Below are positions 1-64,000 of a stretch of DNA of 64,000 nucleotides, piece by piece. A program made the position numbers and the translations under genes. How positions within the stretch are numbered: position 1 is the first letter of the stretch; each line of letters opens with the position of its first letter. Origin of the DNA: a virus. Location: the IMG/VR virus record IMGVR_UViG_3300033997_000478, positions 260,429 to 324,428 of that record. The stretch is one strand, 5' to 3'. The notes beneath the pieces are model-generated. The model was not told where the DNA came from and did not search any database. It was given only the letters and a program-made list of their open reading frames with translations.

Positions 1-332
1 TGGAAGTCACCGATGGTCGCGGCGTCAAGGTGGGCTACACCTACAGTACGATCTCCCGCATTGCGCCGTTGGTGATCAGTGGTCTGCCCACGGCCGCGCG
101 TATCGGTCAACCCTACAGCTTCAGCTTCACTGTCAGCGGCGGCGTGCCGCCGTACGACTTCAACATCGCCAGCGGTTCGCTGGGTCCGGGTCTGTCTTTG
201 CCGGATCTTCGCCAACCCACCATCTCCGGTACGCCGCAGGCACCTGCGGGCACACGTACCTTCATCATCGAGGTCAACGACGCACGCAGTGTCTCGGCGA
301 CCACGAACGCATCCCTTACGGTCAACTCATGA
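1..332 (+). CDS. C-terminal end of an Ig-like tail protein (5' truncated)
   Basis: The reading frame is open from base 3 and runs off the left edge, so only the last 110 or so residues are present. They form one putative Ig-like domain of the He_PIG type: a G-x-P-x-x-A-x-x-G-x-x-Y start, a GG-x-PPYDF turn, P-G-L, and a late ISGTP-x-x-x-G motif. The same module occurs in the gene at 902-2893 and at the end of the gene at 32045-33787. Such domains decorate phage tail and baseplate proteins and may bind surface sugars. The stop overlaps the next start (ATGA at 329), indicating translational coupling. The rest of the protein is unknown. Confidence 0.75.
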   Translation, partial: EVTDGRGVKVGYTYSTISRIAPLVISGLPTAARIGQPYSFSFTVSGGVPPYDFNIASGSLGPGLSLPDLRQPTISGTPQAPAGTRTFIIEVNDARSVSATTNASLTVNS

Positions 333-892
333 GTAAGCTCAATCAACTCAGTGCGCTGGGGAAAACCGCACTGGAAGCAGTGGTGGAGATGTTCTTCTCC
401 GTGTTCACTCGTGAACTGGATCGCAACCATGTTCGCTTCGAACTGGATGTGGCCAATTCCGAACTGATCATCACCTCACTGGATCAAACCGCCAGTGGCG
501 CTACGGGCATCTACCGGGGTACGGCGCGAGTGCCGTACCTGAAGGCTGACCTCTCGCAGGTCTGCCCCTACCCCTTGGCTGTGCAAACCACCTATCCGGT
601 TACGTTCCGGGAATTGCGTGCGCAGCTGCGCAGTCGTTACGACATCATCTTGGAACAAGGTGAGATGGCTGCCAAACTCAATGGTACGCCGCTCACTGAC
701 GAGATGACCATCAGCGAACCCCTCATGGCCGAATACGGTCAGTTCAAGCTCTACGCCACCCAGTTCTCTGGGCGCTATCGGGCAGGCACCAGCATGACGC
801 TGATCTTCATCCAGCCCAACAAACGCGTACCGCTGAGCGCCCTACTCGACTTGGAGAATGCCCTGTCGATGAAACCGCTCATGGTCCGTTGA
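329..892 (+). CDS. Unrecognised 187-residue tail-region protein
   Basis: I do not recognise a family. The protein is soluble, with no signal peptide or membrane segment. It opens with an amphipathic helical stretch (about residues 1-40) followed by mixed alpha/beta sequence. It is coupled to the upstream gene by an ATGA overlap and followed after 9 bases by the next gene, whose start is preceded by GAGGAG. This puts it in an operon of Ig-like tail proteins. Its layout loosely resembles the 200-residue protein at 14487-15089 (a helical segment ending in a Y-[DG]-[IV] turn, then a beta-rich end), but the similarity is weak. A small tail or baseplate accessory protein is the best guess. Confidence 0.6.
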   Translation: MSKLNQLSALGKTALEAVVEMFFSVFTRELDRNHVRFELDVANSELIITSLDQTASGATGIYRGTARVPYLKADLSQVCPYPLAVQTTYPVTFRELRAQLRSRYDIILEQGEMAAKLNGTPLTDEMTISEPLMAEYGQFKLYATQFSGRYRAGTSMTLIFIQPNKRVPLSALLDLENALSMKPLMVR

Positions 893-901
893 GGAGACTC
901 C

Positions 902-2893
902 ATGGCAGGTAACAAGACCATCTACAACAGCACCTTCCAGGAGGTGCTGCTGGAGACGCTCTACCGTACCACGGCATGGAATGCACGCCAGTTGGCCGAC
1001 AACGTCAACATCGCCTTCCAAGCCTTCCCGAACTACACCCAGTGGACACTCACCCCCACCCCTGCCGGTACGGTAGCAGGTCTGGTGAACTCCACCACGG
1101 GTCGGTTCAACAAGCAGAACCTGAGTAACCGCTTCCCGCAGGACATGTGTTACAGCGCCCTGTATCCAGCCAACTTTGAAACGATTGCCAGTTTCTTCCT
1201 GACCTCCTACGACCTGCTGGTTGAACCTGGCTGCTGGCGTCTGGTCAAGGGCAATCGTTCGATCGTGCTGGATGAGTTGGCGTGGGTCGACTTTGATCTG
1301 TCTGACACCCGTTCGATTCGGATGGAAGTCACCGACAGTCACCCGCTGTTTGCACCGGGCACGGGCTTCCCCCTGCTGGTGACCGGTTCGACCAATTCGA
1401 TCTCCCCGCTGACGGCGCGCCTGAACGGACCCACCCAAGGCGCAGTCGGACAGAACCTGGTCAAGGAGCTGTACATCCTGGGCGGGCGTTCGCCGTACAC
1501 GGTAACCCTCAAGTCAGGCACCCCACCGGTGCCGCTGCGTACCAATCCCTTCCGACTGGAAGGTGTCCCCACTACCGATGGTCTTTACACCTTCGTGTTG
1601 CATGTGGAAGATGCCGACGGACGTTGGGTTGATGTGGAGGGTAGCTGCGACATCGCCCTGAATGCTTTCACAGTCAGTGGCACGCTCCCCAACGGTACGG
1701 TCGGTCAATCCTACACAGGCCAGCTGACTTTCAGTGGCGGTGTGATGCCCTACACTCTAGTCTCCCAGTCCGGTGTTCCACTGGGCTTGGAAGTGGGTGT
1801 GGATGGATTCATCTCTGGTATTCCCGACGCAGGTACTTACGCACCCAAGATCGTGTTCAAGGACGCGATGAATCGTCAAGCCACGTTCAATGGTTCGATG
1901 ACCATCGCCGGTCGCTCTGATCGCGCCGTTGCTCAGCTGACGCTGGACGGTCTGACTGAGTGGGTGGACTTTGAAGGCGGTGTGGTCTCCGGCGTTAAGC
2001 CGGTGTCTTACATCAGCGCATCGCCATGGGCCAACAAGGTTACCAATGGTGCCGACGTGCGTGGCCCTCGAGTGGCTGCGTACAAGATCAACGATGGTTA
2101 CTTCCAGCAGACCGCGCAGGTGCGTAAGGATGGTGCCATCGCCATCGGTCTGTGGTTGGAAGCTGACGACTATCCGGTCGGTTCGTGTATTGCCAGTTGC
2201 CGTGACGGTAACGGCGGTTGGGAGTTGTCGGTGGGCGACTCTGACAGCAAGCAGCTGCGCTTTACCTTGAACATCAATGGTAACTGGCGGGCCATCACGA
2301 TTTCCGATCCCGCGCCTCCGTCCAACGGAGAGTGGTCGTACTACGTGCTGCAGTTTGCAGACAACTACGTGGCGGCTTTCCGCAACGGTCGTCTGCTGAC
2401 CTCGGCCAAAGAAGTGGGTCAGTATTTCGATGCTGATACGGCGTTGCTCACCATCGGGCGGCGCTCCAACAATCTCACCGGTTGGCAATGGGTGGGTAAG
2501 ATCGGCAAACTGACGCTCAGCGATGAACGTCTGTGGGCTGATCAACAAAAGCAGCTGTACAACGCGGGTAAGGGGGTTACGATTCGTGACCTCAAGAACG
2601 CGGCCAATGTCTCGACTCCCGCTCAAGTACGCGTCACCGGTTCCCTTAGCAATGGAGTTGTCGGTGCGTTGTATCGTGAAGAGTTGCAGATCACAGGCGG
2701 AGCAGCACGGCAGACGACGCGACGTTTGCTGGGCACGGTTCCACCTGGACTGTCGGTAGTGACCACCGATCCCGATCGACTGGTAATCACCGGCACGCCC
2801 ACGATGGCGGGGAACTTCTCCTCCTTCTGGGTGATCGTCAGTCAAGAAGACGTCGTTGGTTTTGACCTCAACATCAACGTGGTTTCCGGATAA
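902..2893 (+). CDS. Tail protein with Ig-like domains and a LamG-like domain
   Basis: 663 residues. The N-terminal 160 or so residues are a unique domain, probably for virion attachment. Two or three He_PIG Ig-like modules follow (about 170-340), each with G-x-VGQ, GG-x-x-PY and SGIP-type motifs. Next is a beta-rich stretch (about 345-560) that reads like a concanavalin/LamG-type lectin fold (LTLDG...WVDFEGG, then GxWSYYVLQF, AAFRNGRLL and LTIGRRS). A last Ig-like module closes the protein (about 575-663, ITGTPTMAGNF). This domain order suits a receptor- or polysaccharide-binding tail protein. A terminator hairpin follows the stop directly. Confidence 0.72.
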   Translation: MAGNKTIYNSTFQEVLLETLYRTTAWNARQLADNVNIAFQAFPNYTQWTLTPTPAGTVAGLVNSTTGRFNKQNLSNRFPQDMCYSALYPANFETIASFFLTSYDLLVEPGCWRLVKGNRSIVLDELAWVDFDLSDTRSIRMEVTDSHPLFAPGTGFPLLVTGSTNSISPLTARLNGPTQGAVGQNLVKELYILGGRSPYTVTLKSGTPPVPLRTNPFRLEGVPTTDGLYTFVLHVEDADGRWVDVEGSCDIALNAFTVSGTLPNGTVGQSYTGQLTFSGGVMPYTLVSQSGVPLGLEVGVDGFISGIPDAGTYAPKIVFKDAMNRQATFNGSMTIAGRSDRAVAQLTLDGLTEWVDFEGGVVSGVKPVSYISASPWANKVTNGADVRGPRVAAYKINDGYFQQTAQVRKDGAIAIGLWLEADDYPVGSCIASCRDGNGGWELSVGDSDSKQLRFTLNINGNWRAITISDPAPPSNGEWSYYVLQFADNYVAAFRNGRLLTSAKEVGQYFDADTALLTIGRRSNNLTGWQWVGKIGKLTLSDERLWADQQKQLYNAGKGVTIRDLKNAANVSTPAQVRVTGSLSNGVVGALYREELQITGGAARQTTRRLLGTVPPGLSVVTTDPDRLVITGTPTMAGNFSSFWVIVSQEDVVGFDLNINVVSG

Positions 2894-2898
2894 GACGA

Positions 2899-2931
2899 CA
2901 TAACGCCCCCTCCTTCGGGAGGGGGTTTATG
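2899..2931 (+). terminator. Terminator hairpin with CATAA/TTATG flanks
   Basis: The arms CCCCCTCC and GGAGGGGG (2906-2913, 2918-2925) close on a UUCG loop. Complementary CATAA and TTATG extend the stem, and a T-rich run follows at 2937-2947. It sits just after the stop of the Ig/LamG gene. Confidence 0.85.
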
Positions 2932-3011
2932 CTGCCCTTTTTTCTTAGTCCTATCTTGTGTGCGCCGCTGTTGCGGCTAAGAATTTCTTCGCCCTCTTTG
3001 AGGAATGTTGC

Positions 3012-4181
3012 ATGTCCAACCATAATCCGATTGCCGCGCTGATGCATGCCCTGAGCAGCCTGCCTGTGCACCCCAACATCCAGGGTTTGAAGTATGTCAT
3101 CGTCGATACCGTCAACGGTCCGCGTCGGTTGGACTTCAACGAACTGGTCACCCCGCCCAACCTGAACTTCTCGCCTGAGTTGATCGGCAAGAAGGTGCTG
3201 GAACTGGAAGGTCGTATCGATCAGTTGCAGGCCACGCAGGTCGAACTGGAACCGCTCTACGAAGACGTCAAGCCGTTTGAGCCGGAAGAGTCGGTGGCCA
3301 TCGGCGACTGCGCCCTTGCCAATGGCTCCAAGGACCGCCACAACGTCGCTGTAGGCGCTTTCGCTGGCTACGCGCTGGAAGGTAGCGGCAACGTGGTCAT
3401 CGGCCCGTATGCGGCCACTGGTGTGAACTACGAGCTGGATAACAGCGTGGTCATCGGCAGTGCAGCGCTGCCTGACGCAGAGCTGGACCTGACCAACGTC
3501 ATCGTGGTGGGTGCGCATGCGCGTGCCACTGGTTCCAACCAGTTCGTACTTGGCCATAGCGGTACTGACGCATACAACCTCAGCGGCCTGCATCGTCGTG
3601 CCGACGTGCGCGATTTCACCAGCATCGAAGATCTGGACTTGGGTCTGGACTTCATCTTGCAGGTCCCGGTGATCCAGTATCAGGTCGATCCGCGTGAAGC
3701 GTACATCGACTGGTCCACCAAACCCGAAGAGCCGCAGTCGCCAGGCCCGGAACCGGAGCCTGTCACGCTGGCTGACTCCCAAGAAGCGATCATCGCCTAC
3801 AACTGCCGCAAGGCACAGTGGGACCGCGATCAGAAGCAGTACACGCTGGACATGGCCAATTATGTCAGCGAACTGAACGAGTGGTCGCGCGTTAACAACC
3901 TGGCCAACATCGAACGTACTGGCGAGTTCGCCGGTAAGCGTACGCATTACGGCTACAACGGTCGTGCCTTGCTGGACCTGTGTGAGCGCTTCGGCGTCAA
4001 CCCGGCTCTGGTGCAAGATCATGCCGTGGCAGAAGGCGATGCACAGATCACGGTCAACGACGCCCACTTGGTGCCGGTGTTGATCCGCGCTGTGCAGCAA
4101 CTGCACAAAACCATGCACAGCCCCGAGTACATCGACACGCTGATCAGCGCCATCGAAACCAAGAAGAACGCGTCGTCCTAA
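3012..4181 (+). CDS. Fibre-like protein with beta-roll repeats and a decayed S74 chaperone domain
   Basis: 389 residues from the ATG at 3012, chosen because GAGGAAT lies just upstream; an earlier in-frame ATG at 2958 has no such site. Residues 90-175 hold short repeats of the type VAIGDxAxA / VAVGAFAGxA / VVIGPYA, as in YadA-like beta-roll heads. The C-terminal half follows the pattern of phage S74 intramolecular chaperones (xDVRDxTxIED-LDLGLDFI, P-x-x-Y, then a long helix). However, the catalytic Ser of the S-D-x-R-x-K motif is Ala197 and the Lys position is Phe202. The domain may therefore trimerise the fibre without cutting itself off. It precedes two much longer fibre genes. Confidence 0.7.
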   Translation: MSNHNPIAALMHALSSLPVHPNIQGLKYVIVDTVNGPRRLDFNELVTPPNLNFSPELIGKKVLELEGRIDQLQATQVELEPLYEDVKPFEPEESVAIGDCALANGSKDRHNVAVGAFAGYALEGSGNVVIGPYAATGVNYELDNSVVIGSAALPDAELDLTNVIVVGAHARATGSNQFVLGHSGTDAYNLSGLHRRADVRDFTSIEDLDLGLDFILQVPVIQYQVDPREAYIDWSTKPEEPQSPGPEPEPVTLADSQEAIIAYNCRKAQWDRDQKQYTLDMANYVSELNEWSRVNNLANIERTGEFAGKRTHYGYNGRALLDLCERFGVNPALVQDHAVAEGDAQITVNDAHLVPVLIRAVQQLHKTMHSPEYIDTLISAIETKKNASS

Positions 4182-4244
4182 GGGGCGACCGTTTTTCCCG
4201 GCTCGGATTTGAGTAATTTTCTACACCAAAAAGGTACGTGACAC

Positions 4245-7200
4245 ATGAGCCTGCTTTTGCAAAGCCTGGCTGCTCTGGAAACGGCTGGGTCCGTCCAGAA
4301 CAATCAGCGCTTGACGCTTATCACTGCCGGTGGTCTGGTCAATGTCAATTGGGGAACGCTTTCCAATGCGGTGAGTGCGCCGCTGGATGCACGCCTGACG
4401 GCTTTGGAAGGCGGCGCTGGTGCGGCCAAGCCTTCGATCTGGCCAACGGCACGTACGATCTCTCTGACGGGCATCGTCACCGGTTCGGTGGCACTGGATG
4501 GTAGCGGTGATGTATCGCTGGCCACCTCGATCGCCAATGGCGCACTGACCACGGCCAAGACTGCCGGTCTTCAATCTACGCTGGACAACCTGACCACTGG
4601 TCTGGGTAATCGTTGGGGCACGGGCGTCACCGAAGGTCCCAACCCTAGCATCTACACCGGCGATCTGAATCTGCTGGCGGGTGCGACGTTTGTACGCGCC
4701 ACCAACCCAGCTACCAACTTGCCGACGGTGGGTGGTCCGAACTTCACGGTACTGACCAACGGTCTGATCAACTACGGCAACCAGCTGGCTTTCGGTGCCG
4801 ACACGCTCAGCTTCCGTACGCAGAACGCAGGTACTTGGGGTAGCTGGCGTAATCTCTGGCACTCGGGCAATCTGGACCCGTCCAACCTGCTGCTCAAGAC
4901 CGACACTGCAACGGCCGCTTCCAAGTTGGCTACGGCTCGTTCGTTCTCGTTGACCGGTGCTGTGACTGCTTCGGCAGTGCAGTTTGATGGTTCGCAGAAC
5001 GTCACGCTCAATACGTCGATCACCGATGGCTCGATTGCTATCGCCTCGGTATCGGGGCTGACCTCGGCATTGGCGTTGAAGGCTGAGCAGTACGGGCTGA
5101 TTCCAGCTGGTCGTCCGTTGAACTCCAACGGCAACACTGGCTTCTACGGTCAGACGGTTGCAGCCCAAGCTACGCTGGCTAACAACTACCCGGTGGCCGG
5201 TGCTTTGGGTGTACTCAACGTCACCCAGCAGACCGGTTACATCGAGCAGGAATACATCACCACCTCCAATGCGCATTACCGTCGCTTCTTCAACGGTAGT
5301 TCGTGGTCAGGCTGGGCGCGTCTGTGGAGTTCGGATGATTTCGATCCCACCTCCAAGTACGACAAGACCGGCGGTGTGATCAACGGTAACGTGACTGTCA
5401 CCGGTACGGTGGCGTCCAACAACACGATTACCGGCACGACGTTCATCTCCACGGTCGCACCGACGGTCACGCCTCTGTGGCTGCTCTCCGGCGCCGGCTA
5501 TACCGGTCGCACGCGCGGCATCCAGATGAACGAAGACTACGTGATGCTGGTCAACAACGAGACCAGTGGCACGGCCAACTACAACCTGCGTCTGAGCAAT
5601 GCTGGTCTGCTGGAACTGCGCACACCCACCAACACGCTCAGCGTGTGGCATGCGGGTAACTTCACCCCGGACAGCCCGGTGGACAGCAGCGGTCAGATCC
5701 GTATCGGCCCCTCTGACGCAGACTCGGTTCGTTTCCGTAAGGACGGCTACTTCTCCGTTGCAGGCGGCGCCTGGAAGGCTCTGGGTGCAGGTGACTCCAC
5801 CGCAGATCCGATTTTCAACACGATCTCCTTCGGCACTGCTTCCGGCGCGATGCTGGGTACCAGTGAATCGAACACGGGTATCGGCGTTGCTGTCGGCGCG
5901 CCGGGAGCGCGCAAGTCCTTCTCCTTCGGCTCCAATGGTGACTTCACTGTTGGCAGCGGTCGTTTGATCGTTGGCAGCAACGTTGTCTGGCACGCTGGTA
6001 ACTTTGACCCGTCCACCAAGTTGGGCACCACGGCTACTGCCGCGGCAGCGACCAAGCTCGCCACCGCTCGCACGATCAACGGTGTGGCCTTTGACGGTAC
6101 GGCAAATATCACCGTCCCCAGTAACGTCAATCCGGATGACTTCGTTAAGGTCATTCAGACTGCGGCCACGTACACCAATGCCGATAGCCTGAACGGTAAG
6201 CTGGCGTATGCGGTTTCCGGCGGCACGGCCTTGGGTGTGCCTGAAGCCTACATGACCACGTGGAACTTCGGTGACAACGGTTCGCGTGATGGTCAGTTTG
6301 CTTGGACCTACAGCGCCACCAATCGCCTGTACTTCCGCAGTCGTCTGGACACGGGCAGCTCGTGGAAGCCGTGGTATCAGGTTTGGACCGCAGCTTCGTT
6401 CAATCCCAATACCAAGGCCGACATCCAAGACCCGGTGTTCAAGGGCACCGCCTACTTCGACGTCGACAACGGCTCAACGGCCAAGGGTCGCTTCATCGCT
6501 GGTGCCAGCAACGGTATCAACCTTGATGCGGTCAATGACGATGCCTCACAGTTCGCTCCGCTGAACCTGCGAGGTACAGCGGTAACGATTAACGGCAACA
6601 CGCCGTGGACCAACGCCAACTTCGACCCGAACTCCAAGTTGAATGCCCGCGACGAACTGGGCGCAGTGGCTCGCACGCACAGCGACTGGAACACTGCTAC
6701 GACCAACGGGTGGTGGATGGCTGCCAATGCAACCAACGCCCCGGTGGGTAACTGGCTGCTCGGTATTGTCACTCAACACAACAACGATTGGATTCAGCAG
6801 GAGGTCTACGACTTCACCGGCGGCATCAGTGGTCCGAAGTGGTACCGTTGGAAGCTGGGCGGCACCTGGAGCGCGTGGACGCAGGACTTCAATGTCGGCG
6901 GCGCGCTGTACGCAGGTCGTATCTGGACCGGTTGGGACTCCGGCATCGGTGGTTCGATCTCCTGCTCCAACTGGTTCCGTTCTCAAGGCCAGACTGGCAT
7001 CTACTTCGCCGACTACGGCGGCGGTTGGAACATGACCGACACCACGTATGTGCGCGCCTACAACGGCAAGCAGTGTGCGGCCGGTGACTTTGTCATCTCC
7101 TCCGACGTACGCCTGAAGACTGCGATCAATCCGCTGGAGTTCCGTGGCCGCTTGCGTCCTGTGCATTTCACGATGCGTAAGGACGGTCGTCGCGACATGG

Positions 7201-7427
7201 GCTTCATCGCTGACGAAGTTGAGAAGCTCTATCCCGAAGCGGTTGGTGAAATCGAATGCGTCGAAGACGGTCCGCTCAAGGGCAAGATGATCAAGCAGCT
7301 GTCCCAGCAGAAGCTGGTGGCTGTGGTGTCCCATCAGGTCAACGCCGTTGAAGATGATGTCATTGCACTGCGTGCCGAATTGGCCGCGCTCCGGCAAGAG
7401 ATTGCCGAGTTGAAGAACAACCGGTAA
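4245..7427 (+). CDS. Long tail fibre protein with C-terminal S74 autoprocessing chaperone
   Basis: 1060 residues. The body is made of repeated fibre modules: a KPSIWPTARTISLTG block near residue 65, LATARxxxLTGAV blocks, several WHAGNFDPS turns, and an ATARTINGVAFDGTANI block near residue 605. The end is a peptidase S74 (intramolecular chaperone) domain. Its catalytic dyad is visible as Ser953 and Lys958 in SDVRLK, followed by GFIADEV and a terminal coiled coil. In this family the domain drives trimerisation and then cleaves itself off. The first module is also found at the start of the next gene, so the two fibres share an origin. It probably binds the host surface. Confidence 0.85.
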   Translation: MSLLLQSLAALETAGSVQNNQRLTLITAGGLVNVNWGTLSNAVSAPLDARLTALEGGAGAAKPSIWPTARTISLTGIVTGSVALDGSGDVSLATSIANGALTTAKTAGLQSTLDNLTTGLGNRWGTGVTEGPNPSIYTGDLNLLAGATFVRATNPATNLPTVGGPNFTVLTNGLINYGNQLAFGADTLSFRTQNAGTWGSWRNLWHSGNLDPSNLLLKTDTATAASKLATARSFSLTGAVTASAVQFDGSQNVTLNTSITDGSIAIASVSGLTSALALKAEQYGLIPAGRPLNSNGNTGFYGQTVAAQATLANNYPVAGALGVLNVTQQTGYIEQEYITTSNAHYRRFFNGSSWSGWARLWSSDDFDPTSKYDKTGGVINGNVTVTGTVASNNTITGTTFISTVAPTVTPLWLLSGAGYTGRTRGIQMNEDYVMLVNNETSGTANYNLRLSNAGLLELRTPTNTLSVWHAGNFTPDSPVDSSGQIRIGPSDADSVRFRKDGYFSVAGGAWKALGAGDSTADPIFNTISFGTASGAMLGTSESNTGIGVAVGAPGARKSFSFGSNGDFTVGSGRLIVGSNVVWHAGNFDPSTKLGTTATAAAATKLATARTINGVAFDGTANITVPSNVNPDDFVKVIQTAATYTNADSLNGKLAYAVSGGTALGVPEAYMTTWNFGDNGSRDGQFAWTYSATNRLYFRSRLDTGSSWKPWYQVWTAASFNPNTKADIQDPVFKGTAYFDVDNGSTAKGRFIAGASNGINLDAVNDDASQFAPLNLRGTAVTINGNTPWTNANFDPNSKLNARDELGAVARTHSDWNTATTNGWWMAANATNAPVGNWLLGIVTQHNNDWIQQEVYDFTGGISGPKWYRWKLGGTWSAWTQDFNVGGALYAGRIWTGWDSGIGGSISCSNWFRSQGQTGIYFADYGGGWNMTDTTYVRAYNGKQCAAGDFVISSDVRLKTAINPLEFRGRLRPVHFTMRKDGRRDMGFIADEVEKLYPEAVGEIECVEDGPLKGKMIKQLSQQKLVAVVSHQVNAVEDDVIALRAELAALRQEIAELKNNR

Positions 7428-7436
7428 TCACAACCT

Positions 7437-7458
7437 CCCCCTAGGGCGACCTAGGGGG
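7437..7458 (+). terminator. Hairpin between the two long fibre genes
   Basis: A perfect 9-bp stem (CCCCCTAGG with CCTAGGGGG) closes on a GCGA tetraloop of the GNRA type. It lies ten bases after the stop of the upstream fibre gene. There is only a weak T run, so termination may be partial. Confidence 0.65.
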
Positions 7459-7479
7459 CTTGCCTTTCAAGGATCCAAC

Positions 7480-10400
7480 ATGTCTCTCAATACGCTCAGC
7501 TTCAAGGGTTTTGCTTTCACTGAAAACCCGCAAAGCGCGCAGTACGTCTCCGTACGTACCGGGCCAGGGGATGAGGACTTTGCCAACGTACTGCTGAGCG
7601 ATCTGCGTACCTTCATCACCGCAGAGGTGGAGGTTCGTCTTGCTGCTCTGGAGGCCGGCGAGTCTGGGGGCGCCAAGCCCTCCATCTGGCCTGTGGCCCG
7701 CACGATGACGCTGTCCGGTCCGGTGACCGGTTCGGCTTCGTTTGACGGTTCGCAGAACTTCTCACTGAGCACGTCCATTGCCGACGGTGCTCTGACGATT
7801 GCCAAGACCAATGGTCTGCAAGGACAACTGACCACGCTGCAAACCAACATCGACGGCAAGGCGCCGTTGGTGCACAGCCACATCGGCACCCAGCCGAACC
7901 TGAACTCGATTCCCGGCGGCGTCCTGCCGGTCGGCGCCGTTGTAGGTAGTGGCTCCACCGCTCTGGACGGATTCACCAACCCGTTGTACCTGTCCGCCTA
8001 TGATGGACAAACGCGTGCCTCGCAGTTGATCTTCGACAATGCTACCGATGAAGTAGGCTTCCGCCGCTTCACCGCGGGCAACTGGCGATCGGTTCGCAAG
8101 ATCTGGACTGAAGCTAACTTCGATCCGAGTGTCAAGGCCAGCACCGGCGGTAACACCTTCACCGGTCTGAACACCTTCGCCAATGGTCGGGTGGTGATCC
8201 GTGCTGACGTGGCTGCCACGCAGTCGGCGTTGCAGTTCCAGGATGAGTCGGCTGTGCTGCAAGGCATGGTCTACTACAACCGCACCGACAAGGCCATGAC
8301 GATCTATACGGCCGCAGGTGATGGCACCTCCAAGGTGATGTCACTCAAGCCCGACGGTCTGTACTGGGATGCCAAGAAGGTTTGGCATGCGGGGAACTTC
8401 GATCCGGCTACCTACAACTACATGACGGTCACGCCGACGTTGTACAACGCCAGCGCAGGTATCAACTGCGACAATCTGGTTGTCGGCTCCAAGGCCTTCG
8501 TGCACAACGCCAACACCAACACGCCGGGTACGGCCGCCACCTATTGGCACATTGAAACTGTGCAGCTGGGTGATGTGGCTGGTTCGCTGATCCAACGCGC
8601 CTACGCCGCTGACAGCAGCGAAATGTGGACGCGTGTGTATAACGCTGGTTGGAAAGCCTGGCGGCGGGTGTGGACCTCGGAGAACTTCAACCCGGTCAAC
8701 AAGCTTGACGCCAACGCAGCGGCAGCCAGCGCACAGAAGCTCACCATTGCGCGTACGATCGCCCTGACGGGCGTCGTGACCGGTAGCGTGTCCTTTGATG
8801 GTAGCGCCAACGCAAGCATCACCACGGCCTTCTCAGGCGATGTCACCAACAGCGCCGGTGGCTTCATTGTTGCTGGCGGTGGTGCGGTGCAGGTTAACAA
8901 CCCCAACGCCAGTTCGGCTTCGATCAAGATGGACTGGAACGGCGATATGCCGCGCTTGCGCATCGGTGGATCTGGCACCGGCTCGAACGCAACGTTCTTG
9001 ATTGTGGGTCAAAGTGAAAAGACCCGCATGTCGTTGGACCTCAACGGCAACGCCATGTTCGCCGGCAATATCCTGGCCAACGGTGACAAGACGGTCTATC
9101 ACTCTGGCAATCTGGACTTGACTGATTTCACCCGCGTGGGCACCACCAACCTGGGTAAGGTCGGTTCCACTACGGTTGGTCCGGGTACGCTGAATTCACC
9201 TGCGGCATGGTCCAACCTGCCCACTGGCTTCTCCAGCTTCGTGCTTAACACCGTGGGCACGGCCAACGGCGCACCGGGTGACGGCTACGGCTACTTCCAC
9301 AAGATCGCCCAGCGTGATACGCAAGGCGGTTGGGCCGGTATCTGGCTGCCGCATCTGTTCAATGGCGCACAAGTCATCCAGGCGTACCTGGGTGGTGCCA
9401 ACGACAGCACCTCATATGCTCGCTGGGCTAAGATCTGGAATGACACCAACCATGGTGCAGGTTCCGGTCTGGATGCTGACTTGCTCGATGGTAAGGATGG
9501 CGGCTACTACCTGAGTAAGGACACCCTGCTCGGCGGTGCCAACATGGCCCGCAATGGTAGCTTTGAAAGTCAGTACAACAGCGGTCGTCCGTACTTCTGG
9601 AACTTGGGTGGCAATGCCACCGGTCGCAGTGGTTCGTTCGTGGTCAGCGCTGCTGGTCCGGCGGGTGTCGGTTTCCGCATTGATGCTACTTCGGCTACGG
9701 CCGGTCAGTACATCGACATGATGCAACCGCTGCTGGAAGACGGTACAGACCCGCGTCCGACTTGTGTACCCAATCGCCCCTATACGGCCAGCTGCGACTT
9801 CCGCGGCACCGAAGGTGCGATGGTGCGCATGTACATCCAGTTCTACGACAGCAGCGATACGGTGATCGCCACGGCCACCTCGCAGGACTTCACCGCTTCG
9901 GCCACGAACTACCAGCGCGCTTTCGTGACTGGTCGCGCACCGGCCAACGCTGTCAAGCTGCGCATGTACTGTCCGCGACTGCACAACAACGGTCTGGGTG
10001 GCGCCACGGTACCGCTGTTTGTGGAATACGCAGGTGCCTCGCTTCAAGAAGGTGACAGCTACAGCACCTTCCATTATCCGGGCTCCTCGTTCCTGCGCAA
10101 TGACATTGCCAATCTCCAGGACGTGCGCCTGGCAACGGGCAATGGTCGCGGTCTGCGCTTCTTCGACAACGAGCAGTACAAGATCTTCATGTCGGTGGCC
10201 ACCGACGCAACCTACGGCGGCCGAATCGCAGGTGAAACCACCTCCGATTACAACATGTACTTCCGCATGGCCAGCGGCACCAACCGCGGTTTCGTGTTTG
10301 AGAAGGACAACGGCAACAAGCTGCTGTCGATCAATCCCAACGGTGTGCGTTCGGCGGTGGACATCACCGCACCGATCATCACTGCAACCACGCAGTTCCA

Positions 10401-12621
10401 GGTGTCCAACCCGAACAACACCGCAGCTCGCGTGTGGATGGACTGGTTGAATGACAACCCGCGCATTCGTGTGGGTGGCAGTGGTGCCGGTGCAGCCGGT
10501 ACGCTGCAGTTCACCTGGCCCAGTGAGACGGTCAACTTCAGCATCACCAATGCCGGTAACGCCGACCTGCGCGGTCAGCTGTCGGTACTGAAGCTGATCA
10601 CCAAGAACGACCAAACCTCGTTGTTCGGTGACGGTGGTGCATCGATCCGTGGTACGGGCACCGGTAGCGTTGTGCTCTCCTCGGGCACTCAGGCCGGCGG
10701 TTACATCTACCTGCGACCCAACGGTGACACCGTCACCACCGGTCAGGCGGTGCTCTACGCCAACGGTCAGTTCGAGATGACCAGTGCCAAGGTGGGCATG
10801 GGTGTGGGTGCGGGCGGTGTCATGCTGGAGCTGGCAGGCGATCGTGCTTGGCAGTTCCGTCAGTCCGGCACGGGCGCTACTTCGGCGCTGGAGCTGTTTG
10901 ACACCACTGGCGGTAAGCGGGTGGATTTCACCACCACTTCCAGTTCGAACAAGGTCAGTATCGATCCCAATAGTAGCACGGTCTCAGCTTCGACCTTCGC
11001 AGGTACGGCGACCAACGCAGCCAAGTGGACCACTGCTCGCAACCTCTACCTCCAGAACGATCTGGTGGGTAATGTGGCGATCGATGGTAGCGCTGACATC
11101 TCGTTGAACGCCTACTCGCGTGCTTACACCACGGGCAACACGGGCAACACCTATCCCGGTCAATACGTCCGGGTGGCGTCCATCACGCTGGGCGCGCTGT
11201 ACGAGGATTCCTCGGTAGCGCTTCAGTTCATGGGCTACGGCGATAGCGCCGGTACCGGCCGTTACGGTCGTGTGCGTTTCCGCGCCAAGCAACAAGTAGC
11301 TCTGCCGGGTCTGCCGTATGTGGACGTCTCCTTGGAGGCAGCCAACTACCTGAACCCGGATGACTTCGTTGCGGTGATCGGCGATACCTCCGCCTATCCG
11401 GTGAAGGTGGACCTGTTCATCAAGATGTCGGGTACGTACTCGGGTCTGAAGTGCACGGTCATGGGTCGCGGCGGTAGCCGTACGACTCAGGTGCTGGAGA
11501 ACGACGGCTACGCTACGGCGCTGCCGGCGGGCACGCAAGTGGTGGGTGTGGCTGACGCCAGTCGCGTGTACGCAGGCACCTTCAACGGTGCTCTGTCGGG
11601 CAACGCAGCTACGGCGACGAAACTGGCCACGGCTCGCACGATCAACGGTGTGGCTTTCGATGGTACGGCCAACATCACCGTACCGGCGACGTGGAACGGC
11701 GGCACGGTCAACGGCGCCATCAACATCTTCAACGGCACGTTGAACGCTCAGGCCTCGCACATCACCTTGGCGTGGAGCGGCGGCAGCACCCGTTGGGCAC
11801 ACGTGATGGAAAGCTCCGGTGATTACGCCATCTACGGCTACAATGCCAGCGGCGGCGCGCCGTACCAACAGCTGATCCTGCGCAACACCTCGTTGGCAGC
11901 AGCGGCAGACAAGTACCGTGCTTTGGAAGTTCAAGGCGGCATCAAGTCGGGTGGTGCTAATTCTGCGCTGATCGTGGTCGACCGTGGTAACAATGCGGCC
12001 GAATATCACGCTTACGTGCAGGACAATGGTGGTTCGTGGGCCATCTGGCGACAGGGCTACGATGACATCTTCAAGGTTGCGGCGAGTGGCAAGATCGCGC
12101 AAGCAGGTGTCTTCTCCGCCGCACTGAGCACAGCTAACAGCCCGAACGTGTCGGCTGATCAGGCTTCCTTCCGCGCCTACGGCAACTACGGTGGCGGTTA
12201 CGGTCTGATCGATGGCTCCTACCAGATCTGCATGTACTCGATCAGTGGCAACCTGAACTTCGGTTTTGGTTCCTCGGGTAATGCACCGTCGAAGGCCTCG
12301 TTGCGCAATGACGGTACGTTCTTCGCTACTGACTATGCTATCAACTCCGACGCCAGCCTGAAGGAGAACGTGGTCGAGTTGTTCTACAACGGGCGCCTGC
12401 GTCCGGTGGAGTTCGACTGGATCGACGGGAAGAAGCATGACCTGGGCTTCATCGCGCAGGAAGTGCAGAAGCTGTACCCCGATGCCGTTCAGCCCGATGA
12501 GGTTACCGGTAAGCTGCGTCTGTCGCCGATGAAGCTGATTGCGGTGTTGTCCTCGCAGGTCAACTCGCTGGAAGATCGTCTGGCCCAGCTCGAGGCTCTC
12601 GTGGCCTCGAAGATCCAATAG
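7480..12621 (+). CDS. Giant tail fibre protein with C-terminal S74 chaperone
   Basis: 1713 residues, the longest fibre in the window. It starts with a short unique head, then a KPSIWPVARTMTLSG module shared with the upstream fibre. Many fibre modules follow: WHAGNFDP turns, GxDADLLDGxDGxYY near residue 665, PNNTAARVWMDW-type blocks, and ATARTINGVAFDGTANI near residue 1385. A carbohydrate-binding-like stretch lies around residues 685-850. The S74 domain carries Ser1623 and Lys1628 in SDASLK; the usual Arg of the motif is Ser. GFIAQEV and a final coiled coil follow. The role is host recognition at the tail. The recurring modules make recombination between fibre genes likely. Confidence 0.85.
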   Translation: MSLNTLSFKGFAFTENPQSAQYVSVRTGPGDEDFANVLLSDLRTFITAEVEVRLAALEAGESGGAKPSIWPVARTMTLSGPVTGSASFDGSQNFSLSTSIADGALTIAKTNGLQGQLTTLQTNIDGKAPLVHSHIGTQPNLNSIPGGVLPVGAVVGSGSTALDGFTNPLYLSAYDGQTRASQLIFDNATDEVGFRRFTAGNWRSVRKIWTEANFDPSVKASTGGNTFTGLNTFANGRVVIRADVAATQSALQFQDESAVLQGMVYYNRTDKAMTIYTAAGDGTSKVMSLKPDGLYWDAKKVWHAGNFDPATYNYMTVTPTLYNASAGINCDNLVVGSKAFVHNANTNTPGTAATYWHIETVQLGDVAGSLIQRAYAADSSEMWTRVYNAGWKAWRRVWTSENFNPVNKLDANAAAASAQKLTIARTIALTGVVTGSVSFDGSANASITTAFSGDVTNSAGGFIVAGGGAVQVNNPNASSASIKMDWNGDMPRLRIGGSGTGSNATFLIVGQSEKTRMSLDLNGNAMFAGNILANGDKTVYHSGNLDLTDFTRVGTTNLGKVGSTTVGPGTLNSPAAWSNLPTGFSSFVLNTVGTANGAPGDGYGYFHKIAQRDTQGGWAGIWLPHLFNGAQVIQAYLGGANDSTSYARWAKIWNDTNHGAGSGLDADLLDGKDGGYYLSKDTLLGGANMARNGSFESQYNSGRPYFWNLGGNATGRSGSFVVSAAGPAGVGFRIDATSATAGQYIDMMQPLLEDGTDPRPTCVPNRPYTASCDFRGTEGAMVRMYIQFYDSSDTVIATATSQDFTASATNYQRAFVTGRAPANAVKLRMYCPRLHNNGLGGATVPLFVEYAGASLQEGDSYSTFHYPGSSFLRNDIANLQDVRLATGNGRGLRFFDNEQYKIFMSVATDATYGGRIAGETTSDYNMYFRMASGTNRGFVFEKDNGNKLLSINPNGVRSAVDITAPIITATTQFQVSNPNNTAARVWMDWLNDNPRIRVGGSGAGAAGTLQFTWPSETVNFSITNAGNADLRGQLSVLKLITKNDQTSLFGDGGASIRGTGTGSVVLSSGTQAGGYIYLRPNGDTVTTGQAVLYANGQFEMTSAKVGMGVGAGGVMLELAGDRAWQFRQSGTGATSALELFDTTGGKRVDFTTTSSSNKVSIDPNSSTVSASTFAGTATNAAKWTTARNLYLQNDLVGNVAIDGSADISLNAYSRAYTTGNTGNTYPGQYVRVASITLGALYEDSSVALQFMGYGDSAGTGRYGRVRFRAKQQVALPGLPYVDVSLEAANYLNPDDFVAVIGDTSAYPVKVDLFIKMSGTYSGLKCTVMGRGGSRTTQVLENDGYATALPAGTQVVGVADASRVYAGTFNGALSGNAATATKLATARTINGVAFDGTANITVPATWNGGTVNGAINIFNGTLNAQASHITLAWSGGSTRWAHVMESSGDYAIYGYNASGGAPYQQLILRNTSLAAAADKYRALEVQGGIKSGGANSALIVVDRGNNAAEYHAYVQDNGGSWAIWRQGYDDIFKVAASGKIAQAGVFSAALSTANSPNVSADQASFRAYGNYGGGYGLIDGSYQICMYSISGNLNFGFGSSGNAPSKASLRNDGTFFATDYAINSDASLKENVVELFYNGRLRPVEFDWIDGKKHDLGFIAQEVQKLYPDAVQPDEVTGKLRLSPMKLIAVLSSQVNSLEDRLAQLEALVASKIQ

Positions 12622-12628
12622 GCACCAT

Positions 12629-12654
12629 AGAGCCCGGCCTTTCGGCCGGGCTCT
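12629..12654 (+). terminator. Strong intrinsic terminator after the giant fibre
   Basis: An 11-bp perfect stem (AGAGCCCGGCC with GGCCGGGCTCT) closes on a TTTC loop and is followed by TCTTTC. It begins eight bases after the stop codon. Confidence 0.85.
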
Positions 12655-12669
12655 TCTTTCGAGGTTCAC

Positions 12670-13074
12670 ATGAGCAATCCCAACAACGCACGTTTCGTGG
12701 ATATGGGTGGCGGCAACATTGCCGAGTACATCTCCTTCCAGATCCAAATGAACTACAATCCCACCACCCAGCATGTACGCGTGGTTTTTAACGGCGCGCC
12801 GTATATCCTCATGGGTACTGCTTACCAGAAGATCGGTGAAAAGCAGGACATCCTTGAGGCCGACCTGACGGGCTTGGAAGGGATGCGGTTGATTCCGCAG
12901 GGCGTGAAAGATCCGGTCACCGGGATGGACCTATCGGGTCTGTCGATCGGTGGTTTGATCCTGGCCCACAAGATGGCCTATGACTACTTCTTCAACATCC
13001 GCGCCGGCACGTCCGGCTACACGGGGAAGAATACGATCATCGGTCCAGATCCGCAGTTCCCGCCCACGATCTAA
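12670..13074 (+). CDS. Small unrecognised tail-region protein (134 aa)
   Basis: No family recognised. It is a soluble protein with a beta-rich first half containing NYNPTTQHVRVVFNGAPY, then a Gly/Leu-rich stretch and MAYDYFFN. It has no signal peptide or clear membrane segment. It lies between the giant fibre and a pair of paralogous short tail proteins, with GAGGTTC upstream of the ATG. It could be a fibre chaperone or connector. That is inference from position only. Confidence 0.6.
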   Translation: MSNPNNARFVDMGGGNIAEYISFQIQMNYNPTTQHVRVVFNGAPYILMGTAYQKIGEKQDILEADLTGLEGMRLIPQGVKDPVTGMDLSGLSIGGLILAHKMAYDYFFNIRAGTSGYTGKNTIIGPDPQFPPTI

Positions 13075-13086
13075 AGGACTAGAGCC

Positions 13087-13560
13087 ATGCCATTGGGCAC
13101 CAATCCAACACTGCTTCAAATCCAGGCGTTCTTTGGTGGCCCAGGCAATCTCAGGGCCTATTATCGTGGCGGTCCGTATGTACCGGACATTTCCGCCAAT
13201 GCGGCGATCTCAACAGATCCCAACAGCTTGACCTTGCGCCAGTTCTCTGGCGCTGACAAGGTGCAGGACTGGTCTGTGAGTATGACGCCGACTTTCGTGG
13301 CAATTGCCAACAGCACCAACAACACTAGCGTGCAAATGACCATCACCGTCAACAACGCGCCTGGGCCGGCCAGCTATAACACCGTGGCCTTGCCTGGTGA
13401 AGGTATGCTCTGTTCTGTTGACAACGCAAACACCGCCGCCCCGATTGTTCGTGGTAGGCGCAGTACACAACAGCCCTCCTTCGAGGAAGGTTCGGTGCGA
13501 GCTGACGTCACGATCAATGGTGTTACCAAGTCGGCGGTTTCCCGCATGAACTTCGGCTAA
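13087..13560 (+). CDS. Short tail protein with FFGGPGNLRAYYRGG module (copy 1)
   Basis: 157 residues. The first 60 carry a module common at the start of phage minor tail proteins: NPTLLQIQAFFGGPGNLRAY, then RGGPYVPDISANA and STDPN. The remaining 95 residues are beta-rich and unique. The neighbour at 13632-14204 has nearly the same N-terminus but a different C-terminal part, so this is a tandem duplication with divergent or swapped ends. The shared module is probably the virion-docking part. The start follows AAAGGACTAGAGCC. Confidence 0.7.
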   Translation: MPLGTNPTLLQIQAFFGGPGNLRAYYRGGPYVPDISANAAISTDPNSLTLRQFSGADKVQDWSVSMTPTFVAIANSTNNTSVQMTITVNNAPGPASYNTVALPGEGMLCSVDNANTAAPIVRGRRSTQQPSFEEGSVRADVTINGVTKSAVSRMNFG

Positions 13561-13572
13561 GGTCGGGCATGG

Positions 13573-13602
13573 CTAAGGAGGTTTCGGCCTCCTTAGTTTA
13601 TG
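13573..13602 (+). terminator. Terminator hairpin between the two paralogues
   Basis: CTAAGGAGG pairs with CCTCCTTAG around a TTTCGG loop, followed by TTTATG and a T-rich run at 13611-13616. Confidence 0.8.
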
Positions 13603-13631
13603 TCCCTTCCTTTTTTCCTAGCAGTAGAAGT

Positions 13632-14204
13632 ATGCCTTTAGGTCTCAACCCCACCCTCATTCAAATTCGCGACTTCTTCGGAGGTCCGGGTAATCTTCGT
13701 GCGTACTACCGCGGTGGTCCGTACGTGCCGGATATTTCGGCGAACGCCAACATCTCCACCGATCCCAATCAATTGCGTTTGACGCAGTTCTCTTACGCTG
13801 ACAAGATCACCTCACCACCTCTACCCAACTTCGGCAATGCCAGCGTTTCGGCTGACATCTTTGTTAGCGGTAACGGTGGCGGCTGTAACAGCTACTTGGA
13901 AATCCGTCCCAACGGTATGGTCTACTCCTATTCGTCCAGTAACGGCGAAGGTAACCTATACCAGTGGTTGCCAGCCGGGCGTTCCCCTGGGGAATACATG
14001 GCCCGTCGTTCTACCAATGGCGGACCGTGGGAGGCATGGCAATCGCTTGCGTCGGTCTTCGGTGCAGCTTCTTCCTCGGCGTATTCCGACGGCTTCTACA
14101 GCGAATCCGATTCGCAGGAGTCGGTCGTACAGATCGGTTACGGCGGCAACGTACAAGCACAGGCCACCTTTAGTGCCTACTCCTCGGCCAACGGCCGCGG
14201 TTAA
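13632..14204 (+). CDS. Short tail protein with FFGGPGNLRAYYRGG module (copy 2)
   Basis: 190 residues from the ATG at 13632; an upstream in-frame ATG at 13569 would read through the terminator hairpin and is rejected. Residues 1-58 are near-identical to the gene at 13087 (MPLGxNPTLxQI, FFGGPGNLRAY, VPDISANAxIS). The C-terminal part differs: Ser/Gly-rich beta sequence with SYLEIRPNGMVYSYSSS and a WEAWQS segment. It is probably a fibre-tip or adaptor protein of the tail, paralogous to its neighbour. Confidence 0.7.
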   Translation: MPLGLNPTLIQIRDFFGGPGNLRAYYRGGPYVPDISANANISTDPNQLRLTQFSYADKITSPPLPNFGNASVSADIFVSGNGGGCNSYLEIRPNGMVYSYSSSNGEGNLYQWLPAGRSPGEYMARRSTNGGPWEAWQSLASVFGAASSSAYSDGFYSESDSQESVVQIGYGGNVQAQATFSAYSSANGRG

Positions 14205-14216
14205 CAAGGACCACCT

Positions 14217-14468
14217 ATGGACATTCGCACCCTCGCCAAACAGGCGCGCCTGAAGCGCAACTGTTTACTTGATGCGGCGGTGGGAGTTCTGAACCGACAT
14301 CGCAATCAAGTGGACTTCGGTGTGAATCCGTCCCTTGGTCCTGATGAGGTTATCGAAGTGGCACACTTTGCGCAGTCACTGCGCGATGTGCCGCAGCAGA
14401 TGGACTTCCCGAGCCTGATCATATGGCCAAACGTTCCACGATGCCTGCAAAAGCAAATCGTGGCCTAA
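14217..14468 (+). CDS. Small hypothetical protein (83 aa)
   Basis: Unrecognised. It is a basic, helical N-terminus (DIRTLAKQARLKRN) followed by NRHRNQVDFGVNPSLG. The gene lies 12 bases after the upstream stop and 18 bases before the next start. This spacing and the co-directional neighbours support a real gene, although coding evidence for so short a protein is limited. Confidence 0.5.
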   Translation: MDIRTLAKQARLKRNCLLDAAVGVLNRHRNQVDFGVNPSLGPDEVIEVAHFAQSLRDVPQQMDFPSLIIWPNVPRCLQKQIVA

Positions 14469-14486
14469 CAACAACAAGGCAACTTC

Positions 14487-15089
14487 ATGAGCGACTTTCA
14501 TATCGACCGACGTTTCGATAAGCCGGGACATGAATCCCTCGTTGACTTGATCAACGACAGCAACAAGACGTACATCAAGCCGGGGGAGATCGAAGGCGAT
14601 CAGATCACTGCGGTCGAAGGTCTTCCATTGGGCTTGAATACGAGTGTGCGTATTCGCCTGAAAGGAGCAAAGGAAGGCGCCCCCTCATCCACGCTGTTTT
14701 ACCGTCGACTGGACATCGGTAAGTATCTGGCCGATCGCGGTCCGTTCCCTTACGACCTCGAGCGTGAGGACAAGGACCAGCAAGAAATCCTTGATGCCAT
14801 CAAGGCCCAGTACGGCGTGGAGCTGTCCCTCGAAGATGTTGGAATCATCTACAACTGGACCGATACGGCCCAGTACGTCATCTTGGTGATGTACTCGCGA
14901 AACCCGGTGTTCTACGGTGAGGTGCGTTTGCAAGGCAAGCCACCTTCGGACCTCAGTTGGGTGGTCGATGAGATCATGCGTGACCTGACGCTGGCAGATG
15001 TCATGACCGGTACGGAAATCATTCCGGCCATTCAGGACGTCATCCCCAAGCAGATGCGCAAGCTCCGCATTACTGACGTCAAGCTTTAA
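14487..15089 (+). CDS. Unrecognised 200-residue tail-region protein
   Basis: No family recognised. It is an acidic alpha/beta protein with no signal or membrane segment. Its middle part (QQEILDAIKAQYGVELSLED) and beta-rich end weakly resemble the gene at 329-892, so the two may be paralogous small tail proteins flanking the fibre cluster. It is the last gene before a terminator and follows an ATG preceded by AACAAGGCAACTTC. Confidence 0.6.
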   Translation: MSDFHIDRRFDKPGHESLVDLINDSNKTYIKPGEIEGDQITAVEGLPLGLNTSVRIRLKGAKEGAPSSTLFYRRLDIGKYLADRGPFPYDLEREDKDQQEILDAIKAQYGVELSLEDVGIIYNWTDTAQYVILVMYSRNPVFYGEVRLQGKPPSDLSWVVDEIMRDLTLADVMTGTEIIPAIQDVIPKQMRKLRITDVKL

Positions 15090-15122
15090 ACATAGCGGAG
15101 GTCTTCGGACCTCCGTTTATGT
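15090..15122 (+). terminator. Terminator closing the fibre cluster
   Basis: CGGAGGTC pairs with GACCTCCG around a UUCG loop. The stem is extended by ACATA/TATGT, as in the other hairpins of this window. Confidence 0.85.
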
Positions 15123-15189
15123 CGCTTATACTGTGACTAGCCTGGCCTGACGGGCTTTGCTTAACCTCTTTATCCACGGAGCACTCTCG

Positions 15190-16065
15190 ATGGCGACCAC
15201 CACGCCGCGCGTTATCACCCGTACCATCAACGGCACGCGCATCCTCACCGCCCTGCAGCGCGGTAAGCCGTACACCCACGTCCCGTACACCACGCTCAAC
15301 GAGCTGCACGGCATCCAAGCCGGCGTGATGCCGGACAACGCCGAGACCCCGCGCGTGCAGTATTTCTGCATTGGCACGAATGGTCATGTGAACCGCACCG
15401 GCGCTGACGGTGGTCACTACACCTCTGCCCGCAAGCATGGGCCGGACGATTTCGGCCTGTACACCCAGATCCCGTTCCTGCTGCGCCGTCCCGGTGAAGA
15501 CCTGACCCAGGACCAGCGTCAGAAGTACGCCCTGCGCAAGATCATCGAGATCAATGGCGAGAACTGGATCGCCTACTATCTGATGAAGATCCCGACTGAC
15601 ACCGAGCCGGTGCGCATGCTGCTCAACACGGTCAAGGACGGCGTCACCACCACCGAGCCGTTCATCCCGAAGGCTTCCAACCTGCAGCCGCAGCCGAAGG
15701 AACCGCCGGCCAATGGCGCCATCAGCACCAACGGCTCGTACTTGTCGGTGACCTCGATGACCGACATCGTGCTCAGCGCCCTGGACGTCACCGAACAGAT
15801 CGAAGTTGCCAAGATCATCCACGGCAACCCCGAGCGCGCTCTGATCTCCGAGATCGGCCTGGTGGCCGCTTCGCCGAAGATCGTCACCTTCACCGATCCG
15901 GGCGGCGGCAACGTCCAGATGGAAGAAGCGGTCATGGCGCAGATCACCACCCACATCACCGGCCTGTGGCCTGTGGCCTTCGCCACCGAAGGTTTCCGTT
16001 TCGGTCTGGATCTGGGCGGCACCGAGCCGCTGATCGGTCTGGACACCACCAACACCACCCCCTAA
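15190..16065 (+). CDS. Probably abundant virion protein of unknown family (291 aa)
   Basis: The start is set at the ATG at 15190 (MATTTPRV), preceded by CGGAGCACTCTCG; an upstream in-frame start at 15157 has no ribosome site. I do not recognise the family. The codon choice is markedly biased to C- and G-ending codons, far more than in neighbouring genes, which in phages marks highly expressed proteins such as tail tube or capsid components. The mixed beta/alpha sequence has a Pro-rich hinge near residue 165 (QPQPKEPP) and a Gly-rich end. Its own unit begins just after a terminator. A tail-tube-like role is possible but unproven. Confidence 0.65.
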   Translation: MATTTPRVITRTINGTRILTALQRGKPYTHVPYTTLNELHGIQAGVMPDNAETPRVQYFCIGTNGHVNRTGADGGHYTSARKHGPDDFGLYTQIPFLLRRPGEDLTQDQRQKYALRKIIEINGENWIAYYLMKIPTDTEPVRMLLNTVKDGVTTTEPFIPKASNLQPQPKEPPANGAISTNGSYLSVTSMTDIVLSALDVTEQIEVAKIIHGNPERALISEIGLVAASPKIVTFTDPGGGNVQMEEAVMAQITTHITGLWPVAFATEGFRFGLDLGGTEPLIGLDTTNTTP

Positions 16066-16077
16066 GCGAACACCCCC

Positions 16078-16692
16078 ATGAACACACGTCAAGAACAAGA
16101 TGTAACCTTGCGTGTGGCAGGCATCGATCCAGGTACGACGACTCTCGGGTTGTCGTTTCTGGACCTGAACCTTTCCAACGGCCGCTGCGTCATCGCCTAT
16201 TCCAAGACGGCAGACGGCGGCAAGTTGGGTAAGGACTATCGTCTGGAAGCTGAAACACATGGCGACCGTTTCGCACGCTTGACCGCCATTGAGGATTTCC
16301 TGTTCGTCGTCTTTGAGATGATGCAGCCTCATGCGTTCTGCACTGAATCTCCCTTCCTGCGCAAGTTCCCAGCGACCTTCGCAGCACTGACCGAGTGTGT
16401 CAGCCATTGCCGCCGCGCGGTGCATCGTTACGATCGCCACGCACGCATGGATACGGTGGACCCGCCCACAGCCAAGCTCGGTGTGGGCATGACCATCAAG
16501 AAGGGTGCAACGAAAGACGATGTAAAGGCTGCAATCTTGCGCCTTGTGGACTCCAAGCTTCCCAACGGCCTTCCGGCCTTGGAAGTGGCCCCAGATGTGA
16601 ATCTCGCCGAGTTGGACGAACATGAGATCGACTCGATCGCAGTGGCCTACCACCTAGTGCAACAGCTCCGCAAACAAATCCCCGGCCTTTAA
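16078..16692 (+). CDS. RuvC-like Holliday junction resolvase
   Basis: 204 residues with the RuvC/RNase H-like layout. A first acidic residue, Asp17, lies in AGIDPGTTTLG, a second, Glu90, in TESPF, and a C-terminal acidic cluster (Glu183, Asp185) in DEHEIDSIAVAYH. In this family these residues bind the metal ions that cut four-way DNA junctions. Large phages use such enzymes to resolve recombination intermediates or debranch DNA before packaging. The gene is 12 bases downstream of the 291-residue protein gene and 9 bases before the next gene, so the three form one unit. The length fits RuvC proteins (about 170-200 residues). Confidence 0.82.
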   Translation: MNTRQEQDVTLRVAGIDPGTTTLGLSFLDLNLSNGRCVIAYSKTADGGKLGKDYRLEAETHGDRFARLTAIEDFLFVVFEMMQPHAFCTESPFLRKFPATFAALTECVSHCRRAVHRYDRHARMDTVDPPTAKLGVGMTIKKGATKDDVKAAILRLVDSKLPNGLPALEVAPDVNLAELDEHEIDSIAVAYHLVQQLRKQIPGL

Positions 16693-16701
16693 GGTAACGT
16701 C

Positions 16702-17202
16702 ATGAACCTCAGTGAGATTCTGAAGATGGCTGGGAGCCAACCGTTCTCCACGTTCAAGTGGGGGCCGGCGGCAGTGTTGATGATCAATGACTATCTAGCT
16801 GCCGGCTCCAAGCTGTCAGTGGATAGCACCGGTCAAGACGCTGAGGTTGCATTGAGCGCGCTGCCCACTGGCATGGGTTTGAACTTGTTGACTCGTGAAG
16901 TACAAGTCATGAACGACAATGTCATGCTCAAGCCGGTGGGGCCTGAGGTAACTGGCGTACCACCCACCGTGGCCCCTGCTCCGCGCAGGACCAATCCGCT
17001 GGTCATGATGATCTTTGTTGTGTTGGCCCTGATCAGTCTGGGTCTGACCTTCAGCATCATGTCCACGGCCAATCGTACTGGGCAGATGCCCGACTCGACC
17101 GCACTGGTTGAGATTACCAAGACGATGGTGGGGTTGATCAAGGACGATAGCAGCCGACCCGACAAGGAACAGCCTGCGGATCCTCCTCCCCAGAATCCGT
17201 AA
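16702..17202 (+). CDS. Single-pass membrane protein (166 aa)
   Basis: Unrecognised family. A soluble N-terminal 90 residues is followed by a Pro-rich joint (VPPTVAPAPRRTNP), one clear membrane segment at about 97-119 (LVMMIFVVLALISLGLTFSI), and a Pro-rich acidic tail. Positive residues before the segment suggest the N-terminus stays in the cytoplasm. It could be a holin-like or inner-membrane protein, but no lysis gene is adjacent. It ends the unit that begins at 15190, before a bidirectional hairpin. Confidence 0.6.
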   Translation: MNLSEILKMAGSQPFSTFKWGPAAVLMINDYLAAGSKLSVDSTGQDAEVALSALPTGMGLNLLTREVQVMNDNVMLKPVGPEVTGVPPTVAPAPRRTNPLVMMIFVVLALISLGLTFSIMSTANRTGQMPDSTALVEITKTMVGLIKDDSSRPDKEQPADPPPQNP

Positions 17203-17207
17203 AACCC

Positions 17208-17240
17208 CATAACGCCCCCGCCCGTAGGCGGGGGCTTATG
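17208..17240. terminator. Bidirectional terminator between convergent genes
   Basis: GCCCCCGCC pairs with GGCGGGGGC, extended by CATAA/TTATG on the outside. It separates the + strand membrane protein gene from the - strand DUF1353 gene, so it can serve both strands. Confidence 0.85.
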
Positions 17241-17243
17241 CCG

Positions 17244-17864
17244 TCAGTTCGCTGCCAGTGCGGCGGCAGCATCAGCACGCTTGCGCTTGTCCAGTGCCAC
17301 GGTGACCTGCCGCAAGATCGCGGTGGGTTCCCGGTAGGTGCCGGCTTGACGCATGTACTCCGTCTCGATCTGACGCTTCTGGATCAGACGAGCCATGTTG
17401 GTCTTGCCGCCAAAGATCGACCAGGCACGCACTGCACCGTACATCAGCGAGCGAGTGAACCAGTTCACGCCTGCAGCTTTCATGGCCTCCAGGAAGATGG
17501 CATCGGCCTCTTTACGAGTGATGGTCACCGGGATTTCATTGTGGAACAGGGTCTTGGTTTCGCACAGGATGTCATGCAGCGTTGCAGCCTGTCCGTAGGC
17601 GCCCCACGGCGGCACCAGCCACCACAGCGGACGCGGTACGGAGGCACCATCGGTGAGGAAGCCGGCGGGCACGTAGCCCCACGTGGAGCGATCCTCAGCA
17701 CTGCGGTAGAAGCGGAAGGACGTGATGACACGGTAGTAGTCCTTACGCAGTACCTTCGATGCGTACTCGTCGTATTCGATGGCCAGCTTGGCATCGAAGT
17801 TGGTAAAGGGAATGGCCTCCGCGATCTGGGTGGCCGTGGGAACATAGGGATTGTTGATGTCCAT
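17244..17864 (-). CDS. DUF1353 family phage protein
   Basis: 206 residues. The region around residues 63-100 has the family signature VPAGFLTDGASVPRPLWWLV, then GAYGQAATLHDIL and a second conserved stretch ITRKEADAIFLEAMKAAGV. Members are common in tailed phages, usually near lysis or tail genes, and have no firmly established role. The conserved His-Asp pair after the Trp-rich loop has suggested an enzyme-like fold. The C-terminal 50 residues are a basic helix ending in an Ala run. It is the last gene of the - strand block that starts at 24754. Confidence 0.8.
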   Translation of the reverse strand: MDINNPYVPTATQIAEAIPFTNFDAKLAIEYDEYASKVLRKDYYRVITSFRFYRSAEDRSTWGYVPAGFLTDGASVPRPLWWLVPPWGAYGQAATLHDILCETKTLFHNEIPVTITRKEADAIFLEAMKAAGVNWFTRSLMYGAVRAWSIFGGKTNMARLIQKRQIETEYMRQAGTYREPTAILRQVTVALDKRKRADAAAALAAN

Positions 17865-17890
17865 TAGTCACCGCAGGGGCTAAATAAGAA

Positions 17891-17912
17891 CCGGGGAGGT
17901 TTCCCTCCCCGG
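17891..17912 (-). terminator. Hairpin downstream of the Hint-domain gene
   Basis: A 9-bp perfect stem, CCGGGGAGG with CCTCCCCGG, with a four-base loop. On the - strand it is followed by TTCTTATTTAG, so it would terminate the unit containing the tail protein at 17920-19251. Confidence 0.75.
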
Positions 17913-17919
17913 CACGGTC

Positions 17920-19251
17920 TTACATGATCTGCTTGACTTCAGAGGCGTTGTGCGTAGCGATACGACGATCGCCTTGCTCGCCTGCGAAGTAGGACTGGTC
18001 GTTCACATTGAAGAGCACCACATCCTTAACACCGACGTATTGCACTTCACGCACGCGTTCCCAGCGCAGCTCACCGCGGTCGTTGACGAAGACTTCCTCA
18101 CCATACATCTGCGGGCCGAACATGCTACACGAACCATCGCGCATGGTCATCGGCGTCGAGTTGGAAGCAACGATGCTGATGCCCGATTCGGTGACGATAC
18201 GGAAGCACGGTTGCGGCATGACCTTGTTGGCACGGACCTGACGCAGCGTCATGATGTCCGGATTGTAGGCCGAGCCATCAATCCAGTCGCCGATGGCGAT
18301 CTCATGAGCCTGACGCTCAGTATCCATCCACATGTCAGTGGCCACACAACCACCACCGCCACCACCGCCTCCGCCACCACCCGAACCGCCGCCGGTGTTA
18401 CCACCTTCGGGGACGATGATGTCCAGGTCGTTGAAGCTGTTGGTGAGGTTGTAGTAGAAGCGGAACTGGTTAACGACGTTACCGTTGCGCTTGATCGTGA
18501 CCAAGAACCAGCCGCGATTGAAAACTCGCAGCACCGAGTTGGGATCTCGGTAAGCGTAGTTGTTGGCCTGCGTGGTCATGTCCAACAGCAGCAGCAGCTC
18601 ACGGTTCTGGTTCAACGGCATGTCCACACCTTCACCGGTGATGACAACGGTGGAGTTGTTGAACGCACCGGGCACGCCCGGCTGCCATTGCCACGTGTTG
18701 GGATTGGCCGGCATCGGAATCCACCAACGACCACGGTCCAGACTTTGCAGCTGGTAGGAGATCGTGTAGGTGTCGCCGAAATCAGGGCGCGGACTCTGCG
18801 CCCAGTTGCCATTGCTGATCACACGACCATCCGGATACAAGTAGCCGATCTGACCTTGGCCAGCTCGAACCACCAGTGCTCGGTAGTTGCGCGTCATCTG
18901 CCAGATGTCCCACGTCCCGTCACGACGGAACGTCAGCCTCAGCTGGTTGGTGTTGTGCGCCACGTGCCAGATCACCGAAGGGCAATCGGACATGGGCATG
19001 TCCATGTAGCCGATGTCACCCATCGGATTGGTGTAGCCCACCGAACCACGTGCTGCCCAGTAGTTGGACACGTCCGGACCATCGGGGTGGTAGAACCCGG
19101 CGTCCTGGGCTCGAGAGCCCAGGCTGATCGGTGCATAGCGCAGCGGGTTACCGGCCACGTCGTAGTAACCGGGAATCACTACACCGCCGGAGTCAGGTTC
19201 GAACAGGTCATTGAAGCTGGGACCGTTGGGAGCGAAGAATTGGTCACCCAT
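17920..19251 (-). CDS. Tail protein with a C-terminal Hint (intein-like) domain
   Basis: 443 residues from the ATG at 19251; MGDQFFAPNG follows GGAGAACACC. Residues 1-285 are beta-rich and aromatic, like a fibre-tip or adhesin domain. A Gly linker with eleven Gly in a row then leads to Cys302. From here to His434-Asn435 the sequence follows the Hint/intein pattern: Cys1, then IAIGDWIDG (block A type), FRIVTESGISIVASNSTP (block B type), VLFNVNDQSYFAGE (block F type) and a final THN. After Asn435 comes Ala, not Cys/Ser/Thr, so classical splicing is unlikely; C-terminal cleavage or N-terminal thioester chemistry is more likely, as in bacterial intein-like domains. It lies directly downstream of two fibre genes. 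Confidence 0.72.
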   Translation of the reverse strand: MGDQFFAPNGPSFNDLFEPDSGGVVIPGYYDVAGNPLRYAPISLGSRAQDAGFYHPDGPDVSNYWAARGSVGYTNPMGDIGYMDMPMSDCPSVIWHVAHNTNQLRLTFRRDGTWDIWQMTRNYRALVVRAGQGQIGYLYPDGRVISNGNWAQSPRPDFGDTYTISYQLQSLDRGRWWIPMPANPNTWQWQPGVPGAFNNSTVVITGEGVDMPLNQNRELLLLLDMTTQANNYAYRDPNSVLRVFNRGWFLVTIKRNGNVVNQFRFYYNLTNSFNDLDIIVPEGGNTGGGSGGGGGGGGGGGCVATDMWMDTERQAHEIAIGDWIDGSAYNPDIMTLRQVRANKVMPQPCFRIVTESGISIVASNSTPMTMRDGSCSMFGPQMYGEEVFVNDRGELRWERVREVQYVGVKDVVLFNVNDQSYFAGEQGDRRIATHNASEVKQIM

Positions 19252-19261
19252 GGTGTTCTCC

Positions 19262-21361
19262 TCACTTACCCAGGCGGGCCAGAACCTGCGCGAGCTGCGA
19301 CTCCAGATTGGCGATACGCAGTTCCTGCGACTGCACGACAGTGCGCAGCAGGGCGACCTCTTCCAGTGCTTGGTCAGCCGCTTCACCGGCAGCGAATGCC
19401 GATTCCATGGCCAGACCAGCGGTGTTGATCGCCAGACGCTTGGTCTTCTTGCCCGGCTCGGTGAACTCGCTGACGTAATCGGCAGCCACCTCGTTGAGCT
19501 CCTGCGCAATCACGCCGCGCTGATGCTCATCGTTGCGCTTGAGGTTCCACTGCTTCCACTTCAGCAGGCGCCACAGGGCACGCGCTTGAGCCGACTTGAT
19601 GTTCTTCTTCAGTCGACGATCGGATGGCTGGAAACCACCGCCGGCGTAGATACGACCGTTGGAGGCAGTGAAGTTACCGTCGTTGCCGAAGGTGAACCAC
19701 TTGTAGTTGTTGGACGGACCGGTACGCAGGCCCAGACCATTGCCACCGTCGTACAGGTAGTAAGCCCAGCCGCCGAGGGTGATCGAGTTCACGCGCGCAT
19801 CGGAGTTGATCACGATGCGGTTGTTGATCTGGTTCTGCAGCGGGTTGATGGCAATCACCTGCACCAGCTGCCGACCGCGCATCGGAGTCAGATAACGGTC
19901 GTTGGCGTTACCACCTTCCGCTTCACCTTGAGTGGCGATCGGATAGTTCTCCACCGAACCCAGACCGACCTGTGCTTTGGTCGTAGCGTGCGGGTTGCTG
20001 CTGTTGTTCATGTGGTTGGTCAGTGCCGCACCAATGCCGTTGGTGATCTGCTGCGCAGTGCGCAGCGGCGTCATGAACGTGGCGTTGTCAGTCGCACCCT
20101 GCGCCTGAGCCTGGGTGGCGGTCGGGTAATTGTCAACATTACCCAAGCCGACCTGAGCCTTGGTCACCTGGTGGGGGTTGCTGATGTTGGCGATGTGGGC
20201 CTGCAGAGCATTGCCCGCCACTGCATCAATCAGGGACCGACCACCTTGCGGAGTCAGGAACAGGTTGTTGGCCGTACCGGCCGTGGCTTCAGGAACCGTA
20301 GCGGTCTTGAAGTTGTCCACGTTACCCAAACCGACTTGCGCCTTGGTGGTGGCGTGCGGGTTGTTGGTATTGCCGATGTGCGCGTTGAGCGGATTGACCG
20401 CTTGGGCGGTGATTGCCGCTGCGGTCAGCACGGCCGACATGTAACCATCGCCCGTGCCCTGCTGGGCTTGGGTGGTGGTGGCCATCGGGTTGTTCACCAC
20501 GCTACCCAGACCCACCTGTGCCTTGGTGACACCGTGGGGGTTGTTGGTGTTGTTGATGTGCGCAGTCAGGGCGTTGCCCACCAATACCTGGATCTGCTGA
20601 CGACCGCGCAGCGGGGTCATGTACAGGTTGTTGGCGTTGCCGTCTTCGGCTTCGGCCTGCGTGGCAATGCGGTAGTTCTCGACCAGACCCAAACCGACCT
20701 GGGCCTTGGTGACCGCATGCGGGTTGTTCTTGTCGTTGATGTGCTCTTGGAAGTTGGCCTGCAGCTGATTGATCAGCGCACGCAGCACGGCATCTTGAAG
20801 ATCCACGTACTGACGCATCTCATCAAACGCTGCCTGGTCACCCAGCAGAATCGCACGACGCACCTGCTCGACAGCGGCCACGAGGTATTCGAAACCGAAC
20901 ACGTCGCCGATGTCGTGCAAGTGGGCGGCCGGCGGGAAGTACTCCGGCACATCGATCAGGTCACCCCAGTGAACCTTGCGGTTGTCCAGGTCCAGACCGT
21001 CCAGCAGCTGCTGGATGACGGTAGCCGACAGGCTGTAGACGTCACCCACCGCGTGGTAGGAGAACTTCAGGTCCAGACCACCACGGTAGGTATCGGGAAT
21101 GAAGATGACCGAGCAGACTTCCTGGCCAGATTGCAGCGAGGGCTTGGGCACCATGTGCACCGGCTTGTAGTCCACGTCCGGAACCAGTTCACGGCCAGAC
21201 GTAGCATCCACCAGTACCATGTTGCGGGTGTAGAAGGCACCGCGCGAGGGGACGAACGCGCGGTTGCCGGCGGCTGCGATACGTACCGGTTCGTCCCCGA
21301 CGAAATTCGTCGGGGCTTCACCAGTCAGATCGAGCGGGAGTTGAAGAACGGGGGGATTCAT
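19262..21361 (-). CDS. Tail fibre with NPH-TKAQVGLGNV repeats and S74 chaperone
   Basis: 699 residues. The N-terminus (about 1-190) holds a beta-rich attachment domain and a helix; a similar start (PFDPTGKAATN-type) is present in the upstream fibre. Residues 205-470 carry five copies of the phage tail-fibre repeat NNPHxVTKAQVGLGxVxN (Phage_fiber_2 type), spaced about 50-60 residues apart. The C-terminus is an S74 chaperone with Ser580 and Lys585 in SDRRLK, GVIAQELNEV and a final coiled coil. Fibres of this kind contact the host surface. Only ten bases separate it from the Hint-domain gene. Confidence 0.87.
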   Translation of the reverse strand: MNPPVLQLPLDLTGEAPTNFVGDEPVRIAAAGNRAFVPSRGAFYTRNMVLVDATSGRELVPDVDYKPVHMVPKPSLQSGQEVCSVIFIPDTYRGGLDLKFSYHAVGDVYSLSATVIQQLLDGLDLDNRKVHWGDLIDVPEYFPPAAHLHDIGDVFGFEYLVAAVEQVRRAILLGDQAAFDEMRQYVDLQDAVLRALINQLQANFQEHINDKNNPHAVTKAQVGLGLVENYRIATQAEAEDGNANNLYMTPLRGRQQIQVLVGNALTAHINNTNNPHGVTKAQVGLGSVVNNPMATTTQAQQGTGDGYMSAVLTAAAITAQAVNPLNAHIGNTNNPHATTKAQVGLGNVDNFKTATVPEATAGTANNLFLTPQGGRSLIDAVAGNALQAHIANISNPHQVTKAQVGLGNVDNYPTATQAQAQGATDNATFMTPLRTAQQITNGIGAALTNHMNNSSNPHATTKAQVGLGSVENYPIATQGEAEGGNANDRYLTPMRGRQLVQVIAINPLQNQINNRIVINSDARVNSITLGGWAYYLYDGGNGLGLRTGPSNNYKWFTFGNDGNFTASNGRIYAGGGFQPSDRRLKKNIKSAQARALWRLLKWKQWNLKRNDEHQRGVIAQELNEVAADYVSEFTEPGKKTKRLAINTAGLAMESAFAAGEAADQALEEVALLRTVVQSQELRIANLESQLAQVLARLGK
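19945..20745 (-). repeat. Five tail-fibre repeats in the 699-residue fibre
   Basis: Five in-frame repeats with the protein pattern [NS]NPHxxTKAQVGLGxVxN, each followed by a PTATQAEA-like and a FLTPLRGRQ-like segment. DNA similarity between copies is clear but not exact, so copy number could change by recombination. Confidence 0.8.
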
Positions 21362-21394
21362 GGCCCGTAGTGCTCCTGTTGCTGTCTGAATTGA

Positions 21395-24300
21395 TTACGG
21401 AGTCATGAACGTCGTATTGCTGCGAGTGTAGGCTTCCACCAACACCGGACGCAGACGCGCGTTGCGCTGCGACTGATAGAGGATGCCGTTGTAATCGCTG
21501 AAATACAGCCGTCCCGGACGTGCCGCGGGATGGTTGATACCCAGATAGGCGTATTCCCACGCCGTGCCGTTGTAGGTGTAGTAGCGCTGCTTGTCCTTGT
21601 CGCCGGTGGCGCCGATACGGATGTAATCCTTGTACTGGCGCGGACGGGAGACGACCTTGAACGAGACGTTGGGCTGACGCAGGGAGATCAGACCCCACTG
21701 CGACGGCGCGTCCACGAACATCGACAGCGTCGGCGTGTCGGCCAGATCGATCACGATCTGTTCGGAAGCCACGTAGGCGGTGGCGCCGTACTGACTGGTA
21801 TCGATCGTCAGGATGTTGCCTGCGCGCTTGACGCGGATTCGGGTTGCGCCATTGGTGGACCAACCCTTACCGGCCTCGATGAAGTCAGCCGGCGGACGGG
21901 TGTCTTGCACCTGACCGTCGCCCCACTTGAGCAGGCCGTTCTTACCAGCGATCTTACGACCGTCGTTCTGCAGCGGGTTGAGAACCACCGAGAGCAGGGT
22001 GTAGACTTCGCCACCGGGCTGATCGCTGATCTTGTTCATGCCGCCGGGCGTGCGGATCACCGCCAGCGTGTACTGACGACCACCGGAGACGACCGAGGCT
22101 GCAATGACACCTGCGCCCTTGGCCGCATCGAAGTTGGAGGAAACATCCACTTCGAAGGTGTAGTTCAGCGAAGCTTCCGGGGACAGCAGTGCGCCAGTGT
22201 TGGGCACCGTGGTGGTCTCCAACTGAATGGCACCTGCGGTGTCGTCCCACACCCAGTCATCGAGGATCTGCTGATCGGCGTAGTAGTTCTGGTTACCCGC
22301 GGCCGAAGACGGCAGCCACTGCGGGTAATCGTCCTTGACCGAATTGGACAGACCACGAATGGTGAGTTCGTCAGCATCGGTGGTTGCCACCGGCACCTGC
22401 TCTACGAGCGAACCGACGATCTGGTTGCGGTTGGCCGAACCGGGGAAGTCACCGAAGTTGACATCGCCGAAGGTTGCACGCGGATTGGCGTACGGCGGCA
22501 GCACACGCGACAGGTAGACAATACCAGCCGGCTCAGCGTTGGTGACCGAATTGGTGTTGACGTAGAACTGATTGGACGCGTTCTGCGACAGGACCGTAGC
22601 GGTTGCCGCTTGGCGCGGGCCGTTGGTGCGCATGTACAGCGTCAGTTCCTTGCCATTGGTCACGTCGGTGTAGACGTAACCGAACACCACGTTGGCGTTG
22701 GACTCTTCCTCCATCAGCGTCACCGAGGAGCGGCCCATGGCGCGCGGACTCAGACGAATCAGGTAGGTGCTCGAAGCCAGGCGGGCGTAATCGTCGCCGC
22801 CGGTCACGTAAGCCACGATGTCCGGAACCGGATTGGCCAGCAGGTTGGACGGAATGACCGTCGAGCCCAACTTGGTCCAGCTGTTGCCAACCGAACTGGT
22901 GTTGGCCGGGTAGGTCACCATCGGAGCGAGGGCTTCCATCACCTGGGCGTAGGTCTGACCTGCGAACTTGGTCGAGTCAGCCGCCACACCGGTCTTGTCC
23001 AACTTCGCGTTCAGCTTGTTGTCGGTGGTGGCCTTGTCGTAGGCACCCACCTGCTCAGCGGTCACTTGGTGCGGGTTGTTGCGCGCGCCGGTGTGCTGGG
23101 TCAGGGAGACGCCGATCGTTGCATCGATCAGGGCCTTGCCGGTCAGCGGAGTCAGCCACACGTTGTTGAGCGTTCCGCCCTGCGCCTCGATCGAGGTGGC
23201 CGTCTTGAAGTTGTCGACGTTACCCAGACCCACCTGTTCCTTGTTGACCTGGTGGGGATTGTTCAGATCGGCCAAGTGAGCAGCCAGCTCCGGTCCGGAG
23301 CTGCCACCACCGTTGTTGGCGACATACAGCGCCACACCACGCGGGGTCATCAGCAGGTTGTTGGCCGTACCGGCCAGAGCCTGCATGTCATCGGCCGCCG
23401 CAAAGTTCGGGACGTTAGCCAGACCTACTTGGGCCTTGGTCGTACCATGCGGGTTGGACGAATCGTTGATGTGGTTGGTGATCGTCGGCTGGAACAGGGC
23501 AGCCACCATCTGGCGACCACGCAGCACAGTCAGCAGCTTGTTGTTGACGTTGCCTTCCTCGGCTTCAGCCTGCGTGGCCGGACCGAAGTTGGGCACCTGA
23601 TCCAAACCCACCTGGGCCTTGGTGGTGTTGTGCGGGTTGTTGGTGTCGTTGACGTGACTGGTGATCGGCGCCAAGGCGATCGCATCGATTGCGGCCTTGG
23701 TGGTCAGCGGGGTCATCACTACGTCGTCGGCAACACCCAACTGAGCAGCCACCGTATCGGCCTTGCCGAAGTTCTGCACATTGCCCAGGCCCACTTGGGC
23801 CTTGGTCACGGCATGGGGGTTGTTCTTGTTGTTGATGTGGGTGTTCAGCGGCGCCACAGCGAAGATGTCAACCAACTGCTTACCACGCAACACCGTCAGG
23901 AAACGGTTGGTGGCCGTGCCGGCTTCAGCTTCGGCCTGCGTCGCGGTGGGGTTGTTCTCAACGTTGCTCAGCCCCACCTGCGCCTTGGTGGTGTTGTGGG
24001 GATTGTTGCTATCGTTGATGTGCTGATCCATCCGATTGCCGTACAGCGCCTGCATCATCTGAGCGCCACGCAGGACGGTCAGGTAATGGGAGTTGCTGAC
24101 GCCGGCTTGCGCGGTGGCAATATCGGCGACCGGGTAGTTCTGCACGTTGCCCAAGCCGACCTGGCTCTTGGTGACTTGGTGCGGGTTGTTCTTGTCGTTG
24201 ATGTGATTGGTCAGGCCTTCCGAGCCCGAAGCCAAGATCGCATCACGAATGCCGTTCAGCGCCGCTTCCAGTTCCTTGGCACCGACCATGTCATCCAGAT

Positions 24301-24754
24301 GCCACTCGTGGTCGATGACCGGGAAGGCGATCGGCAGATTGACGATCTGTTCCCAGTTGACGCGACGCGGGTTGAGCAGCTTGTTGGACAGGATCTCCAG
24401 GATCTTCTCGGCACTGATCGTCCACACACCGCCCAGGGTCTGGTAGTTGTACTCGATCGCACCTTGCAGGGTCTGATCGTAGAACACGAACGAACCGTAG
24501 ATGCGATCTGCACACGCCAGCGAGGCGTCGTGGAAGTAGTGGCCCGGCGCCCAGTCCTGACCTTGGATCAGTTCTCGACGGGAGGGCAGCAGGTACATCT
24601 TCACCGAGTCAGCGAAGTACGGGGCCGCCGCCGGAAGAACGAAGTGGTACTGACCCAACTCAGGCGGTGCGATCGGCTGACGCTCGGCCGTGATCTTGTT
24701 GGTAGCGGCCTTACCCGTCGGGTCAAACGGGTAGGCAACTTGAGGGTTGCTCAT
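21395..24754 (-). CDS. Large tail fibre with seven NPH-TKAQVGLGNV repeats
   Basis: 1119 residues. The N-terminal 180 residues match the layout of the neighbouring fibre (YPFDPTGKAATN start, then a helix and HLDDMVGAKELEAA). Residues 185-575 contain six clear copies and one decayed copy (NNPHQVTAEQVGAYDK) of the tail-fibre repeat. The C-terminal 540 residues are beta-rich and unique, with YLIRLSPRAMG, a lectin-like stretch and a terminal GRLYFSDYNGILYQSQ motif. There is no S74 domain, unlike the next fibre. It is the first gene of the leftward block and probably carries a separate receptor-binding head. Confidence 0.84.
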   Translation of the reverse strand: MSNPQVAYPFDPTGKAATNKITAERQPIAPPELGQYHFVLPAAAPYFADSVKMYLLPSRRELIQGQDWAPGHYFHDASLACADRIYGSFVFYDQTLQGAIEYNYQTLGGVWTISAEKILEILSNKLLNPRRVNWEQIVNLPIAFPVIDHEWHLDDMVGAKELEAALNGIRDAILASGSEGLTNHINDKNNPHQVTKSQVGLGNVQNYPVADIATAQAGVSNSHYLTVLRGAQMMQALYGNRMDQHINDSNNPHNTTKAQVGLSNVENNPTATQAEAEAGTATNRFLTVLRGKQLVDIFAVAPLNTHINNKNNPHAVTKAQVGLGNVQNFGKADTVAAQLGVADDVVMTPLTTKAAIDAIALAPITSHVNDTNNPHNTTKAQVGLDQVPNFGPATQAEAEEGNVNNKLLTVLRGRQMVAALFQPTITNHINDSSNPHGTTKAQVGLANVPNFAAADDMQALAGTANNLLMTPRGVALYVANNGGGSSGPELAAHLADLNNPHQVNKEQVGLGNVDNFKTATSIEAQGGTLNNVWLTPLTGKALIDATIGVSLTQHTGARNNPHQVTAEQVGAYDKATTDNKLNAKLDKTGVAADSTKFAGQTYAQVMEALAPMVTYPANTSSVGNSWTKLGSTVIPSNLLANPVPDIVAYVTGGDDYARLASSTYLIRLSPRAMGRSSVTLMEEESNANVVFGYVYTDVTNGKELTLYMRTNGPRQAATATVLSQNASNQFYVNTNSVTNAEPAGIVYLSRVLPPYANPRATFGDVNFGDFPGSANRNQIVGSLVEQVPVATTDADELTIRGLSNSVKDDYPQWLPSSAAGNQNYYADQQILDDWVWDDTAGAIQLETTTVPNTGALLSPEASLNYTFEVDVSSNFDAAKGAGVIAASVVSGGRQYTLAVIRTPGGMNKISDQPGGEVYTLLSVVLNPLQNDGRKIAGKNGLLKWGDGQVQDTRPPADFIEAGKGWSTNGATRIRVKRAGNILTIDTSQYGATAYVASEQIVIDLADTPTLSMFVDAPSQWGLISLRQPNVSFKVVSRPRQYKDYIRIGATGDKDKQRYYTYNGTAWEYAYLGINHPAARPGRLYFSDYNGILYQSQRNARLRPVLVEAYTRSNTTFMTP
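23035..24210 (-). repeat. Seven tail-fibre repeats in the 1119-residue fibre
   Basis: Seven repeats of about 55-65 residues with NPHxxTKxQVGLxxVxN cores; the last is degenerate. They are homologous to those at 19945-20745, giving twelve copies in two adjacent genes. Confidence 0.8.
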
Positions 24755-24882
24755 TGTTGAAATTCTCCAGCGAGGACGCCATCGTATGGCACGATGTTAA
24801 AATATACGTGTACCATAACATAGCTATTTGGCCCCCACTGGTACGCGTTTAAAGACCCACATTTCTCAGGAGTTTCCATCCC
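24755..24882. promoter_or_regulatory. Divergent promoter region with outward TATG motifs
   Basis: 128 bases between the leftward fibre gene and the rightward 414-residue gene, with an A+T-rich core (GTTAAAATATACGTG). On the + strand GTATG lies at 24784-24788. On the - strand TTATG and CTATG lie at 24814-24818 and 24819-24823. TATG resembles the phiKZ late-promoter motif. The assignment is inference. Confidence 0.4.
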
Positions 24883-26127
24883 ATGTCTTACACGCTTGTA
24901 GCGGCCAAAGCCCGCTCTCGTGGGCTCGATGCTGAGTGGGCCGAGGTCGACATTTCCGCAGTGACGATCAAGGTTCTGTTTGAGCGCTACGCCCGCATCT
25001 GGGTCACGCTCACGCACCCGACGCTGGTCAAGCCCGAGTACCTCGAGCTGAGCACCATGCGCGATGAGCTCTCCAGTCAGCACTACATGAACACCGTCCA
25101 GCAGTGGCTGGACACGCTGGGCAACCGAGCACTGCCCACCGAACCGGTGCTGCCCGAACTGAAGCTGCGACGCGTCCATTATCAGGATGCATGGCGCAGT
25201 GGCTACGACATCAAGCCGATCGATCGTTTCCGTGCTTCTGATGCCGAGCTTCCGGAAGGGGCCAAGAACGATCTACTGCTGTCCAAGGAAGGCATCGACT
25301 TCCGCAGTCAGTGGCGCTACTGCATGGTCACCGTCAACGGCTTCTTCCATCGCGTCGGTGGTCAGATCGAAGGTCTGGAAGTGATCGACGGTGCACGCTC
25401 GGGCCGCATCGCCAATGACAACGCCGTGGGTATCCATTCCTTCAAGGAAGTCGGCGCGTTGGAGTACATCCCGATCACCCCGCAGATGATCTACCGACTG
25501 GACAGTCGTCAGAAGTACGCTGACGCCATGCACATCCAACTGCCGGCCGGTTCGGAAGGCAAGACGGTTCTGCTGGTGATGGGCGGCTACCTGCATGTGC
25601 TCGATGACATGTACTCCCGTCCGAGTCCGAACAGCATCCGCATCAACACCAAGCTGCTGGCACTGCCCGAGCGCATCTTCGAGAGTCGCAAGTTCATCGA
25701 TCTGTCCAGCCTGCCGATGCAGTTGCTGGAAGGTGACAAGAACGTGTTGGGCGTGCAGGATCTGTACTCCGACGAAAACCTGGTGGCGTACATGTGCTTG
25801 CCGCAGTCCTATCTGGTCATGCTCAAGACCGAGGACTTCTTCTTGCGTCGTCATCCGGTGACCTCCTGCGGTCTGCCGGGTCGCTTCCTGGTGCCGGGTG
25901 AGAACAAGCGCTTCCCGCTGTTCGGCGGACTGGGTCGTTGCTACGATCACCGCGTGTTCAACGACTGGGGCACGCAGGTTCTGGCGACCAACGACAACTG
26001 GCGCTTCAACTACCTGTTCCGCACCACGCACTGGCGCGAGAACCAAACCATCGACGATTCGCTGGAAGGTAACAACCACAAACAGTTTGTGGACGCCTTC
26101 TATCTGGAAATGGGTCGTTTCCAATAA
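24883..26127 (+). CDS. Unrecognised 414-residue protein, probably virion-associated
   Basis: I do not recognise the family. It is a soluble alpha/beta protein with no signal peptide, membrane segment or known catalytic motif. It has conserved-looking aromatic blocks (RYCMVTVNGFFHRVGGQIEG; VLLVMGGYLHVLDDMYS; FGGLGRCYDHRVFNDWG) that suggest a beta-sandwich structural protein. It is transcribed alone, divergent from the large fibre, with CAGGAGTTTCC before the ATG, and is closed by a very strong hairpin. A tail or baseplate role is inferred from position. Confidence 0.6.
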   Translation: MSYTLVAAKARSRGLDAEWAEVDISAVTIKVLFERYARIWVTLTHPTLVKPEYLELSTMRDELSSQHYMNTVQQWLDTLGNRALPTEPVLPELKLRRVHYQDAWRSGYDIKPIDRFRASDAELPEGAKNDLLLSKEGIDFRSQWRYCMVTVNGFFHRVGGQIEGLEVIDGARSGRIANDNAVGIHSFKEVGALEYIPITPQMIYRLDSRQKYADAMHIQLPAGSEGKTVLLVMGGYLHVLDDMYSRPSPNSIRINTKLLALPERIFESRKFIDLSSLPMQLLEGDKNVLGVQDLYSDENLVAYMCLPQSYLVMLKTEDFFLRRHPVTSCGLPGRFLVPGENKRFPLFGGLGRCYDHRVFNDWGTQVLATNDNWRFNYLFRTTHWRENQTIDDSLEGNNHKQFVDAFYLEMGRFQ

Positions 26128-26129
26128 GC

Positions 26130-26170
26130 GGCATAAAGCAGGGGCCCTTCGGGGCCCCTGCACTTATGCC
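26130..26170. terminator. Strong bidirectional terminator
   Basis: GCAGGGGCCC pairs with GGGCCCCTGC around a UUCG loop; outer GGCATAA/TTATGCC extends the stem. It separates convergent genes, and the last bases of the - strand gene lie inside it. Confidence 0.9.
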
Positions 26171-26646
26171 GGCATGACGGCGAACGGTACGCGACTCATG
26201 AACAGACGGGTGGTGAGCTCGCCCACCACCTTGAACCCCAGCGACGTGTAGAGCTTGATGGCAGCGGCGTTGCCCGGCATGACGTAAAGCGTCTGCAAAT
26301 TGTGGTGCTGGATGTATTGCGTTGCCAGACCCAGGCCGCGGTAAGTCGGGGCGATGAAGATCTGCCCCAAATGCAGTCGGTTGGCATCATAGCGAGCATA
26401 CCCCACCAACTCGTCGAACAGATAGATGCCCTCTACCTTCAGGTTGTACACCATGGAGCGATGCAGACGCAGTACATCCTTGTCGACATCGGTGTTGTCA
26501 ACCAGATTCCGGCAAAGGAACGGACTCAGATCCTCCCAACTGATCGGTCGATACTCGGGAGCCTTCTGAAGCTGTAGCTTGCGAGTGAGGTACTTAGCAT
26601 CCGGCTTCGGTGGGTCGATTTTACCAAAACGATAGTAGTGGTCCAT
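26164..26646 (-). CDS. GNAT-family N-acetyltransferase
   Basis: 160 residues. The acetyl-CoA binding motif A is visible at about 96-112 (IFIAPTYRGLGLATQYI, an R-x-x-G-x-G/A loop), followed by the family's last helix and strand (NAAAIKLYTSLGFKVVG). GNAT enzymes transfer acetyl groups to small molecules, peptides or proteins; the substrate here is unknown. Its start overlaps the stop of the spike-like gene (TAATG), so it is translationally coupled to a baseplate-type gene. That is unusual and may point to a host-takeover or virion-modification role. Confidence 0.8.
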   Translation of the reverse strand: MDHYYRFGKIDPPKPDAKYLTRKLQLQKAPEYRPISWEDLSPFLCRNLVDNTDVDKDVLRLHRSMVYNLKVEGIYLFDELVGYARYDANRLHLGQIFIAPTYRGLGLATQYIQHHNLQTLYVMPGNAAAIKLYTSLGFKVVGELTTRLFMSRVPFAVMPA

Positions 26647-27695
26647 TAAATTGATCCGGTAGGGCCCTTGATCGTGGCCGACGACTCGATGCCGTTGGCA
26701 GTGATCTTCTGTTGGAAAGTGACCGGACCAGCCCAGGTGGCTTGGTTGCCGGAGGTGTTGGACATGTTGCCGTTCAGACCGAAGTTGCCCTTCAGGTTGA
26801 AGTTGCCTTCCCAGTTGGTCGTGCCGACCTTGACGTTGGCCACAGCTGCTTCCAGATTCAACGTGGCCAGCTGCATCGTCAGTGTTTCAGTGGCCAGATT
26901 GATGGTGTCATCAGCAGCCAGATCGATCTTCTGTGCCTTCAGGTAAAGCTGAAGGGTTTCAAAGGTCATGGTCTTGCCCGCTTCCATCGAGATGGTTTCC
27001 GGGGCATAGACGTAGAAGCTCTTCTGTGCTGCTTGGAACAGCGTGCCGTCGCCGTTCTGCATCGAGATGGCCTTCAGAACCGACTCGAGCTGGATGAAGT
27101 TGCCGTGGCTGTCCTTGATCAGGAACACGCCGTCCTTGGTGTTGAGCTGGAAGCGATACCGGGACAGTTCCTTGTTGGCATCGGTGGTGTTGATCTCGAT
27201 CATACCCAAGTGGGTGCTGACGTAGATCGTGTACCAGTTGTTGGGGTCGTCCATGTCCGCATTCTCATCAACCGTAGCCGAGAAGCGGAAGCGCACGGTT
27301 TCACCCCGGCGCAGGTGGTCATCCCAGCCCAGCTCCTTCCAGTAGAACTGGTCGGTGTCGGCGTAGCGGAAGATCAGCACGCGCTCACCACGACGTACGT
27401 CCGGGGCAGTATCGCGATTGCTACCGTAGGGTAGCCACATGCAATTCAGGGCGGTGTCGAGCACGACCTTGGTGCTGTACTCGGTGCCATTGGCACGCAC
27501 ACCCGTGACCGTGGAGTCAAACGGCAGGGAGATCACCTCACCGTCGAGCAGGTTCAGTACCTCAGTGGGTACCACCTGAAGCTCCATGGACTCCAGTTCC
27601 TTGTTGGATGCAGCTACGCCCATGGAGTACAGGCGCAGCTTGGAAATCTCCGGATCGTCCGGAATCTCCAGCGGGGCAGATTGATGATCAGACAT
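26646..27695 (-). CDS. Baseplate spike-like protein (gp5/gpV type candidate)
   Basis: 349 residues. After 50 residues comes a beta-rich domain that could be an OB-fold (VTGVRANGTEYSTKVVLDTA; GERVLIFRYAD). The region 215-300 has short regular strands such as IDLAADDTINLATETLTMQL, which fit a triple-stranded beta-helix as in gp5 C-terminal, gpV and VgrG spikes. The end is Gly/Asn-rich. Such trimers pierce the outer membrane at the tail tip. The assignment rests on fold-like sequence patterns, not on a specific motif. The gene is the first of a leftward pair with the acetyltransferase. Confidence 0.55.
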   Translation of the reverse strand: MSDHQSAPLEIPDDPEISKLRLYSMGVAASNKELESMELQVVPTEVLNLLDGEVISLPFDSTVTGVRANGTEYSTKVVLDTALNCMWLPYGSNRDTAPDVRRGERVLIFRYADTDQFYWKELGWDDHLRRGETVRFRFSATVDENADMDDPNNWYTIYVSTHLGMIEINTTDANKELSRYRFQLNTKDGVFLIKDSHGNFIQLESVLKAISMQNGDGTLFQAAQKSFYVYAPETISMEAGKTMTFETLQLYLKAQKIDLAADDTINLATETLTMQLATLNLEAAVANVKVGTTNWEGNFNLKGNFGLNGNMSNTSGNQATWAGPVTFQQKITANGIESSATIKGPTGSI

Positions 27696-27787
27696 ATTTC
27701 AGGCCGTTGATAAGCTCATAACAAGTAACCCGTTATTTCTTTACGCCCACCCTCGAAAGGTATGTACGCTCCCGATAAGTTCAGGCC
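27696..27787. promoter_or_regulatory. Divergent promoter region with outward TATG motifs
   Basis: 92 bases between divergent genes. GTATG at 27760-27764 faces the SbcC-like gene (start 24 bases downstream). TTATG on the - strand, CATAA at 27717-27721, faces the spike gene (22 bases). Promoter function is inferred from position and similarity to the phiKZ late motif. Confidence 0.45.
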
Positions 27788-30250
27788 ATGCGAATTGAGA
27801 AATTGGAACTGTTTGGGTTCACGCGACTGACGTTGAAGAACATCCGTCATTTCGTCTACACCCCGCAGTCCCCCTACCAGTTGATCCTGGGTACCAACGG
27901 CTCGGGTAAGAGCTCTGTACTGAGCGAGCTCTCCCCGCTGCCGGCCCACAAGGACAACTTCGAGAAAGACGGTTACAAGCGCATCACCATTTCCCATCGG
28001 GGCAAGACCTACCAGCTGAACTCTGACTTCAAGACCGGCAAGCACAGCTTTGACGTGGACGGTCAGGTTCTCAACCCCGGTGGTACGGCTGAGGTCCAGA
28101 AGACCTTGGTCCAGCAGCACTTCAGCTACACCAAGGAAATCCATGAGTTGGCCACCGGTGAGATTCGCTTCACCGAGATGTCGCCCAACGAGCGTCGGCA
28201 TTGGATCATGATGTTCTCCAAGACCGACTATACCTTTGCCATGAACGCCTTCAAGCGACTGGCGTCTATGCTGCGCGATCAGACCGGTGCAGCCAAGCAC
28301 CTGCGGGCACGCCTGCTCAGTGAAACCAACACGCTGGCTTCCTTGCAAGAGGAGCATGGGTTGGAAGAGCGCGCTGCCAAGTTGCGAGAGGAAATGAATC
28401 AGCTGATGCTCGAGCGCATTCCCAACATGCCCTCGCTGACACAGCAACAGCAGCGCCTGTCGCAGCTGTACGATCAGGTCCAGCAGTGGTGCAAGGACTA
28501 CTGGCGCAACCTGACCTACGTGCCTAGCGATAAGAAGTACAGCTCGCTCGATGACGTGCGTATGGACATCCAACGCATTGAAACGGGCATCCAGACCTCA
28601 CAGGCCGTTTTGGATCGCATGGGTTCGGAGTACAATGAGGTCGAGGCACTGATCAACTCGGTGCAGGTTGATGCCGGTGAATCGTTGGAAGAACTACCCA
28701 ACCTGATCGCCGATGCACAACGGGCCATTGGTGAGTTGCAAGATCGCCAGTTCACCTTCCCGCATCTGCTGGACCCCGAGCAAGTCCAGCGCGATTGGCT
28801 GACCATTCGCACCGAAGTCATCCCGGTCTTCCGTAGTCTACCGGACAACACCGATCGCAAGTTCACGCGCGAGACGATGCAGCAGGCGCGAGACAAGATC
28901 GCCCATTACCAAGGACATGTGGATGTTGGCACCAACAAGATCGAGGCGATGCGTCGTCGCCAAGAGATCATGTCAGAGGCCAAGGAAACCAAATGTCCCA
29001 GCTGTAACTACATCTGGCGTGAAGGGTATTCCGAACTGGAGTACGGTGATCTGAGTCGATGGATCACAGAACACGCTGAGAAGGTCTCTGAGGCCCGCGA
29101 ACAGATCAAGCAGGCTCAGCTCTTCTTGGAGGAGTGTGAGGTTCACAACGCCAATTATCAGCGTTTCCGTGGCTTTGTCGGGGGCTACCCTCGCTTGCAG
29201 CCGTTGTGGGACTTTATCCTGTCCAATTCACTGCTGTTCAACAACCCGGCCCAGCAGCTGGGTGTGTTTGTGACCTGGGAAAACGATCTGGACACCCACG
29301 TCAAGCTGGAAGCGGCCCGTCGCCGCCTCAGCCGCTACGAGGAGGTCCAGCAGCGCCATAACGCCATGGGCGATGCCGCCCGCTTTGCCAAGCGCATGCG
29401 TACCTTGCAAGACGAAATCCAGTTGATGACGGCCCACGTGCTCCGACAGCGTGACGAGCATCGCCGCATCACTCGCTTCATGTCCCGCATGACTCAGATC
29501 CATGGGATCGTGGCGGATCTGGAACGGACGCAGCTGGAGATCGGACGGATCGAAGGTCAGCTGGTTGATGCACTGCGCAACCAAGTGATCGATGAGACGG
29601 TCGATACCCATCAGTCTGAGATGGTGGCCATCAATCGCAAGATCTCCGAGAAGGAAGGTCAGGCGGGTCTGGTGCGTGACATTCAGAACGACTTGAAGAA
29701 CGTCGAACTGGAAACCTCTGCTCTGCAACTGGTGGTACAGACCTTCTCGCCGAAGGAGGGCTTGATTGCCGAACAGCTGGCTGGTGACATTGGCTGTCTG
29801 GTTGCTCAGTTGAACTCGATCATCGCCAGCGTCTGGACCTACGAAATGAAGGTGCTGTCCTGCGGCATCGAGCAGGCCGAACTGGATTACCGCTTCCCGG
29901 TGGAATTCAGCCTTGCAGCTGGTTGGCGCTCCAAGGATGTCTCCAAGACCTCCAAGGGCCAGAAGCAGATGTTTGACATCGCCTTCCACCTGACGGTGAT
30001 GATGTATCTGGGGTTGGAGAACTACCCGCTGTTCTTGGATGAACCGGGTGAGGGCTTTGACGAACAGCACCGCATCAACCTGATGTCCTTTGTCAAGCAG
30101 CTGATGGACATGAACCAGTTTAGCCAACTGTTCATGGTCTCGCACTACGCTTCCAGCCATGGGTCGTTCACCAACGCTGAAGTGCTGGTGCTGGATGAAA
30201 CCAACATCGCTGTCCCCGGCAACTACAACCAACACGTCGTGCTCAATTGA
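27788..30250 (+). CDS. SbcC/Rad50-like (gp46-like) recombination ATPase
   Basis: 820 residues with the SMC/Rad50 layout. Walker A is GTNGSGKS at 35-42. Long coiled-coil arms carry a zinc-hook motif CPSC at 403-406 near the middle, where two subunits would join. The ABC signature-like stretch KTSKGQKQMFDI is near residue 720, and Walker B is LFLDEPGEG with Asp751-Glu752. A VSHYASSH switch follows. In T4 and bacteria this subunit works with a nuclease partner (gp47/SbcD) to resect DNA ends for recombination. No partner gene is visible in this window. It is the first gene of a rightward pair. Confidence 0.88.
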   Translation: MRIEKLELFGFTRLTLKNIRHFVYTPQSPYQLILGTNGSGKSSVLSELSPLPAHKDNFEKDGYKRITISHRGKTYQLNSDFKTGKHSFDVDGQVLNPGGTAEVQKTLVQQHFSYTKEIHELATGEIRFTEMSPNERRHWIMMFSKTDYTFAMNAFKRLASMLRDQTGAAKHLRARLLSETNTLASLQEEHGLEERAAKLREEMNQLMLERIPNMPSLTQQQQRLSQLYDQVQQWCKDYWRNLTYVPSDKKYSSLDDVRMDIQRIETGIQTSQAVLDRMGSEYNEVEALINSVQVDAGESLEELPNLIADAQRAIGELQDRQFTFPHLLDPEQVQRDWLTIRTEVIPVFRSLPDNTDRKFTRETMQQARDKIAHYQGHVDVGTNKIEAMRRRQEIMSEAKETKCPSCNYIWREGYSELEYGDLSRWITEHAEKVSEAREQIKQAQLFLEECEVHNANYQRFRGFVGGYPRLQPLWDFILSNSLLFNNPAQQLGVFVTWENDLDTHVKLEAARRRLSRYEEVQQRHNAMGDAARFAKRMRTLQDEIQLMTAHVLRQRDEHRRITRFMSRMTQIHGIVADLERTQLEIGRIEGQLVDALRNQVIDETVDTHQSEMVAINRKISEKEGQAGLVRDIQNDLKNVELETSALQLVVQTFSPKEGLIAEQLAGDIGCLVAQLNSIIASVWTYEMKVLSCGIEQAELDYRFPVEFSLAAGWRSKDVSKTSKGQKQMFDIAFHLTVMMYLGLENYPLFLDEPGEGFDEQHRINLMSFVKQLMDMNQFSQLFMVSHYASSHGSFTNAEVLVLDETNIAVPGNYNQHVVLN

Positions 30251-30319
30251 GCACGACTTTCAAGTGCTGCTTTCCCGGCAGTCTTACATGAAGTACCAAC
30301 CCACAGAAGAAAACGCCCA

Positions 30320-31369
30320 ATGAAGCCCTTCACCAACCCTCTCTCCGCCAATCAGCAAGTACTCTCGGGCAGCGTGGCCATCGTGGCCCATTCCCAGCGT
30401 GCGCTGCTGCAACTGCTGACCGAAACCACCCCGCTGCTCAAACCGCAACTGGAGCAACTGCGACAGCAGCTCGAAGCCGGCCTGAGTCAGGTCGAAGCCA
30501 GCGCCCAGCGCGCCGTTCTGGAAGGTCGCGGCGTCAAGGGCAACCTGCGCACGATCTTCTCGATCACCTACGACAAGGTCAGCTCGGCCGAAAGCGTCCT
30601 GCCGGCCGTCTCCGCCAACCCGGCCACCGCCGAGGGCGTGCTGAAGGCCTTCTACCGTGCGATCGGCATGTACACCGAACAGGGTACGATTGCCTGGGCG
30701 GCGCCGTTCAAGGAAAGCTTCCCGCGCGGCGTCACCAAGGCGGTCAGCCTCGAAGAAGCTGACAAGTTCGATCCGGTCGCGTACTCCTCGGGCATCTACC
30801 CGGTACAGGACGGCGAGGACATCCGCGGCTTCATCGTCGTGGTGCGTGTGGACGACAACTCCTTCGTGGTGATGTCCAGCCAGAGCGCACCGCAGCTGTA
30901 CACCTTCGTCGAGATCGAAGGCGAGTGGCTGTCGCACGGTGAGTGGGACTACCTGGACATGGAAGCCTTCCAGGCCGCCCTGGCCAAGCTGACCGCCGGC
31001 AACCTGGGTTCGTTCACCTTCGATGAGAAGAAGTGGGCTGCACTGTTCAAGGCACTGCCGGCCAAGGCATACGAAAGCGTTGGCGCCACCTCGCGCGGCG
31101 GCACGGGTGCCGAGATCAAGATCGACGAAAACCTCATCCTGAACTTCGATGGCGAGAAGGCCTTCCTGACCGTGGACAAGGCGCCGTACGGCGAAGTCGG
31201 TCCGGAAGAAGAACGCTACATCCCGTTCGTGGCTGGCGAGCAGTTCGACTACTCTTTCCCGTTCCTGAACAACAAGTTCAAGTCGCTGGAAGAGCGCTTC
31301 AACGACCACATCACCGGCAAGCCGGCCGAGAAGGTCACCAAGGCCGCCACCAAGAAGGCCCGCCGCTAA
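30320..31369 (+). CDS. Highly biased-codon protein of unknown function (349 aa)
   Basis: Unrecognised. It uses almost only G/C-ending codons, much more strongly than the SbcC-like gene before it, so it is probably made in large amounts. Residues 1-75 form a helical, Gln/Leu-rich segment (LLKPQLEQLRQQLEAGLSQV). The rest is alpha/beta with FIVVVRVDDNSFVVMSSQSA, and it ends in a basic tail KVTKAATKKARR that may bind nucleic acid. No membrane segment. It could be a DNA-associated or major structural protein. Confidence 0.65.
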   Translation: MKPFTNPLSANQQVLSGSVAIVAHSQRALLQLLTETTPLLKPQLEQLRQQLEAGLSQVEASAQRAVLEGRGVKGNLRTIFSITYDKVSSAESVLPAVSANPATAEGVLKAFYRAIGMYTEQGTIAWAAPFKESFPRGVTKAVSLEEADKFDPVAYSSGIYPVQDGEDIRGFIVVVRVDDNSFVVMSSQSAPQLYTFVEIEGEWLSHGEWDYLDMEAFQAALAKLTAGNLGSFTFDEKKWAALFKALPAKAYESVGATSRGGTGAEIKIDENLILNFDGEKAFLTVDKAPYGEVGPEEERYIPFVAGEQFDYSFPFLNNKFKSLEERFNDHITGKPAEKVTKAATKKARR

Positions 31370-31374
31370 GGCGA

Positions 31375-31409
31375 CATAAGCCCCCTCCCGGACGGGAGGG
31401 GGCGTTATG
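31375..31409. terminator. Bidirectional terminator between convergent genes
   Basis: CCCCCTCCC pairs with GGGAGGGGG around a four-base loop, with outer CATAA and TTATG. It lies between the + strand 349-residue gene and the - strand gene ending at 31414. Confidence 0.88.
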
Positions 31410-31413
31410 CTGC

Positions 31414-32034
31414 TTACGGGGTGGGCGTACCACCGTGGTCGATGATCCACTGCGTCAGCGCATTGTTCTTGGCAGTGAGTGCATCCACCAACGCGTTCAG
31501 TCGAATGACCTCAGCGTAGGGCGTGGTGCGATTGGTGATCTCCGCCTGACGACGGGTCTCCATGATCTCATGCTGCTCCTGACTGATCAGGCCGCTGAAC
31601 GGAGCGATGTGTTCTTGCACCGCCGACTCCACACCGATCGTGTCACTCACCACTTCGGCCACGTTGGCCTTCAGGTCAGTCAGATCGGTGGTATCCGGCA
31701 ACGGTCCAAGCAGTACCGAGAGCACCACCCGCTTGTAGGCCACACCGGTGACATCAGGGAAGGCCTCGATGTAGGTATCCGGCACGTGGATGACCGGCAG
31801 GGTCTCCGACTCCAGGGTGATGATGTTTGCACCCAGTGCCAGATCGGCCTCGTACTTGTCCCTGGTTTCGTCCTTGGGCAAGTAGAAACGCTTGAAGACG
31901 TCGTCGCCGCGTTCGATGAAGTCACGGAAGCTACGAATAGCGATGACTTCAAAGACGTGATCAGCCGGCGCATTCCACGGCGTCTTGAGCTTGAAGACAC
32001 CCCTGGCGTGCAGGGGTGGGGTCATGATGGCCAT
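31414..32034 (-). CDS. Unrecognised 206-residue structural-region protein
   Basis: No family recognised. The N-terminal 110 residues are alpha/beta (GVFKLKTPWNAPADHVFEVI; VVLSVLLGPLP). The C-terminal half is a long helical, probably coiled-coil region rich in Glu, Gln and Asn. It lies 10 bases downstream of the 580-residue Ig-tailed protein, in the same leftward unit, so it is probably a tail or head-tail connector component acting with it. Confidence 0.6.
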   Translation of the reverse strand: MAIMTPPLHARGVFKLKTPWNAPADHVFEVIAIRSFRDFIERGDDVFKRFYLPKDETRDKYEADLALGANIITLESETLPVIHVPDTYIEAFPDVTGVAYKRVVLSVLLGPLPDTTDLTDLKANVAEVVSDTIGVESAVQEHIAPFSGLISQEQHEIMETRRQAEITNRTTPYAEVIRLNALVDALTAKNNALTQWIIDHGGTPTP

Positions 32035-32044
32035 GGGCTACCTC

Positions 32045-33787
32045 TTACGGAGCCTGCGAGGTGAAGATGTGCATGGTGAACACCTTACTCGCGCGGGTGG
32101 TGGAGTCGTCGGTGACAGCCACCTCGACCTGGATGTCGCCAGCGATCAGCGGGGTGCCGGTGAACTCGCCCGAGTTCGGATCGATCATGGCATTGGCGAA
32201 CTTGCTGGTATCGGACACGCTGACCAGTTCGTACTCGAACGGCGCCTTACCACCGACCGCTTCGAAGGTCGTGCGGTAGTTGCCCAGACGGATGTCGGCA
32301 TGCGGCATTGCCACCACGCCCACGGCGCCTTCGCTAGTGATCTGCAGTGCGTCGACGTTGGTCGGCGGGAAGTATTGCTGCACGGTGCGGCGGCTGGCCA
32401 CCAGGTACTGCACGTTGAGGTGATTGGCCACCACGTACTGGAACACTTCGCCGGCATCGTTGGTGCGCTTGACGCGGGTCATGTCTTGCGGCAGGTCCGA
32501 GAAGTCGGTCAGCTCTTCGGCCACCACCAACATGCGGTTGATCAGCACGATCCAGTCACGGGTCGGCTTGGACATGCGCGAGAAGTCGGTGGAGCTGGTC
32601 GGTACGTTCAGGTAGTCGGGGAACTGCTCTTCAAAGCGGTTCACGCCTTCGCGGTTTTCCGGACCACCCACGATCAACAGGCTCATCGACTTGTACGGGA
32701 TGCCCGTGATGGCCAGGACCTTGTCGATATGGGCTTGGGTGTAAGCCGTGCCGATACTGGTGCGACGGGCCATCTGCATACCGGCCACTGCGTTGACCAC
32801 CGGCGAATGCATGCCGGCCAGCTGGGTCTTGTTGGGGATGGCGAAGAAGGACCAGCCAGGGGTGATCACGAACTCGGTGCTGGTGAAGATGTCCGGGAAG
32901 ATCACCGCCCATTCTTGACGGGTGTGGGTGGAGTTGGCCAGGATCCATTCGGCCAGACCGGCCTTGAGGGAGTCGACGTTGTCGCCAGCTGCACCCCAGA
33001 TGATGAAGTTCCAGTTGGTGTCCAGCCGGTACGTACGATCGTTGGGATCGTGGTACTGGAAGGTCATCGCGGTGATCTTGGTCTCCGGATTCCCTTCCTT
33101 GGCCAGATGGATCTCGGTCTGCATCTGCGGGATGGTGCGCTCAGCGACCATGTCTGCCACCAACTCAGCGCGCTGGAAGAAGTCATCCAGACGACTGGTT
33201 GCCACCGGCGCCACGAACTCCAGCTCAAACTCGTCGTACTGGGTGCGGAAGGCCGAGTCGGCAAACCACAGCTTGATGCGCGAACGCTCCAGGTCTGCCA
33301 GCTCTTCCGGCGTCCATGCACTGCCCAGGGCCGCAGGCAGCAGGTAGAAGGACACGTTGGAGGGCAACCACAGACCGTTGTGGGTAACCATCTCGGCCAC
33401 TTGTGCGTCGAGCACATAACCGTCGAATTCGGCCATGAAGCGCTGGCGGAAGGATTCGGTGGTGGGACCGAAAGCGCCGGCCGAAGCCTGCTCTTGGCTC
33501 CAGCGGATCACGCGCAGCAGGAAGTCGGAGTATTCGGTCGGAACGTCGTAGTAACGCTCACTGACGGTCTTGCTGGAAAACACCGACAGAGCCATCGGCA
33601 CCGGGCTGCCGGAACTGCCGGCCGTGGTCGCATAGACCGCACGGTCAGTGGCGTAGGTGGCGCTCAGCAGGGACAGCTCACCCAGGGGAGCAGTCTGGTG
33701 GCGCCCGTTGTCAGCGAACGAGCCGATAATTACAAAGCCCTTCAGGCTGTAAGTATCGGTTTGGGAATCATTGATGGGGTCACTCAC
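32045..33787 (-). CDS. Virion protein with C-terminal Ig-like domain (580 aa)
   Basis: 580 residues. The first 480 form a large alpha/beta domain I cannot place. They include GWSFFAIPNKTQLAG and ITGIPYKSMSLLIVGGPENR, and read like a tail sheath or baseplate-wedge protein, but I see no decisive motif. The last 95 residues are an Ig-like module (AVGGKAPFEYEL, PNSGEFTGTPLIAGD) of the type found at 1-332 and in the gene at 902. Shared Ig modules suggest surface exposure on the same tail. It is the first gene of the leftward pair and starts 53 bases from an outward TTATG. Confidence 0.6.
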   Translation of the reverse strand: MSDPINDSQTDTYSLKGFVIIGSFADNGRHQTAPLGELSLLSATYATDRAVYATTAGSSGSPVPMALSVFSSKTVSERYYDVPTEYSDFLLRVIRWSQEQASAGAFGPTTESFRQRFMAEFDGYVLDAQVAEMVTHNGLWLPSNVSFYLLPAALGSAWTPEELADLERSRIKLWFADSAFRTQYDEFELEFVAPVATSRLDDFFQRAELVADMVAERTIPQMQTEIHLAKEGNPETKITAMTFQYHDPNDRTYRLDTNWNFIIWGAAGDNVDSLKAGLAEWILANSTHTRQEWAVIFPDIFTSTEFVITPGWSFFAIPNKTQLAGMHSPVVNAVAGMQMARRTSIGTAYTQAHIDKVLAITGIPYKSMSLLIVGGPENREGVNRFEEQFPDYLNVPTSSTDFSRMSKPTRDWIVLINRMLVVAEELTDFSDLPQDMTRVKRTNDAGEVFQYVVANHLNVQYLVASRRTVQQYFPPTNVDALQITSEGAVGVVAMPHADIRLGNYRTTFEAVGGKAPFEYELVSVSDTSKFANAMIDPNSGEFTGTPLIAGDIQVEVAVTDDSTTRASKVFTMHIFTSQAP

Positions 33788-33860
33788 GTGGGTCGCTCCA
33801 ATGGTTGGGATCGAGTTAATCTATGACGGAACTCTATACCATAAACCCACGGGCACACCA
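33788..33860. promoter_or_regulatory. Divergent promoter region with outward TATG motifs
   Basis: 73 bases. CTATG at 33821-33825 faces the spanin genes, 36 bases before the ATG. TTATG on the - strand (CATAA at 33840-33844) faces the 580-residue gene. Promoter function is inference from the recurring motif. Confidence 0.45.
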
Positions 33861-34448
33861 ATGACTTTCCTTAGTGTACTTATCGCCCTGTTCCGGGAGG
33901 TGATGCCTTTCATCAAGGAGGCCCTGCTTGAGGGGCAAACTTTCGGGGCGTGGCTTCGCAACAATTGGATGACCTTCACCGCCTTGGTGGTGGTGACGGT
34001 CTTGACCTTCAATACGGCCTATCTGGTGGATTCCTTTCACCGCGAGCGCAAGGAGCGCCAGGTCACTGAAACGGTGGTGCGTGAACTCAAAGCACCGCTG
34101 AGTTTTGTCCAGGTGCGTCTGCAACGCCTGATGGACCAGAATGCGTATTTGCGTGGTGAGAACAAGCGACTGTCTGAACAGATCGTAACCCTCACCGCCA
34201 ACAGCAGTGAACAAGCGACCAAGCTTCAGCAGTACGAAAAGTGGATGAAAGCTTGCGGTGTGGATCCCAATCGCGGCGGGCAGTGTCGGGCGCAAGTCTC
34301 GGCAACGCCCAAGCGTCGGGCACCGACCCCCAAGCCCAAGCCTGACTTGAATGTCATCCCGCCTCCCGATCCTCCGCCCAAAGAGGGAAAGCGTGGTTTC
34401 TGGAAGAGCCTGCGCGATGCCTTGAGCGGAAAGAAGAACGACGAATGA
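33861..34448 (+). CDS. Inner-membrane spanin candidate
   Basis: 195 residues from the ATG at 33861. A membrane segment at about 36-57 (WMTFTALVVVTVLTFNTAYL) is followed by a long polar helical stretch (60-135) with coiled-coil character. A Pro-rich tail follows (PKRRAPTPKPKP and IPPPDPPP). This is the layout of an i-spanin. It overlaps by four bases the start of a small lipoprotein gene, the classic arrangement of Rz/Rz1-type pairs, which fuse inner and outer membranes in the last step of lysis. An extra hydrophobic N-terminal helix (1-20) is unusual for Rz. Confidence 0.7.
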   Translation: MTFLSVLIALFREVMPFIKEALLEGQTFGAWLRNNWMTFTALVVVTVLTFNTAYLVDSFHRERKERQVTETVVRELKAPLSFVQVRLQRLMDQNAYLRGENKRLSEQIVTLTANSSEQATKLQQYEKWMKACGVDPNRGGQCRAQVSATPKRRAPTPKPKPDLNVIPPPDPPPKEGKRGFWKSLRDALSGKKNDE

Positions 34449-34750
34449 AAACCTCGCTGCTGATTCTGCCGCTGTTGCTCACGGGTTGTGTGACCATCAC
34501 CATGCCGCCCGTGCAGCAACAAGCAGTCCAAAACGACAAACCGGTCAGCACCTGTCCGGTCTATCAACGTCCCAGTCGCGAAGCCCTACCCACCAGCCCA
34601 GATCTGGATCCGTCAGAGATGGCGGATCTGGAAGCTGTGGGTTTGAAACTGGCCAAGCACATCCGCAGGCTCTACGACTACATCGACGCTGGCGAACGGG
34701 AAGAGGCCAAGTCCTACAGTCGCTATCTGGAAAACTGCAAGACGGAGTAA
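34445..34750 (+). CDS. Outer-membrane lipoprotein spanin candidate
   Basis: 101 residues. A short signal peptide (MKTSLLILPLLLTG) ends in a lipobox LLTGC with Cys15 as lipidation site. The residues after Cys (V-T-I) do not contain an Asp at +2, so export to the outer membrane is expected. The mature part is Pro- and Gln-rich, then helical (LEAVGLKLAKHIRRLYDYI). Together with the upstream overlapping gene this is an i-spanin/o-spanin pair, indicating a Gram-negative host. It is longer than most Rz1 proteins, having an extra helical end. Confidence 0.75.
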   Translation: MKTSLLILPLLLTGCVTITMPPVQQQAVQNDKPVSTCPVYQRPSREALPTSPDLDPSEMADLEAVGLKLAKHIRRLYDYIDAGEREEAKSYSRYLENCKTE

Positions 34751-34776
34751 ATCTGAACTCAGGGCCGCAATCCTAC

Positions 34777-34788
34777 GATAGTTTGACC
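34777..34788 (+). promoter_or_regulatory. GATAGTTTGACC motif upstream of the RNase H gene
   Basis: This 12-base motif occurs 14 bases before the ATG at 34803 and again at 38624-38635 before another + strand gene. Two exact copies in intergenic positions suggest a promoter or regulatory element. It does not fit the sigma-70 spacing well. Confidence 0.35.
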
Positions 34789-34802
34789 GCAACGGATCTT
34801 TC

Positions 34803-36302
34803 ATGAGCAACGAATCAATCAAGCCGACCCATGGCGTGTTCTACGGTGACGGCGGGTGCGACAACCCCACCATCGCAGGCTACGGCATCCATGCCTACCT
34901 GTTCACCAATGAGCCGGCCAAGCAGGGTACCGGTAACCCGAAAGCGTTGCCCACCTCTAAGTGTTACGAGATGGGGGGTTCGGGTAAGCCGGAGATCACC
35001 CTGACCCACTACATCGATGGGTTCTCTTCGATTACCCAGAATGCCACCAACAACGTGGCAGAGCTGGGCGCCGGCATCAAGGTGCTGGAGATGACCAAGG
35101 AATGGGGCTTGAAGCACACCACCATGGTCTTTGACAGCAAGTACGTGCTCGACGGCTTTGACAAGTGGATGCATGACTGGAGCAAGAACAATTGGGTCAA
35201 GCCCGACGGTTCGCCGCGCTCCAATGCTGACCTGTGGAAGCGCATGCTCGAACTGAAGCAGGAACTGAAGGACGCTGGTGTGGAAGTCAAGACCCATTGG
35301 GTCAAGGGCCACAGCGGTGAACTCGGCAACGAGCGTGCTGACTCCCTGGCTGGTTGGGGTAAGATGGCTGCACGCAATGGTGCGCCCACCACCCGCTTCA
35401 ACGTCAAAGAAGCCAAGGGCTACTGGTCGCCCAAGAGTGAGCGCAACCGCATGCTCTCACTGCCCAACTGGTATTTCGCTGCCTTCACCGATAAGGATGT
35501 AGAGAAGTCCAAGTGTGGGCGCCACGTCTACAGCTGCGGCACGATCCGCGAAAAGTCCGAACTGATCGGCAAGGCGATCTCCGATGCCTCCTTCTCTGTG
35601 TCCTACCTGCGCGAACGCGATGAGGTGTTGGACATCGTGATGGCTGGTGCTGAGGATCTCTACGTCGGTCGCCCGCAGGGTGTGTTCATCGCTTACCTCG
35701 ATCTGATCTTCAAGCCTGCGATGTACGAACAGCTGGCCGACTACGGTCGCATCCTGCTGATCCAAGACCGTCGTGGTCGTCACCTGTCCACCAAGGTGAA
35801 GGTCAACCGCAACAACGAGGTCAAGGAAGAAGTACTGCCGGTGTTGGAAGAGGTGGACCCACCGGGTCTGTCCTTCCGTTTGATCGATCACCTCGGTCAG
35901 CTGCGCGATCGTCTGGACTCCTACTTGGAGCCGAAGGAAGGTGGTGAGATGCGAATCAATGACATCACACACCTAATCTATGAGATTGGCGAGTCCAAGG
36001 GTAAAACCACCGTCAAGCTCAATCCGAAAACGATCACCACAGCAACGCGGTCGATCGAGGTCGATGGCTCCTATGCCAAGGATGCAGGTGAAGACGGGAT
36101 GATGAAGTTCCTGTTGACGCTCGCTCAAGACCTCCCCGATCGCAACACTCTCAATGCGCTTGGCGTGGAGGGGGTGAAGGTGTCCCTGCTGACCTGGCCG
36201 GAATCAGGTATGGCGGTGCGCTTTGCTACCGTGATCGAGGCCAACGGCGACGTGGGCATCTGGGCCGGTCCGTACTCCAACCTCCAGATTGTCCCGATCT
36301 AA
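34803..36302 (+). CDS. RNase H-like protein with extra C-terminal domain
   Basis: 499 residues. The N-terminal 190 residues match RNase HI: Asp16 in FYGDGG, Glu87 in NVAELGAGIKVLE, Asp111 in FDSKYVLDG, and His170 and Asp180 in VKGHSGELGNERAD. These residues bind metal and cut the RNA strand of RNA-DNA hybrids, for instance primers. The remaining 300 residues are not RNase H and are unknown to me. They contain REKSELIGKAISDASFSVSY and are alpha/beta, ending with GMAVRFATVIEANGDVGIW. phiKZ-like phages are known to carry an RNase H-like gene near uvsX. The 12-base motif upstream is shared with the gene at 38668. Confidence 0.85.
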   Translation: MSNESIKPTHGVFYGDGGCDNPTIAGYGIHAYLFTNEPAKQGTGNPKALPTSKCYEMGGSGKPEITLTHYIDGFSSITQNATNNVAELGAGIKVLEMTKEWGLKHTTMVFDSKYVLDGFDKWMHDWSKNNWVKPDGSPRSNADLWKRMLELKQELKDAGVEVKTHWVKGHSGELGNERADSLAGWGKMAARNGAPTTRFNVKEAKGYWSPKSERNRMLSLPNWYFAAFTDKDVEKSKCGRHVYSCGTIREKSELIGKAISDASFSVSYLRERDEVLDIVMAGAEDLYVGRPQGVFIAYLDLIFKPAMYEQLADYGRILLIQDRRGRHLSTKVKVNRNNEVKEEVLPVLEEVDPPGLSFRLIDHLGQLRDRLDSYLEPKEGGEMRINDITHLIYEIGESKGKTTVKLNPKTITTATRSIEVDGSYAKDAGEDGMMKFLLTLAQDLPDRNTLNALGVEGVKVSLLTWPESGMAVRFATVIEANGDVGIWAGPYSNLQIVPI

Positions 36303-36324
36303 ACTTCGATCTCAGGGGTCAACG

Positions 36325-36786
36325 ATGAACAGTACAACGAGTCTACACCGAGGAAACACCCACTCGGTTGGGACAGTGCTGAAGTACATGCTGTCCAAGC
36401 TCGTTTCACAACACGTCAAGCGCATCGTCGCCATGAGCTCCTTGGCTGCCAAGTGCAACCGCCTGGGGCGACTGGAACGCGAAGGTATCGATCGCCTCAA
36501 CGCCCTGCTGGTGCTGACCATCCAAGGGCGGCAGGATGCGCTCGTGGCTCCTTCGAAGTTGAAAGACTTCGTCTGGGGCAAGACCAAGCTTGATGAAGTT
36601 CTTACTCCTGAAGTGCTCAGCCGGCCGATGTCTGAAGAGCAGGCTCGTGAGATCTCTCTGCGTATCGTGGATCTCACTCCGATGTGGTTGCGCTACGGCA
36701 AACCGCTCATGCTCGAAGACATCTACAAGCTGGTGCGCGAAATCTGTCAGGAGAACTCCCGCAATCACGTGGCGTGCGCCGCCTGA
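36325..36786 (+). CDS. Unrecognised 153-residue protein
   Basis: The start is placed at 36325 after CAGGGGTCAACG. No family recognised. It is a helical, basic first half with SQHVKRIVAMSSLAAKCNRL, then an acidic helical end containing MSEEQAREISLRIVDLTPMW. No membrane segment. It follows the RNase H gene by 22 bases and ends at a bidirectional hairpin, so it may serve in replication or recombination. That is positional inference. Confidence 0.55.
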   Translation: MNSTTSLHRGNTHSVGTVLKYMLSKLVSQHVKRIVAMSSLAAKCNRLGRLEREGIDRLNALLVLTIQGRQDALVAPSKLKDFVWGKTKLDEVLTPEVLSRPMSEEQAREISLRIVDLTPMWLRYGKPLMLEDIYKLVREICQENSRNHVACAA

Positions 36787-36799
36787 TATGGGAAAGCAG

Positions 36800-36835
36800 C
36801 ATAAGCCCCCGCCCGTGATGGGCGGGGGCGCTATG
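36800..36835. terminator. Bidirectional terminator between convergent genes
   Basis: CCCCCGCCC pairs with GGGCGGGGG around a GTGAT loop, flanked by CATAA and CTATG. It separates the + strand RNase H unit from the - strand head-protein gene. Confidence 0.88.
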
Positions 36836-36846
36836 CCGTCGATTAC

Positions 36847-38490
36847 TTAGTGGACGATCGAGTCGTTCATCCACAGCACCAGCGTATCTTCGATACGACG
36901 CAGGTAGCTGTACAGTTCACCGAGGTACTCTTCCGGACGACCGGCGTCGGCGCCGCGGTAGGTCAGCTCTTCGAACTGCCATGCCACGAACTGGCCCGGT
37001 TCTTCATCGCGCTCTTGCAGACGGGCGAGGACACGACTGGCGTCGTCATCGTCCATGTCCGGAGCTTCCATGTAGGGCTCCTCCAGACTCACCCCATCGG
37101 CGAGCTCGTCCAGCTCCGAGCGCAGCTTGAGGATAACCTCCAGCTCTTCAGCATTGGCGATCGCCGGGAACTTGCCGCCCAAGCGGGCCGGATGGATCAC
37201 GCGGTACCAGGGCTTCTCTTGCCCATCCTTGAGGCAGAACACTGCATCACCGACCAGACCCAGCGGACCGTCCTTGAAGTAGACGTTGGGGGTGTTGATC
37301 GCCTTGAACAGCGGCAGCAGCTTCTGGTCGCACGCCTTGTAGAAGGCTTGCTCATCCTGGATGCGATCCACTTCTTGGATGGCACGCTTCAACTTGGCCA
37401 CGTGCTGCTTGCCGGCCAGGGTCAGGCTGTTCTTCAGCTTGTTGACCTTGGCGACGGTATCGGCCATCACCTTCTCACGCGTGGCCGGATTCTCCAAGCC
37501 AACCAGATACGCAGTGCCTTCCGGCGCCAGCTGGATCGGGCCGCTCTTGAACTTCAGATTGGCTCGCGACTCCTTGCTCATCTTCAGGATGGAGACCGTC
37601 TTGGTGGTCTGGTTGCTCGACGGCTTGGAACGGAAGATGTCGAACAGACCTTCCATCGATACGCGCTGACCCTTCAGGTAGTGACTCATCACCATCTGGT
37701 TGTCGGAGATCGAACGCAGGTATTGGTCCACGCGGCTGCGCAGCACGCCGTAGAACTCGATCTGTTCGGCCACGCCGATGACGACCTTGCTCAGCTGTTC
37801 GGTGGTGACCGAGGACAGCTTGTACTCTTCCGGCGCTTCACCGATGCGCTTGGCCAGCAGGCGCAGCGAATAGGTCAGTTCAGCCTGCTTCTTGCAGACC
37901 TTCTCGTAGTTGCCGTTGGCGTAGACGGTGTTGATCTTGCGCACGGTATCGGCAATGCCCTTCCAGTCGGACTGGCGAGCGATCACTTCGCCGTAGATCG
38001 GCACGCGGGTGTCGGCCTTGTCCGGGAAGAAACGATCCAGGCGCTTGTTGAGCGCATCGATCGGCATGTCGTGCAGACCCGGCACCTTCAGGGTGTTGGT
38101 CAGGGACTTCAGCGAGTTGGGGTCACCCAGGCGGCCGTTGACCCAGCTGTCCAGCGGGACCAGCACCTTGTCGTGCAGGGCGTCCATGTCTTCGGACGCA
38201 GCCAGCAGTGCGGTGCCGTAGTCGAGCAGGTTGCCCTTGAAGTTCTCCGGAGCGGAGATCTTGATGGCGCGCATTTCGCTGTAGTTCTTGCGCTGCAACT
38301 CGTTGGCGACCCAGTTCAGGTCCTTGGTTGCAAACGCATTGGAGAGGGGCTGGAACACATTGCGGTTGAGATATTCGGCGGCCGACTCCAGGAAAGTCGG
38401 GATGCGCTCAGCTGCCTTGTCGGCAGCCTCGAGTCCAGACGCCGCCTCCATGGAGATGGACATCGCATTTTCGCGCAGGTCGTGAAGCAT
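36847..38490 (-). CDS. Probable internal head protein with cleavable N-terminus
   Basis: 547 residues from the ATG at 38490, which has GGAG seven bases upstream. The first 25 residues contain two Ser/Gly-x-Glu sites (ISME, SGLE) of the kind cut by phiKZ-type prohead proteases. The rest is almost entirely helical and Lys/Glu-rich. It has a repeated LxxxL character, FLESAAEYLNRNVFQPLSN near the start and an acidic patch (EAPDMDDDD) near residue 490. In phiKZ relatives a family of such helical internal head proteins fills the inner body. Cleavage and location are inferred. It is a single-gene leftward unit lying between RNase H and UvsX. Confidence 0.55.
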   Translation of the reverse strand: MLHDLRENAMSISMEAASGLEAADKAAERIPTFLESAAEYLNRNVFQPLSNAFATKDLNWVANELQRKNYSEMRAIKISAPENFKGNLLDYGTALLAASEDMDALHDKVLVPLDSWVNGRLGDPNSLKSLTNTLKVPGLHDMPIDALNKRLDRFFPDKADTRVPIYGEVIARQSDWKGIADTVRKINTVYANGNYEKVCKKQAELTYSLRLLAKRIGEAPEEYKLSSVTTEQLSKVVIGVAEQIEFYGVLRSRVDQYLRSISDNQMVMSHYLKGQRVSMEGLFDIFRSKPSSNQTTKTVSILKMSKESRANLKFKSGPIQLAPEGTAYLVGLENPATREKVMADTVAKVNKLKNSLTLAGKQHVAKLKRAIQEVDRIQDEQAFYKACDQKLLPLFKAINTPNVYFKDGPLGLVGDAVFCLKDGQEKPWYRVIHPARLGGKFPAIANAEELEVILKLRSELDELADGVSLEEPYMEAPDMDDDDASRVLARLQERDEEPGQFVAWQFEELTYRGADAGRPEEYLGELYSYLRRIEDTLVLWMNDSIVH

Positions 38491-38667
38491 AAAAGACTCC
38501 AAAGAAAGAATGGGGCGCTGACACTTTAGTCATAGACTAAGGTACAGCCTCTATGTGTTTTTTACGTAAGGGTGGGATTGTTTGACTGAATGCCGCTAAG
38601 CGTTTAAATACATCTACCCGGCTGATAGTTTGACCCCAACCACCCGTCTTACAGGGACTACAAGAAA
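38491..38667. promoter_or_regulatory. Divergent regulatory region with TATG motifs and a GATAGTTTGACC copy
   Basis: 177 bases without a gene. On the - strand CTATG (CATAG at 38531-38535) lies 41 bases from the head-protein start. On the + strand CTATG is at 38551-38555, and GATAGTTTGACC at 38624-38635 lies 32 bases before the ATG at 38668. An A+T-rich tract (CGTTTAAATACAT) precedes it. This is the longest such gap between divergent genes here. Confidence 0.45.
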
Positions 38668-39627
38668 ATGTTCGAACCCACCAGTTTTGCCGACCGCCGC
38701 GCCAACCTCAACGAGACCATGATGCACCGCATGCTGGCCGTCCAGCTGCGTCTGGGCCAGAAGCTGCAGAACCCGGTGCTGCGCCGCGACGCACAGGGCA
38801 ACCCGCAGACCGAACTGCAGTGCCATCAGGAAGCCAACAGCCAGCTCCAGTACCACTTCCAGGACTACAGCCGCCGCATGCAGCAGCTGCGCGACCAGTA
38901 CGCCGCAGAAGTGCTCGGCCCGGTCGTCGAAGCCGAAGGCCAGACCCTGGTCAACGTGCCGATCATGCTGGACCTGATCAAGAACAACCTGGGCAAGGCG
39001 TGGTTCCTCGGCACCGAGAACGCCTCGCAGGCCGCTGACGGCACCGTCGGCACCGCCGGCTTCGGCATCAAGTACAAGGACTGGGTCGAGAGCCTGCCGG
39101 ACCTGGACGACTCGCTGACCGATGACATCCAGAGCGGCTTCTACAAGGACGGCCTGAGCGGCATTGGCATCCCGGTGGCATCGCTGGTCATCCGCCACGG
39201 CGATGAAGTGCTGTCCATCGTGTTCACCGGCCAGTTCGGCGCCTCCGTGGTCAACCTGGCCCACACCAAGCTGCGCCAGGGTGCACTGCGCAGTGAGCAG
39301 TACAGCTACCGCCAGAACGTCCCGCTGGACGTGTTCGTCGCTGAATTCGACAAGGCCCTGCGCGCTGCCGGCGTGGCCGATACCTACCGCTTCGTCACCG
39401 CCGAGCCGGCCGTGGAAGAAGCTCCGGCCGTGACCAACGGTTTCGTGGCTACCGAAGAAGCGCTGGCCGCTGCCGCTGAAGCCGCGCCGGCCACCGTGAC
39501 CACCACTGCCGGCGATGAACAGCCGGTCTACGTGGCCACCGAAGGCGGCCGTAGCGGCGATGCGCCGATCGTCCAGGTCGATGAAGCCGGTCACACCGTG
39601 GCTGCTGAAGAGCAGTCGCAGCAGTAA
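38668..39627 (+). CDS. Abundant protein of unknown function next to UvsX (319 aa)
   Basis: Unrecognised. Codon use is extremely biased to C/G-ending codons, as in the genes at 15190 and 30320, so high expression is expected. Residues 20-95 are a Gln/Arg-rich helix (HRMLAVQLRLGQKLQNPVL). The middle is alpha/beta with DGLSGIGIPVASLVIRHGDE. The last 75 residues are an acidic Ala/Glu/Val-rich tail, probably disordered, a feature shared with single-strand DNA-binding proteins. That comparison and the position just before uvsX hint at a DNA-binding role, but no OB-fold motif is clear. Confidence 0.65.
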   Translation: MFEPTSFADRRANLNETMMHRMLAVQLRLGQKLQNPVLRRDAQGNPQTELQCHQEANSQLQYHFQDYSRRMQQLRDQYAAEVLGPVVEAEGQTLVNVPIMLDLIKNNLGKAWFLGTENASQAADGTVGTAGFGIKYKDWVESLPDLDDSLTDDIQSGFYKDGLSGIGIPVASLVIRHGDEVLSIVFTGQFGASVVNLAHTKLRQGALRSEQYSYRQNVPLDVFVAEFDKALRAAGVADTYRFVTAEPAVEEAPAVTNGFVATEEALAAAAEAAPATVTTTAGDEQPVYVATEGGRSGDAPIVQVDEAGHTVAAEEQSQQ

Positions 39628-39636
39628 TCACTCGTT

Positions 39637-39656
39637 CCCCCGCCTTCGGGCGGGGG
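39637..39656 (+). terminator. Hairpin between the abundant protein and uvsX
   Basis: CCCCCGCC pairs with GGCGGGGG around a UUCG loop, followed by TCTTCC. It would reduce read-through into uvsX. Confidence 0.75.
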
Positions 39657-39682
39657 TCTTCCCCAACTTCTTCGAGTGAGTC

Positions 39683-41170
39683 ATGAGTCTTAAGAACTTC
39701 TTCAAGAAGGCCCCCTCGCTGCGCCCGCAGTTGAACGTGGGCAGCCTGATCGATCAGCCCAACGGTCGCTACTACATCGGCGAACGTGGTGAATCGATCC
39801 TCAACGGTGGTCTGGCCTTCTTCACCGGCGTGGCCGGTAAGGGCAACACCTTCAAATCCACCATGATGCATTACTTCATGCTGGTCGTTCTCAACCGCTA
39901 TTCCAGCGCGGTTGCCAACGTGTACGACACCGAGATGTCGCTGACCAACGAGCGCCTGTACCAGCTGGCCCAGCACATGGACTACATCAACGGCGTCGAT
40001 CTGGAGAAGGAAGATCGTCTGCTGATCACCGACTCCACCGCCATGATGGGCGATGACTGGTTCGAGGCGCTCAAGGCCTTCGCTGACGAACGTCAGAAGA
40101 AGGAGAACGTCAAGCAGTTCGTGCGCACCACGCCATTCATCAACCGCGAGAATGGCAAGTTGTTCACGATGCTCTCGCCGGTGCTGGGTGAAATCGACTC
40201 GCTGTCGATGTTCGTCACCAAGACCACGGCCGATGTGTTCGACAAGGTCGAGATCGGCAACAGCGCCACCAACATGAGCGCCATGTCCGACGCCCGTGTC
40301 AAGTCGCAGATGCTCCAGCAGCTGCCGACCTTCACTGCGGCCAACAGCTTCTTCGTGATGGCTTCGGCCCACGTGGGCAAGCAGCACGTACTGGACAAAT
40401 ACGCCCCGCCGAACAAGCAGCTTCAGGGCCTGAAGGGCGACAACGCCTTCAAGAACGTGCCGGAGAAGTTCTCCTTCCTGACCAACAACCTGTTCTTCGT
40501 TCATTCGGCCGAAATCCTGATGACCGCCGACAAGTCCGGTTGTGAGTTCCCGAAGGACAAGGACGACAAGCTCAAGGGCGATACCGACCTTCAGCTGCTG
40601 ACCGTCCAGAACCTGCGTGCGAAGAACGGCCCCACCGGCATGCCCTTCCAGCTGATCGTCTCGCAGAGCGAAGGCGTGCTGATGAGCCTGTCTGAGTTCC
40701 ACCTGATCAAGTCGCTGGACCGCTACGGCCTGCAAGGCAACTTGCAGAACTATGCGCTGGTCCTGCTGCCCGACGTGGCCCTCTCGCGCACCACCGTGCG
40801 CGGTAAGCTCGACGCCAACCCGAAGCTGCGCCGTGCCATGGAGATCACCGCCGAGCTGGCGATGATGTACCACATCGGCTACCGCGACGAGAACACCGTC
40901 GAGAAGGCCTCGGACATGGACGAAGAGCTTGACCGCGATCTGGCCTGCACCGCCGAAGAACTGTACGCAGATCTGAAGGCGAAAGGTTATGACTGGGACG
41001 AACTCCTTGCCACGCGCGGTTACTGGGTGTTCAAGGAAGACGAGAAGGACCTTCCGCCCTTCCTGTCCACCATGGACCTGCTGCGCATGCGCGCCGGTCT
41101 GTACCATCCGTACTGGATGGAAAAGCCCAAGAAGGCGAAGGCTACCGAGAAGGTTGCTGAGGCCGCTTAA
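39683..41170 (+). CDS. uvsX: UvsX/RecA-like recombinase
   Basis: 495 residues. The P-loop is GKGNTFKS at 52-59. The usual second Gly of Walker A is Phe, exactly the variation seen in T4 UvsX (GPSKSFKS as I recall it). Walker B is near 113-118 (RLLITDS). The region after it (TTADVFDKVEIG) and VMASAHVGKQ fit the RecA core. Such recombinases coat single-stranded DNA and drive strand exchange in recombination-dependent replication. The protein is longer than UvsX (about 390 residues), with a C-terminal extension. The end (PKKAKATEKVAEAA) is charged. phiKZ gp152 is a comparable protein from memory. Confidence 0.82.
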   Translation: MSLKNFFKKAPSLRPQLNVGSLIDQPNGRYYIGERGESILNGGLAFFTGVAGKGNTFKSTMMHYFMLVVLNRYSSAVANVYDTEMSLTNERLYQLAQHMDYINGVDLEKEDRLLITDSTAMMGDDWFEALKAFADERQKKENVKQFVRTTPFINRENGKLFTMLSPVLGEIDSLSMFVTKTTADVFDKVEIGNSATNMSAMSDARVKSQMLQQLPTFTAANSFFVMASAHVGKQHVLDKYAPPNKQLQGLKGDNAFKNVPEKFSFLTNNLFFVHSAEILMTADKSGCEFPKDKDDKLKGDTDLQLLTVQNLRAKNGPTGMPFQLIVSQSEGVLMSLSEFHLIKSLDRYGLQGNLQNYALVLLPDVALSRTTVRGKLDANPKLRRAMEITAELAMMYHIGYRDENTVEKASDMDEELDRDLACTAEELYADLKAKGYDWDELLATRGYWVFKEDEKDLPPFLSTMDLLRMRAGLYHPYWMEKPKKAKATEKVAEAA

Positions 41171-41208
41171 TTAGGGTCATCGGGGTTTCCTGATGGCCGT
41201 CTGAATGC

Positions 41209-41228
41209 GCCCCACCTTCGGGTGGGGC
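41209..41228 (+). terminator. Hairpin after uvsX
   Basis: GCCCCACC pairs with GGTGGGGC around a UUCG loop, 39 bases after the uvsX stop and just before the next start. No T run follows, so it may act as a processing or attenuating hairpin. Confidence 0.6.
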
Positions 41229-41244
41229 AACGAGAGAACCCATC

Positions 41245-41637
41245 ATGAAATCCCTTAGCAAGAGCACCAACCCGGTGACTCTGGGCATCTACACTGCACT
41301 GGTAGGGCGCGATCTCAATTGCGCCAACCGGTTCATCAGTCTGTACGAAGAGCCCAAGAGTTCGGACATCCACGATCACATTGCCGCAGCCAATCGGTTC
41401 TGGCGTGATCAACTGGGTAGCTGCCCGTTCGATACGATGAAAGAGCGCCTGTGTCTGGTCGACAAGATCGAACTGCGCACTTGGCTGAACTACTTCGCCG
41501 TCGACGTGGTGCCCACCATCATCTCCGCCAGTCTGCCTTCCTCCGGTCACGAGCCGCGCACCTTCTTTGAGAAGGCTGCCAGCCCGCGCTGGGGTGTGGA
41601 AGTGTTCACTGGCGAAGACCGCGAGCATTCCCTGTAA
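41245..41637 (+). CDS. Unrecognised 130-residue protein
   Basis: No family recognised. It is a helical, soluble protein with AANRFWRDQLGSCPF and DKIELRTWLNYFAVDVV, and ends with GVEVFTGEDREHSL. It is the first gene after uvsX, with GAGAGAACCC before the ATG. A hairpin separates it from the following gene. Function unknown. Confidence 0.6.
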   Translation: MKSLSKSTNPVTLGIYTALVGRDLNCANRFISLYEEPKSSDIHDHIAAANRFWRDQLGSCPFDTMKERLCLVDKIELRTWLNYFAVDVVPTIISASLPSSGHEPRTFFEKAASPRWGVEVFTGEDREHSL

Positions 41638-41645
41638 GCACTCGG

Positions 41646-41675
41646 TCCTCCTCCTGACTCCGGTTGGGAGGAGGA
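41646..41675 (+). terminator. Hairpin upstream of the beta C-terminus-like gene
   Basis: TCCTCCTCC pairs with GGAGGAGGA across a 12-base loop, followed by TCTTGTG. The larger loop makes it a weaker terminator than the others. Confidence 0.6.
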
Positions 41676-41704
41676 TCTTGTGTATCGCATTTTGGACAAA
41701 CGCC

Positions 41705-42382
41705 ATGAATGACCGCAAAGCAGCTACTGAAGAAATTCTAAAGTGGCTCAACGAAATGATTCCCGGCGGCAAGATCGTTGAAGATCAGCGCCGCCTGTTG
41801 GAAGCTCTTGATGATGAATCCTTCGAACAGATGATCGAAGGGTTTGAGAACGGAGAAGAAACCGTTCGCATCGCTGTGCCGAATCTGGGCGAAGACAAGC
41901 TGGAGATTCCCCGACTGCTGGCCGCCTGCGAAAAGATCGGTCTGGAACCGTTCCAGCATCTGTGGTTGACCGATGCCAAAAGTGGCGTGGTCTCCCGCAC
42001 CAACGAGAAGTACTTGGTCGTCCACTTGCCCCTGCGTCGTCAGCAGCAGGCGCTGGTGAAGAAGATCAGTATCCCTGACTCCAGCCGTCACATCGACGAA
42101 ATGACCGGCCAGGTGACTGGCGACTCCAAGGGCGCCTCGCTGTCGGCGCCGGAAATCCAGATTCTGCGTTCGCAGGAATTGGATGCCATGATCTTGGAGT
42201 TCATCAAGGTCCGCGGTGGTGACGAAAAGGCCCTGCGCGCTGCCAAGCGCCAGATCATCGAAACCGGTACGGCCAACTTGGCCAACCTGCTCGGCGCAGG
42301 CACCAACGTGAAGTCAACCACCACGTTGTCCATCCTGCTCACCGGCATGCACCTGCAGAACAATCTGCGTAACGGAACCTGA
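41705..42382 (+). CDS. Short protein resembling the C-terminus of RNA polymerase beta
   Basis: 225 residues from the ATG at 41705. The segment around residues 155-180 (LSAPEIQILRSQELDAMIL, then EFIKVRGGD) lines up without gaps with the bacterial beta C-terminal motif [20 protein letters not shown]...TVKSDD: Glu, Leu, the second Glu, Val and Asp coincide. The stretch before it (HLPLRR...LVKK...TGQVTGDSKG) fits the preceding lid region (TQQPLGGKAQFGG). phiKZ splits its beta subunits into separate genes, and gp149, the beta C-terminal part of its virion polymerase, lies near uvsX (from memory). If right, this subunit pairs with the beta' fragment at 59942. Confidence 0.6.
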   Translation: MNDRKAATEEILKWLNEMIPGGKIVEDQRRLLEALDDESFEQMIEGFENGEETVRIAVPNLGEDKLEIPRLLAACEKIGLEPFQHLWLTDAKSGVVSRTNEKYLVVHLPLRRQQQALVKKISIPDSSRHIDEMTGQVTGDSKGASLSAPEIQILRSQELDAMILEFIKVRGGDEKALRAAKRQIIETGTANLANLLGAGTNVKSTTTLSILLTGMHLQNNLRNGT

Positions 42383-42383
42383 T

Positions 42384-42914
42384 ATGTCCGAAACCACCGT
42401 GTACAATCCGCTGGACGAACACCTGCAACAGGTCGACACGCTCTCTGAAGAGTTCGAAGTCCAGGCCATGCTGGCCAGCGCCGATCCCGATCAATTCAAG
42501 GCGTTCGTGCAGTTCTTCTACCACGACCTGCCGGCTTACCGGTTCAGCATGCTCAACGAGGACTTTGTCATCGATCGCATGTGGGACGCCATGCGCGGCC
42601 GACAAGTCGCCTTTGACGTCGTCCTGGATCTGACTTCCTTGCTGGCTGCAACGGCCGCGGTGCAGCGCGGTGGTTGGGAAGCAGTGGCGCGGTTTGTCGC
42701 CAAGGGCATGAGCATCCACGGCGATCAGCGCATGGTCAAGTTCATGGACGCTGAAGAACTGTCCGAGTTCTGCAGCGATTCGCAGGCACAGCAGATCGTC
42801 CAAGACAACCCCTGGCTCTGCACGCTGTTCTTGCTGCGCCTGACCCCAGCCTATCGTGCCGGCCTGCGCGCTCTGCTGGACCCGCCGAAGCCGAGCACCG
42901 GCCATGCCCAGTGA
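42384..42914 (+). CDS. Unrecognised 176-residue helical protein
   Basis: No family recognised. It is an acidic, mostly helical protein (HLQQVDTLSEEFEVQAMLAS; FVQFFYHDLPAYRFSML) with no membrane segment or known motif. It starts two bases after the beta-like gene and its end overlaps the next gene by 11 bases, so the three are co-translated. Their tight packing suggests a shared complex, possibly with the polymerase piece. That is inference. Confidence 0.62.
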   Translation: MSETTVYNPLDEHLQQVDTLSEEFEVQAMLASADPDQFKAFVQFFYHDLPAYRFSMLNEDFVIDRMWDAMRGRQVAFDVVLDLTSLLAATAAVQRGGWEAVARFVAKGMSIHGDQRMVKFMDAEELSEFCSDSQAQQIVQDNPWLCTLFLLRLTPAYRAGLRALLDPPKPSTGHAQ

Positions 42915-43716
42915 GATCGTATCGATCGTCTATGTGGAGCTTGATGCTCTACTGGACACCCGGTTGCCCACCTTGGGTAAGATCTCACCGCTGGCTGCGG
43001 TACAGTGTTCACAGGACGCTCGCTACTACGGTCGGGTCTGTGATGATTTCGAAGAGATCTGCGGTGTCACCCACGAGGCGTTTAAGAGCGCCTATGCCAA
43101 GCGGGATGCCGAAACGCTGGAAGCTTCGATCATCACCGAGATCCCGTTCATCTTGAATGAACTGGTGAGCAAGCTTGAGCGCGACACCATCGATCAGCCT
43201 TTTGCCGACCGGGTGGAAGTGGAGGTCAACATCTGGCCTTACCGGCTGGAGGTGGAAACCTGCGAAGCCTTGGAACTGGCAGTGATGGCCCGTGCCGGAT
43301 ATATGTCCAAGGTGACTTGCGTCAATATCCCCTATCCGAAGTTGACTCCGCAAGTAGTGCATCATCGCTACTCGGGGATGATCATGTACAACTTCCGCGA
43401 TTGGATGGCTTTGCACATGGAAGCCTTCCGTCACTTTCGCATGCCCAAGGTTACGATCTTGGCCCCGGCGCTGTTCCATGACCCCAAGTTGATCCCCGGT
43501 GAGAATGCCTTCGTTGAAGACGGCATGCATGCTGAGGTCAGCCCGTTCCAGCTTTCGGAACTGGCCATGGTTGAGTGGTTCTCGCTGAGCCTGTTGCCGG
43601 CAGTGAACTTCTCAATGGCTGTTCTGCCAGAAGATCACGATACCTCCGATCCTCAGGCCACACCGTCCAACGTCCAGGTACCCGTGTTTGACGACATGGA
43701 ACCAAAAGAAATCTGA
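42904..43716 (+). CDS. Unrecognised 270-residue protein of the UvsX unit
   Basis: The ATG at 42904 lies inside the end of the previous gene (11-base overlap). No family recognised. It is alpha/beta with EVEVNIWPYRLEVETCEAL and VHHRYSGMIMYNFRDWMAL; its acidic C-terminal 35 residues are probably disordered. It ends the rightward unit that contains uvsX and the beta-like gene. A role with them is possible. Confidence 0.6.
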   Translation: MPSEIVSIVYVELDALLDTRLPTLGKISPLAAVQCSQDARYYGRVCDDFEEICGVTHEAFKSAYAKRDAETLEASIITEIPFILNELVSKLERDTIDQPFADRVEVEVNIWPYRLEVETCEALELAVMARAGYMSKVTCVNIPYPKLTPQVVHHRYSGMIMYNFRDWMALHMEAFRHFRMPKVTILAPALFHDPKLIPGENAFVEDGMHAEVSPFQLSELAMVEWFSLSLLPAVNFSMAVLPEDHDTSDPQATPSNVQVPVFDDMEPKEI

Positions 43717-43719
43717 CGG

Positions 43720-43754
43720 CATAACGCCCCCTCCCGGATGGGAGGGGGCTTATG
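43720..43754. terminator. Bidirectional terminator between convergent genes
   Basis: CCCCCTCCC pairs with GGGAGGGGG around GGAT, flanked by CATAA and TTATG. It divides the uvsX unit from the leftward gene at 43756-44256. Confidence 0.88.
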
Positions 43755-43755
43755 G

Positions 43756-44256
43756 TCATTCTTCAGCAGCGTCTTCTTCCAGACGCCCGGAGAGCACATC
43801 ATCGATGTTGATGTTGCTGATCTCCACGGCATCTTCGCCAGGCACCTTTTCCAGCTTAGGTAGGCCTGCCACGTCCTTGACATTCGGACGCGAACGCGTC
43901 TCGCCTTCGGAGACATCACCCGGTTCGCGACGGCGCTGATTCTTACCGCCCAGTTGGAGGGCGCGCAGAACAGCGGCAGCAGCCAGGGCTTCAGCGGCGT
44001 TGCTCGATTGCTTGGCGCCGATCTGCTGGCGCTTGAGGATCTGGCTTTCCAGGTCCTTCATGTTGGCAAGAACGATGCGCGCCTCTTCCGGGTCCGGGGG
44101 GAGAGCGCCGCCGTTCTTCTCGAAGTCGTACAGCACCTGCCGCATACGGATCTTTTGCATCTGATCCAGCAGCTCGTCCTTGTCCAGCAGGGCGATAGCT
44201 TCCAGCGGCGGCGTGCGCGGTACGTCGATGTTGCAAGGATCGTCTTTGACGGACAT
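43756..44256 (-). CDS. Unrecognised 166-residue helical acidic protein
   Basis: The start is set at 44256 (MSVKDDPCNID); a longer reading frame to 44346 would overlap the endonuclease gene region and has no ribosome site. No family recognised. The central part is helical (LLDQMQKIRMRQVLYDFE; ARIVLANMKDLESQILKRQQ) with an Ala-rich helix. The last 50 residues are charged and end in several acidic residues. Size and layout recall small terminase or scaffold proteins, but nothing specific supports this. A TTATG lies 29 bases upstream on its strand. Confidence 0.55.
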   Translation of the reverse strand: MSVKDDPCNIDVPRTPPLEAIALLDKDELLDQMQKIRMRQVLYDFEKNGGALPPDPEEARIVLANMKDLESQILKRQQIGAKQSSNAAEALAAAAVLRALQLGGKNQRRREPGDVSEGETRSRPNVKDVAGLPKLEKVPGEDAVEISNINIDDVLSGRLEEDAAEE

Positions 44257-44323
44257 AACACACCATGTAAAAAATTCTTGATCACATAATATCAGAATGA
44301 CAGCCTGTACAAAGCTTTTAACA
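44257..44323. promoter_or_regulatory. Short A+T-rich divergent gap
   Basis: 67 bases, A+T-rich, between the leftward 166-residue gene and the HNH gene. TTATG on the - strand (CATAA at 44285-44289) faces the leftward gene. No clear ribosome site is visible before the HNH start. Confidence 0.35.
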
Positions 44324-44905
44324 ATGAACAAGACCGCATCCCCCAATTACAGCCGTTGGGCAGAAATGCACCGACGCTGCACCAATCCAGCTCATCCCGC
44401 CTACGCACAATATGGTGGGCGTGGCATTCGCGTTTGTGCTCGCTGGGATGAGCTGGCCAACTTCGACGCCGACATGGGCTATCCTCCAACTCCCAATCAC
44501 AGCATCGAACGCATCGACGTCAACGGGCATTACGAGCCCGGTAACTGTACGTGGGCCACGCCAAGGGAGCAGGCACGAAACCGCACCAATAACGTCCTCC
44601 ATCAGTTCGAAGGTAAGCATTACTTTCTTCAAGATCTTGCGGAGGAAAAGGGCGTATCTTTCCGCACACTAGACGATCGAATTCGTCGACAAGGAATGAC
44701 GCTGGAGGAAGCTCTCAGCAAGCCGACCACACGCCAAGGTAGTTCGTTTGTGGAAGTGGACGGCGTGAAGATGTCCAAGGCGCAGGCGGCTCGCAAGTTC
44801 GGCATTAGTCCCACCCTTCTCAGTCAGCGACTGAATAAGGGCATGTCGGTCAAAGAGGCTCTCACCAAACCACGTGTGATCACTGGACGGCCGCGAAACA
44901 CTTGA
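44324..44905 (+). CDS. Free-standing HNH homing endonuclease
   Basis: 193 residues from the ATG at 44324; an in-frame ATG at 44297 would add nine residues. Residues 8-90 show the familiar phage HNH pattern: RCTNPAHPAYAQYGGRGIRV, then CARW, NFDADMG, SIERIDVNGHYEPGNCTWAT and REQARNRTNN. Two helix-turn-helix-like repeats follow (GVSFRTLDDRIRRQGMTLEE and FGISPTLLSQRLNKGMSVKE), each ending in AL(S/T)KP, fitting DNA-binding modules of homing endonucleases. It is not inside an intron, so it is a free-standing mobile gene. It might cut alleles lacking the intron at 61499-61895. No good ribosome site is visible. Confidence 0.82.
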   Translation: MNKTASPNYSRWAEMHRRCTNPAHPAYAQYGGRGIRVCARWDELANFDADMGYPPTPNHSIERIDVNGHYEPGNCTWATPREQARNRTNNVLHQFEGKHYFLQDLAEEKGVSFRTLDDRIRRQGMTLEEALSKPTTRQGSSFVEVDGVKMSKAQAARKFGISPTLLSQRLNKGMSVKEALTKPRVITGRPRNT

Positions 44906-44979
44906 TTATTTTTTACTGAGTCGCCCTACTTAGTGTGGTTCAAAAGTCATTACTTACATACGCCACAAGGAACAGAAGT

Positions 44980-45546
44980 ATGCGTCAAGGAATCAAAACA
45001 GCCGTGACGGGCTGGGTCCAAAGAATAGGGCAGCTTTTCAGGGGAGAACGCACCCCTTGGCAAGTTGCACGTGGACTGGTGACCCGGCAGCACGGCTCTG
45101 TGTACTCGCTACAGGGGCTCGAGATGGCATGTGAGTACCTTACTCGCAACAACCGTCCGCAGGCCCTTACAGCGCTTCCCATGAGCATTCGTAGGGAGCT
45201 GGTGGTGATCAGCTGCTTTGCGAATATCGACCTACACATCCAGTCGTTGGTGGCCGTTGTCAGGCACATCCAAGGGCGCGATGATATGCCTCCTGAATTA
45301 CCCACCGTCGCACCGAATATCCCAGTTACCTTGGATGGGTATCTGACCGACATTCACGACCATCGGGTTCAGTTGGCAACCGTTGTGGAGTACCTGACTC
45401 GCTGGTCCACAGCGTTGCGAGAAGAGATGCAGAAGTTCGAGGCCAACGAGCCTGAGCGCTTTGCGTATCTGGATCGCAAACTCCATCATCTCTACAGTGC
45501 CACCTTCAACGTGATGGAAGCGTTGATCGTTGCCTCGGAGCGATAA
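44980..45546 (+). CDS. Unrecognised 188-residue helical protein
   Basis: The start is at 44980, after AAGGAACAGAAGT. No family recognised. It has a basic N-terminal helix (RQGIKTAVTGWVQRIGQLFR) and then mostly helices, with DIHDHRVQLATVVEYLTRWS and RFAYLDRKLHHLYSATFNVM. There is no strong membrane segment. An A+T-rich 74-base stretch precedes it. It leads a run of small accessory genes. Confidence 0.58.
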   Translation: MRQGIKTAVTGWVQRIGQLFRGERTPWQVARGLVTRQHGSVYSLQGLEMACEYLTRNNRPQALTALPMSIRRELVVISCFANIDLHIQSLVAVVRHIQGRDDMPPELPTVAPNIPVTLDGYLTDIHDHRVQLATVVEYLTRWSTALREEMQKFEANEPERFAYLDRKLHHLYSATFNVMEALIVASER

Positions 45547-45594
45547 TCACAACGCTGGGTTCCGCCACCTAGCGAACTATCGAAGAGGAAACCG

Positions 45595-46032
45595 ATGTCA
45601 TACAACAACAATGACGAAGACATTCTGTCAGATACCGACAAAGGCGTCAAAGAAGCGCGCGGTGTTTTGGCAGTGATCTTCCGTCAGTTCTTGAAGATCC
45701 GCGGCATTACCGGCTATGTGTGGGAGCGGTTGATGACCACTTGGCTGGATGATCCGGGTAACGGGGTGGAAGACAACTCCCGTGCTCGCTCAACGGCTCG
45801 TGGTAATCTCAACAGCGCCCTGCGTCGGCCGGACATGACGTGGCGTGTGTTCATGCGTGCACTGGAGTTTCTGCGTGCAGCGCGTGTGGACTTCATCGTC
45901 AAGGTGACGTGGTTTGACGGAAGTACTGATACCGTCACCGCGCGTCTGAAGGACCTCAGCGGACCGATGCGCCGAGAGTCTGACGATGATGAAGACAACC
46001 CTCCGGCCAACCGCAACCGGCCGATCAAGTAA
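45595..46032 (+). CDS. Unrecognised 145-residue protein with RGNLNxAL motif
   Basis: No assigned family. The central region has RSTARGNLNSALRRPDMTWR followed by FMRALEFLRAARVDFIVKV. I believe this pattern recurs in proteins of unknown role in other large phages. The N-terminus is acidic and the last 25 residues are a charged, Pro/Asn/Arg-rich tail. No membrane segment. GAGGAAACCG precedes the ATG. It ends at a hairpin. Confidence 0.58.
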   Translation: MSYNNNDEDILSDTDKGVKEARGVLAVIFRQFLKIRGITGYVWERLMTTWLDDPGNGVEDNSRARSTARGNLNSALRRPDMTWRVFMRALEFLRAARVDFIVKVTWFDGSTDTVTARLKDLSGPMRRESDDDEDNPPANRNRPIK

Positions 46033-46042
46033 ACCATTTTGA

Positions 46043-46067
46043 CGAGGGGTTACGGCCCCTCGTTTTT
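46043..46067 (+). terminator. Terminator upstream of the NADAR-like pair
   Basis: CGAGGGG pairs with CCCCTCG around a six-base loop, followed directly by TTTTTATG. Confidence 0.85.
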
Positions 46068-46092
46068 ATGCCAACCTACAGGAATGGAAAAG

Positions 46093-47217
46093 ATGAAACA
46101 ACTGCTTCCCGAATACGACCGCCAGAGCGACGGCGTTGACTACATCGCCATCAACGTACGCGCTGCCACTCCGCTGGGTCGTGCTCTGAGCCTGGGCACT
46201 GCATGGCGTGTGGAAACCAACTACCACGGCAACTTCTCCTCGCTCGGTGGTGTGGTGCGTTACTTCGCCCGTCCCAATGATCCGTTCTGCCGTGAAGCCA
46301 CTGGCGCTGAACAGGACATGGAGATCTCCACCACGTTCGATGACGTCTACAGTGATGTCTACACCCAGCTGATGTGGGAAACACTCTCCAAGATCGACTG
46401 GGTGATGGCGGCGATGGTGGCGAACAGGCTGCCGTTCGTCTACTACGTCAACTACGGTGACGGCGATGGCCTTCAGCCCGTACGTATGCCGCAGTGGTTT
46501 GCCGAAGCAGTTGAGAAGTGCGTCAGCAACGCACGTGCTGGCAAGTTCGTCAAGCAGGCTGAAAAGTCGGCCGTACCCGGCCCGCTGCAACCGTGGAGCT
46601 TCCCTTCAACGCCTGTCCGGGGTGAAGAGTCGTCGCCGCTGGAGCAGTGCGTGGAGAAGGAAGTCAAGCCACGTCGTGCGCGCAAGACTGTGGTGACCAC
46701 CACTGATCCGACGATCGATCTCAAGCCCGCCGCGGCGGAAGTCGGATCGGATTTGCCACCGTGGGCGCTGGGAGGGGACAAACCGCAAGCGGCAGGTCCG
46801 GTGAATGATGAACCAACCAAACAGCCTTTCGAAAACACCAAGTTCGAGAAGAAGGCTGCCAAGAAGCGTGTGGTCAAGAAGGTGCCGGAGTTCAAGGATT
46901 CGATTTCCTTCCTCGACAAAGGCAAAGCCGAGATCCAGTTGTGGTTCAAGCGTCTGCAGGCTCTGAGTGTCGAGCAGAAGGCGCTGGTGGATCAGATCAT
47001 CGAACCGTTCGACGACCTCGTCGGCAAGCCGGTACCGGACGAAGAGATCCGTGACACGCACCTGCCGTTGATGCTCAAGATGTTGGAGAACATCAAGGAC
47101 AAGCAGGTTGCTGACTCCATTGCCCGTGGCGTCTGGACCTACGTCTTCGATGCGCCCTACGGTACGCCCGATGTGATCGCCAAGTTGCAAAGTTACTACG
47201 TGCCGGAAGAGGAATGA
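46093..47217 (+). CDS. NADAR-like protein with long C-terminal extension
   Basis: 374 residues from the ATG at 46093, which has AGGA nine bases upstream; an ATG at 46084 is also possible. Residues 10-155 parallel the next gene: DG-[VI]-D-x-I, N-[VF]-x-x-x-A-T-x-LG-x-x-LS, F-[SA]-S, and a later LPFVYYVNYG matching LPFRHYFFYG there. That gene fits the NADAR (YbiA-like) fold. Here the conserved Glu of the EHYF-type motif is missing (SLGGVVRYF), so it may be inactive or bind without cleaving. Residues 170-260 are a charged linker and 270-374 a helical domain with an acidic DKQVADSIARGVW end. Confidence 0.55.
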   Translation: MKQLLPEYDRQSDGVDYIAINVRAATPLGRALSLGTAWRVETNYHGNFSSLGGVVRYFARPNDPFCREATGAEQDMEISTTFDDVYSDVYTQLMWETLSKIDWVMAAMVANRLPFVYYVNYGDGDGLQPVRMPQWFAEAVEKCVSNARAGKFVKQAEKSAVPGPLQPWSFPSTPVRGEESSPLEQCVEKEVKPRRARKTVVTTTDPTIDLKPAAAEVGSDLPPWALGGDKPQAAGPVNDEPTKQPFENTKFEKKAAKKRVVKKVPEFKDSISFLDKGKAEIQLWFKRLQALSVEQKALVDQIIEPFDDLVGKPVPDEEIRDTHLPLMLKMLENIKDKQVADSIARGVWTYVFDAPYGTPDVIAKLQSYYVPEEE

Positions 47218-47309
47218 TGTGAGCCGTAAAGGCTAACGATCAACCCGACGGCGATCCCTAAAAAGAAGCGCCCTCTCCAACATGGCGCTCCCGCCAATCG
47301 TGATTTCCT

Positions 47310-47918
47310 ATGTCCAACGAAACCTCCAACCCGGAAGCTCTCGAAGTCCTGCCGGCGGATGCATTGCCCGATCCCAAGCGTGACGGGATTGACCATATCA
47401 ACGTCTACTCCAAAGGAGCGACGCAGCTGGGTCAAGACCTGAGCAACTTCGCCCATGTCCCCTTCGAGCATCCCGACCACGGGTTCTTCGCTTCGATGGA
47501 GGCCTACTGGTACTGGCTCAGCACCGGCAAGCAGCATGACAACCTGCGTCGTCTGTACAAGGCCACAGCCAAGGCTGCCGGTATCCGCCTGCCGAAGGTG
47601 GAGATGGATCCGGAGTTGTTCCGCAGCCTGATCTGCGATGGCCTGAAGCTGAAGATCATGCAGAACCGCAAACTGCGTGATGAGCTGAAGAAGTCGCACC
47701 TGCCGTTCCGTCACTACTTCTTCTACGGTAGTGCGCCGAACTGGGTGATCAAGGAAAAGGCCGACCATCGCTACCAGATGGAATGTCTGGAATCGATCCG
47801 CAAGGCGCTGCAGCAGAATCAGCCGGTCCTGCTCAGTGACGGGCGCTCGGCCCTGGGCATGGAAATCCAGGCCGTGGTCGAAGATCCGATCCCCTTCGAG
47901 CTGCGACTGGATCCGTAA
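47310..47918 (+). CDS. NADAR-like (YbiA-family) protein
   Basis: 202 residues. Residues 27-75 follow the NADAR start: INVYSKGA, DLSNFAHVPF, then FFASMEAYWYWLSTGK, where YbiA-type proteins have INFYS, SNFAxxP and SEHYFQAQKF. The Glu in SMEAYW matches the family's conserved Glu. A helix with ICDGLKLKIMQNRKLRDEL and HYFFYG follows, matching the K-x-x-Q-x-x-x-L-R-x-x-L helix. NADAR proteins are N-glycosidases; some remove ADP-ribose from guanine, reversing DarT-like toxins. A counter-defence role is therefore plausible but inferred. The usual WGDG loop is not evident. Confidence 0.62.
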   Translation: MSNETSNPEALEVLPADALPDPKRDGIDHINVYSKGATQLGQDLSNFAHVPFEHPDHGFFASMEAYWYWLSTGKQHDNLRRLYKATAKAAGIRLPKVEMDPELFRSLICDGLKLKIMQNRKLRDELKKSHLPFRHYFFYGSAPNWVIKEKADHRYQMECLESIRKALQQNQPVLLSDGRSALGMEIQAVVEDPIPFELRLDP

Positions 47919-47924
47919 CTGAAT

Positions 47925-47948
47925 GCCGGGAGCCTTCGGGCTCCCGGC
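47925..47948 (+). terminator. Strong terminator after the NADAR-like pair
   Basis: GCCGGGAGCC pairs with GGCTCCCGGC around a UUCG loop. CTATG follows, then a T-rich run at 47959-47969. Confidence 0.88.
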
Positions 47949-47989
47949 TATGCCGTCCTTTCTTTTTTGTCTGTCCCCTCCGGCTAAGG

Positions 47990-47994
47990 GTATG
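47990..47994 (+). promoter_or_regulatory. TATG motif before the 531-residue structural gene
   Basis: GTATG lies 22 bases before the ATG at 48017 and downstream of a strong terminator, so this gene needs its own promoter. Similarity to the phiKZ TATG late motif is the only support. Confidence 0.4.
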
Positions 47995-48016
47995 ATAAGA
48001 CCTTAGAGACAATTCC

Positions 48017-49612
48017 ATGTCCAATCCGAATTACAAGCCGATGACGGCTGCCAATGCTCCGAAGATCAATACCCCCGGTGGTGGGTATAAGACCGAGAGC
48101 TTGCTGACCAACATCATCAAAACCCAAGGTGCCGCTTTCGTCCAGAAGAAGGGCGCGGAGCTGGCCAGCAAGCAGTTGTCCAAGCAGACTGACAAGCTGA
48201 TGGGTAAGCTTGGCGGTAAGCTGGGTGGCAAGCTCGGTAGTAAGTTCTCCTCCTCTGGCGGCCTGATGGGTTCGGCGGAGAATCTGGCGGCCAATGCTGC
48301 GCGTTCGGTCACTGACAAGCTGCAATCGGCCATTGGTGGTAAGGCCACCGCTCTGCTGGGTAACAAGTTCGGTGGTGTGGCGGGTCAGCTCGGTGGTAAG
48401 GTGGCTGGCGCCATCGCTAACGCGGCTACCAAGACGGTCACCAATCTGGCTACCGGTGCGATCAACAAAGTCTCCTCGGCTGTCTCTGATGCTACTGCTG
48501 GCGTCAAGGGTAAAGCGCAGAGCATGCTCACCTCAGCGCTGGGCGCGGCTGGTGGCGGTATGTTGGGTAACGTACTAGGTAAGGTCGGTGACACCGCTGC
48601 CAAGAATCTGGCAGGTGCCTCGTTTGCACCGGGCTTCTTGGAAACCGGCCCGCGTGCTGAGACCAAGGCAATCGACCCCTACGGCGTGTCGGACAACAAC
48701 ATCGTCTCCACGATTACCGATACCGTCAAGGATGCCGCAGCTACCGCTCTGGAAGACGTGCGCGCCACGGGCACCGGGTTGATGGGCGATCTGATGCCGC
48801 TCAAGCTGAAGGACCTGAAGAACTTCAAGCAGACCAAGGAGCGTCTGGCTGCACGTGTCACGGACATGTTCGGTGGTCGCGAGTCTGCGGTCAAGTCGAT
48901 GCCCGGTAGCATGCAGTCCACGATCGGCAACGGTCTGGGTCTTCCCGATGACGCCTACGACAAGCTCGTGGTGACCATTGGTGATGCGGTCAAGACCTAC
49001 GATGCCGAAGACGTGGAAAATGCCCGTCAGGTTTACAAGGTCATCGAACAGGTCTCCTCCTCGCCGGCAGGTGTTCAGTTCGTTGACGTGGCGGCTAAGT
49101 CCTCGCTGCTGGCTGGCTGCATGCGTGAAGCAATCATGCTGGGCGATTTCAGTGCAGTGGAAGTGCTGCTGGAGAACCAGGATGACGAGTCCAGCTACAA
49201 CGCCTTGTACGCCAACGTGCTGGTCGCTCTGGAATACTCCGAGCTGGACACCGTGCTGCTGATGATCAACCGACTGGGTACTGAGCGTATCCTTTCGCTG
49301 GTTCCCAACGCAGCACAGACCCTGATGGCCAATTACAAGCTGCCCAAGGATGTGACCTCCGAAGGCTACAGCGCCGAACTGATTGCGCTGGTGGCTGCCC
49401 TGGATCTGCTCAAGCCGAACTGGGACAAGATCGTGCGCAACGGCGTGTGGACCAGTGACCTGCGTGTCTTTGCAGAACTGAGTGAGGATGCGAAGTCGCT
49501 GTTCCTGCGCAATGACAATTACGTGGTACAGACACTGATCGCACCTGACTTCATTGACGCTCCGGACATGGCCGAAGAGTTCAAGAAGATCTACGACCTG
49601 ACACCCATCTGA
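48017..49612 (+). CDS. Probable virion protein with Gly/Lys-rich helical repeats (531 aa)
   Basis: No family recognised. Residues 50-75 contain short repeats LGGKLGGKLGSKF, and up to residue 200 the sequence is rich in Gly, Ala, Lys and Ser with amphipathic character (LGNVLGKVGDTAAKNLAG). This resembles phage proteins that interact with membranes or thread the tail. The C-terminal half is regular and helical (EVLLENQDDESSYNALYANV). It lies convergent to the leftward virion genes at 49786-59876, which supports a structural role, perhaps in the tail interior. Confidence 0.6.
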   Translation: MSNPNYKPMTAANAPKINTPGGGYKTESLLTNIIKTQGAAFVQKKGAELASKQLSKQTDKLMGKLGGKLGGKLGSKFSSSGGLMGSAENLAANAARSVTDKLQSAIGGKATALLGNKFGGVAGQLGGKVAGAIANAATKTVTNLATGAINKVSSAVSDATAGVKGKAQSMLTSALGAAGGGMLGNVLGKVGDTAAKNLAGASFAPGFLETGPRAETKAIDPYGVSDNNIVSTITDTVKDAAATALEDVRATGTGLMGDLMPLKLKDLKNFKQTKERLAARVTDMFGGRESAVKSMPGSMQSTIGNGLGLPDDAYDKLVVTIGDAVKTYDAEDVENARQVYKVIEQVSSSPAGVQFVDVAAKSSLLAGCMREAIMLGDFSAVEVLLENQDDESSYNALYANVLVALEYSELDTVLLMINRLGTERILSLVPNAAQTLMANYKLPKDVTSEGYSAELIALVAALDLLKPNWDKIVRNGVWTSDLRVFAELSEDAKSLFLRNDNYVVQTLIAPDFIDAPDMAEEFKKIYDLTPI

Positions 49613-49615
49613 CAG

Positions 49616-49656
49616 CATAGACCCCCTCTCCTCCTTGCGGGGGAGAGGGGGCTATG
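49616..49656. terminator. Bidirectional terminator between convergent structural genes
   Basis: CCCCCTCTCC pairs with GGAGAGGGGG, flanked by CATAG/CTATG. The 129 bases after it (49657-49785) show no convincing gene and lie 3' of both neighbours. Confidence 0.85.
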
Positions 49657-49785
49657 TCGGAGGTGTTTTTTATCTTCCCCAGGGGTGTGACTTAGCCGAC
49701 CTAGCGCGGTCGTTTCAGTTAGGTGGGAAGAAAGGAGAGCCAACGGCTGGTTTCCAAAGGATTAGACCGTGCGTAATTTCTTACG

Positions 49786-52044
49786 TCAGTCGGGTCGATC
49801 GGTTTCCAGCGACACCGCGTTGATCAGTCGACCCAACGTGGTTTGACCTGCCCACATCGAAACTCGGGCCGGTGACTTCCAGGTGTTCCAGTTTTGCATC
49901 TGACGATAGCGGGCCAGTCGCCAGCGACGGTTGGCGTAGACCATGTCCTGCCAGCTCAGACTACCCAGTACCGCAAGGTAGTCGGTGAAGCTGTTGTCAT
50001 CGTCGTACGTACCGCGCTGGATGTAGGTTGCCGCTTCCTGCAGGCCCGCACCGCCGAGCAAGTCCGCCGTACCTTGAGCGAGTCGATCGCCCATGGAGAA
50101 GTTGGCTTGGATCGGCATGTGCATGATCGTGGACATGTCCACAATCGAGAAGGTCACATCGATGCCCAGGGCTTCGCCGTCTTGGTTCCAACCCATGTTA
50201 CCCACACCGCGGGTGATCGACATCGAATCGATCATACCCAGTCGGATGGCATGGCGACCGCGACAGAACGCCTCACAGATGAACGGTGAGGTGAACGAGC
50301 GCTTACCCGTAGACAGCGGCAGGGCCGCAGCCAACAACATCGACAGCGGGATGTACAGGTTCATCAGACGCGACATACGCGACCCGTAGGGGCTGCGCAG
50401 CTTGATCGTGTAATCTGCCCGCGGCAGGTTGGCCGTAGAGCCTGACCAGGTCTTGGGGATGTCCACGAAGGCGTTACCGGCCAGTGCGACCAGACCACCC
50501 ATCTGAATACCTTCCAGCGCACCCGACAAGAAAGCCTTACCGGCACTGATCACGCCACCAATCATCGAACCGAGCGGACCATCACTGATGTTACCATCAG
50601 CAAAGTCGAAACGGGCCGAACGTGCTTGGGAGGAGGTCGAGTTGAACTTGCTGGAGATGCCCGGCTCTTCCACCGAGTTACTGAAGGACTCACCCGTCGA
50701 GCCGGTATAGTTCACACGGAAGGTGACAAACTGCGAACCGTCGCGACGTTCAGCCTCGAACATCTCGCCCAGCTTGCTGAAGTAACCACCCGAGGACTTC
50801 TGTCCGCCGTCGGTGTAATTGCCCAAGTTGTACTGGCTACGATCGCCGACGAACTCAGAGTCCATCGAGATCTTGGCGCCCGAACCGGTAGAGCTGTCAT
50901 TACCGTTGGTGCCTTGGTCGGCATTACCGGTGATGATGTTGCCATCGATACCCATGCGGGTTTCGCCACCAGCTTGGTTGCGTTCGCTGCCCAGGTAGAT
51001 CTTGCGATACGTATCGATACCGCTTGACGGAACCGGTTGCAGGCCACCGTTGAGGAACATGTCCTGACGGAACTGCTTCATCGTCTTGGCAAGATCAGCG
51101 CTGTTGTTGATCGAGTCCAGACGCACCTGCAGTTCGGTGTTGAACTTGTTGGCGATACGCTGCGCGCGCGTGGCGATGGCATAGACGTCCAGACCCACCG
51201 GACCCTTGTCAGCCGTACCGGTGGCGCCCTTGGGACGGTCACCAACGGCGAAGATGTCCGGCAGGTACTTGGCGTACTCATCGAGCATCTGCTTCTGGTC
51301 ACCGCCAAAGCGGCCGTCGTTGATACCCATGACCGACTGCTGCGCCTCAGTCAGGGTATTGGGCATGATGCCCATGTTCACCGCAATACCATTGGCGATC
51401 GTGTTGACCGCCTGCCAGTACGGGTACATGGCCGGCTTGAGGTAGTAGTACTTACTGGCCGGAACGTTGGCCAAGAAGCGGATGATCTGACCGCCCAGGA
51501 TCAACGGCTGCAAGGGCAGAGCGAGCAAGAAGCCCACTGCCTTGCCGGCAGTTGAGAAGAAGTCAGAGGTACGGCCGGTACGGGCCATCAGGCCTGCGTC
51601 CACCGAGTAGAAGTTACTGAAGAACTGAATCAGCGAGTTGTACTCAGGTACGCCAAAGCGCATGATCAGGTCTTGACCGTAGTCATCCAATCCTTCGCTG
51701 TAGAAGCGACCAATACCTGCACTGGGGGTGGTGAAGCCAGGTTTGCCCGGATCACCTTCAGCCAAGTATTTACCTGAAGACATCATGTAGCGCACGCCAC
51801 CATTGTCGCGCTGTGCATTGGTTGCACCGCGACCGTAGCGTGAGTTACCACCCTGACGAATGTCAGCGTAGCGAGTGAAAGATGGCGGAGCATTGATGGC
51901 GAAATTGCCACCCAAGGTCGTGTCGACGAACTTGAAGCCCGCCGAGGACAACACTCGACGACGCTTGTCCAGCTCGTCCAGCGCCTGGTCAGGCAGCATG
52001 AACGATTGCTGCAACCAGACTTTGTCTTTAATTCGGAAAGCCAT
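49786..52044 (-). CDS. Large virion protein beside the transglycosylase gene (752 aa)
   Basis: 752 residues from the ATG at 52044 (MAFRIKDKVWLQ). No family recognised. A hydrophobic stretch near 150-200 (AVGFLLALPLQPLILGGQII) and another near 590 (LYIPLSMLLAAALPL) suggest membrane contact. Between them lies a Gly/Ser/Asn-rich section (about 370-500), and the rest is beta-rich. From memory, phiKZ gp182 lies beside gp181 in the same way, so this is probably a tail-tip or baseplate protein working with the transglycosylase. It follows that gene on the - strand after a hairpin. Confidence 0.62.
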   Translation of the reverse strand: MAFRIKDKVWLQQSFMLPDQALDELDKRRRVLSSAGFKFVDTTLGGNFAINAPPSFTRYADIRQGGNSRYGRGATNAQRDNGGVRYMMSSGKYLAEGDPGKPGFTTPSAGIGRFYSEGLDDYGQDLIMRFGVPEYNSLIQFFSNFYSVDAGLMARTGRTSDFFSTAGKAVGFLLALPLQPLILGGQIIRFLANVPASKYYYLKPAMYPYWQAVNTIANGIAVNMGIMPNTLTEAQQSVMGINDGRFGGDQKQMLDEYAKYLPDIFAVGDRPKGATGTADKGPVGLDVYAIATRAQRIANKFNTELQVRLDSINNSADLAKTMKQFRQDMFLNGGLQPVPSSGIDTYRKIYLGSERNQAGGETRMGIDGNIITGNADQGTNGNDSSTGSGAKISMDSEFVGDRSQYNLGNYTDGGQKSSGGYFSKLGEMFEAERRDGSQFVTFRVNYTGSTGESFSNSVEEPGISSKFNSTSSQARSARFDFADGNISDGPLGSMIGGVISAGKAFLSGALEGIQMGGLVALAGNAFVDIPKTWSGSTANLPRADYTIKLRSPYGSRMSRLMNLYIPLSMLLAAALPLSTGKRSFTSPFICEAFCRGRHAIRLGMIDSMSITRGVGNMGWNQDGEALGIDVTFSIVDMSTIMHMPIQANFSMGDRLAQGTADLLGGAGLQEAATYIQRGTYDDDNSFTDYLAVLGSLSWQDMVYANRRWRLARYRQMQNWNTWKSPARVSMWAGQTTLGRLINAVSLETDRPD

Positions 52045-52065
52045 GAATAACCTCGAGAGAAGAAG

Positions 52066-52089
52066 GCGGGGGAGGATCACCTCCCCCGC
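52066..52089 (-). terminator. Hairpin after the giant transglycosylase gene
   Basis: GCGGGGGAGG pairs with CCTCCCCCGC around a four-base loop. On the - strand CTTCTTCTCTC follows, so it ends or attenuates the transcript of the 2589-residue gene. Confidence 0.82.
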
Positions 52090-52106
52090 GCTTCACTTAT
52101 GCCGCC

Positions 52107-55100
52107 TTACTGGTGACGCACATCGATCGGCACACCACCGTTGAAGGTGTTGGTCGGTCGCGTGCTCTCCAGCCTTGCCGAAGACGGCGGAGTCGGAGGC
52201 CGTTGTTCGGCAACGGTTTGTTGCTGGGGTTGTTCTGCTTGCTTCTGGGTCTGACTGGAGCCCTGTTGTTGCATCAGGGGTTTACCTCCATTCATCTGCA
52301 TCCGCAGCAGCGTGACGATGTCGCCGGTATTGATGCGAGTCTGGCGTGCCTCTTCCACCAGGTTGGCCAAGAGCTGGGTGCTCTGGTTTTGCTGGGTAGC
52401 GGACACCTGACTTTCGTAGCGGTTCTGGATCTCAGTCTGACGAAGCGTTTCAGCGCGCTGGGCGCGTTCACGTTCTTGGGCCTGGAACTTAGCCGCCTCA
52501 TCGCTGCTTTGAGCAGCCGAGGTTGCACTCAATGCCGAGGTGCTGGAAATGTCCGGAGCCGGCATAGCCGACGAACCGGAAGGACCATTACCTGCACCCT
52601 GCGCCAGAATACCACCACCGGTCTTCTGCATGTCCGTCGCTTCGGCCGGAGCCTGACGCGGAACATCGGAGATTTCCGTTTCCGGCTTGGGCGGATTGAC
52701 ACCGCCGCCAGCGTTGGCTGTCGTGGTCGTGGTCGTGGGCGGGTAAGCCGAGTCGTTACCGACATTGGGCTTATTCCCCGTGGTATCCACGCTGGCCGTT
52801 ACGCCAGAGAAGTCTGCCTTACCTGCAGCGGCCGGAGCCGTGCCGGTGGGCTGCATGACCTGACCACCCAAACCTGCATCGCCGCCGTAGCCCTTGTAGG
52901 CATTGAGCATCTTGCGTTGCAGATCTGCGTACACCGCACCGATGGTACGGGGACGACTGTAGTCCGGCACCATCCTCTTACCTTCGCGCTTGGATTCGTA
53001 GAACACCCAAGCGTTGGCAGCGGCTGCACGCGGGAACGCCTTGACGGCATTCTCGTTGGGATCCTTGTTCAGGAACTGCGCAGCGCCTTCCGGACCGAGG
53101 AAGTGAGCCATGTACATGTCAGTAGCCGTCAGCGGCTTCTTGACCTTCTTGGACACGTAACTGTAGTTGGACTTCAGGTACAGCGCACCCATGATGGCAT
53201 TGGCACGCGAGTCCAGCGGACCGGTACCCGGAGCGATGCCGTACTTGCTGGCATGCTGGGCCATCGACTGACGCCACGTACCTGGGATGAACTGATACAG
53301 ACCCTGAGCTGCGGACGTACCGGGGCTGCCCAGCGGGTTGAAGCTGGACTCCACCATGCACATCGCATACAGCATGTTCGGATCGGTGCCGGTCATCTTG
53401 GCTACGGCATCGAGCATCGGCTTGAGCGCCGCAAAACGCTGCTTCACCGGCATCGCCGCCAGTTCCTGGTTACTGGGGATCTGGGGCAACGAATTGATGT
53501 CGCCGCCCGTACCACCGCCAGGATGCTGAATAGCCGTGCCGCCGGTCAATGCACCGTAGACCGCCTGACCCGGCGCCAACGCAGCCGAAGCTGCCGAAGT
53601 AGCTGCACCGGACCAATCACCAGCCTTGGCTTGGTTGTAGGCCTGCGAACCCAGGTCGGTCACCGTGGTGGCCACGTCCTTGACACGGTCGATTTGACGA
53701 CCCAGCCAGTTACGCTCACCACTCTTACCGCCGAGGAAGTCATCCACCTTGGCCTGACCGCGACCCATGGCATCGAGCATGTTGGCAATCATGCCCTTCT
53801 TGTTGGCTGCCTGAGCGTCCAGGCCATCGACCTTGGTTTCGCTCATCACCTTCTTGCTGACAATGCTTCGCAGAGCCAGCAGTGAACCCGTCGTTGCCGC
53901 TTGATCGGTCAGCAGCTTTTCCTGGGCACTCCACGGGGAAATCGTGACGTACCAGACCGAACGACCATCATCGTCCTTGGCTGCCATGATGTCTTGAGCC
54001 ATCTGAACCAACTGCTCACCCTTGAGGGTTTTCTCAGGTGCCGTCAGGTCGACGTTCTTGGCAATCTTGTCAGCCGAGCGAATGTAGGCAATCGCAGTGG
54101 GCAGGAAGCGCTTGTTGAACCAGATGCCCCAGCGCTCACGATCATCCGGCGTATTCGGCGTCAGGCCGAAGAATGCGCACGCCGTGGAGTAGGTAGCGTC
54201 CGTGTCCATGTTGTAGTATGCGCTACCGTCACTTGCCAGCTGGGTGTTCTTAGCCACGAACATTTCCAGAGCAATCAACGCACGGACACGATCGATCTCC
54301 AGTTCTGCCAGACCGTAAGTCCGCAGACGGATCGCTTGCAGCGGGGTGATCTTGTCGGCACGACCCAGCAGCGGCGGGAGTAGACCCGTCAGCGGCTTGG
54401 TCAGGAGAATCTTGCCCTTCAACGATTCAGTACCGCCAGCCTTGTTAGCCAGCTCCTGATTCTGAAGTGCCAGACCTTCCTTCTTGACCAACTTGTTGTT
54501 GTACCACTCAGCCGCCCATTGGGCTTGCATGCGGAACTGAGTCGGGGCCATGTCAGCCAGCTTGTTCAGCTTGTCGCCAAAGCGCTTGGACAGCGGACCG
54601 CCCTTGCCATCGACGTTGCACGACTTGACCGCCAGCAGGTAGGCCTGTTCGATCTTGTTCGGGTCATCGATGATGTCAGCCGGATCACCGGTCGGAGAAG
54701 CCAGTACAGCGTAGACGCTGCGGCTCACTCCGTTCCAGACACTGTTGACCAGCTTCAACCGCGACTCGGGCGGCAGCTTGTCAGTGTCATTCATCATGTC
54801 CAGCGAACTGGTCATCATGGAGGCCTTGAAGTTCTCCCCCGACACCTTCTTGGACGGATCGATCTTGTTCAGCTCGATGATCCATTGGGTGTAGACCGGC
54901 AAGAAGCGATTGGCGTACCAAGTCTGGAACGAACCGCGATCCAGCGAGGAGCCGCCGAACCACATCATGCCATCGTGGATACCAAACAGCTCGTAGGCGT
55001 CATTCATGGTGAAGTCGTCACCGCCACCCAGACTGGTCGACACGTTACCGGTCGCCTGGTCGATGTGCGGGGCCAGCTTTTCTTCCAGCTTGACAACCTT

Positions 55101-58100
55101 TTCCACCAACGAACGATTGTTGGACTCGATACCGTACTGAGCGAAGCGGAAGGCACGGATGGGGTTGAACTTACCGTAGCGAGCACCGCGGTAGGACTGC
55201 CAGGTTTGCAGCGAGGCTTGGCCGATCACAGCTGCAGCGATTGCTGCCGGGATAGCCCATGCCGGCGCCGTACCCACTGCGACAGTACCGCCCGCTGCTG
55301 CGGCCGTACCGCCAGCGGCCGTAGCCGCTGCACCACCGGCGGCTGCCGTAGCGCCACCAGCTGCGGCTGCGCCGCCACCTGCTGCTGCAGCACCGCCGGC
55401 CGTGCTGGCAGTGCCGGCCAGACCCACTGCACGAGCACCCCACATGCCGCCTTGGGCGACCATGCGAGCAGTCATTGCAGTATCGGCCACCTCAGCGCCC
55501 TTATCCAGAGCACCGCGAGCTGCGCTGTCCTTACCCACGCCGAACTTGTCCATCAACCAACCGCCACCACCGGCGAGCACGCTGGTGATCATCAAGCCCT
55601 TCGCGCTGAACAGGCCCTTGCCCTTACTCAGCAGGCCCTTACCGCCACGGAACAGACGAGCCAGAGCGCCCGCCTTCCCCTTCGGGATCGGCGGCGGGTT
55701 ACCCTTGGGAATCGGCGGCGGACCGCCCCGACCAGCACGTCGACGACCCTTTCCGCCACGACGGTTGTTCTTTCCCTTTTCCTGGGTCTTGCCCTTCTCG
55801 TTCTTATTCTCGCCCTTCTTACCCTTCTTGTCCTTTTCATCGCCGCCGTCACCACCCATGTAGTAGGTGTTGCCGCCGCCGTCACCGGAATCCTCGTCGC
55901 CTTCGTCCTCATCAGACGAACCGCCGAACAGACCCTTGGACTTATTTGCGATCCAGGACATCAGGGCAGCTACCGGGCCCTTCTTTTCTTCAGCCTTCTT
56001 CTCTTCGGCTTCCTTCTTCTTTTCGTCCTCAGCTTCCTTCTTGGCGAACTGCTCTTGCCACGAACCCTTACGGGGCGCAGCGCCGGGCATCCGCTTATCC
56101 AGCAGCTTGTAGATCTTCTCCAGCAGGTCCACTTGCTTAGCCCCGTGCTTTTCGAACGGGTTGAGCAGTGCACCGAGGAACTTGAAGGGGGCACCGAGCA
56201 TTCCACCGCCCAGACCCATCAGACCGCCGAACAGCTTACCATAGCCCTTCATAGCGCCGCCGAACAGAGCGGCAGCACCCTTGACCACACTACCAGCCGC
56301 GCCAGCCAGAGCGGTGAGGACCTTCATCGCCGGAGTCTTCAACGGCATCCCCCAACGACCAACCAGACCCGGATCATGGATCTCGCTGTCGTACAGGACC
56401 GTCTTGTCCGTCGCCGACGCCTTAGCGCCTTGCTTGGGCAGCTCCTTAATCTCACCGTGGATGTCGTCGTAGTCACGCACGACCTTACCCGGCTTCTTGT
56501 CATTGGCGTTGTAGTACAAGCCGGACTTCATCTTGCTCGCCTTCAGGCGCGGCTCACGCTCGCCCTTGACGTAGACGTCCACCTGCTTGTTCACAGTCCA
56601 CTTGGCCAAATCACCGACCGCGCGGCCAGCGGCACCCAGAATCTTGAACGGGGCGCCAAAGATACCGGCGTAACCACCCAGAACCGTACGGGTCAGCTTA
56701 CCTGCGCCCGTGAGGGCCAGCCGCACCAGACCATTGGGGCCCTTGGCGAAGATACCCTTGTCGAAGTCTTCCTGACTCAGCGCCGTGGAACCATCGACCA
56801 AGTCGGTGACCGGGCCGGTGACATCACGCCACGAGCGGATCTTCTTACCAGAGTTCTCATCGCGGTATTGGCCGAGCTTGATCTTCTGCGCCGTCAGTGC
56901 CGGCTTGCGCACGCCTTGGACGTAGATGTCCTTGGTGCCACGTAGTACGTCCATGGTCTTGTCCATGATCGCACCAGTGATCGAGGTGCCCACCTTGGTG
57001 ATACCGCGGGCGCCACTGAACAGGCCGCTGTAGATTCCCTTGGTGTAGGCCCACATCCCCTTGCCCAGACCCTTCGCACCGGCCCATGCACCGCCCACGC
57101 CCTTGACGAAGATCGTATCCAGAATGCCCTTACGGAACATCCCGGCCTTTTCTCCGTCCTGACCCTGGGTGGCCAGCAAACCGGCGATCGCCTTCAAGAC
57201 TTCCAGCTGTTCGCTGTTGAGGCGAATCAGTTCTGGACCTTCAGCAAAAGTGGCCTGCATCATCGTGCCGTCAGCAGCTGCCGCATTGCTGGGCGTATAG
57301 GCTGCTTGATGGATTGCACGACGACGGCCGAGGATGGACTGTGCGCGCGCCTTGGCACGCTCAACCACGCCACGCAGGAACTCACCACCGCGACGTGCCA
57401 GCTTGGCCAGATCACCGGTGGTGACCACGGTCTCGCCAGTTTCGTCAACGACCGGACCTGCGATCTTGTCGACCGAGTCAATCGTCTCGTTGGTGATGGC
57501 GTCCTTGTAATCGCCGTTGCGCATCTTGGTGCCGGACAACAGGACATCGCCGGTAGCGCCGTTGACCACGTCAAACGCACCATCCTCCGGAATCGGCGGC
57601 GGTTCGGATCGACGGAAGACGTCACGGATACCGGAGGCAACCTTGTTGATCGCTCCGCTGACGTTGAAGGTGTAGACCTTACCGTCCAGATCCACCAGAC
57701 CATGGGAGAGCACGCTCGGGTCGATGACGACCTCGTTGGTGGTCAGGTCGCGCACAGCGCCCTTGACGTCCTCCCACTTCTCCAGGATCTTGCCAGTGGC
57801 AGCATCGGCGTATTGACCCGCACGCAGCTTACCTGCTTGCAGAACCGCCTTGGAACCACCGGCCACGTACAAGTCCTTCAGCTCCCGGCCCTTGGTGCCG
57901 AAGAAGTCCTTGGCCTTATCGGTGGCCATGTCTTTCAGACGATCGGTAGCCGAACGCTTCTCCATCTTGATGTCATCGAAGGAGGCGCTGCCGACCATGT
58001 CCAAGAACTTGGAAACCTTCAACTTCGGACGAAAGCCTTCGAACTCCAGCAGACCCGCTTCTTCCAGCAGTTCCTGCATACCAGCCGAGACGTAAACGCC

Positions 58101-59876
58101 TGCTGCCGAAGAAGGAATGGCCGAACCGAAGTTGAGGTTGTTGAACTGCTCATCCATCTGGTCCATCCACACATGGTCGGTGGAACCGTCTTGACGACGG
58201 CCGGACTTGGAGAAGATCTGTGACAGTTCCGCCTTCGCGGTCGGGGAGAGCTCGGGGGTGTTGATGCCGGGGTTGATGTAACGGTTGATGTCAAACTCGA
58301 CACCTTCGGCCGAGTCCATCTGGATCTGGCGGCTGAACTCACGCATGGTGTTGGAGGAGATCGGACGACCACCTGCCAGCGCCTTGATGAAGTCCTCCAC
58401 GTCGCGACGGGAGGCAGCCAGCTTTTCCGGTTCAGCGATGCGGCGGGTTATGTCCTTGGCCGCTTCGCTCATCGTGGTGAACTTGCCACGCTCGATGTTG
58501 TACACCTGACGCTTGGCGTTGGGGTCCAGCACCCGCGCGGTGTTGTGTTCGATGCGACTCAGCAGGCCGGGGATGATTTCCACCAGTGTCTTGCGGGACA
58601 GCTTGTCCCACGATGCCGGCTTGTCCATCGCATCCAGACCGTGGCGACCAATACTGGTGTCCAGTCGGTGCGTGCGGATCTGGTCCTTGATGATTTCCTC
58701 GATCAGGCCGCCCAGACCCTCGCGGCTGGTAGCCGTACGGGCCCACTTGTTGGCCTTCTGCGGGATGTTGCGGATAAAGCGGTTTGCGCGCGCACCCTTC
58801 TGCGCCAGCTGCGGATACTTCTTCTCCAGCCACTGACGGACCGGACCGGAAAGCATACGCACTGCGCCTTCAGCTGCCATACCGCCGCCAGCCTGCATCA
58901 GTACTTCCAGCAGCGGCATGTCATCGGCCATCTCCGAGCCCATGATGCCGTCACGACCCATACCGGCCAGGTCCTTGACGTTATCACGCAGTCGCTTGAA
59001 GGTGTCGCCCATGAAGCGCTTGGCGTAAGCGCCAGCCGAGTCTTGCAGGTTACCCAGCAGACGTTGGCGGAAGCTGTTGGTTGCCGAGTGCATGATGTTC
59101 TGCTTGGCGATGTCCGGCATGGCCGTATTCTTCACCAAGTCCACCAAGCTCATGTGGGTGCGACGAGCGGTCTCCACTTGCAGACGGAACTGGTCACGCT
59201 GTAGGTAGAAGGATCGGGTCTGCAACTCCAGCATACGTCGCTGGACGCGGTTGTTGACCTGATCGTTGTAGGCATTGAGCTGAGCCACGCCGGCTTGGAT
59301 CGCAGCCAGATGTTGAACCTGCTTGCGCGAGGTGCGCAGGTTCTGGCCGTGTAGGACCATGCGTTCAACGCGATCTTCAGCGCGATAGCGCGCGTCGATC
59401 TCGTCTTTGACTTCGAACACGCTGGCGAGCGAATCCTTCAGATCCTGCTCGTTCTGCTCGGCCGCCGTCATCGACTTGTACTGCTCACGCGGCTTGCCAA
59501 ATTCTTCCCACGCATCGTGAGTGAACTTGGGCGTGTACGTCTTCAGCTTCGGCAGATTGCGCTGGACAATACGACGCAGGGCCGGCATTGCCGGCTCCAT
59601 CTCCCTGCTGGCCGTATTGTATAGTTCTTCCGCCTCCCGATACCGTTCTTCAGCAAAATTGTAGACCGAACCGTAACCTCGCGGCAACGCATTCGAAACA
59701 ATCGTGCCAATCATCGCCGGAGACTTGAACGCATCGCGCGCACCAGCTGCAAAGCTGGAGGTGGCGCGGGCGATCACGCCTCGGTTGGTTCTCTGATTGA
59801 CAGGCGCGAACGGATCGGGGAAATCGTAATCAAGATCGCGACCCCAGTCGGAGTCGTCGAGTTGTTTCTGCGCCAT
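52107..59876 (-). CDS. Giant virion protein with SLT-type lytic transglycosylase domain
   Basis: 2589 residues, gp181-like by layout. Residues 1-650 are helical. About 660-1170 holds four related segments of the type D-[ILV]-YV-x-G, LxAxKxxxGQYxD, W-x-D-[VI]-x-G-x-V, starting near 666, 768, 982 and 1099. Near 1330-1440 is a charged, Lys/Gly/Pro-rich stretch (PPPIPKGNPPPIPKG), then a Gly/Ala-rich hydrophobic part (about 1480-1560). The SLT domain (about 2150-2300) has Glu2176 in AMCMVESSFNP as catalytic acid, then AAQGLYQFIPGTW and AYLKSNY-like motifs. Such domains open peptidoglycan during DNA entry. The end is Gln/Pro-rich. It may double as a tape measure. Confidence 0.85.
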   Translation of the reverse strand: MAQKQLDDSDWGRDLDYDFPDPFAPVNQRTNRGVIARATSSFAAGARDAFKSPAMIGTIVSNALPRGYGSVYNFAEERYREAEELYNTASREMEPAMPALRRIVQRNLPKLKTYTPKFTHDAWEEFGKPREQYKSMTAAEQNEQDLKDSLASVFEVKDEIDARYRAEDRVERMVLHGQNLRTSRKQVQHLAAIQAGVAQLNAYNDQVNNRVQRRMLELQTRSFYLQRDQFRLQVETARRTHMSLVDLVKNTAMPDIAKQNIMHSATNSFRQRLLGNLQDSAGAYAKRFMGDTFKRLRDNVKDLAGMGRDGIMGSEMADDMPLLEVLMQAGGGMAAEGAVRMLSGPVRQWLEKKYPQLAQKGARANRFIRNIPQKANKWARTATSREGLGGLIEEIIKDQIRTHRLDTSIGRHGLDAMDKPASWDKLSRKTLVEIIPGLLSRIEHNTARVLDPNAKRQVYNIERGKFTTMSEAAKDITRRIAEPEKLAASRRDVEDFIKALAGGRPISSNTMREFSRQIQMDSAEGVEFDINRYINPGINTPELSPTAKAELSQIFSKSGRRQDGSTDHVWMDQMDEQFNNLNFGSAIPSSAAGVYVSAGMQELLEEAGLLEFEGFRPKLKVSKFLDMVGSASFDDIKMEKRSATDRLKDMATDKAKDFFGTKGRELKDLYVAGGSKAVLQAGKLRAGQYADAATGKILEKWEDVKGAVRDLTTNEVVIDPSVLSHGLVDLDGKVYTFNVSGAINKVASGIRDVFRRSEPPPIPEDGAFDVVNGATGDVLLSGTKMRNGDYKDAITNETIDSVDKIAGPVVDETGETVVTTGDLAKLARRGGEFLRGVVERAKARAQSILGRRRAIHQAAYTPSNAAAADGTMMQATFAEGPELIRLNSEQLEVLKAIAGLLATQGQDGEKAGMFRKGILDTIFVKGVGGAWAGAKGLGKGMWAYTKGIYSGLFSGARGITKVGTSITGAIMDKTMDVLRGTKDIYVQGVRKPALTAQKIKLGQYRDENSGKKIRSWRDVTGPVTDLVDGSTALSQEDFDKGIFAKGPNGLVRLALTGAGKLTRTVLGGYAGIFGAPFKILGAAGRAVGDLAKWTVNKQVDVYVKGEREPRLKASKMKSGLYYNANDKKPGKVVRDYDDIHGEIKELPKQGAKASATDKTVLYDSEIHDPGLVGRWGMPLKTPAMKVLTALAGAAGSVVKGAAALFGGAMKGYGKLFGGLMGLGGGMLGAPFKFLGALLNPFEKHGAKQVDLLEKIYKLLDKRMPGAAPRKGSWQEQFAKKEAEDEKKKEAEEKKAEEKKGPVAALMSWIANKSKGLFGGSSDEDEGDEDSGDGGGNTYYMGGDGGDEKDKKGKKGENKNEKGKTQEKGKNNRRGGKGRRRAGRGGPPPIPKGNPPPIPKGKAGALARLFRGGKGLLSKGKGLFSAKGLMITSVLAGGGGWLMDKFGVGKDSAARGALDKGAEVADTAMTARMVAQGGMWGARAVGLAGTASTAGGAAAAGGGAAAAGGATAAAGGAAATAAGGTAAAAGGTVAVGTAPAWAIPAAIAAAVIGQASLQTWQSYRGARYGKFNPIRAFRFAQYGIESNNRSLVEKVVKLEEKLAPHIDQATGNVSTSLGGGDDFTMNDAYELFGIHDGMMWFGGSSLDRGSFQTWYANRFLPVYTQWIIELNKIDPSKKVSGENFKASMMTSSLDMMNDTDKLPPESRLKLVNSVWNGVSRSVYAVLASPTGDPADIIDDPNKIEQAYLLAVKSCNVDGKGGPLSKRFGDKLNKLADMAPTQFRMQAQWAAEWYNNKLVKKEGLALQNQELANKAGGTESLKGKILLTKPLTGLLPPLLGRADKITPLQAIRLRTYGLAELEIDRVRALIALEMFVAKNTQLASDGSAYYNMDTDATYSTACAFFGLTPNTPDDRERWGIWFNKRFLPTAIAYIRSADKIAKNVDLTAPEKTLKGEQLVQMAQDIMAAKDDDGRSVWYVTISPWSAQEKLLTDQAATTGSLLALRSIVSKKVMSETKVDGLDAQAANKKGMIANMLDAMGRGQAKVDDFLGGKSGERNWLGRQIDRVKDVATTVTDLGSQAYNQAKAGDWSGAATSAASAALAPGQAVYGALTGGTAIQHPGGGTGGDINSLPQIPSNQELAAMPVKQRFAALKPMLDAVAKMTGTDPNMLYAMCMVESSFNPLGSPGTSAAQGLYQFIPGTWRQSMAQHASKYGIAPGTGPLDSRANAIMGALYLKSNYSYVSKKVKKPLTATDMYMAHFLGPEGAAQFLNKDPNENAVKAFPRAAAANAWVFYESKREGKRMVPDYSRPRTIGAVYADLQRKMLNAYKGYGGDAGLGGQVMQPTGTAPAAAGKADFSGVTASVDTTGNKPNVGNDSAYPPTTTTTTANAGGGVNPPKPETEISDVPRQAPAEATDMQKTGGGILAQGAGNGPSGSSAMPAPDISSTSALSATSAAQSSDEAAKFQAQERERAQRAETLRQTEIQNRYESQVSATQQNQSTQLLANLVEEARQTRINTGDIVTLLRMQMNGGKPLMQQQGSSQTQKQAEQPQQQTVAEQRPPTPPSSARLESTRPTNTFNGGVPIDVRHQ

Positions 59877-59941
59877 TGTTTTCTCCTGGCCTTATTAAAA
59901 GGCCTCAGGCCCTCAATTCATAGTTTAAGGAATCCAGACTG
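59877..59941. promoter_or_regulatory. Divergent gap between the transglycosylase and beta' genes
   Basis: 65 bases. CTATG on the - strand (CATAG at 59919-59923) lies 43 bases from the start of the giant gene. A small inverted repeat, GGCCTT/AAGGCC, is at 59888-59904. No TATG faces the beta' gene before its ATG. AAGGA at 59927-59931 is its ribosome site. Confidence 0.4.
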
Positions 59942-62075
59942 ATGGTCCCCCGTATGGGTTTCGAAGCCGAAGGCGATGACTGGGACGTCCCAGTTCCACC
60001 CAGTCGCCCAACGATGAGCGCGCAGGCCCCGATGGGTCAGCCGTTCAATTTGAACATCCTTCAGATTACCCCGCAGATGCAGGCGCTGATGAAGCCTGTC
60101 ACCAGCGTGGACTACTACGAAAACGTCAAGCGAGATCTGGATGAGAACGGTCTGTTCTCGATCAGTATCTTCGGTCGTATGGGCGATGAAGCCCGCGACA
60201 TGCGTTTCTCTTACATCGACATCAAGACCGAAATCTTCCACCCGGTGATCTACGATCGTCTGGTGAAGCTCAAGAAGCTTTATGGTGGCATCATCGAGGG
60301 TAAGCGGTACGCCCTGTGGGATGACAAGCAGAAGGACTTTGTCCCCGCCAATGAATTGGACGGTCAAACCGGTTATGCCTTCTTCTGCTCGCACTGGAAG
60401 GACATCGTCTTTACCCGCAACAGCTCGGACAAGCGCGACATGCGTGCCCAGCTGGTGGAAAAGTTCCGCGACGTTGCCCTGACCTCCAAGATCATCGTGA
60501 TCCCGGCTGGTCTGCGAGACATCGAGGTCGACGATGAAGGGCGTGACACCGTCGGTGACATCAATGCCCTGTACCGCAAGCTGATCTCGGTCTCAGCACG
60601 CATCCCCAATCACGACAACGTCAAGAACGACCCGTCGCACGATCTGGCGCGCATGCTGTTGCAGACGGCGTTCAACGAACTGTACAACATGCTGGAGACG
60701 ATGATCTCCGGCAAGCGTGGTATGTTCCAGGCCAAGTGGGCTTCGCGTAACGTGGTGGACTCCACCCGTAACGTGATCACCGCCATGGACACCTCGGTGG
60801 AGCACATGACTGCGGTCAATGCCCCGCGACCGACCGATACCTACGTCGGCATGTGGCAGCTCTCCCGTGCGCTGGCCCCGCTGACCATCCATCAGCTGAT
60901 GACCACCTATCTGAGTCAGATCTTCTCCTACGGTGAACGCACAGCCCGACTGGTTGATCCGGTCACCCTGCGCGCTGAAATGGTGGACATCTCCTCCGAC
61001 GCCCACGACATGTGGAATACGGTGGAAGGTCTGGAGAAGGTCATTACCTCCTACCGCGAACTGTCGCTGCGCGACAAGCCGGTGATGGTGGACGATCGCT
61101 ACCTCGCCTTGATCTACGTCCCTGAAGAAGAGCGCAATGGCTACAAGTCGTTCCGCATTTTCTCCGACATCGAGGAGCTGCCCTCTTGGGCCAGTCGAAA
61201 GGACGTGCGACCGATCAACCTGATGGAGTTGCTCTACCTGTCCGGATACAAGATCTGGAACGATCAGGTGGGTAGCGTCACCCGTTACCCGATTTCCGGT
61301 ATCGGCAGTATCTATCCAACCACCGTCTATGCCAAGACGACCGTGGTGGGTGAGGTGCGTCGTGAACTGGGAATGGACTGGGAACCGCTGACTGACGATA
61401 ACACTTCGTTGGCACCGGAGTTCCCCACCTACGAGCCGCTGGCCTATCAGGACAGCCTCGTGATCCACAGTACCCGCCTTGCGGGTCTGGGCGCCGATAA
61501 CCCGTGGTTTCGCCACGGGGATGTCCGCCGCAACTGCGAAGTTGCGTGCGAGTTCCCTTAATTGCTGGAAACTCCTGTTAAACCAGTTGGCTACAACGTG
61601 GGGCGGAAGCCCGAGCGTGAATGCTTGAAAACAACTGGGTAGGGACAATCAGCAGCTGATCCCCTCTATGTACCTGCTTTTAAGCGTGGAGTGTGGGGAG
61701 AGTTCAACGACTATCCCGTGGCTGGGAGTACATCGCAATGGGCGATGGAAATAGGGAAGCTCTCGTTGAGTGTCGGGCAATACGCTCCGAGAGTAAGATA
61801 TAGTCTGGCCTGCATGGAAACATGCAGCAGTGTGAGCTGAGTTGCGGCAGCGTAGCACGCGCTGAAGGGGAAACGACCTTCGGCGGAACATAGCGTTCGA
61901 TGGTGACACCGCAAGTTTCATCGCATGTGTGACCGATGCCAAAGATACGGTCAAGCAGTACTTGAACTCGCGCAAGGCCTACGTCGATCCGATCGGCGGC
62001 CTGCGTACCTCAGCGGGTGTGCATACGACGGAACTGTTCCTGCGTAGCTTCACCGGCGATCCGATCGAGGAGTAA
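59942..62075 (+). CDS. Phage RNA polymerase beta' fragment, split by a group I intron
   Basis: Two exons, 59942-61498 and 61896-62075, together 578 residues. Near residue 75, GLFSISIFGRMGDEARDMRF matches the beta' N-terminal pattern (GLFxxRIFG). Residues 509-523 read HSTRLAGLGAD|FDGD once the intron is removed, restoring the ADFDGD motif whose three Asp (519, 521, 523) hold the catalytic Mg2+. Unspliced, translation stops at 61559 after 20 odd residues. The neighbouring transglycosylase suggests the virion polymerase subunit (phiKZ gp180 type, from memory), which enters with DNA and transcribes early genes. The protein ends 55 residues after the motif, so the rest of beta' must come from another gene. 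Confidence 0.85.
61499..61895 (+). ncRNA. Self-splicing group I intron without an internal gene (397 nt)
   Basis: The core elements are visible in order: P-like TTAATTGCTGGAAACTCC at 61558-61575, Q-like AATCAGCAGC near 61650, R-like GTTCAACGACTATCC near 61715, and S-like AAGATATAGTCT near 61800. GACTAT in R and ATAGTC in S pair to form P7. The 5' exon ends in U (61498) and the intron ends in G (61895), as required. A hairpin CCCGTGG/CCACGGG (61501-61519) lies at the 5' end. The borders were set by restoring ADFDGD in frame; P1 pairing was not resolved. Confidence 0.88.
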
Positions 62076-62077
62076 CA

Positions 62078-63376
62078 ATGAAGACCAAGCAAGACCTCGA
62101 CTCGCTGATCGTGTCGATGGAGCAGCTGGAACAGCTGCAGAACTCGATGGAGATCACCTCCCAGATCAGTCTGGAGAGCATGGATCAGTCGAGCATGTAC
62201 ATCTACGGTAACAAGCTCAACGAGATCCGGCAGGGCGTCGGTTTGGAGGCGCTGGAGTTCCAGGACGTCAAGGACATGTTCGCGGCCATGGGTAAGACGG
62301 CTGTGGCCATGGGACAGGGTTTCATGAAGTTCTTGGACAAGGTCCACGAAACCGTGGATAGCACCTACCTGGTCAAGACCAAGCGTATCCGCAAGCAGTT
62401 CGAGGCGTTGGGCGAGGCCAACCCTAAGAGCGAGCAAATGGAGCGCCCGGCCATTGCCAAGAACCTGTCCATCGGCGGCCAGTTCCCGGACAACTTTGCA
62501 CAGGTCACCAAAGACCTGATCGAGTTCTCCAAGCACACCACCGCCACGGCCATCCCGGAGTTGGCATCGATGACCCGTCGCTGCGCGCAGCGCTTGGAAG
62601 CCAAACGCTTCATGGGTAACGATGCGTTCCAAGCTGAGGTCATGGAACTGGCGGCGATCATCGCCTCGTCCAAGACGCCGATGCAGCTGTACAGCTTGGA
62701 ACAGACTCAAGAGCTGTATCCGGGTAACCGCACGATCTTCAGCACGATCAAGCCCAAGCGTCCGTCGCGTCCGCCGAACATCTCCAACGCCGCTGCGCGT
62801 AAGGTGGTCGATGCGGTCAGCCACATGACCATCGGTATCGTCTCCAACCCCAAGTCGGCCAACGGCAAGGGACCGACGGTGATTCCGGTGCTCTACCCGG
62901 CCGAAGCCCTGCGGATGCTCAACTACACCGATGCCCTGTTGCACGAGGTCATCCGGGTGAACCAAGCGGCCAAGCCGTTCCGCAATGACAAGCATCCTTC
63001 GACCATGTCGCTGATGCTGTCTGGGTTCTACCACGGGGTGGCCAAAACCTTCGATGACTTCTGGACTTCCTCGGAAGACGGCTTTGGTGAATTCGAAGGT
63101 GCGCAAGGTGGAGAGATGCGCCGCATCCAACCCGGTAAGAAGGGAATGATGGGCGTGTTGAATGATGGTATGCAGAGGACTGTTTCCAACCTCAGCATGG
63201 AATCCAAGGTGGACGAGGACGAGCGTCGTGTTCTCGCTGTCTGGGTGGCCCGTTATCTCAAGCTCTCCGCGGTGGATCACATCCGCACCGCCCAAGCTCT
63301 CCAGATCCTCCTGCTGGCTGTTGCCCGCGGCTACATCGAGTATCTCGAAGAGAGTCTGAAGTACTACGAGCAATGA
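62078..63376 (+). CDS. Probable virion/internal head protein (432 aa)
   Basis: No family recognised with certainty. The protein is nearly all helical; the first 40 residues contain SME and SLE sites (QNSMEITSQISLESMD) resembling the S/A/G-x-E cleavage motif of phiKZ-type prohead proteases. A basic helix (TKRIRKQFEALGE) follows, then a long helical body ending EYLEESLKYYEQ. It begins two bases after the beta' stop. In phiKZ relatives a structural gene sits between the beta' and beta genes of the virion polymerase (from memory), which fits. Confidence 0.58.
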   Translation: MKTKQDLDSLIVSMEQLEQLQNSMEITSQISLESMDQSSMYIYGNKLNEIRQGVGLEALEFQDVKDMFAAMGKTAVAMGQGFMKFLDKVHETVDSTYLVKTKRIRKQFEALGEANPKSEQMERPAIAKNLSIGGQFPDNFAQVTKDLIEFSKHTTATAIPELASMTRRCAQRLEAKRFMGNDAFQAEVMELAAIIASSKTPMQLYSLEQTQELYPGNRTIFSTIKPKRPSRPPNISNAAARKVVDAVSHMTIGIVSNPKSANGKGPTVIPVLYPAEALRMLNYTDALLHEVIRVNQAAKPFRNDKHPSTMSLMLSGFYHGVAKTFDDFWTSSEDGFGEFEGAQGGEMRRIQPGKKGMMGVLNDGMQRTVSNLSMESKVDEDERRVLAVWVARYLKLSAVDHIRTAQALQILLLAVARGYIEYLEESLKYYEQ

Positions 63377-63385
63377 GCCCATCAC

Positions 63386-63416
63386 ACTGGACGGAGGGGC
63401 TTTCCCTCCGTCCAGT
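63386..63416 (+). terminator. Long terminator hairpin
   Basis: A 13-bp perfect stem, ACTGGACGGAGGG with CCCTCCGTCCAGT, closes on a five-base loop and is followed by TATCCTGTC. It lies ten bases after the upstream stop. Confidence 0.85.
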
Positions 63417-63438
63417 TATCCTGTCAAAAGGTGTCCCT

Positions 63439-64000
63439 ATGTCCGAACCGTTGCTCGAGCCGTCGATGGCTCTGAGCCTTGAGGAGTTCGTCGCGCTCAG
63501 CAACCCGGCTGAAGAAGATTTGCAGGTCAGCCTGGAGGCTCTCCAGTATGCCCCGTACTTCCGTCAGTTTGGTGCCATTCGTGCTGTGCAGCTGGCTGCC
63601 CCCAAGCTCAACAAGCTGGCCGACTTGCAACTGAGCAAGCTGGCCCTGATCCACTACCTGCCGCAAGAGCGTACCGATCTGGGCATGATGCCCGACGATC
63701 CGCTGCTGAACAACTACATGCGGTTGATGATGACCGAGCACATCACCGAGCTGGGTGATTCGCTGGGCAATCCTCGTCCGCTGCCGATGCCGGTGTCACA
63801 GCTCAAGCGTGACTACCGTCGTCTGAACCCGCGTGCTCGTGAGATCACCAATCTCGAATCGACGATGCGTGATGAGATCACCATCGTGGTGGAGAACTAC
63901 GCACTGCTCAACCACCTCTACCGCTACCCGATCAACTACTTCCGCCAGTACTACATGTGGTGGAACGTGCAGGCAGCACTGTGGAAGAACGTTGGCCGCA
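63439..64000 (+). CDS. Start of an unrecognised gene (3' truncated)
   Basis: An open frame of 187 codons from the ATG at 63439 to the right edge, with AAAGGTGTCCCT just upstream. The visible part is helical, with early SLE-type sites (MALSLEEF, QVSLEAL). It also has aromatic-rich stretches such as YPINYFRQYYMWWNVQAALW. I see no motif that identifies it. By position after beta' and a structural gene, it could be the beta N-terminal subunit of the virion polymerase (phiKZ gp178 type, from memory) or another virion protein. Confidence 0.55.
   Translation, partial: MSEPLLEPSMALSLEEFVALSNPAEEDLQVSLEALQYAPYFRQFGAIRAVQLAAPKLNKLADLQLSKLALIHYLPQERTDLGMMPDDPLLNNYMRLMMTEHITELGDSLGNPRPLPMPVSQLKRDYRRLNPRAREITNLESTMRDEITIVVENYALLNHLYRYPINYFRQYYMWWNVQAALWKNVGR

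Follow-up and report, generated by a model that had tools for sequence, protein, structure and literature searches.

Homing introns favour conserved active-site codons (PMC12908238), and the closest described counterparts of the locus reported here lie in the RNA polymerase genes of jumbo phages. In the chimallivirus PhiPA3, a group I intron interrupts the gene for the beta subunit of the virion polymerase (gp211/gp210/gp209) at conserved active-site aspartates and contains the gene for an HNH nuclease, gp210, which nicks phiKZ gp178 (PMC11620839). One recent paper credits PhiPA3, but not phiKZ, with an intron in its RNA polymerase gene (PMC11878797). The phiKZ protein gp180 is a subunit of the virion polymerase and is said to contain the DFDGD motif (PMC10612078). 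In the non-virion enzyme of phiKZ (gp55/gp56/gp56.1), a group I intron with an HNH gene inside adjoins the equivalent DFDGD loop, 3 nt before the motif.

The window analyzed here (the whole stretch of viral DNA, 64,000 nucleotides in length) contains an interruption of the same general kind. Like the PhiPA3 intron, it is a group I intron located at conserved active-site aspartates of a chimallivirus virion polymerase; unlike that intron, it lies in the beta' rather than the beta subunit, at a different site, and without a nuclease gene. It shares with the phiKZ gp55 intron its position at the DFDGD loop, but belongs to the virion rather than the non-virion enzyme, lies within the motif rather than before it, and lacks the HNH gene.

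The interrupted gene and its phage

The interrupted gene and its neighbors are arranged as follows.

52107..59876, minus strand: 2589-aa virion/tail protein with a transglycosylase (SLT) domain (Pfam SLT, E=1.3e-8; phrog_3201, tail)
59942..61498, plus strand: exon 1 of the virion RNA polymerase N-terminal beta' gene (phiKZ gp180-like), 519 codons to GLGAD (ORF; phrog_2986; 68% identity to LucasX)
61499..61895, plus strand: group I intron, 397 nt, no ORF (RF00028, 62.6 bits; unique in-frame junction; covariation with 11 related introns)
61896..62075, plus strand: exon 2, FDGDTASF...DPIEE stop, 59 codons plus stop (64-73% identity to exon 2 of L010 and LucasX)
62078..63376, plus strand: 432-aa protein of unknown function, encoded between the genes for beta' and beta (weak family matches only)
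63433..64000, plus strand: start of the virion polymerase beta gene, gp178-like (phrog_3148, E=3e-33)

Over residues 33-572, the predicted spliced protein belongs to phrog_2986 ('RNA polymerase beta subunit'; E=6e-193). Its profile finds matches among beta' chains of known structure from phages and bacteria, and the annotation of its PhiPA3 homolog, gp212, notes similarity to phiKZ gp180. Full-length homology and the DFDGD motif are thus accompanied by neighbors of the gp178 and gp181 types (phrog_3148 and phrog_3201); in the phiKZ gene order, the 2589-aa protein sits in the place of gp181, the tail-associated endolysin. Because the gene is flanked by this giant tail/transglycosylase protein and by a gp178-like beta gene, we assign it to the virion enzyme, as an earlier note on this DNA had done from the same surroundings. 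Judged from its sequence, it is the N-terminal beta' subunit gene of the virion RNA polymerase of a phiKZ-like phage.

The record from which the window is taken is 324,428 nt long and has a 127-nt exact repeat at its two ends (63874-64000 of the window and L006:1-127), and is therefore probably a complete circular assembly, which the class given to it in IMG/VR may contradict. The rest of the beta gene is found where the record begins (L006) and is itself interrupted by an HNH-bearing group I intron. The same genome encodes a homolog of chimallin, phiKZ gp54 (C1:47604-49001; E=1.5e-33, 29% identity), a gene that places the phage among the nucleus-forming chimalliviruses.

A group I intron within the metal-binding loop

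The upstream reading frame (59942-61561, 539 aa) enters the intron for 20 codons and then reaches a stop. A covariance-model search with Infernal matched the Rfam group I model RF00028 at positions 61497-61827 with a score of 62.6 bits (E=6.6e-15; the gathering score is 50 bits), covering 253 of 253 model positions, and this was the sole Rfam match above threshold within the 64-kb window. Deleting 61499-61895 in silico joined codons GAT and TTC in frame and yielded a protein of 578 aa (..RLAGLGAD|FDGDTASF..), which places the 397-nt intron between the codons for D519 and F520 (GAU|UUC), the first two of the DFDGD metal-binding loop. When both cuts were slid together by 1 to 5 bases in either direction, ADFDGD was restored in no case; these alternative splice sites are thereby eliminated, and the protein alone fixes the intron boundaries. 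The landmarks expected of a group I intron are found at both ends, with U61498 at position -1 and G61895 as the terminal base.

No endonuclease gene is present inside the window intron, where the longest open frame spans 58 codons, and a degenerate endonuclease was rejected for the same reason. The intron thus lacks the encoded homing endonuclease that marks a mobile group I intron. The earlier note had proposed a group I intron inside ADFDGD, free of any gene, lying exactly between two codons of the motif, with pairing P7 strands and with GLGAD joined to FDGD in a frame of 578 residues; the covariance-model match, the in silico deletion and the fold described below agree with that proposal throughout.

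The interrupted locus recurs as an identical copy in a second IMG/VR contig (L009), and in the diverged phages LucasX and L010 the same boundary is occupied by an intron (405 or 401 nt). Since the interruption recurs in this contig and in two diverged phages, an assembly error is very unlikely to lie behind it.

RNA structure of the intron

The paired elements assigned to the intron are listed below.

61496..61525, plus strand: P1, formed by exon GAU and intron A (61496-61499) with UGUC (61522-61525), with U61498.G61523 at the splice site (whole-intron MFE fold; local folds of six ORF-less introns)
61553..61758, plus strand: P3, 61553-61558 with 61753-61758, and P4, 61563-61568 with 61649-61654 (P3 covariation)
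61709..61805, plus strand: P7, GACUA 61709-61713 with UAGUC 61801-61805 (identical in 12 of 12 introns)
61714-61717 with 61724-61727 (P7.1) and 61731-61736 with 61742-61747 (P7.2), plus strand: hairpins between P7 and P3 (sequence and fold)
61760..61827, plus strand: P8, 61760-61765 with 61788-61793, and P9, 61810-61816 with 61821-61827, with a GAAA loop (Rfam match, fold)

The intron together with its exon ends folds with a z-score of -4.15 relative to shuffled sequences. In the unconstrained fold, the exon GAU pairs with an intron GUC, so that U61498 is positioned opposite G61523. P1 is short, comprising 4 bp at the splice site that are followed by an extension hairpin (61501-61508 with 61512-61519) as its cap. 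The same pairing of the last exon U with a G in P1 appeared in local folds of all six ORF-less introns at this loop, including that of L033, where the insertion site is shifted by 1 nt (GAC-U|UC). The Rfam model places P1 on the hairpin at 61501-61519, which does not contain the U.G pair, and that placement was not used to locate the splice site, which is fixed by the exon pairing and by protein homology.

Across the 12 aligned introns, all six pairs of P3 are formed in every sequence, with compensatory changes in five of the six. The covariation score of the whole structure was 0.371, as compared to a shuffled mean of 0.181 (0 of 500 shuffles); the highest score obtained by sliding was 0.144. 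P7, being invariant in all 12 introns, contributes nothing to this score; P7.2, P8 and P9.2 pair poorly in the distant rows of the MAFFT alignment. The P7.1 and P7.2 hairpins (61714-61727 and 61731-61747) are also found in the LucasX and L010 introns. Hairpins of this kind between P7 and P3 are a defining feature of subgroup IA introns, and the window intron fits that subgroup.

The ribozyme core, the U.G pair in P1, the P3, P7 and P9 pairings, the terminal G, the in-frame junction and the existence of intron-less homologs lead us to regard it as highly probable that the interruption is a self-splicing, ORF-less group I intron in the DFDGD loop of a chimallivirus virion beta' subunit, and probably an immobile descendant of a homing intron. 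Its removal would most likely follow the standard two-step transesterification, in which a guanosine cofactor (GTP) would attack after U61498, and the freed 3' OH of the exon would then attack after G61895, ligating the exons. The joined exons would encode the full-length 578-aa subunit. Translation of unspliced message would end at the stop 20 codons into the intron and would give a subunit without FDGD, which is expected to be inactive.

Introns recur at the same loop

The query was an alignment of 10 sequences, the window protein by itself having reached only two viral loci. The alignment-based search of IMG/VR identified 80 loci, of which 74 have an uninterrupted D[FYH]DGD motif and six (L009, identical to the window, and L010, L027, L033, L058 and L059) are interrupted, all at this loop; the alignment of beta' homologs thus locates the motif at the junction, as the earlier note had supposed. 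Among isolated phages, LucasX, phiKZ and the Vibrio phages Yong XC31 and 2 TSL-2019 are interrupted at the same D|F boundary, which is also the site in further metagenomic phages (in one of them shifted by 1 nt). In EL and phiKp_32 the interruption is found 6 nt downstream (DxD|GD). HNH_3 domains are present in the intron genes of phiKZ (gp179), XC31, 2 TSL-2019 and EL, and the introns of L027 and L058 contain ORFs related to the HNH nucleases of those four. The introns of the window, LucasX, L010, L033, L059 and phiKp_32 are free of ORFs. The last of these, in a Klebsiella phage (L024:4438-4817; DFD|GD), scores 37.5 bits and is missed at the Rfam gathering level.

Introns are scattered unevenly over the gene tree: one is present in phiKZ but not in L089, despite a near-identical exon 1, and L028 lacks an intron within the gene clade that comprises the window, LucasX and L010. 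The introns of the latter three form one clade (support 100/100). The intron tree is otherwise poorly resolved, and the introns at this site (site 1) require about six changes on it. A single common origin of all introns at the site was rejected on these two grounds; given the patchy presence on the gene tree and the approximately six changes on the intron tree, several independent gains are likely, their number not being fixed by the trees. By these comparisons, the window intron is a further example of recurrent insertions at the polymerase metal-binding loop rather than a unique case.

We propose that the window intron descends from homing introns that repeatedly invaded active-site codons of jumbo-phage polymerase genes, and that it would be common to the window phage, LucasX and L010, having been kept since precise loss is rare. 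It would persist because no deletion other than an exact one within the DFDGD codons would be tolerated. Lacking an endonuclease of its own, the intron has probably lost the capacity for independent movement. We infer both this immobility and inheritance, as opposed to re-acquisition, within a clade in which L028 is without the intron.

Other polymerase introns and possible mobility in trans

Besides the beta' intron, the genome of the window phage contains three group I introns, all with an HNH gene: two are associated with DNA polymerase, and the third interrupts the virion beta gene. The beta-gene intron (L006:2899-4234 in the same genome, C1; 74.1 bits) follows ..NDD and encodes a 307-aa HNH endonuclease that, among those compared, is closest to PhiPA3 gp210 (36% over 314 aa). 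It is related to the PhiPA3 intron and located after the same DD, and in alignment its site is apparently the gp210 site. The other two HNH introns (L007:5880-6181 and 7669-7952, minus strand; about 71.9 and 73.7 kb of C1) lie in or next to a DNA polymerase gene (phrog_3011). One of them is 82% identical to the core of the beta intron, which suggests that introns have spread inside this genome. In the virion enzyme, then, the genes of both catalytic subunits are split at conserved residues of the catalytic core, as is the case in the phage of L033.

These neighbors raise an alternative in which the beta' intron is still mobile, being moved in trans by the HNH nuclease of the beta-gene intron approximately 4.9 kb downstream, or hitchhiking by co-conversion. 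The presence of that HNH-bearing intron in the same genome is in keeping with such movement, as is the L033 phage, in which the beta' gene (shifted by 1 nt) and the beta gene (after DD) are likewise both interrupted (L033:9272-9575). The beta' introns of the window/LucasX/L010 clade are, moreover, more alike than their exons (79.8% versus 70.6% and 84.2% versus 73.6%; about 80-85% versus 71-75%), but that gap may merely reflect constraint on the ribozyme. LucasX and L010, however, keep the beta' intron, and whole-record searches of both found no beta-gene intron; nor is the beta' intron of the window phage closely related to the one in its beta gene. We therefore consider continued mobility in trans unlikely.

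A broader reading holds that chimalliviruses tolerate introns in the active-site codons of their polymerases to an unusual degree, owing to transcription within the phage nucleus, where it is uncoupled from translation, and that some clades keep ORF-less introns as a splicing checkpoint on the packaged polymerase; we consider this quite improbable.

Possible regulation and separate translation

The earlier note had also suggested that splicing might tie production of the polymerase to late infection. Under such a scheme, splicing would be delayed or conditional and active virion polymerase would be made late only. An uncut message cannot encode FDGD, so splicing would be required for an active subunit, and the window/LucasX/L010 clade retains its intron without an ORF. 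We found no regulatory element in the intron that would tie splicing to late infection, however, and saw neither an effector domain nor an alternative structure. Close relatives do without it, namely L089, whose exon 1 nearly equals that of phiKZ, and L028 from the window/LucasX/L010 clade, and phiKZ Gp180, whose gene has an intron at this boundary, accumulates steadily from 5 to 30 min after infection in the manner of middle-gene expression (PMC10612078), which argues against the suggestion. A regulatory gate of this kind is thus very doubtful. It is extremely unlikely that the two frames are translated separately without splicing to form a split beta' subunit, as the LucasX annotation (LUCX_4 and LUCX_5) and the split polymerases of jumbo phages elsewhere (PMC7598289) might suggest, since the break would lie inside the metal-binding loop, precisely where the two frames come together again, covariation accompanies the conservation of the group I core, and the deposited polymerase chain for phiKZ gp55 matches the spliced form.

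That chain served as a positive control for the in silico approach. The phiKZ non-virion beta' gene gp55 (L106) is interrupted at PN|ADFDGD with the HNH gene gp56 inside; its splicing in silico gave 488 aa with DFDGD at 417-421, the positions reported for that subunit (PMC8287921), and the predicted product is identical at 488 of 488 residues to the chain in PDB 7OGP (PHIKZ055 + PHIKZ056.1). This is an agreement with an experimental sequence rather than an observation of splicing. LucasX carries a second intron in its non-virion beta' gene (L105:2950-3400, LUCX_60/LUCX_61), upstream of DFDGD at about KA|PNADFDGD, and in its annotation each of the two polymerase beta' genes is broken up into hypothetical proteins.

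Significance and comparison with known systems

The window intron splits the metal-binding loop of an enzyme that has to accompany the phage DNA into the next cell, and the phage would therefore depend on splicing. More generally, the loop is a recurrent and largely unannotated target, hit in virion beta' genes at GAD|FDGD (or 1 nt later) and at DFD|GD, and in non-virion beta' genes just before DFDGD. Several deposited genomes, including those of LucasX and phiKZ, annotate the gene as two proteins, with the result that the active site is absent from the predicted subunit; this affects structure prediction, cloning and knock-down design.

The phiKZ genes gp71-73, with which the earlier note had drawn a parallel, do contain an HNH-bearing group I intron, and thus resemble the window locus as a jumbo-phage polymerase gene with an intron of this class. 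The parallel fails on position, however: the phiKZ gene encodes the C-terminal beta subunit of the non-virion enzyme, and its intron follows ..TDFHGGN, so that neither the subunit (beta rather than beta') nor the site (not DFDGD) is equivalent.

EL (gp184/gp185) and Klebsiella phage phiKp_32 are closer, being interrupted in the same gene and the same metal-binding loop, but their introns lie 6 nt later (DxD|GD), and that of EL contains an HNH gene, while that of phiKp_32, like the window intron, has no ORF. The EL genome paper (Hertveldt 2005) reportedly tied HNH endonucleases to group I introns.

The phiKZ GenBank record (L020, AF399011 180500-190500) lists gp180 and gp179 as separate CDS and no intron. 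In the literature covered, which included few subscription papers, we found no published description of a phiKZ gp180 intron; an earlier report of it, or of the EL gp184 intron, is possible. The statement that, of the two phages, PhiPA3 alone has an intron in its RNA polymerase gene (PMC11878797) differs from what is seen here, in that a group I intron with a core scoring 92.2 bits splits phiKZ gp180 at D|FDGD (about 187,786 to 186,346 of AF399011). That intron is found in the same gene and at the same D|F boundary as the window intron, from which it differs in its length (1443 versus 397 nt) and in containing the HNH gene gp179. By gene and position, then, the true equivalents of the window intron are phiKZ gp180/gp179 and the corresponding loci of several other phages, which together mark a recurrent insertion site.
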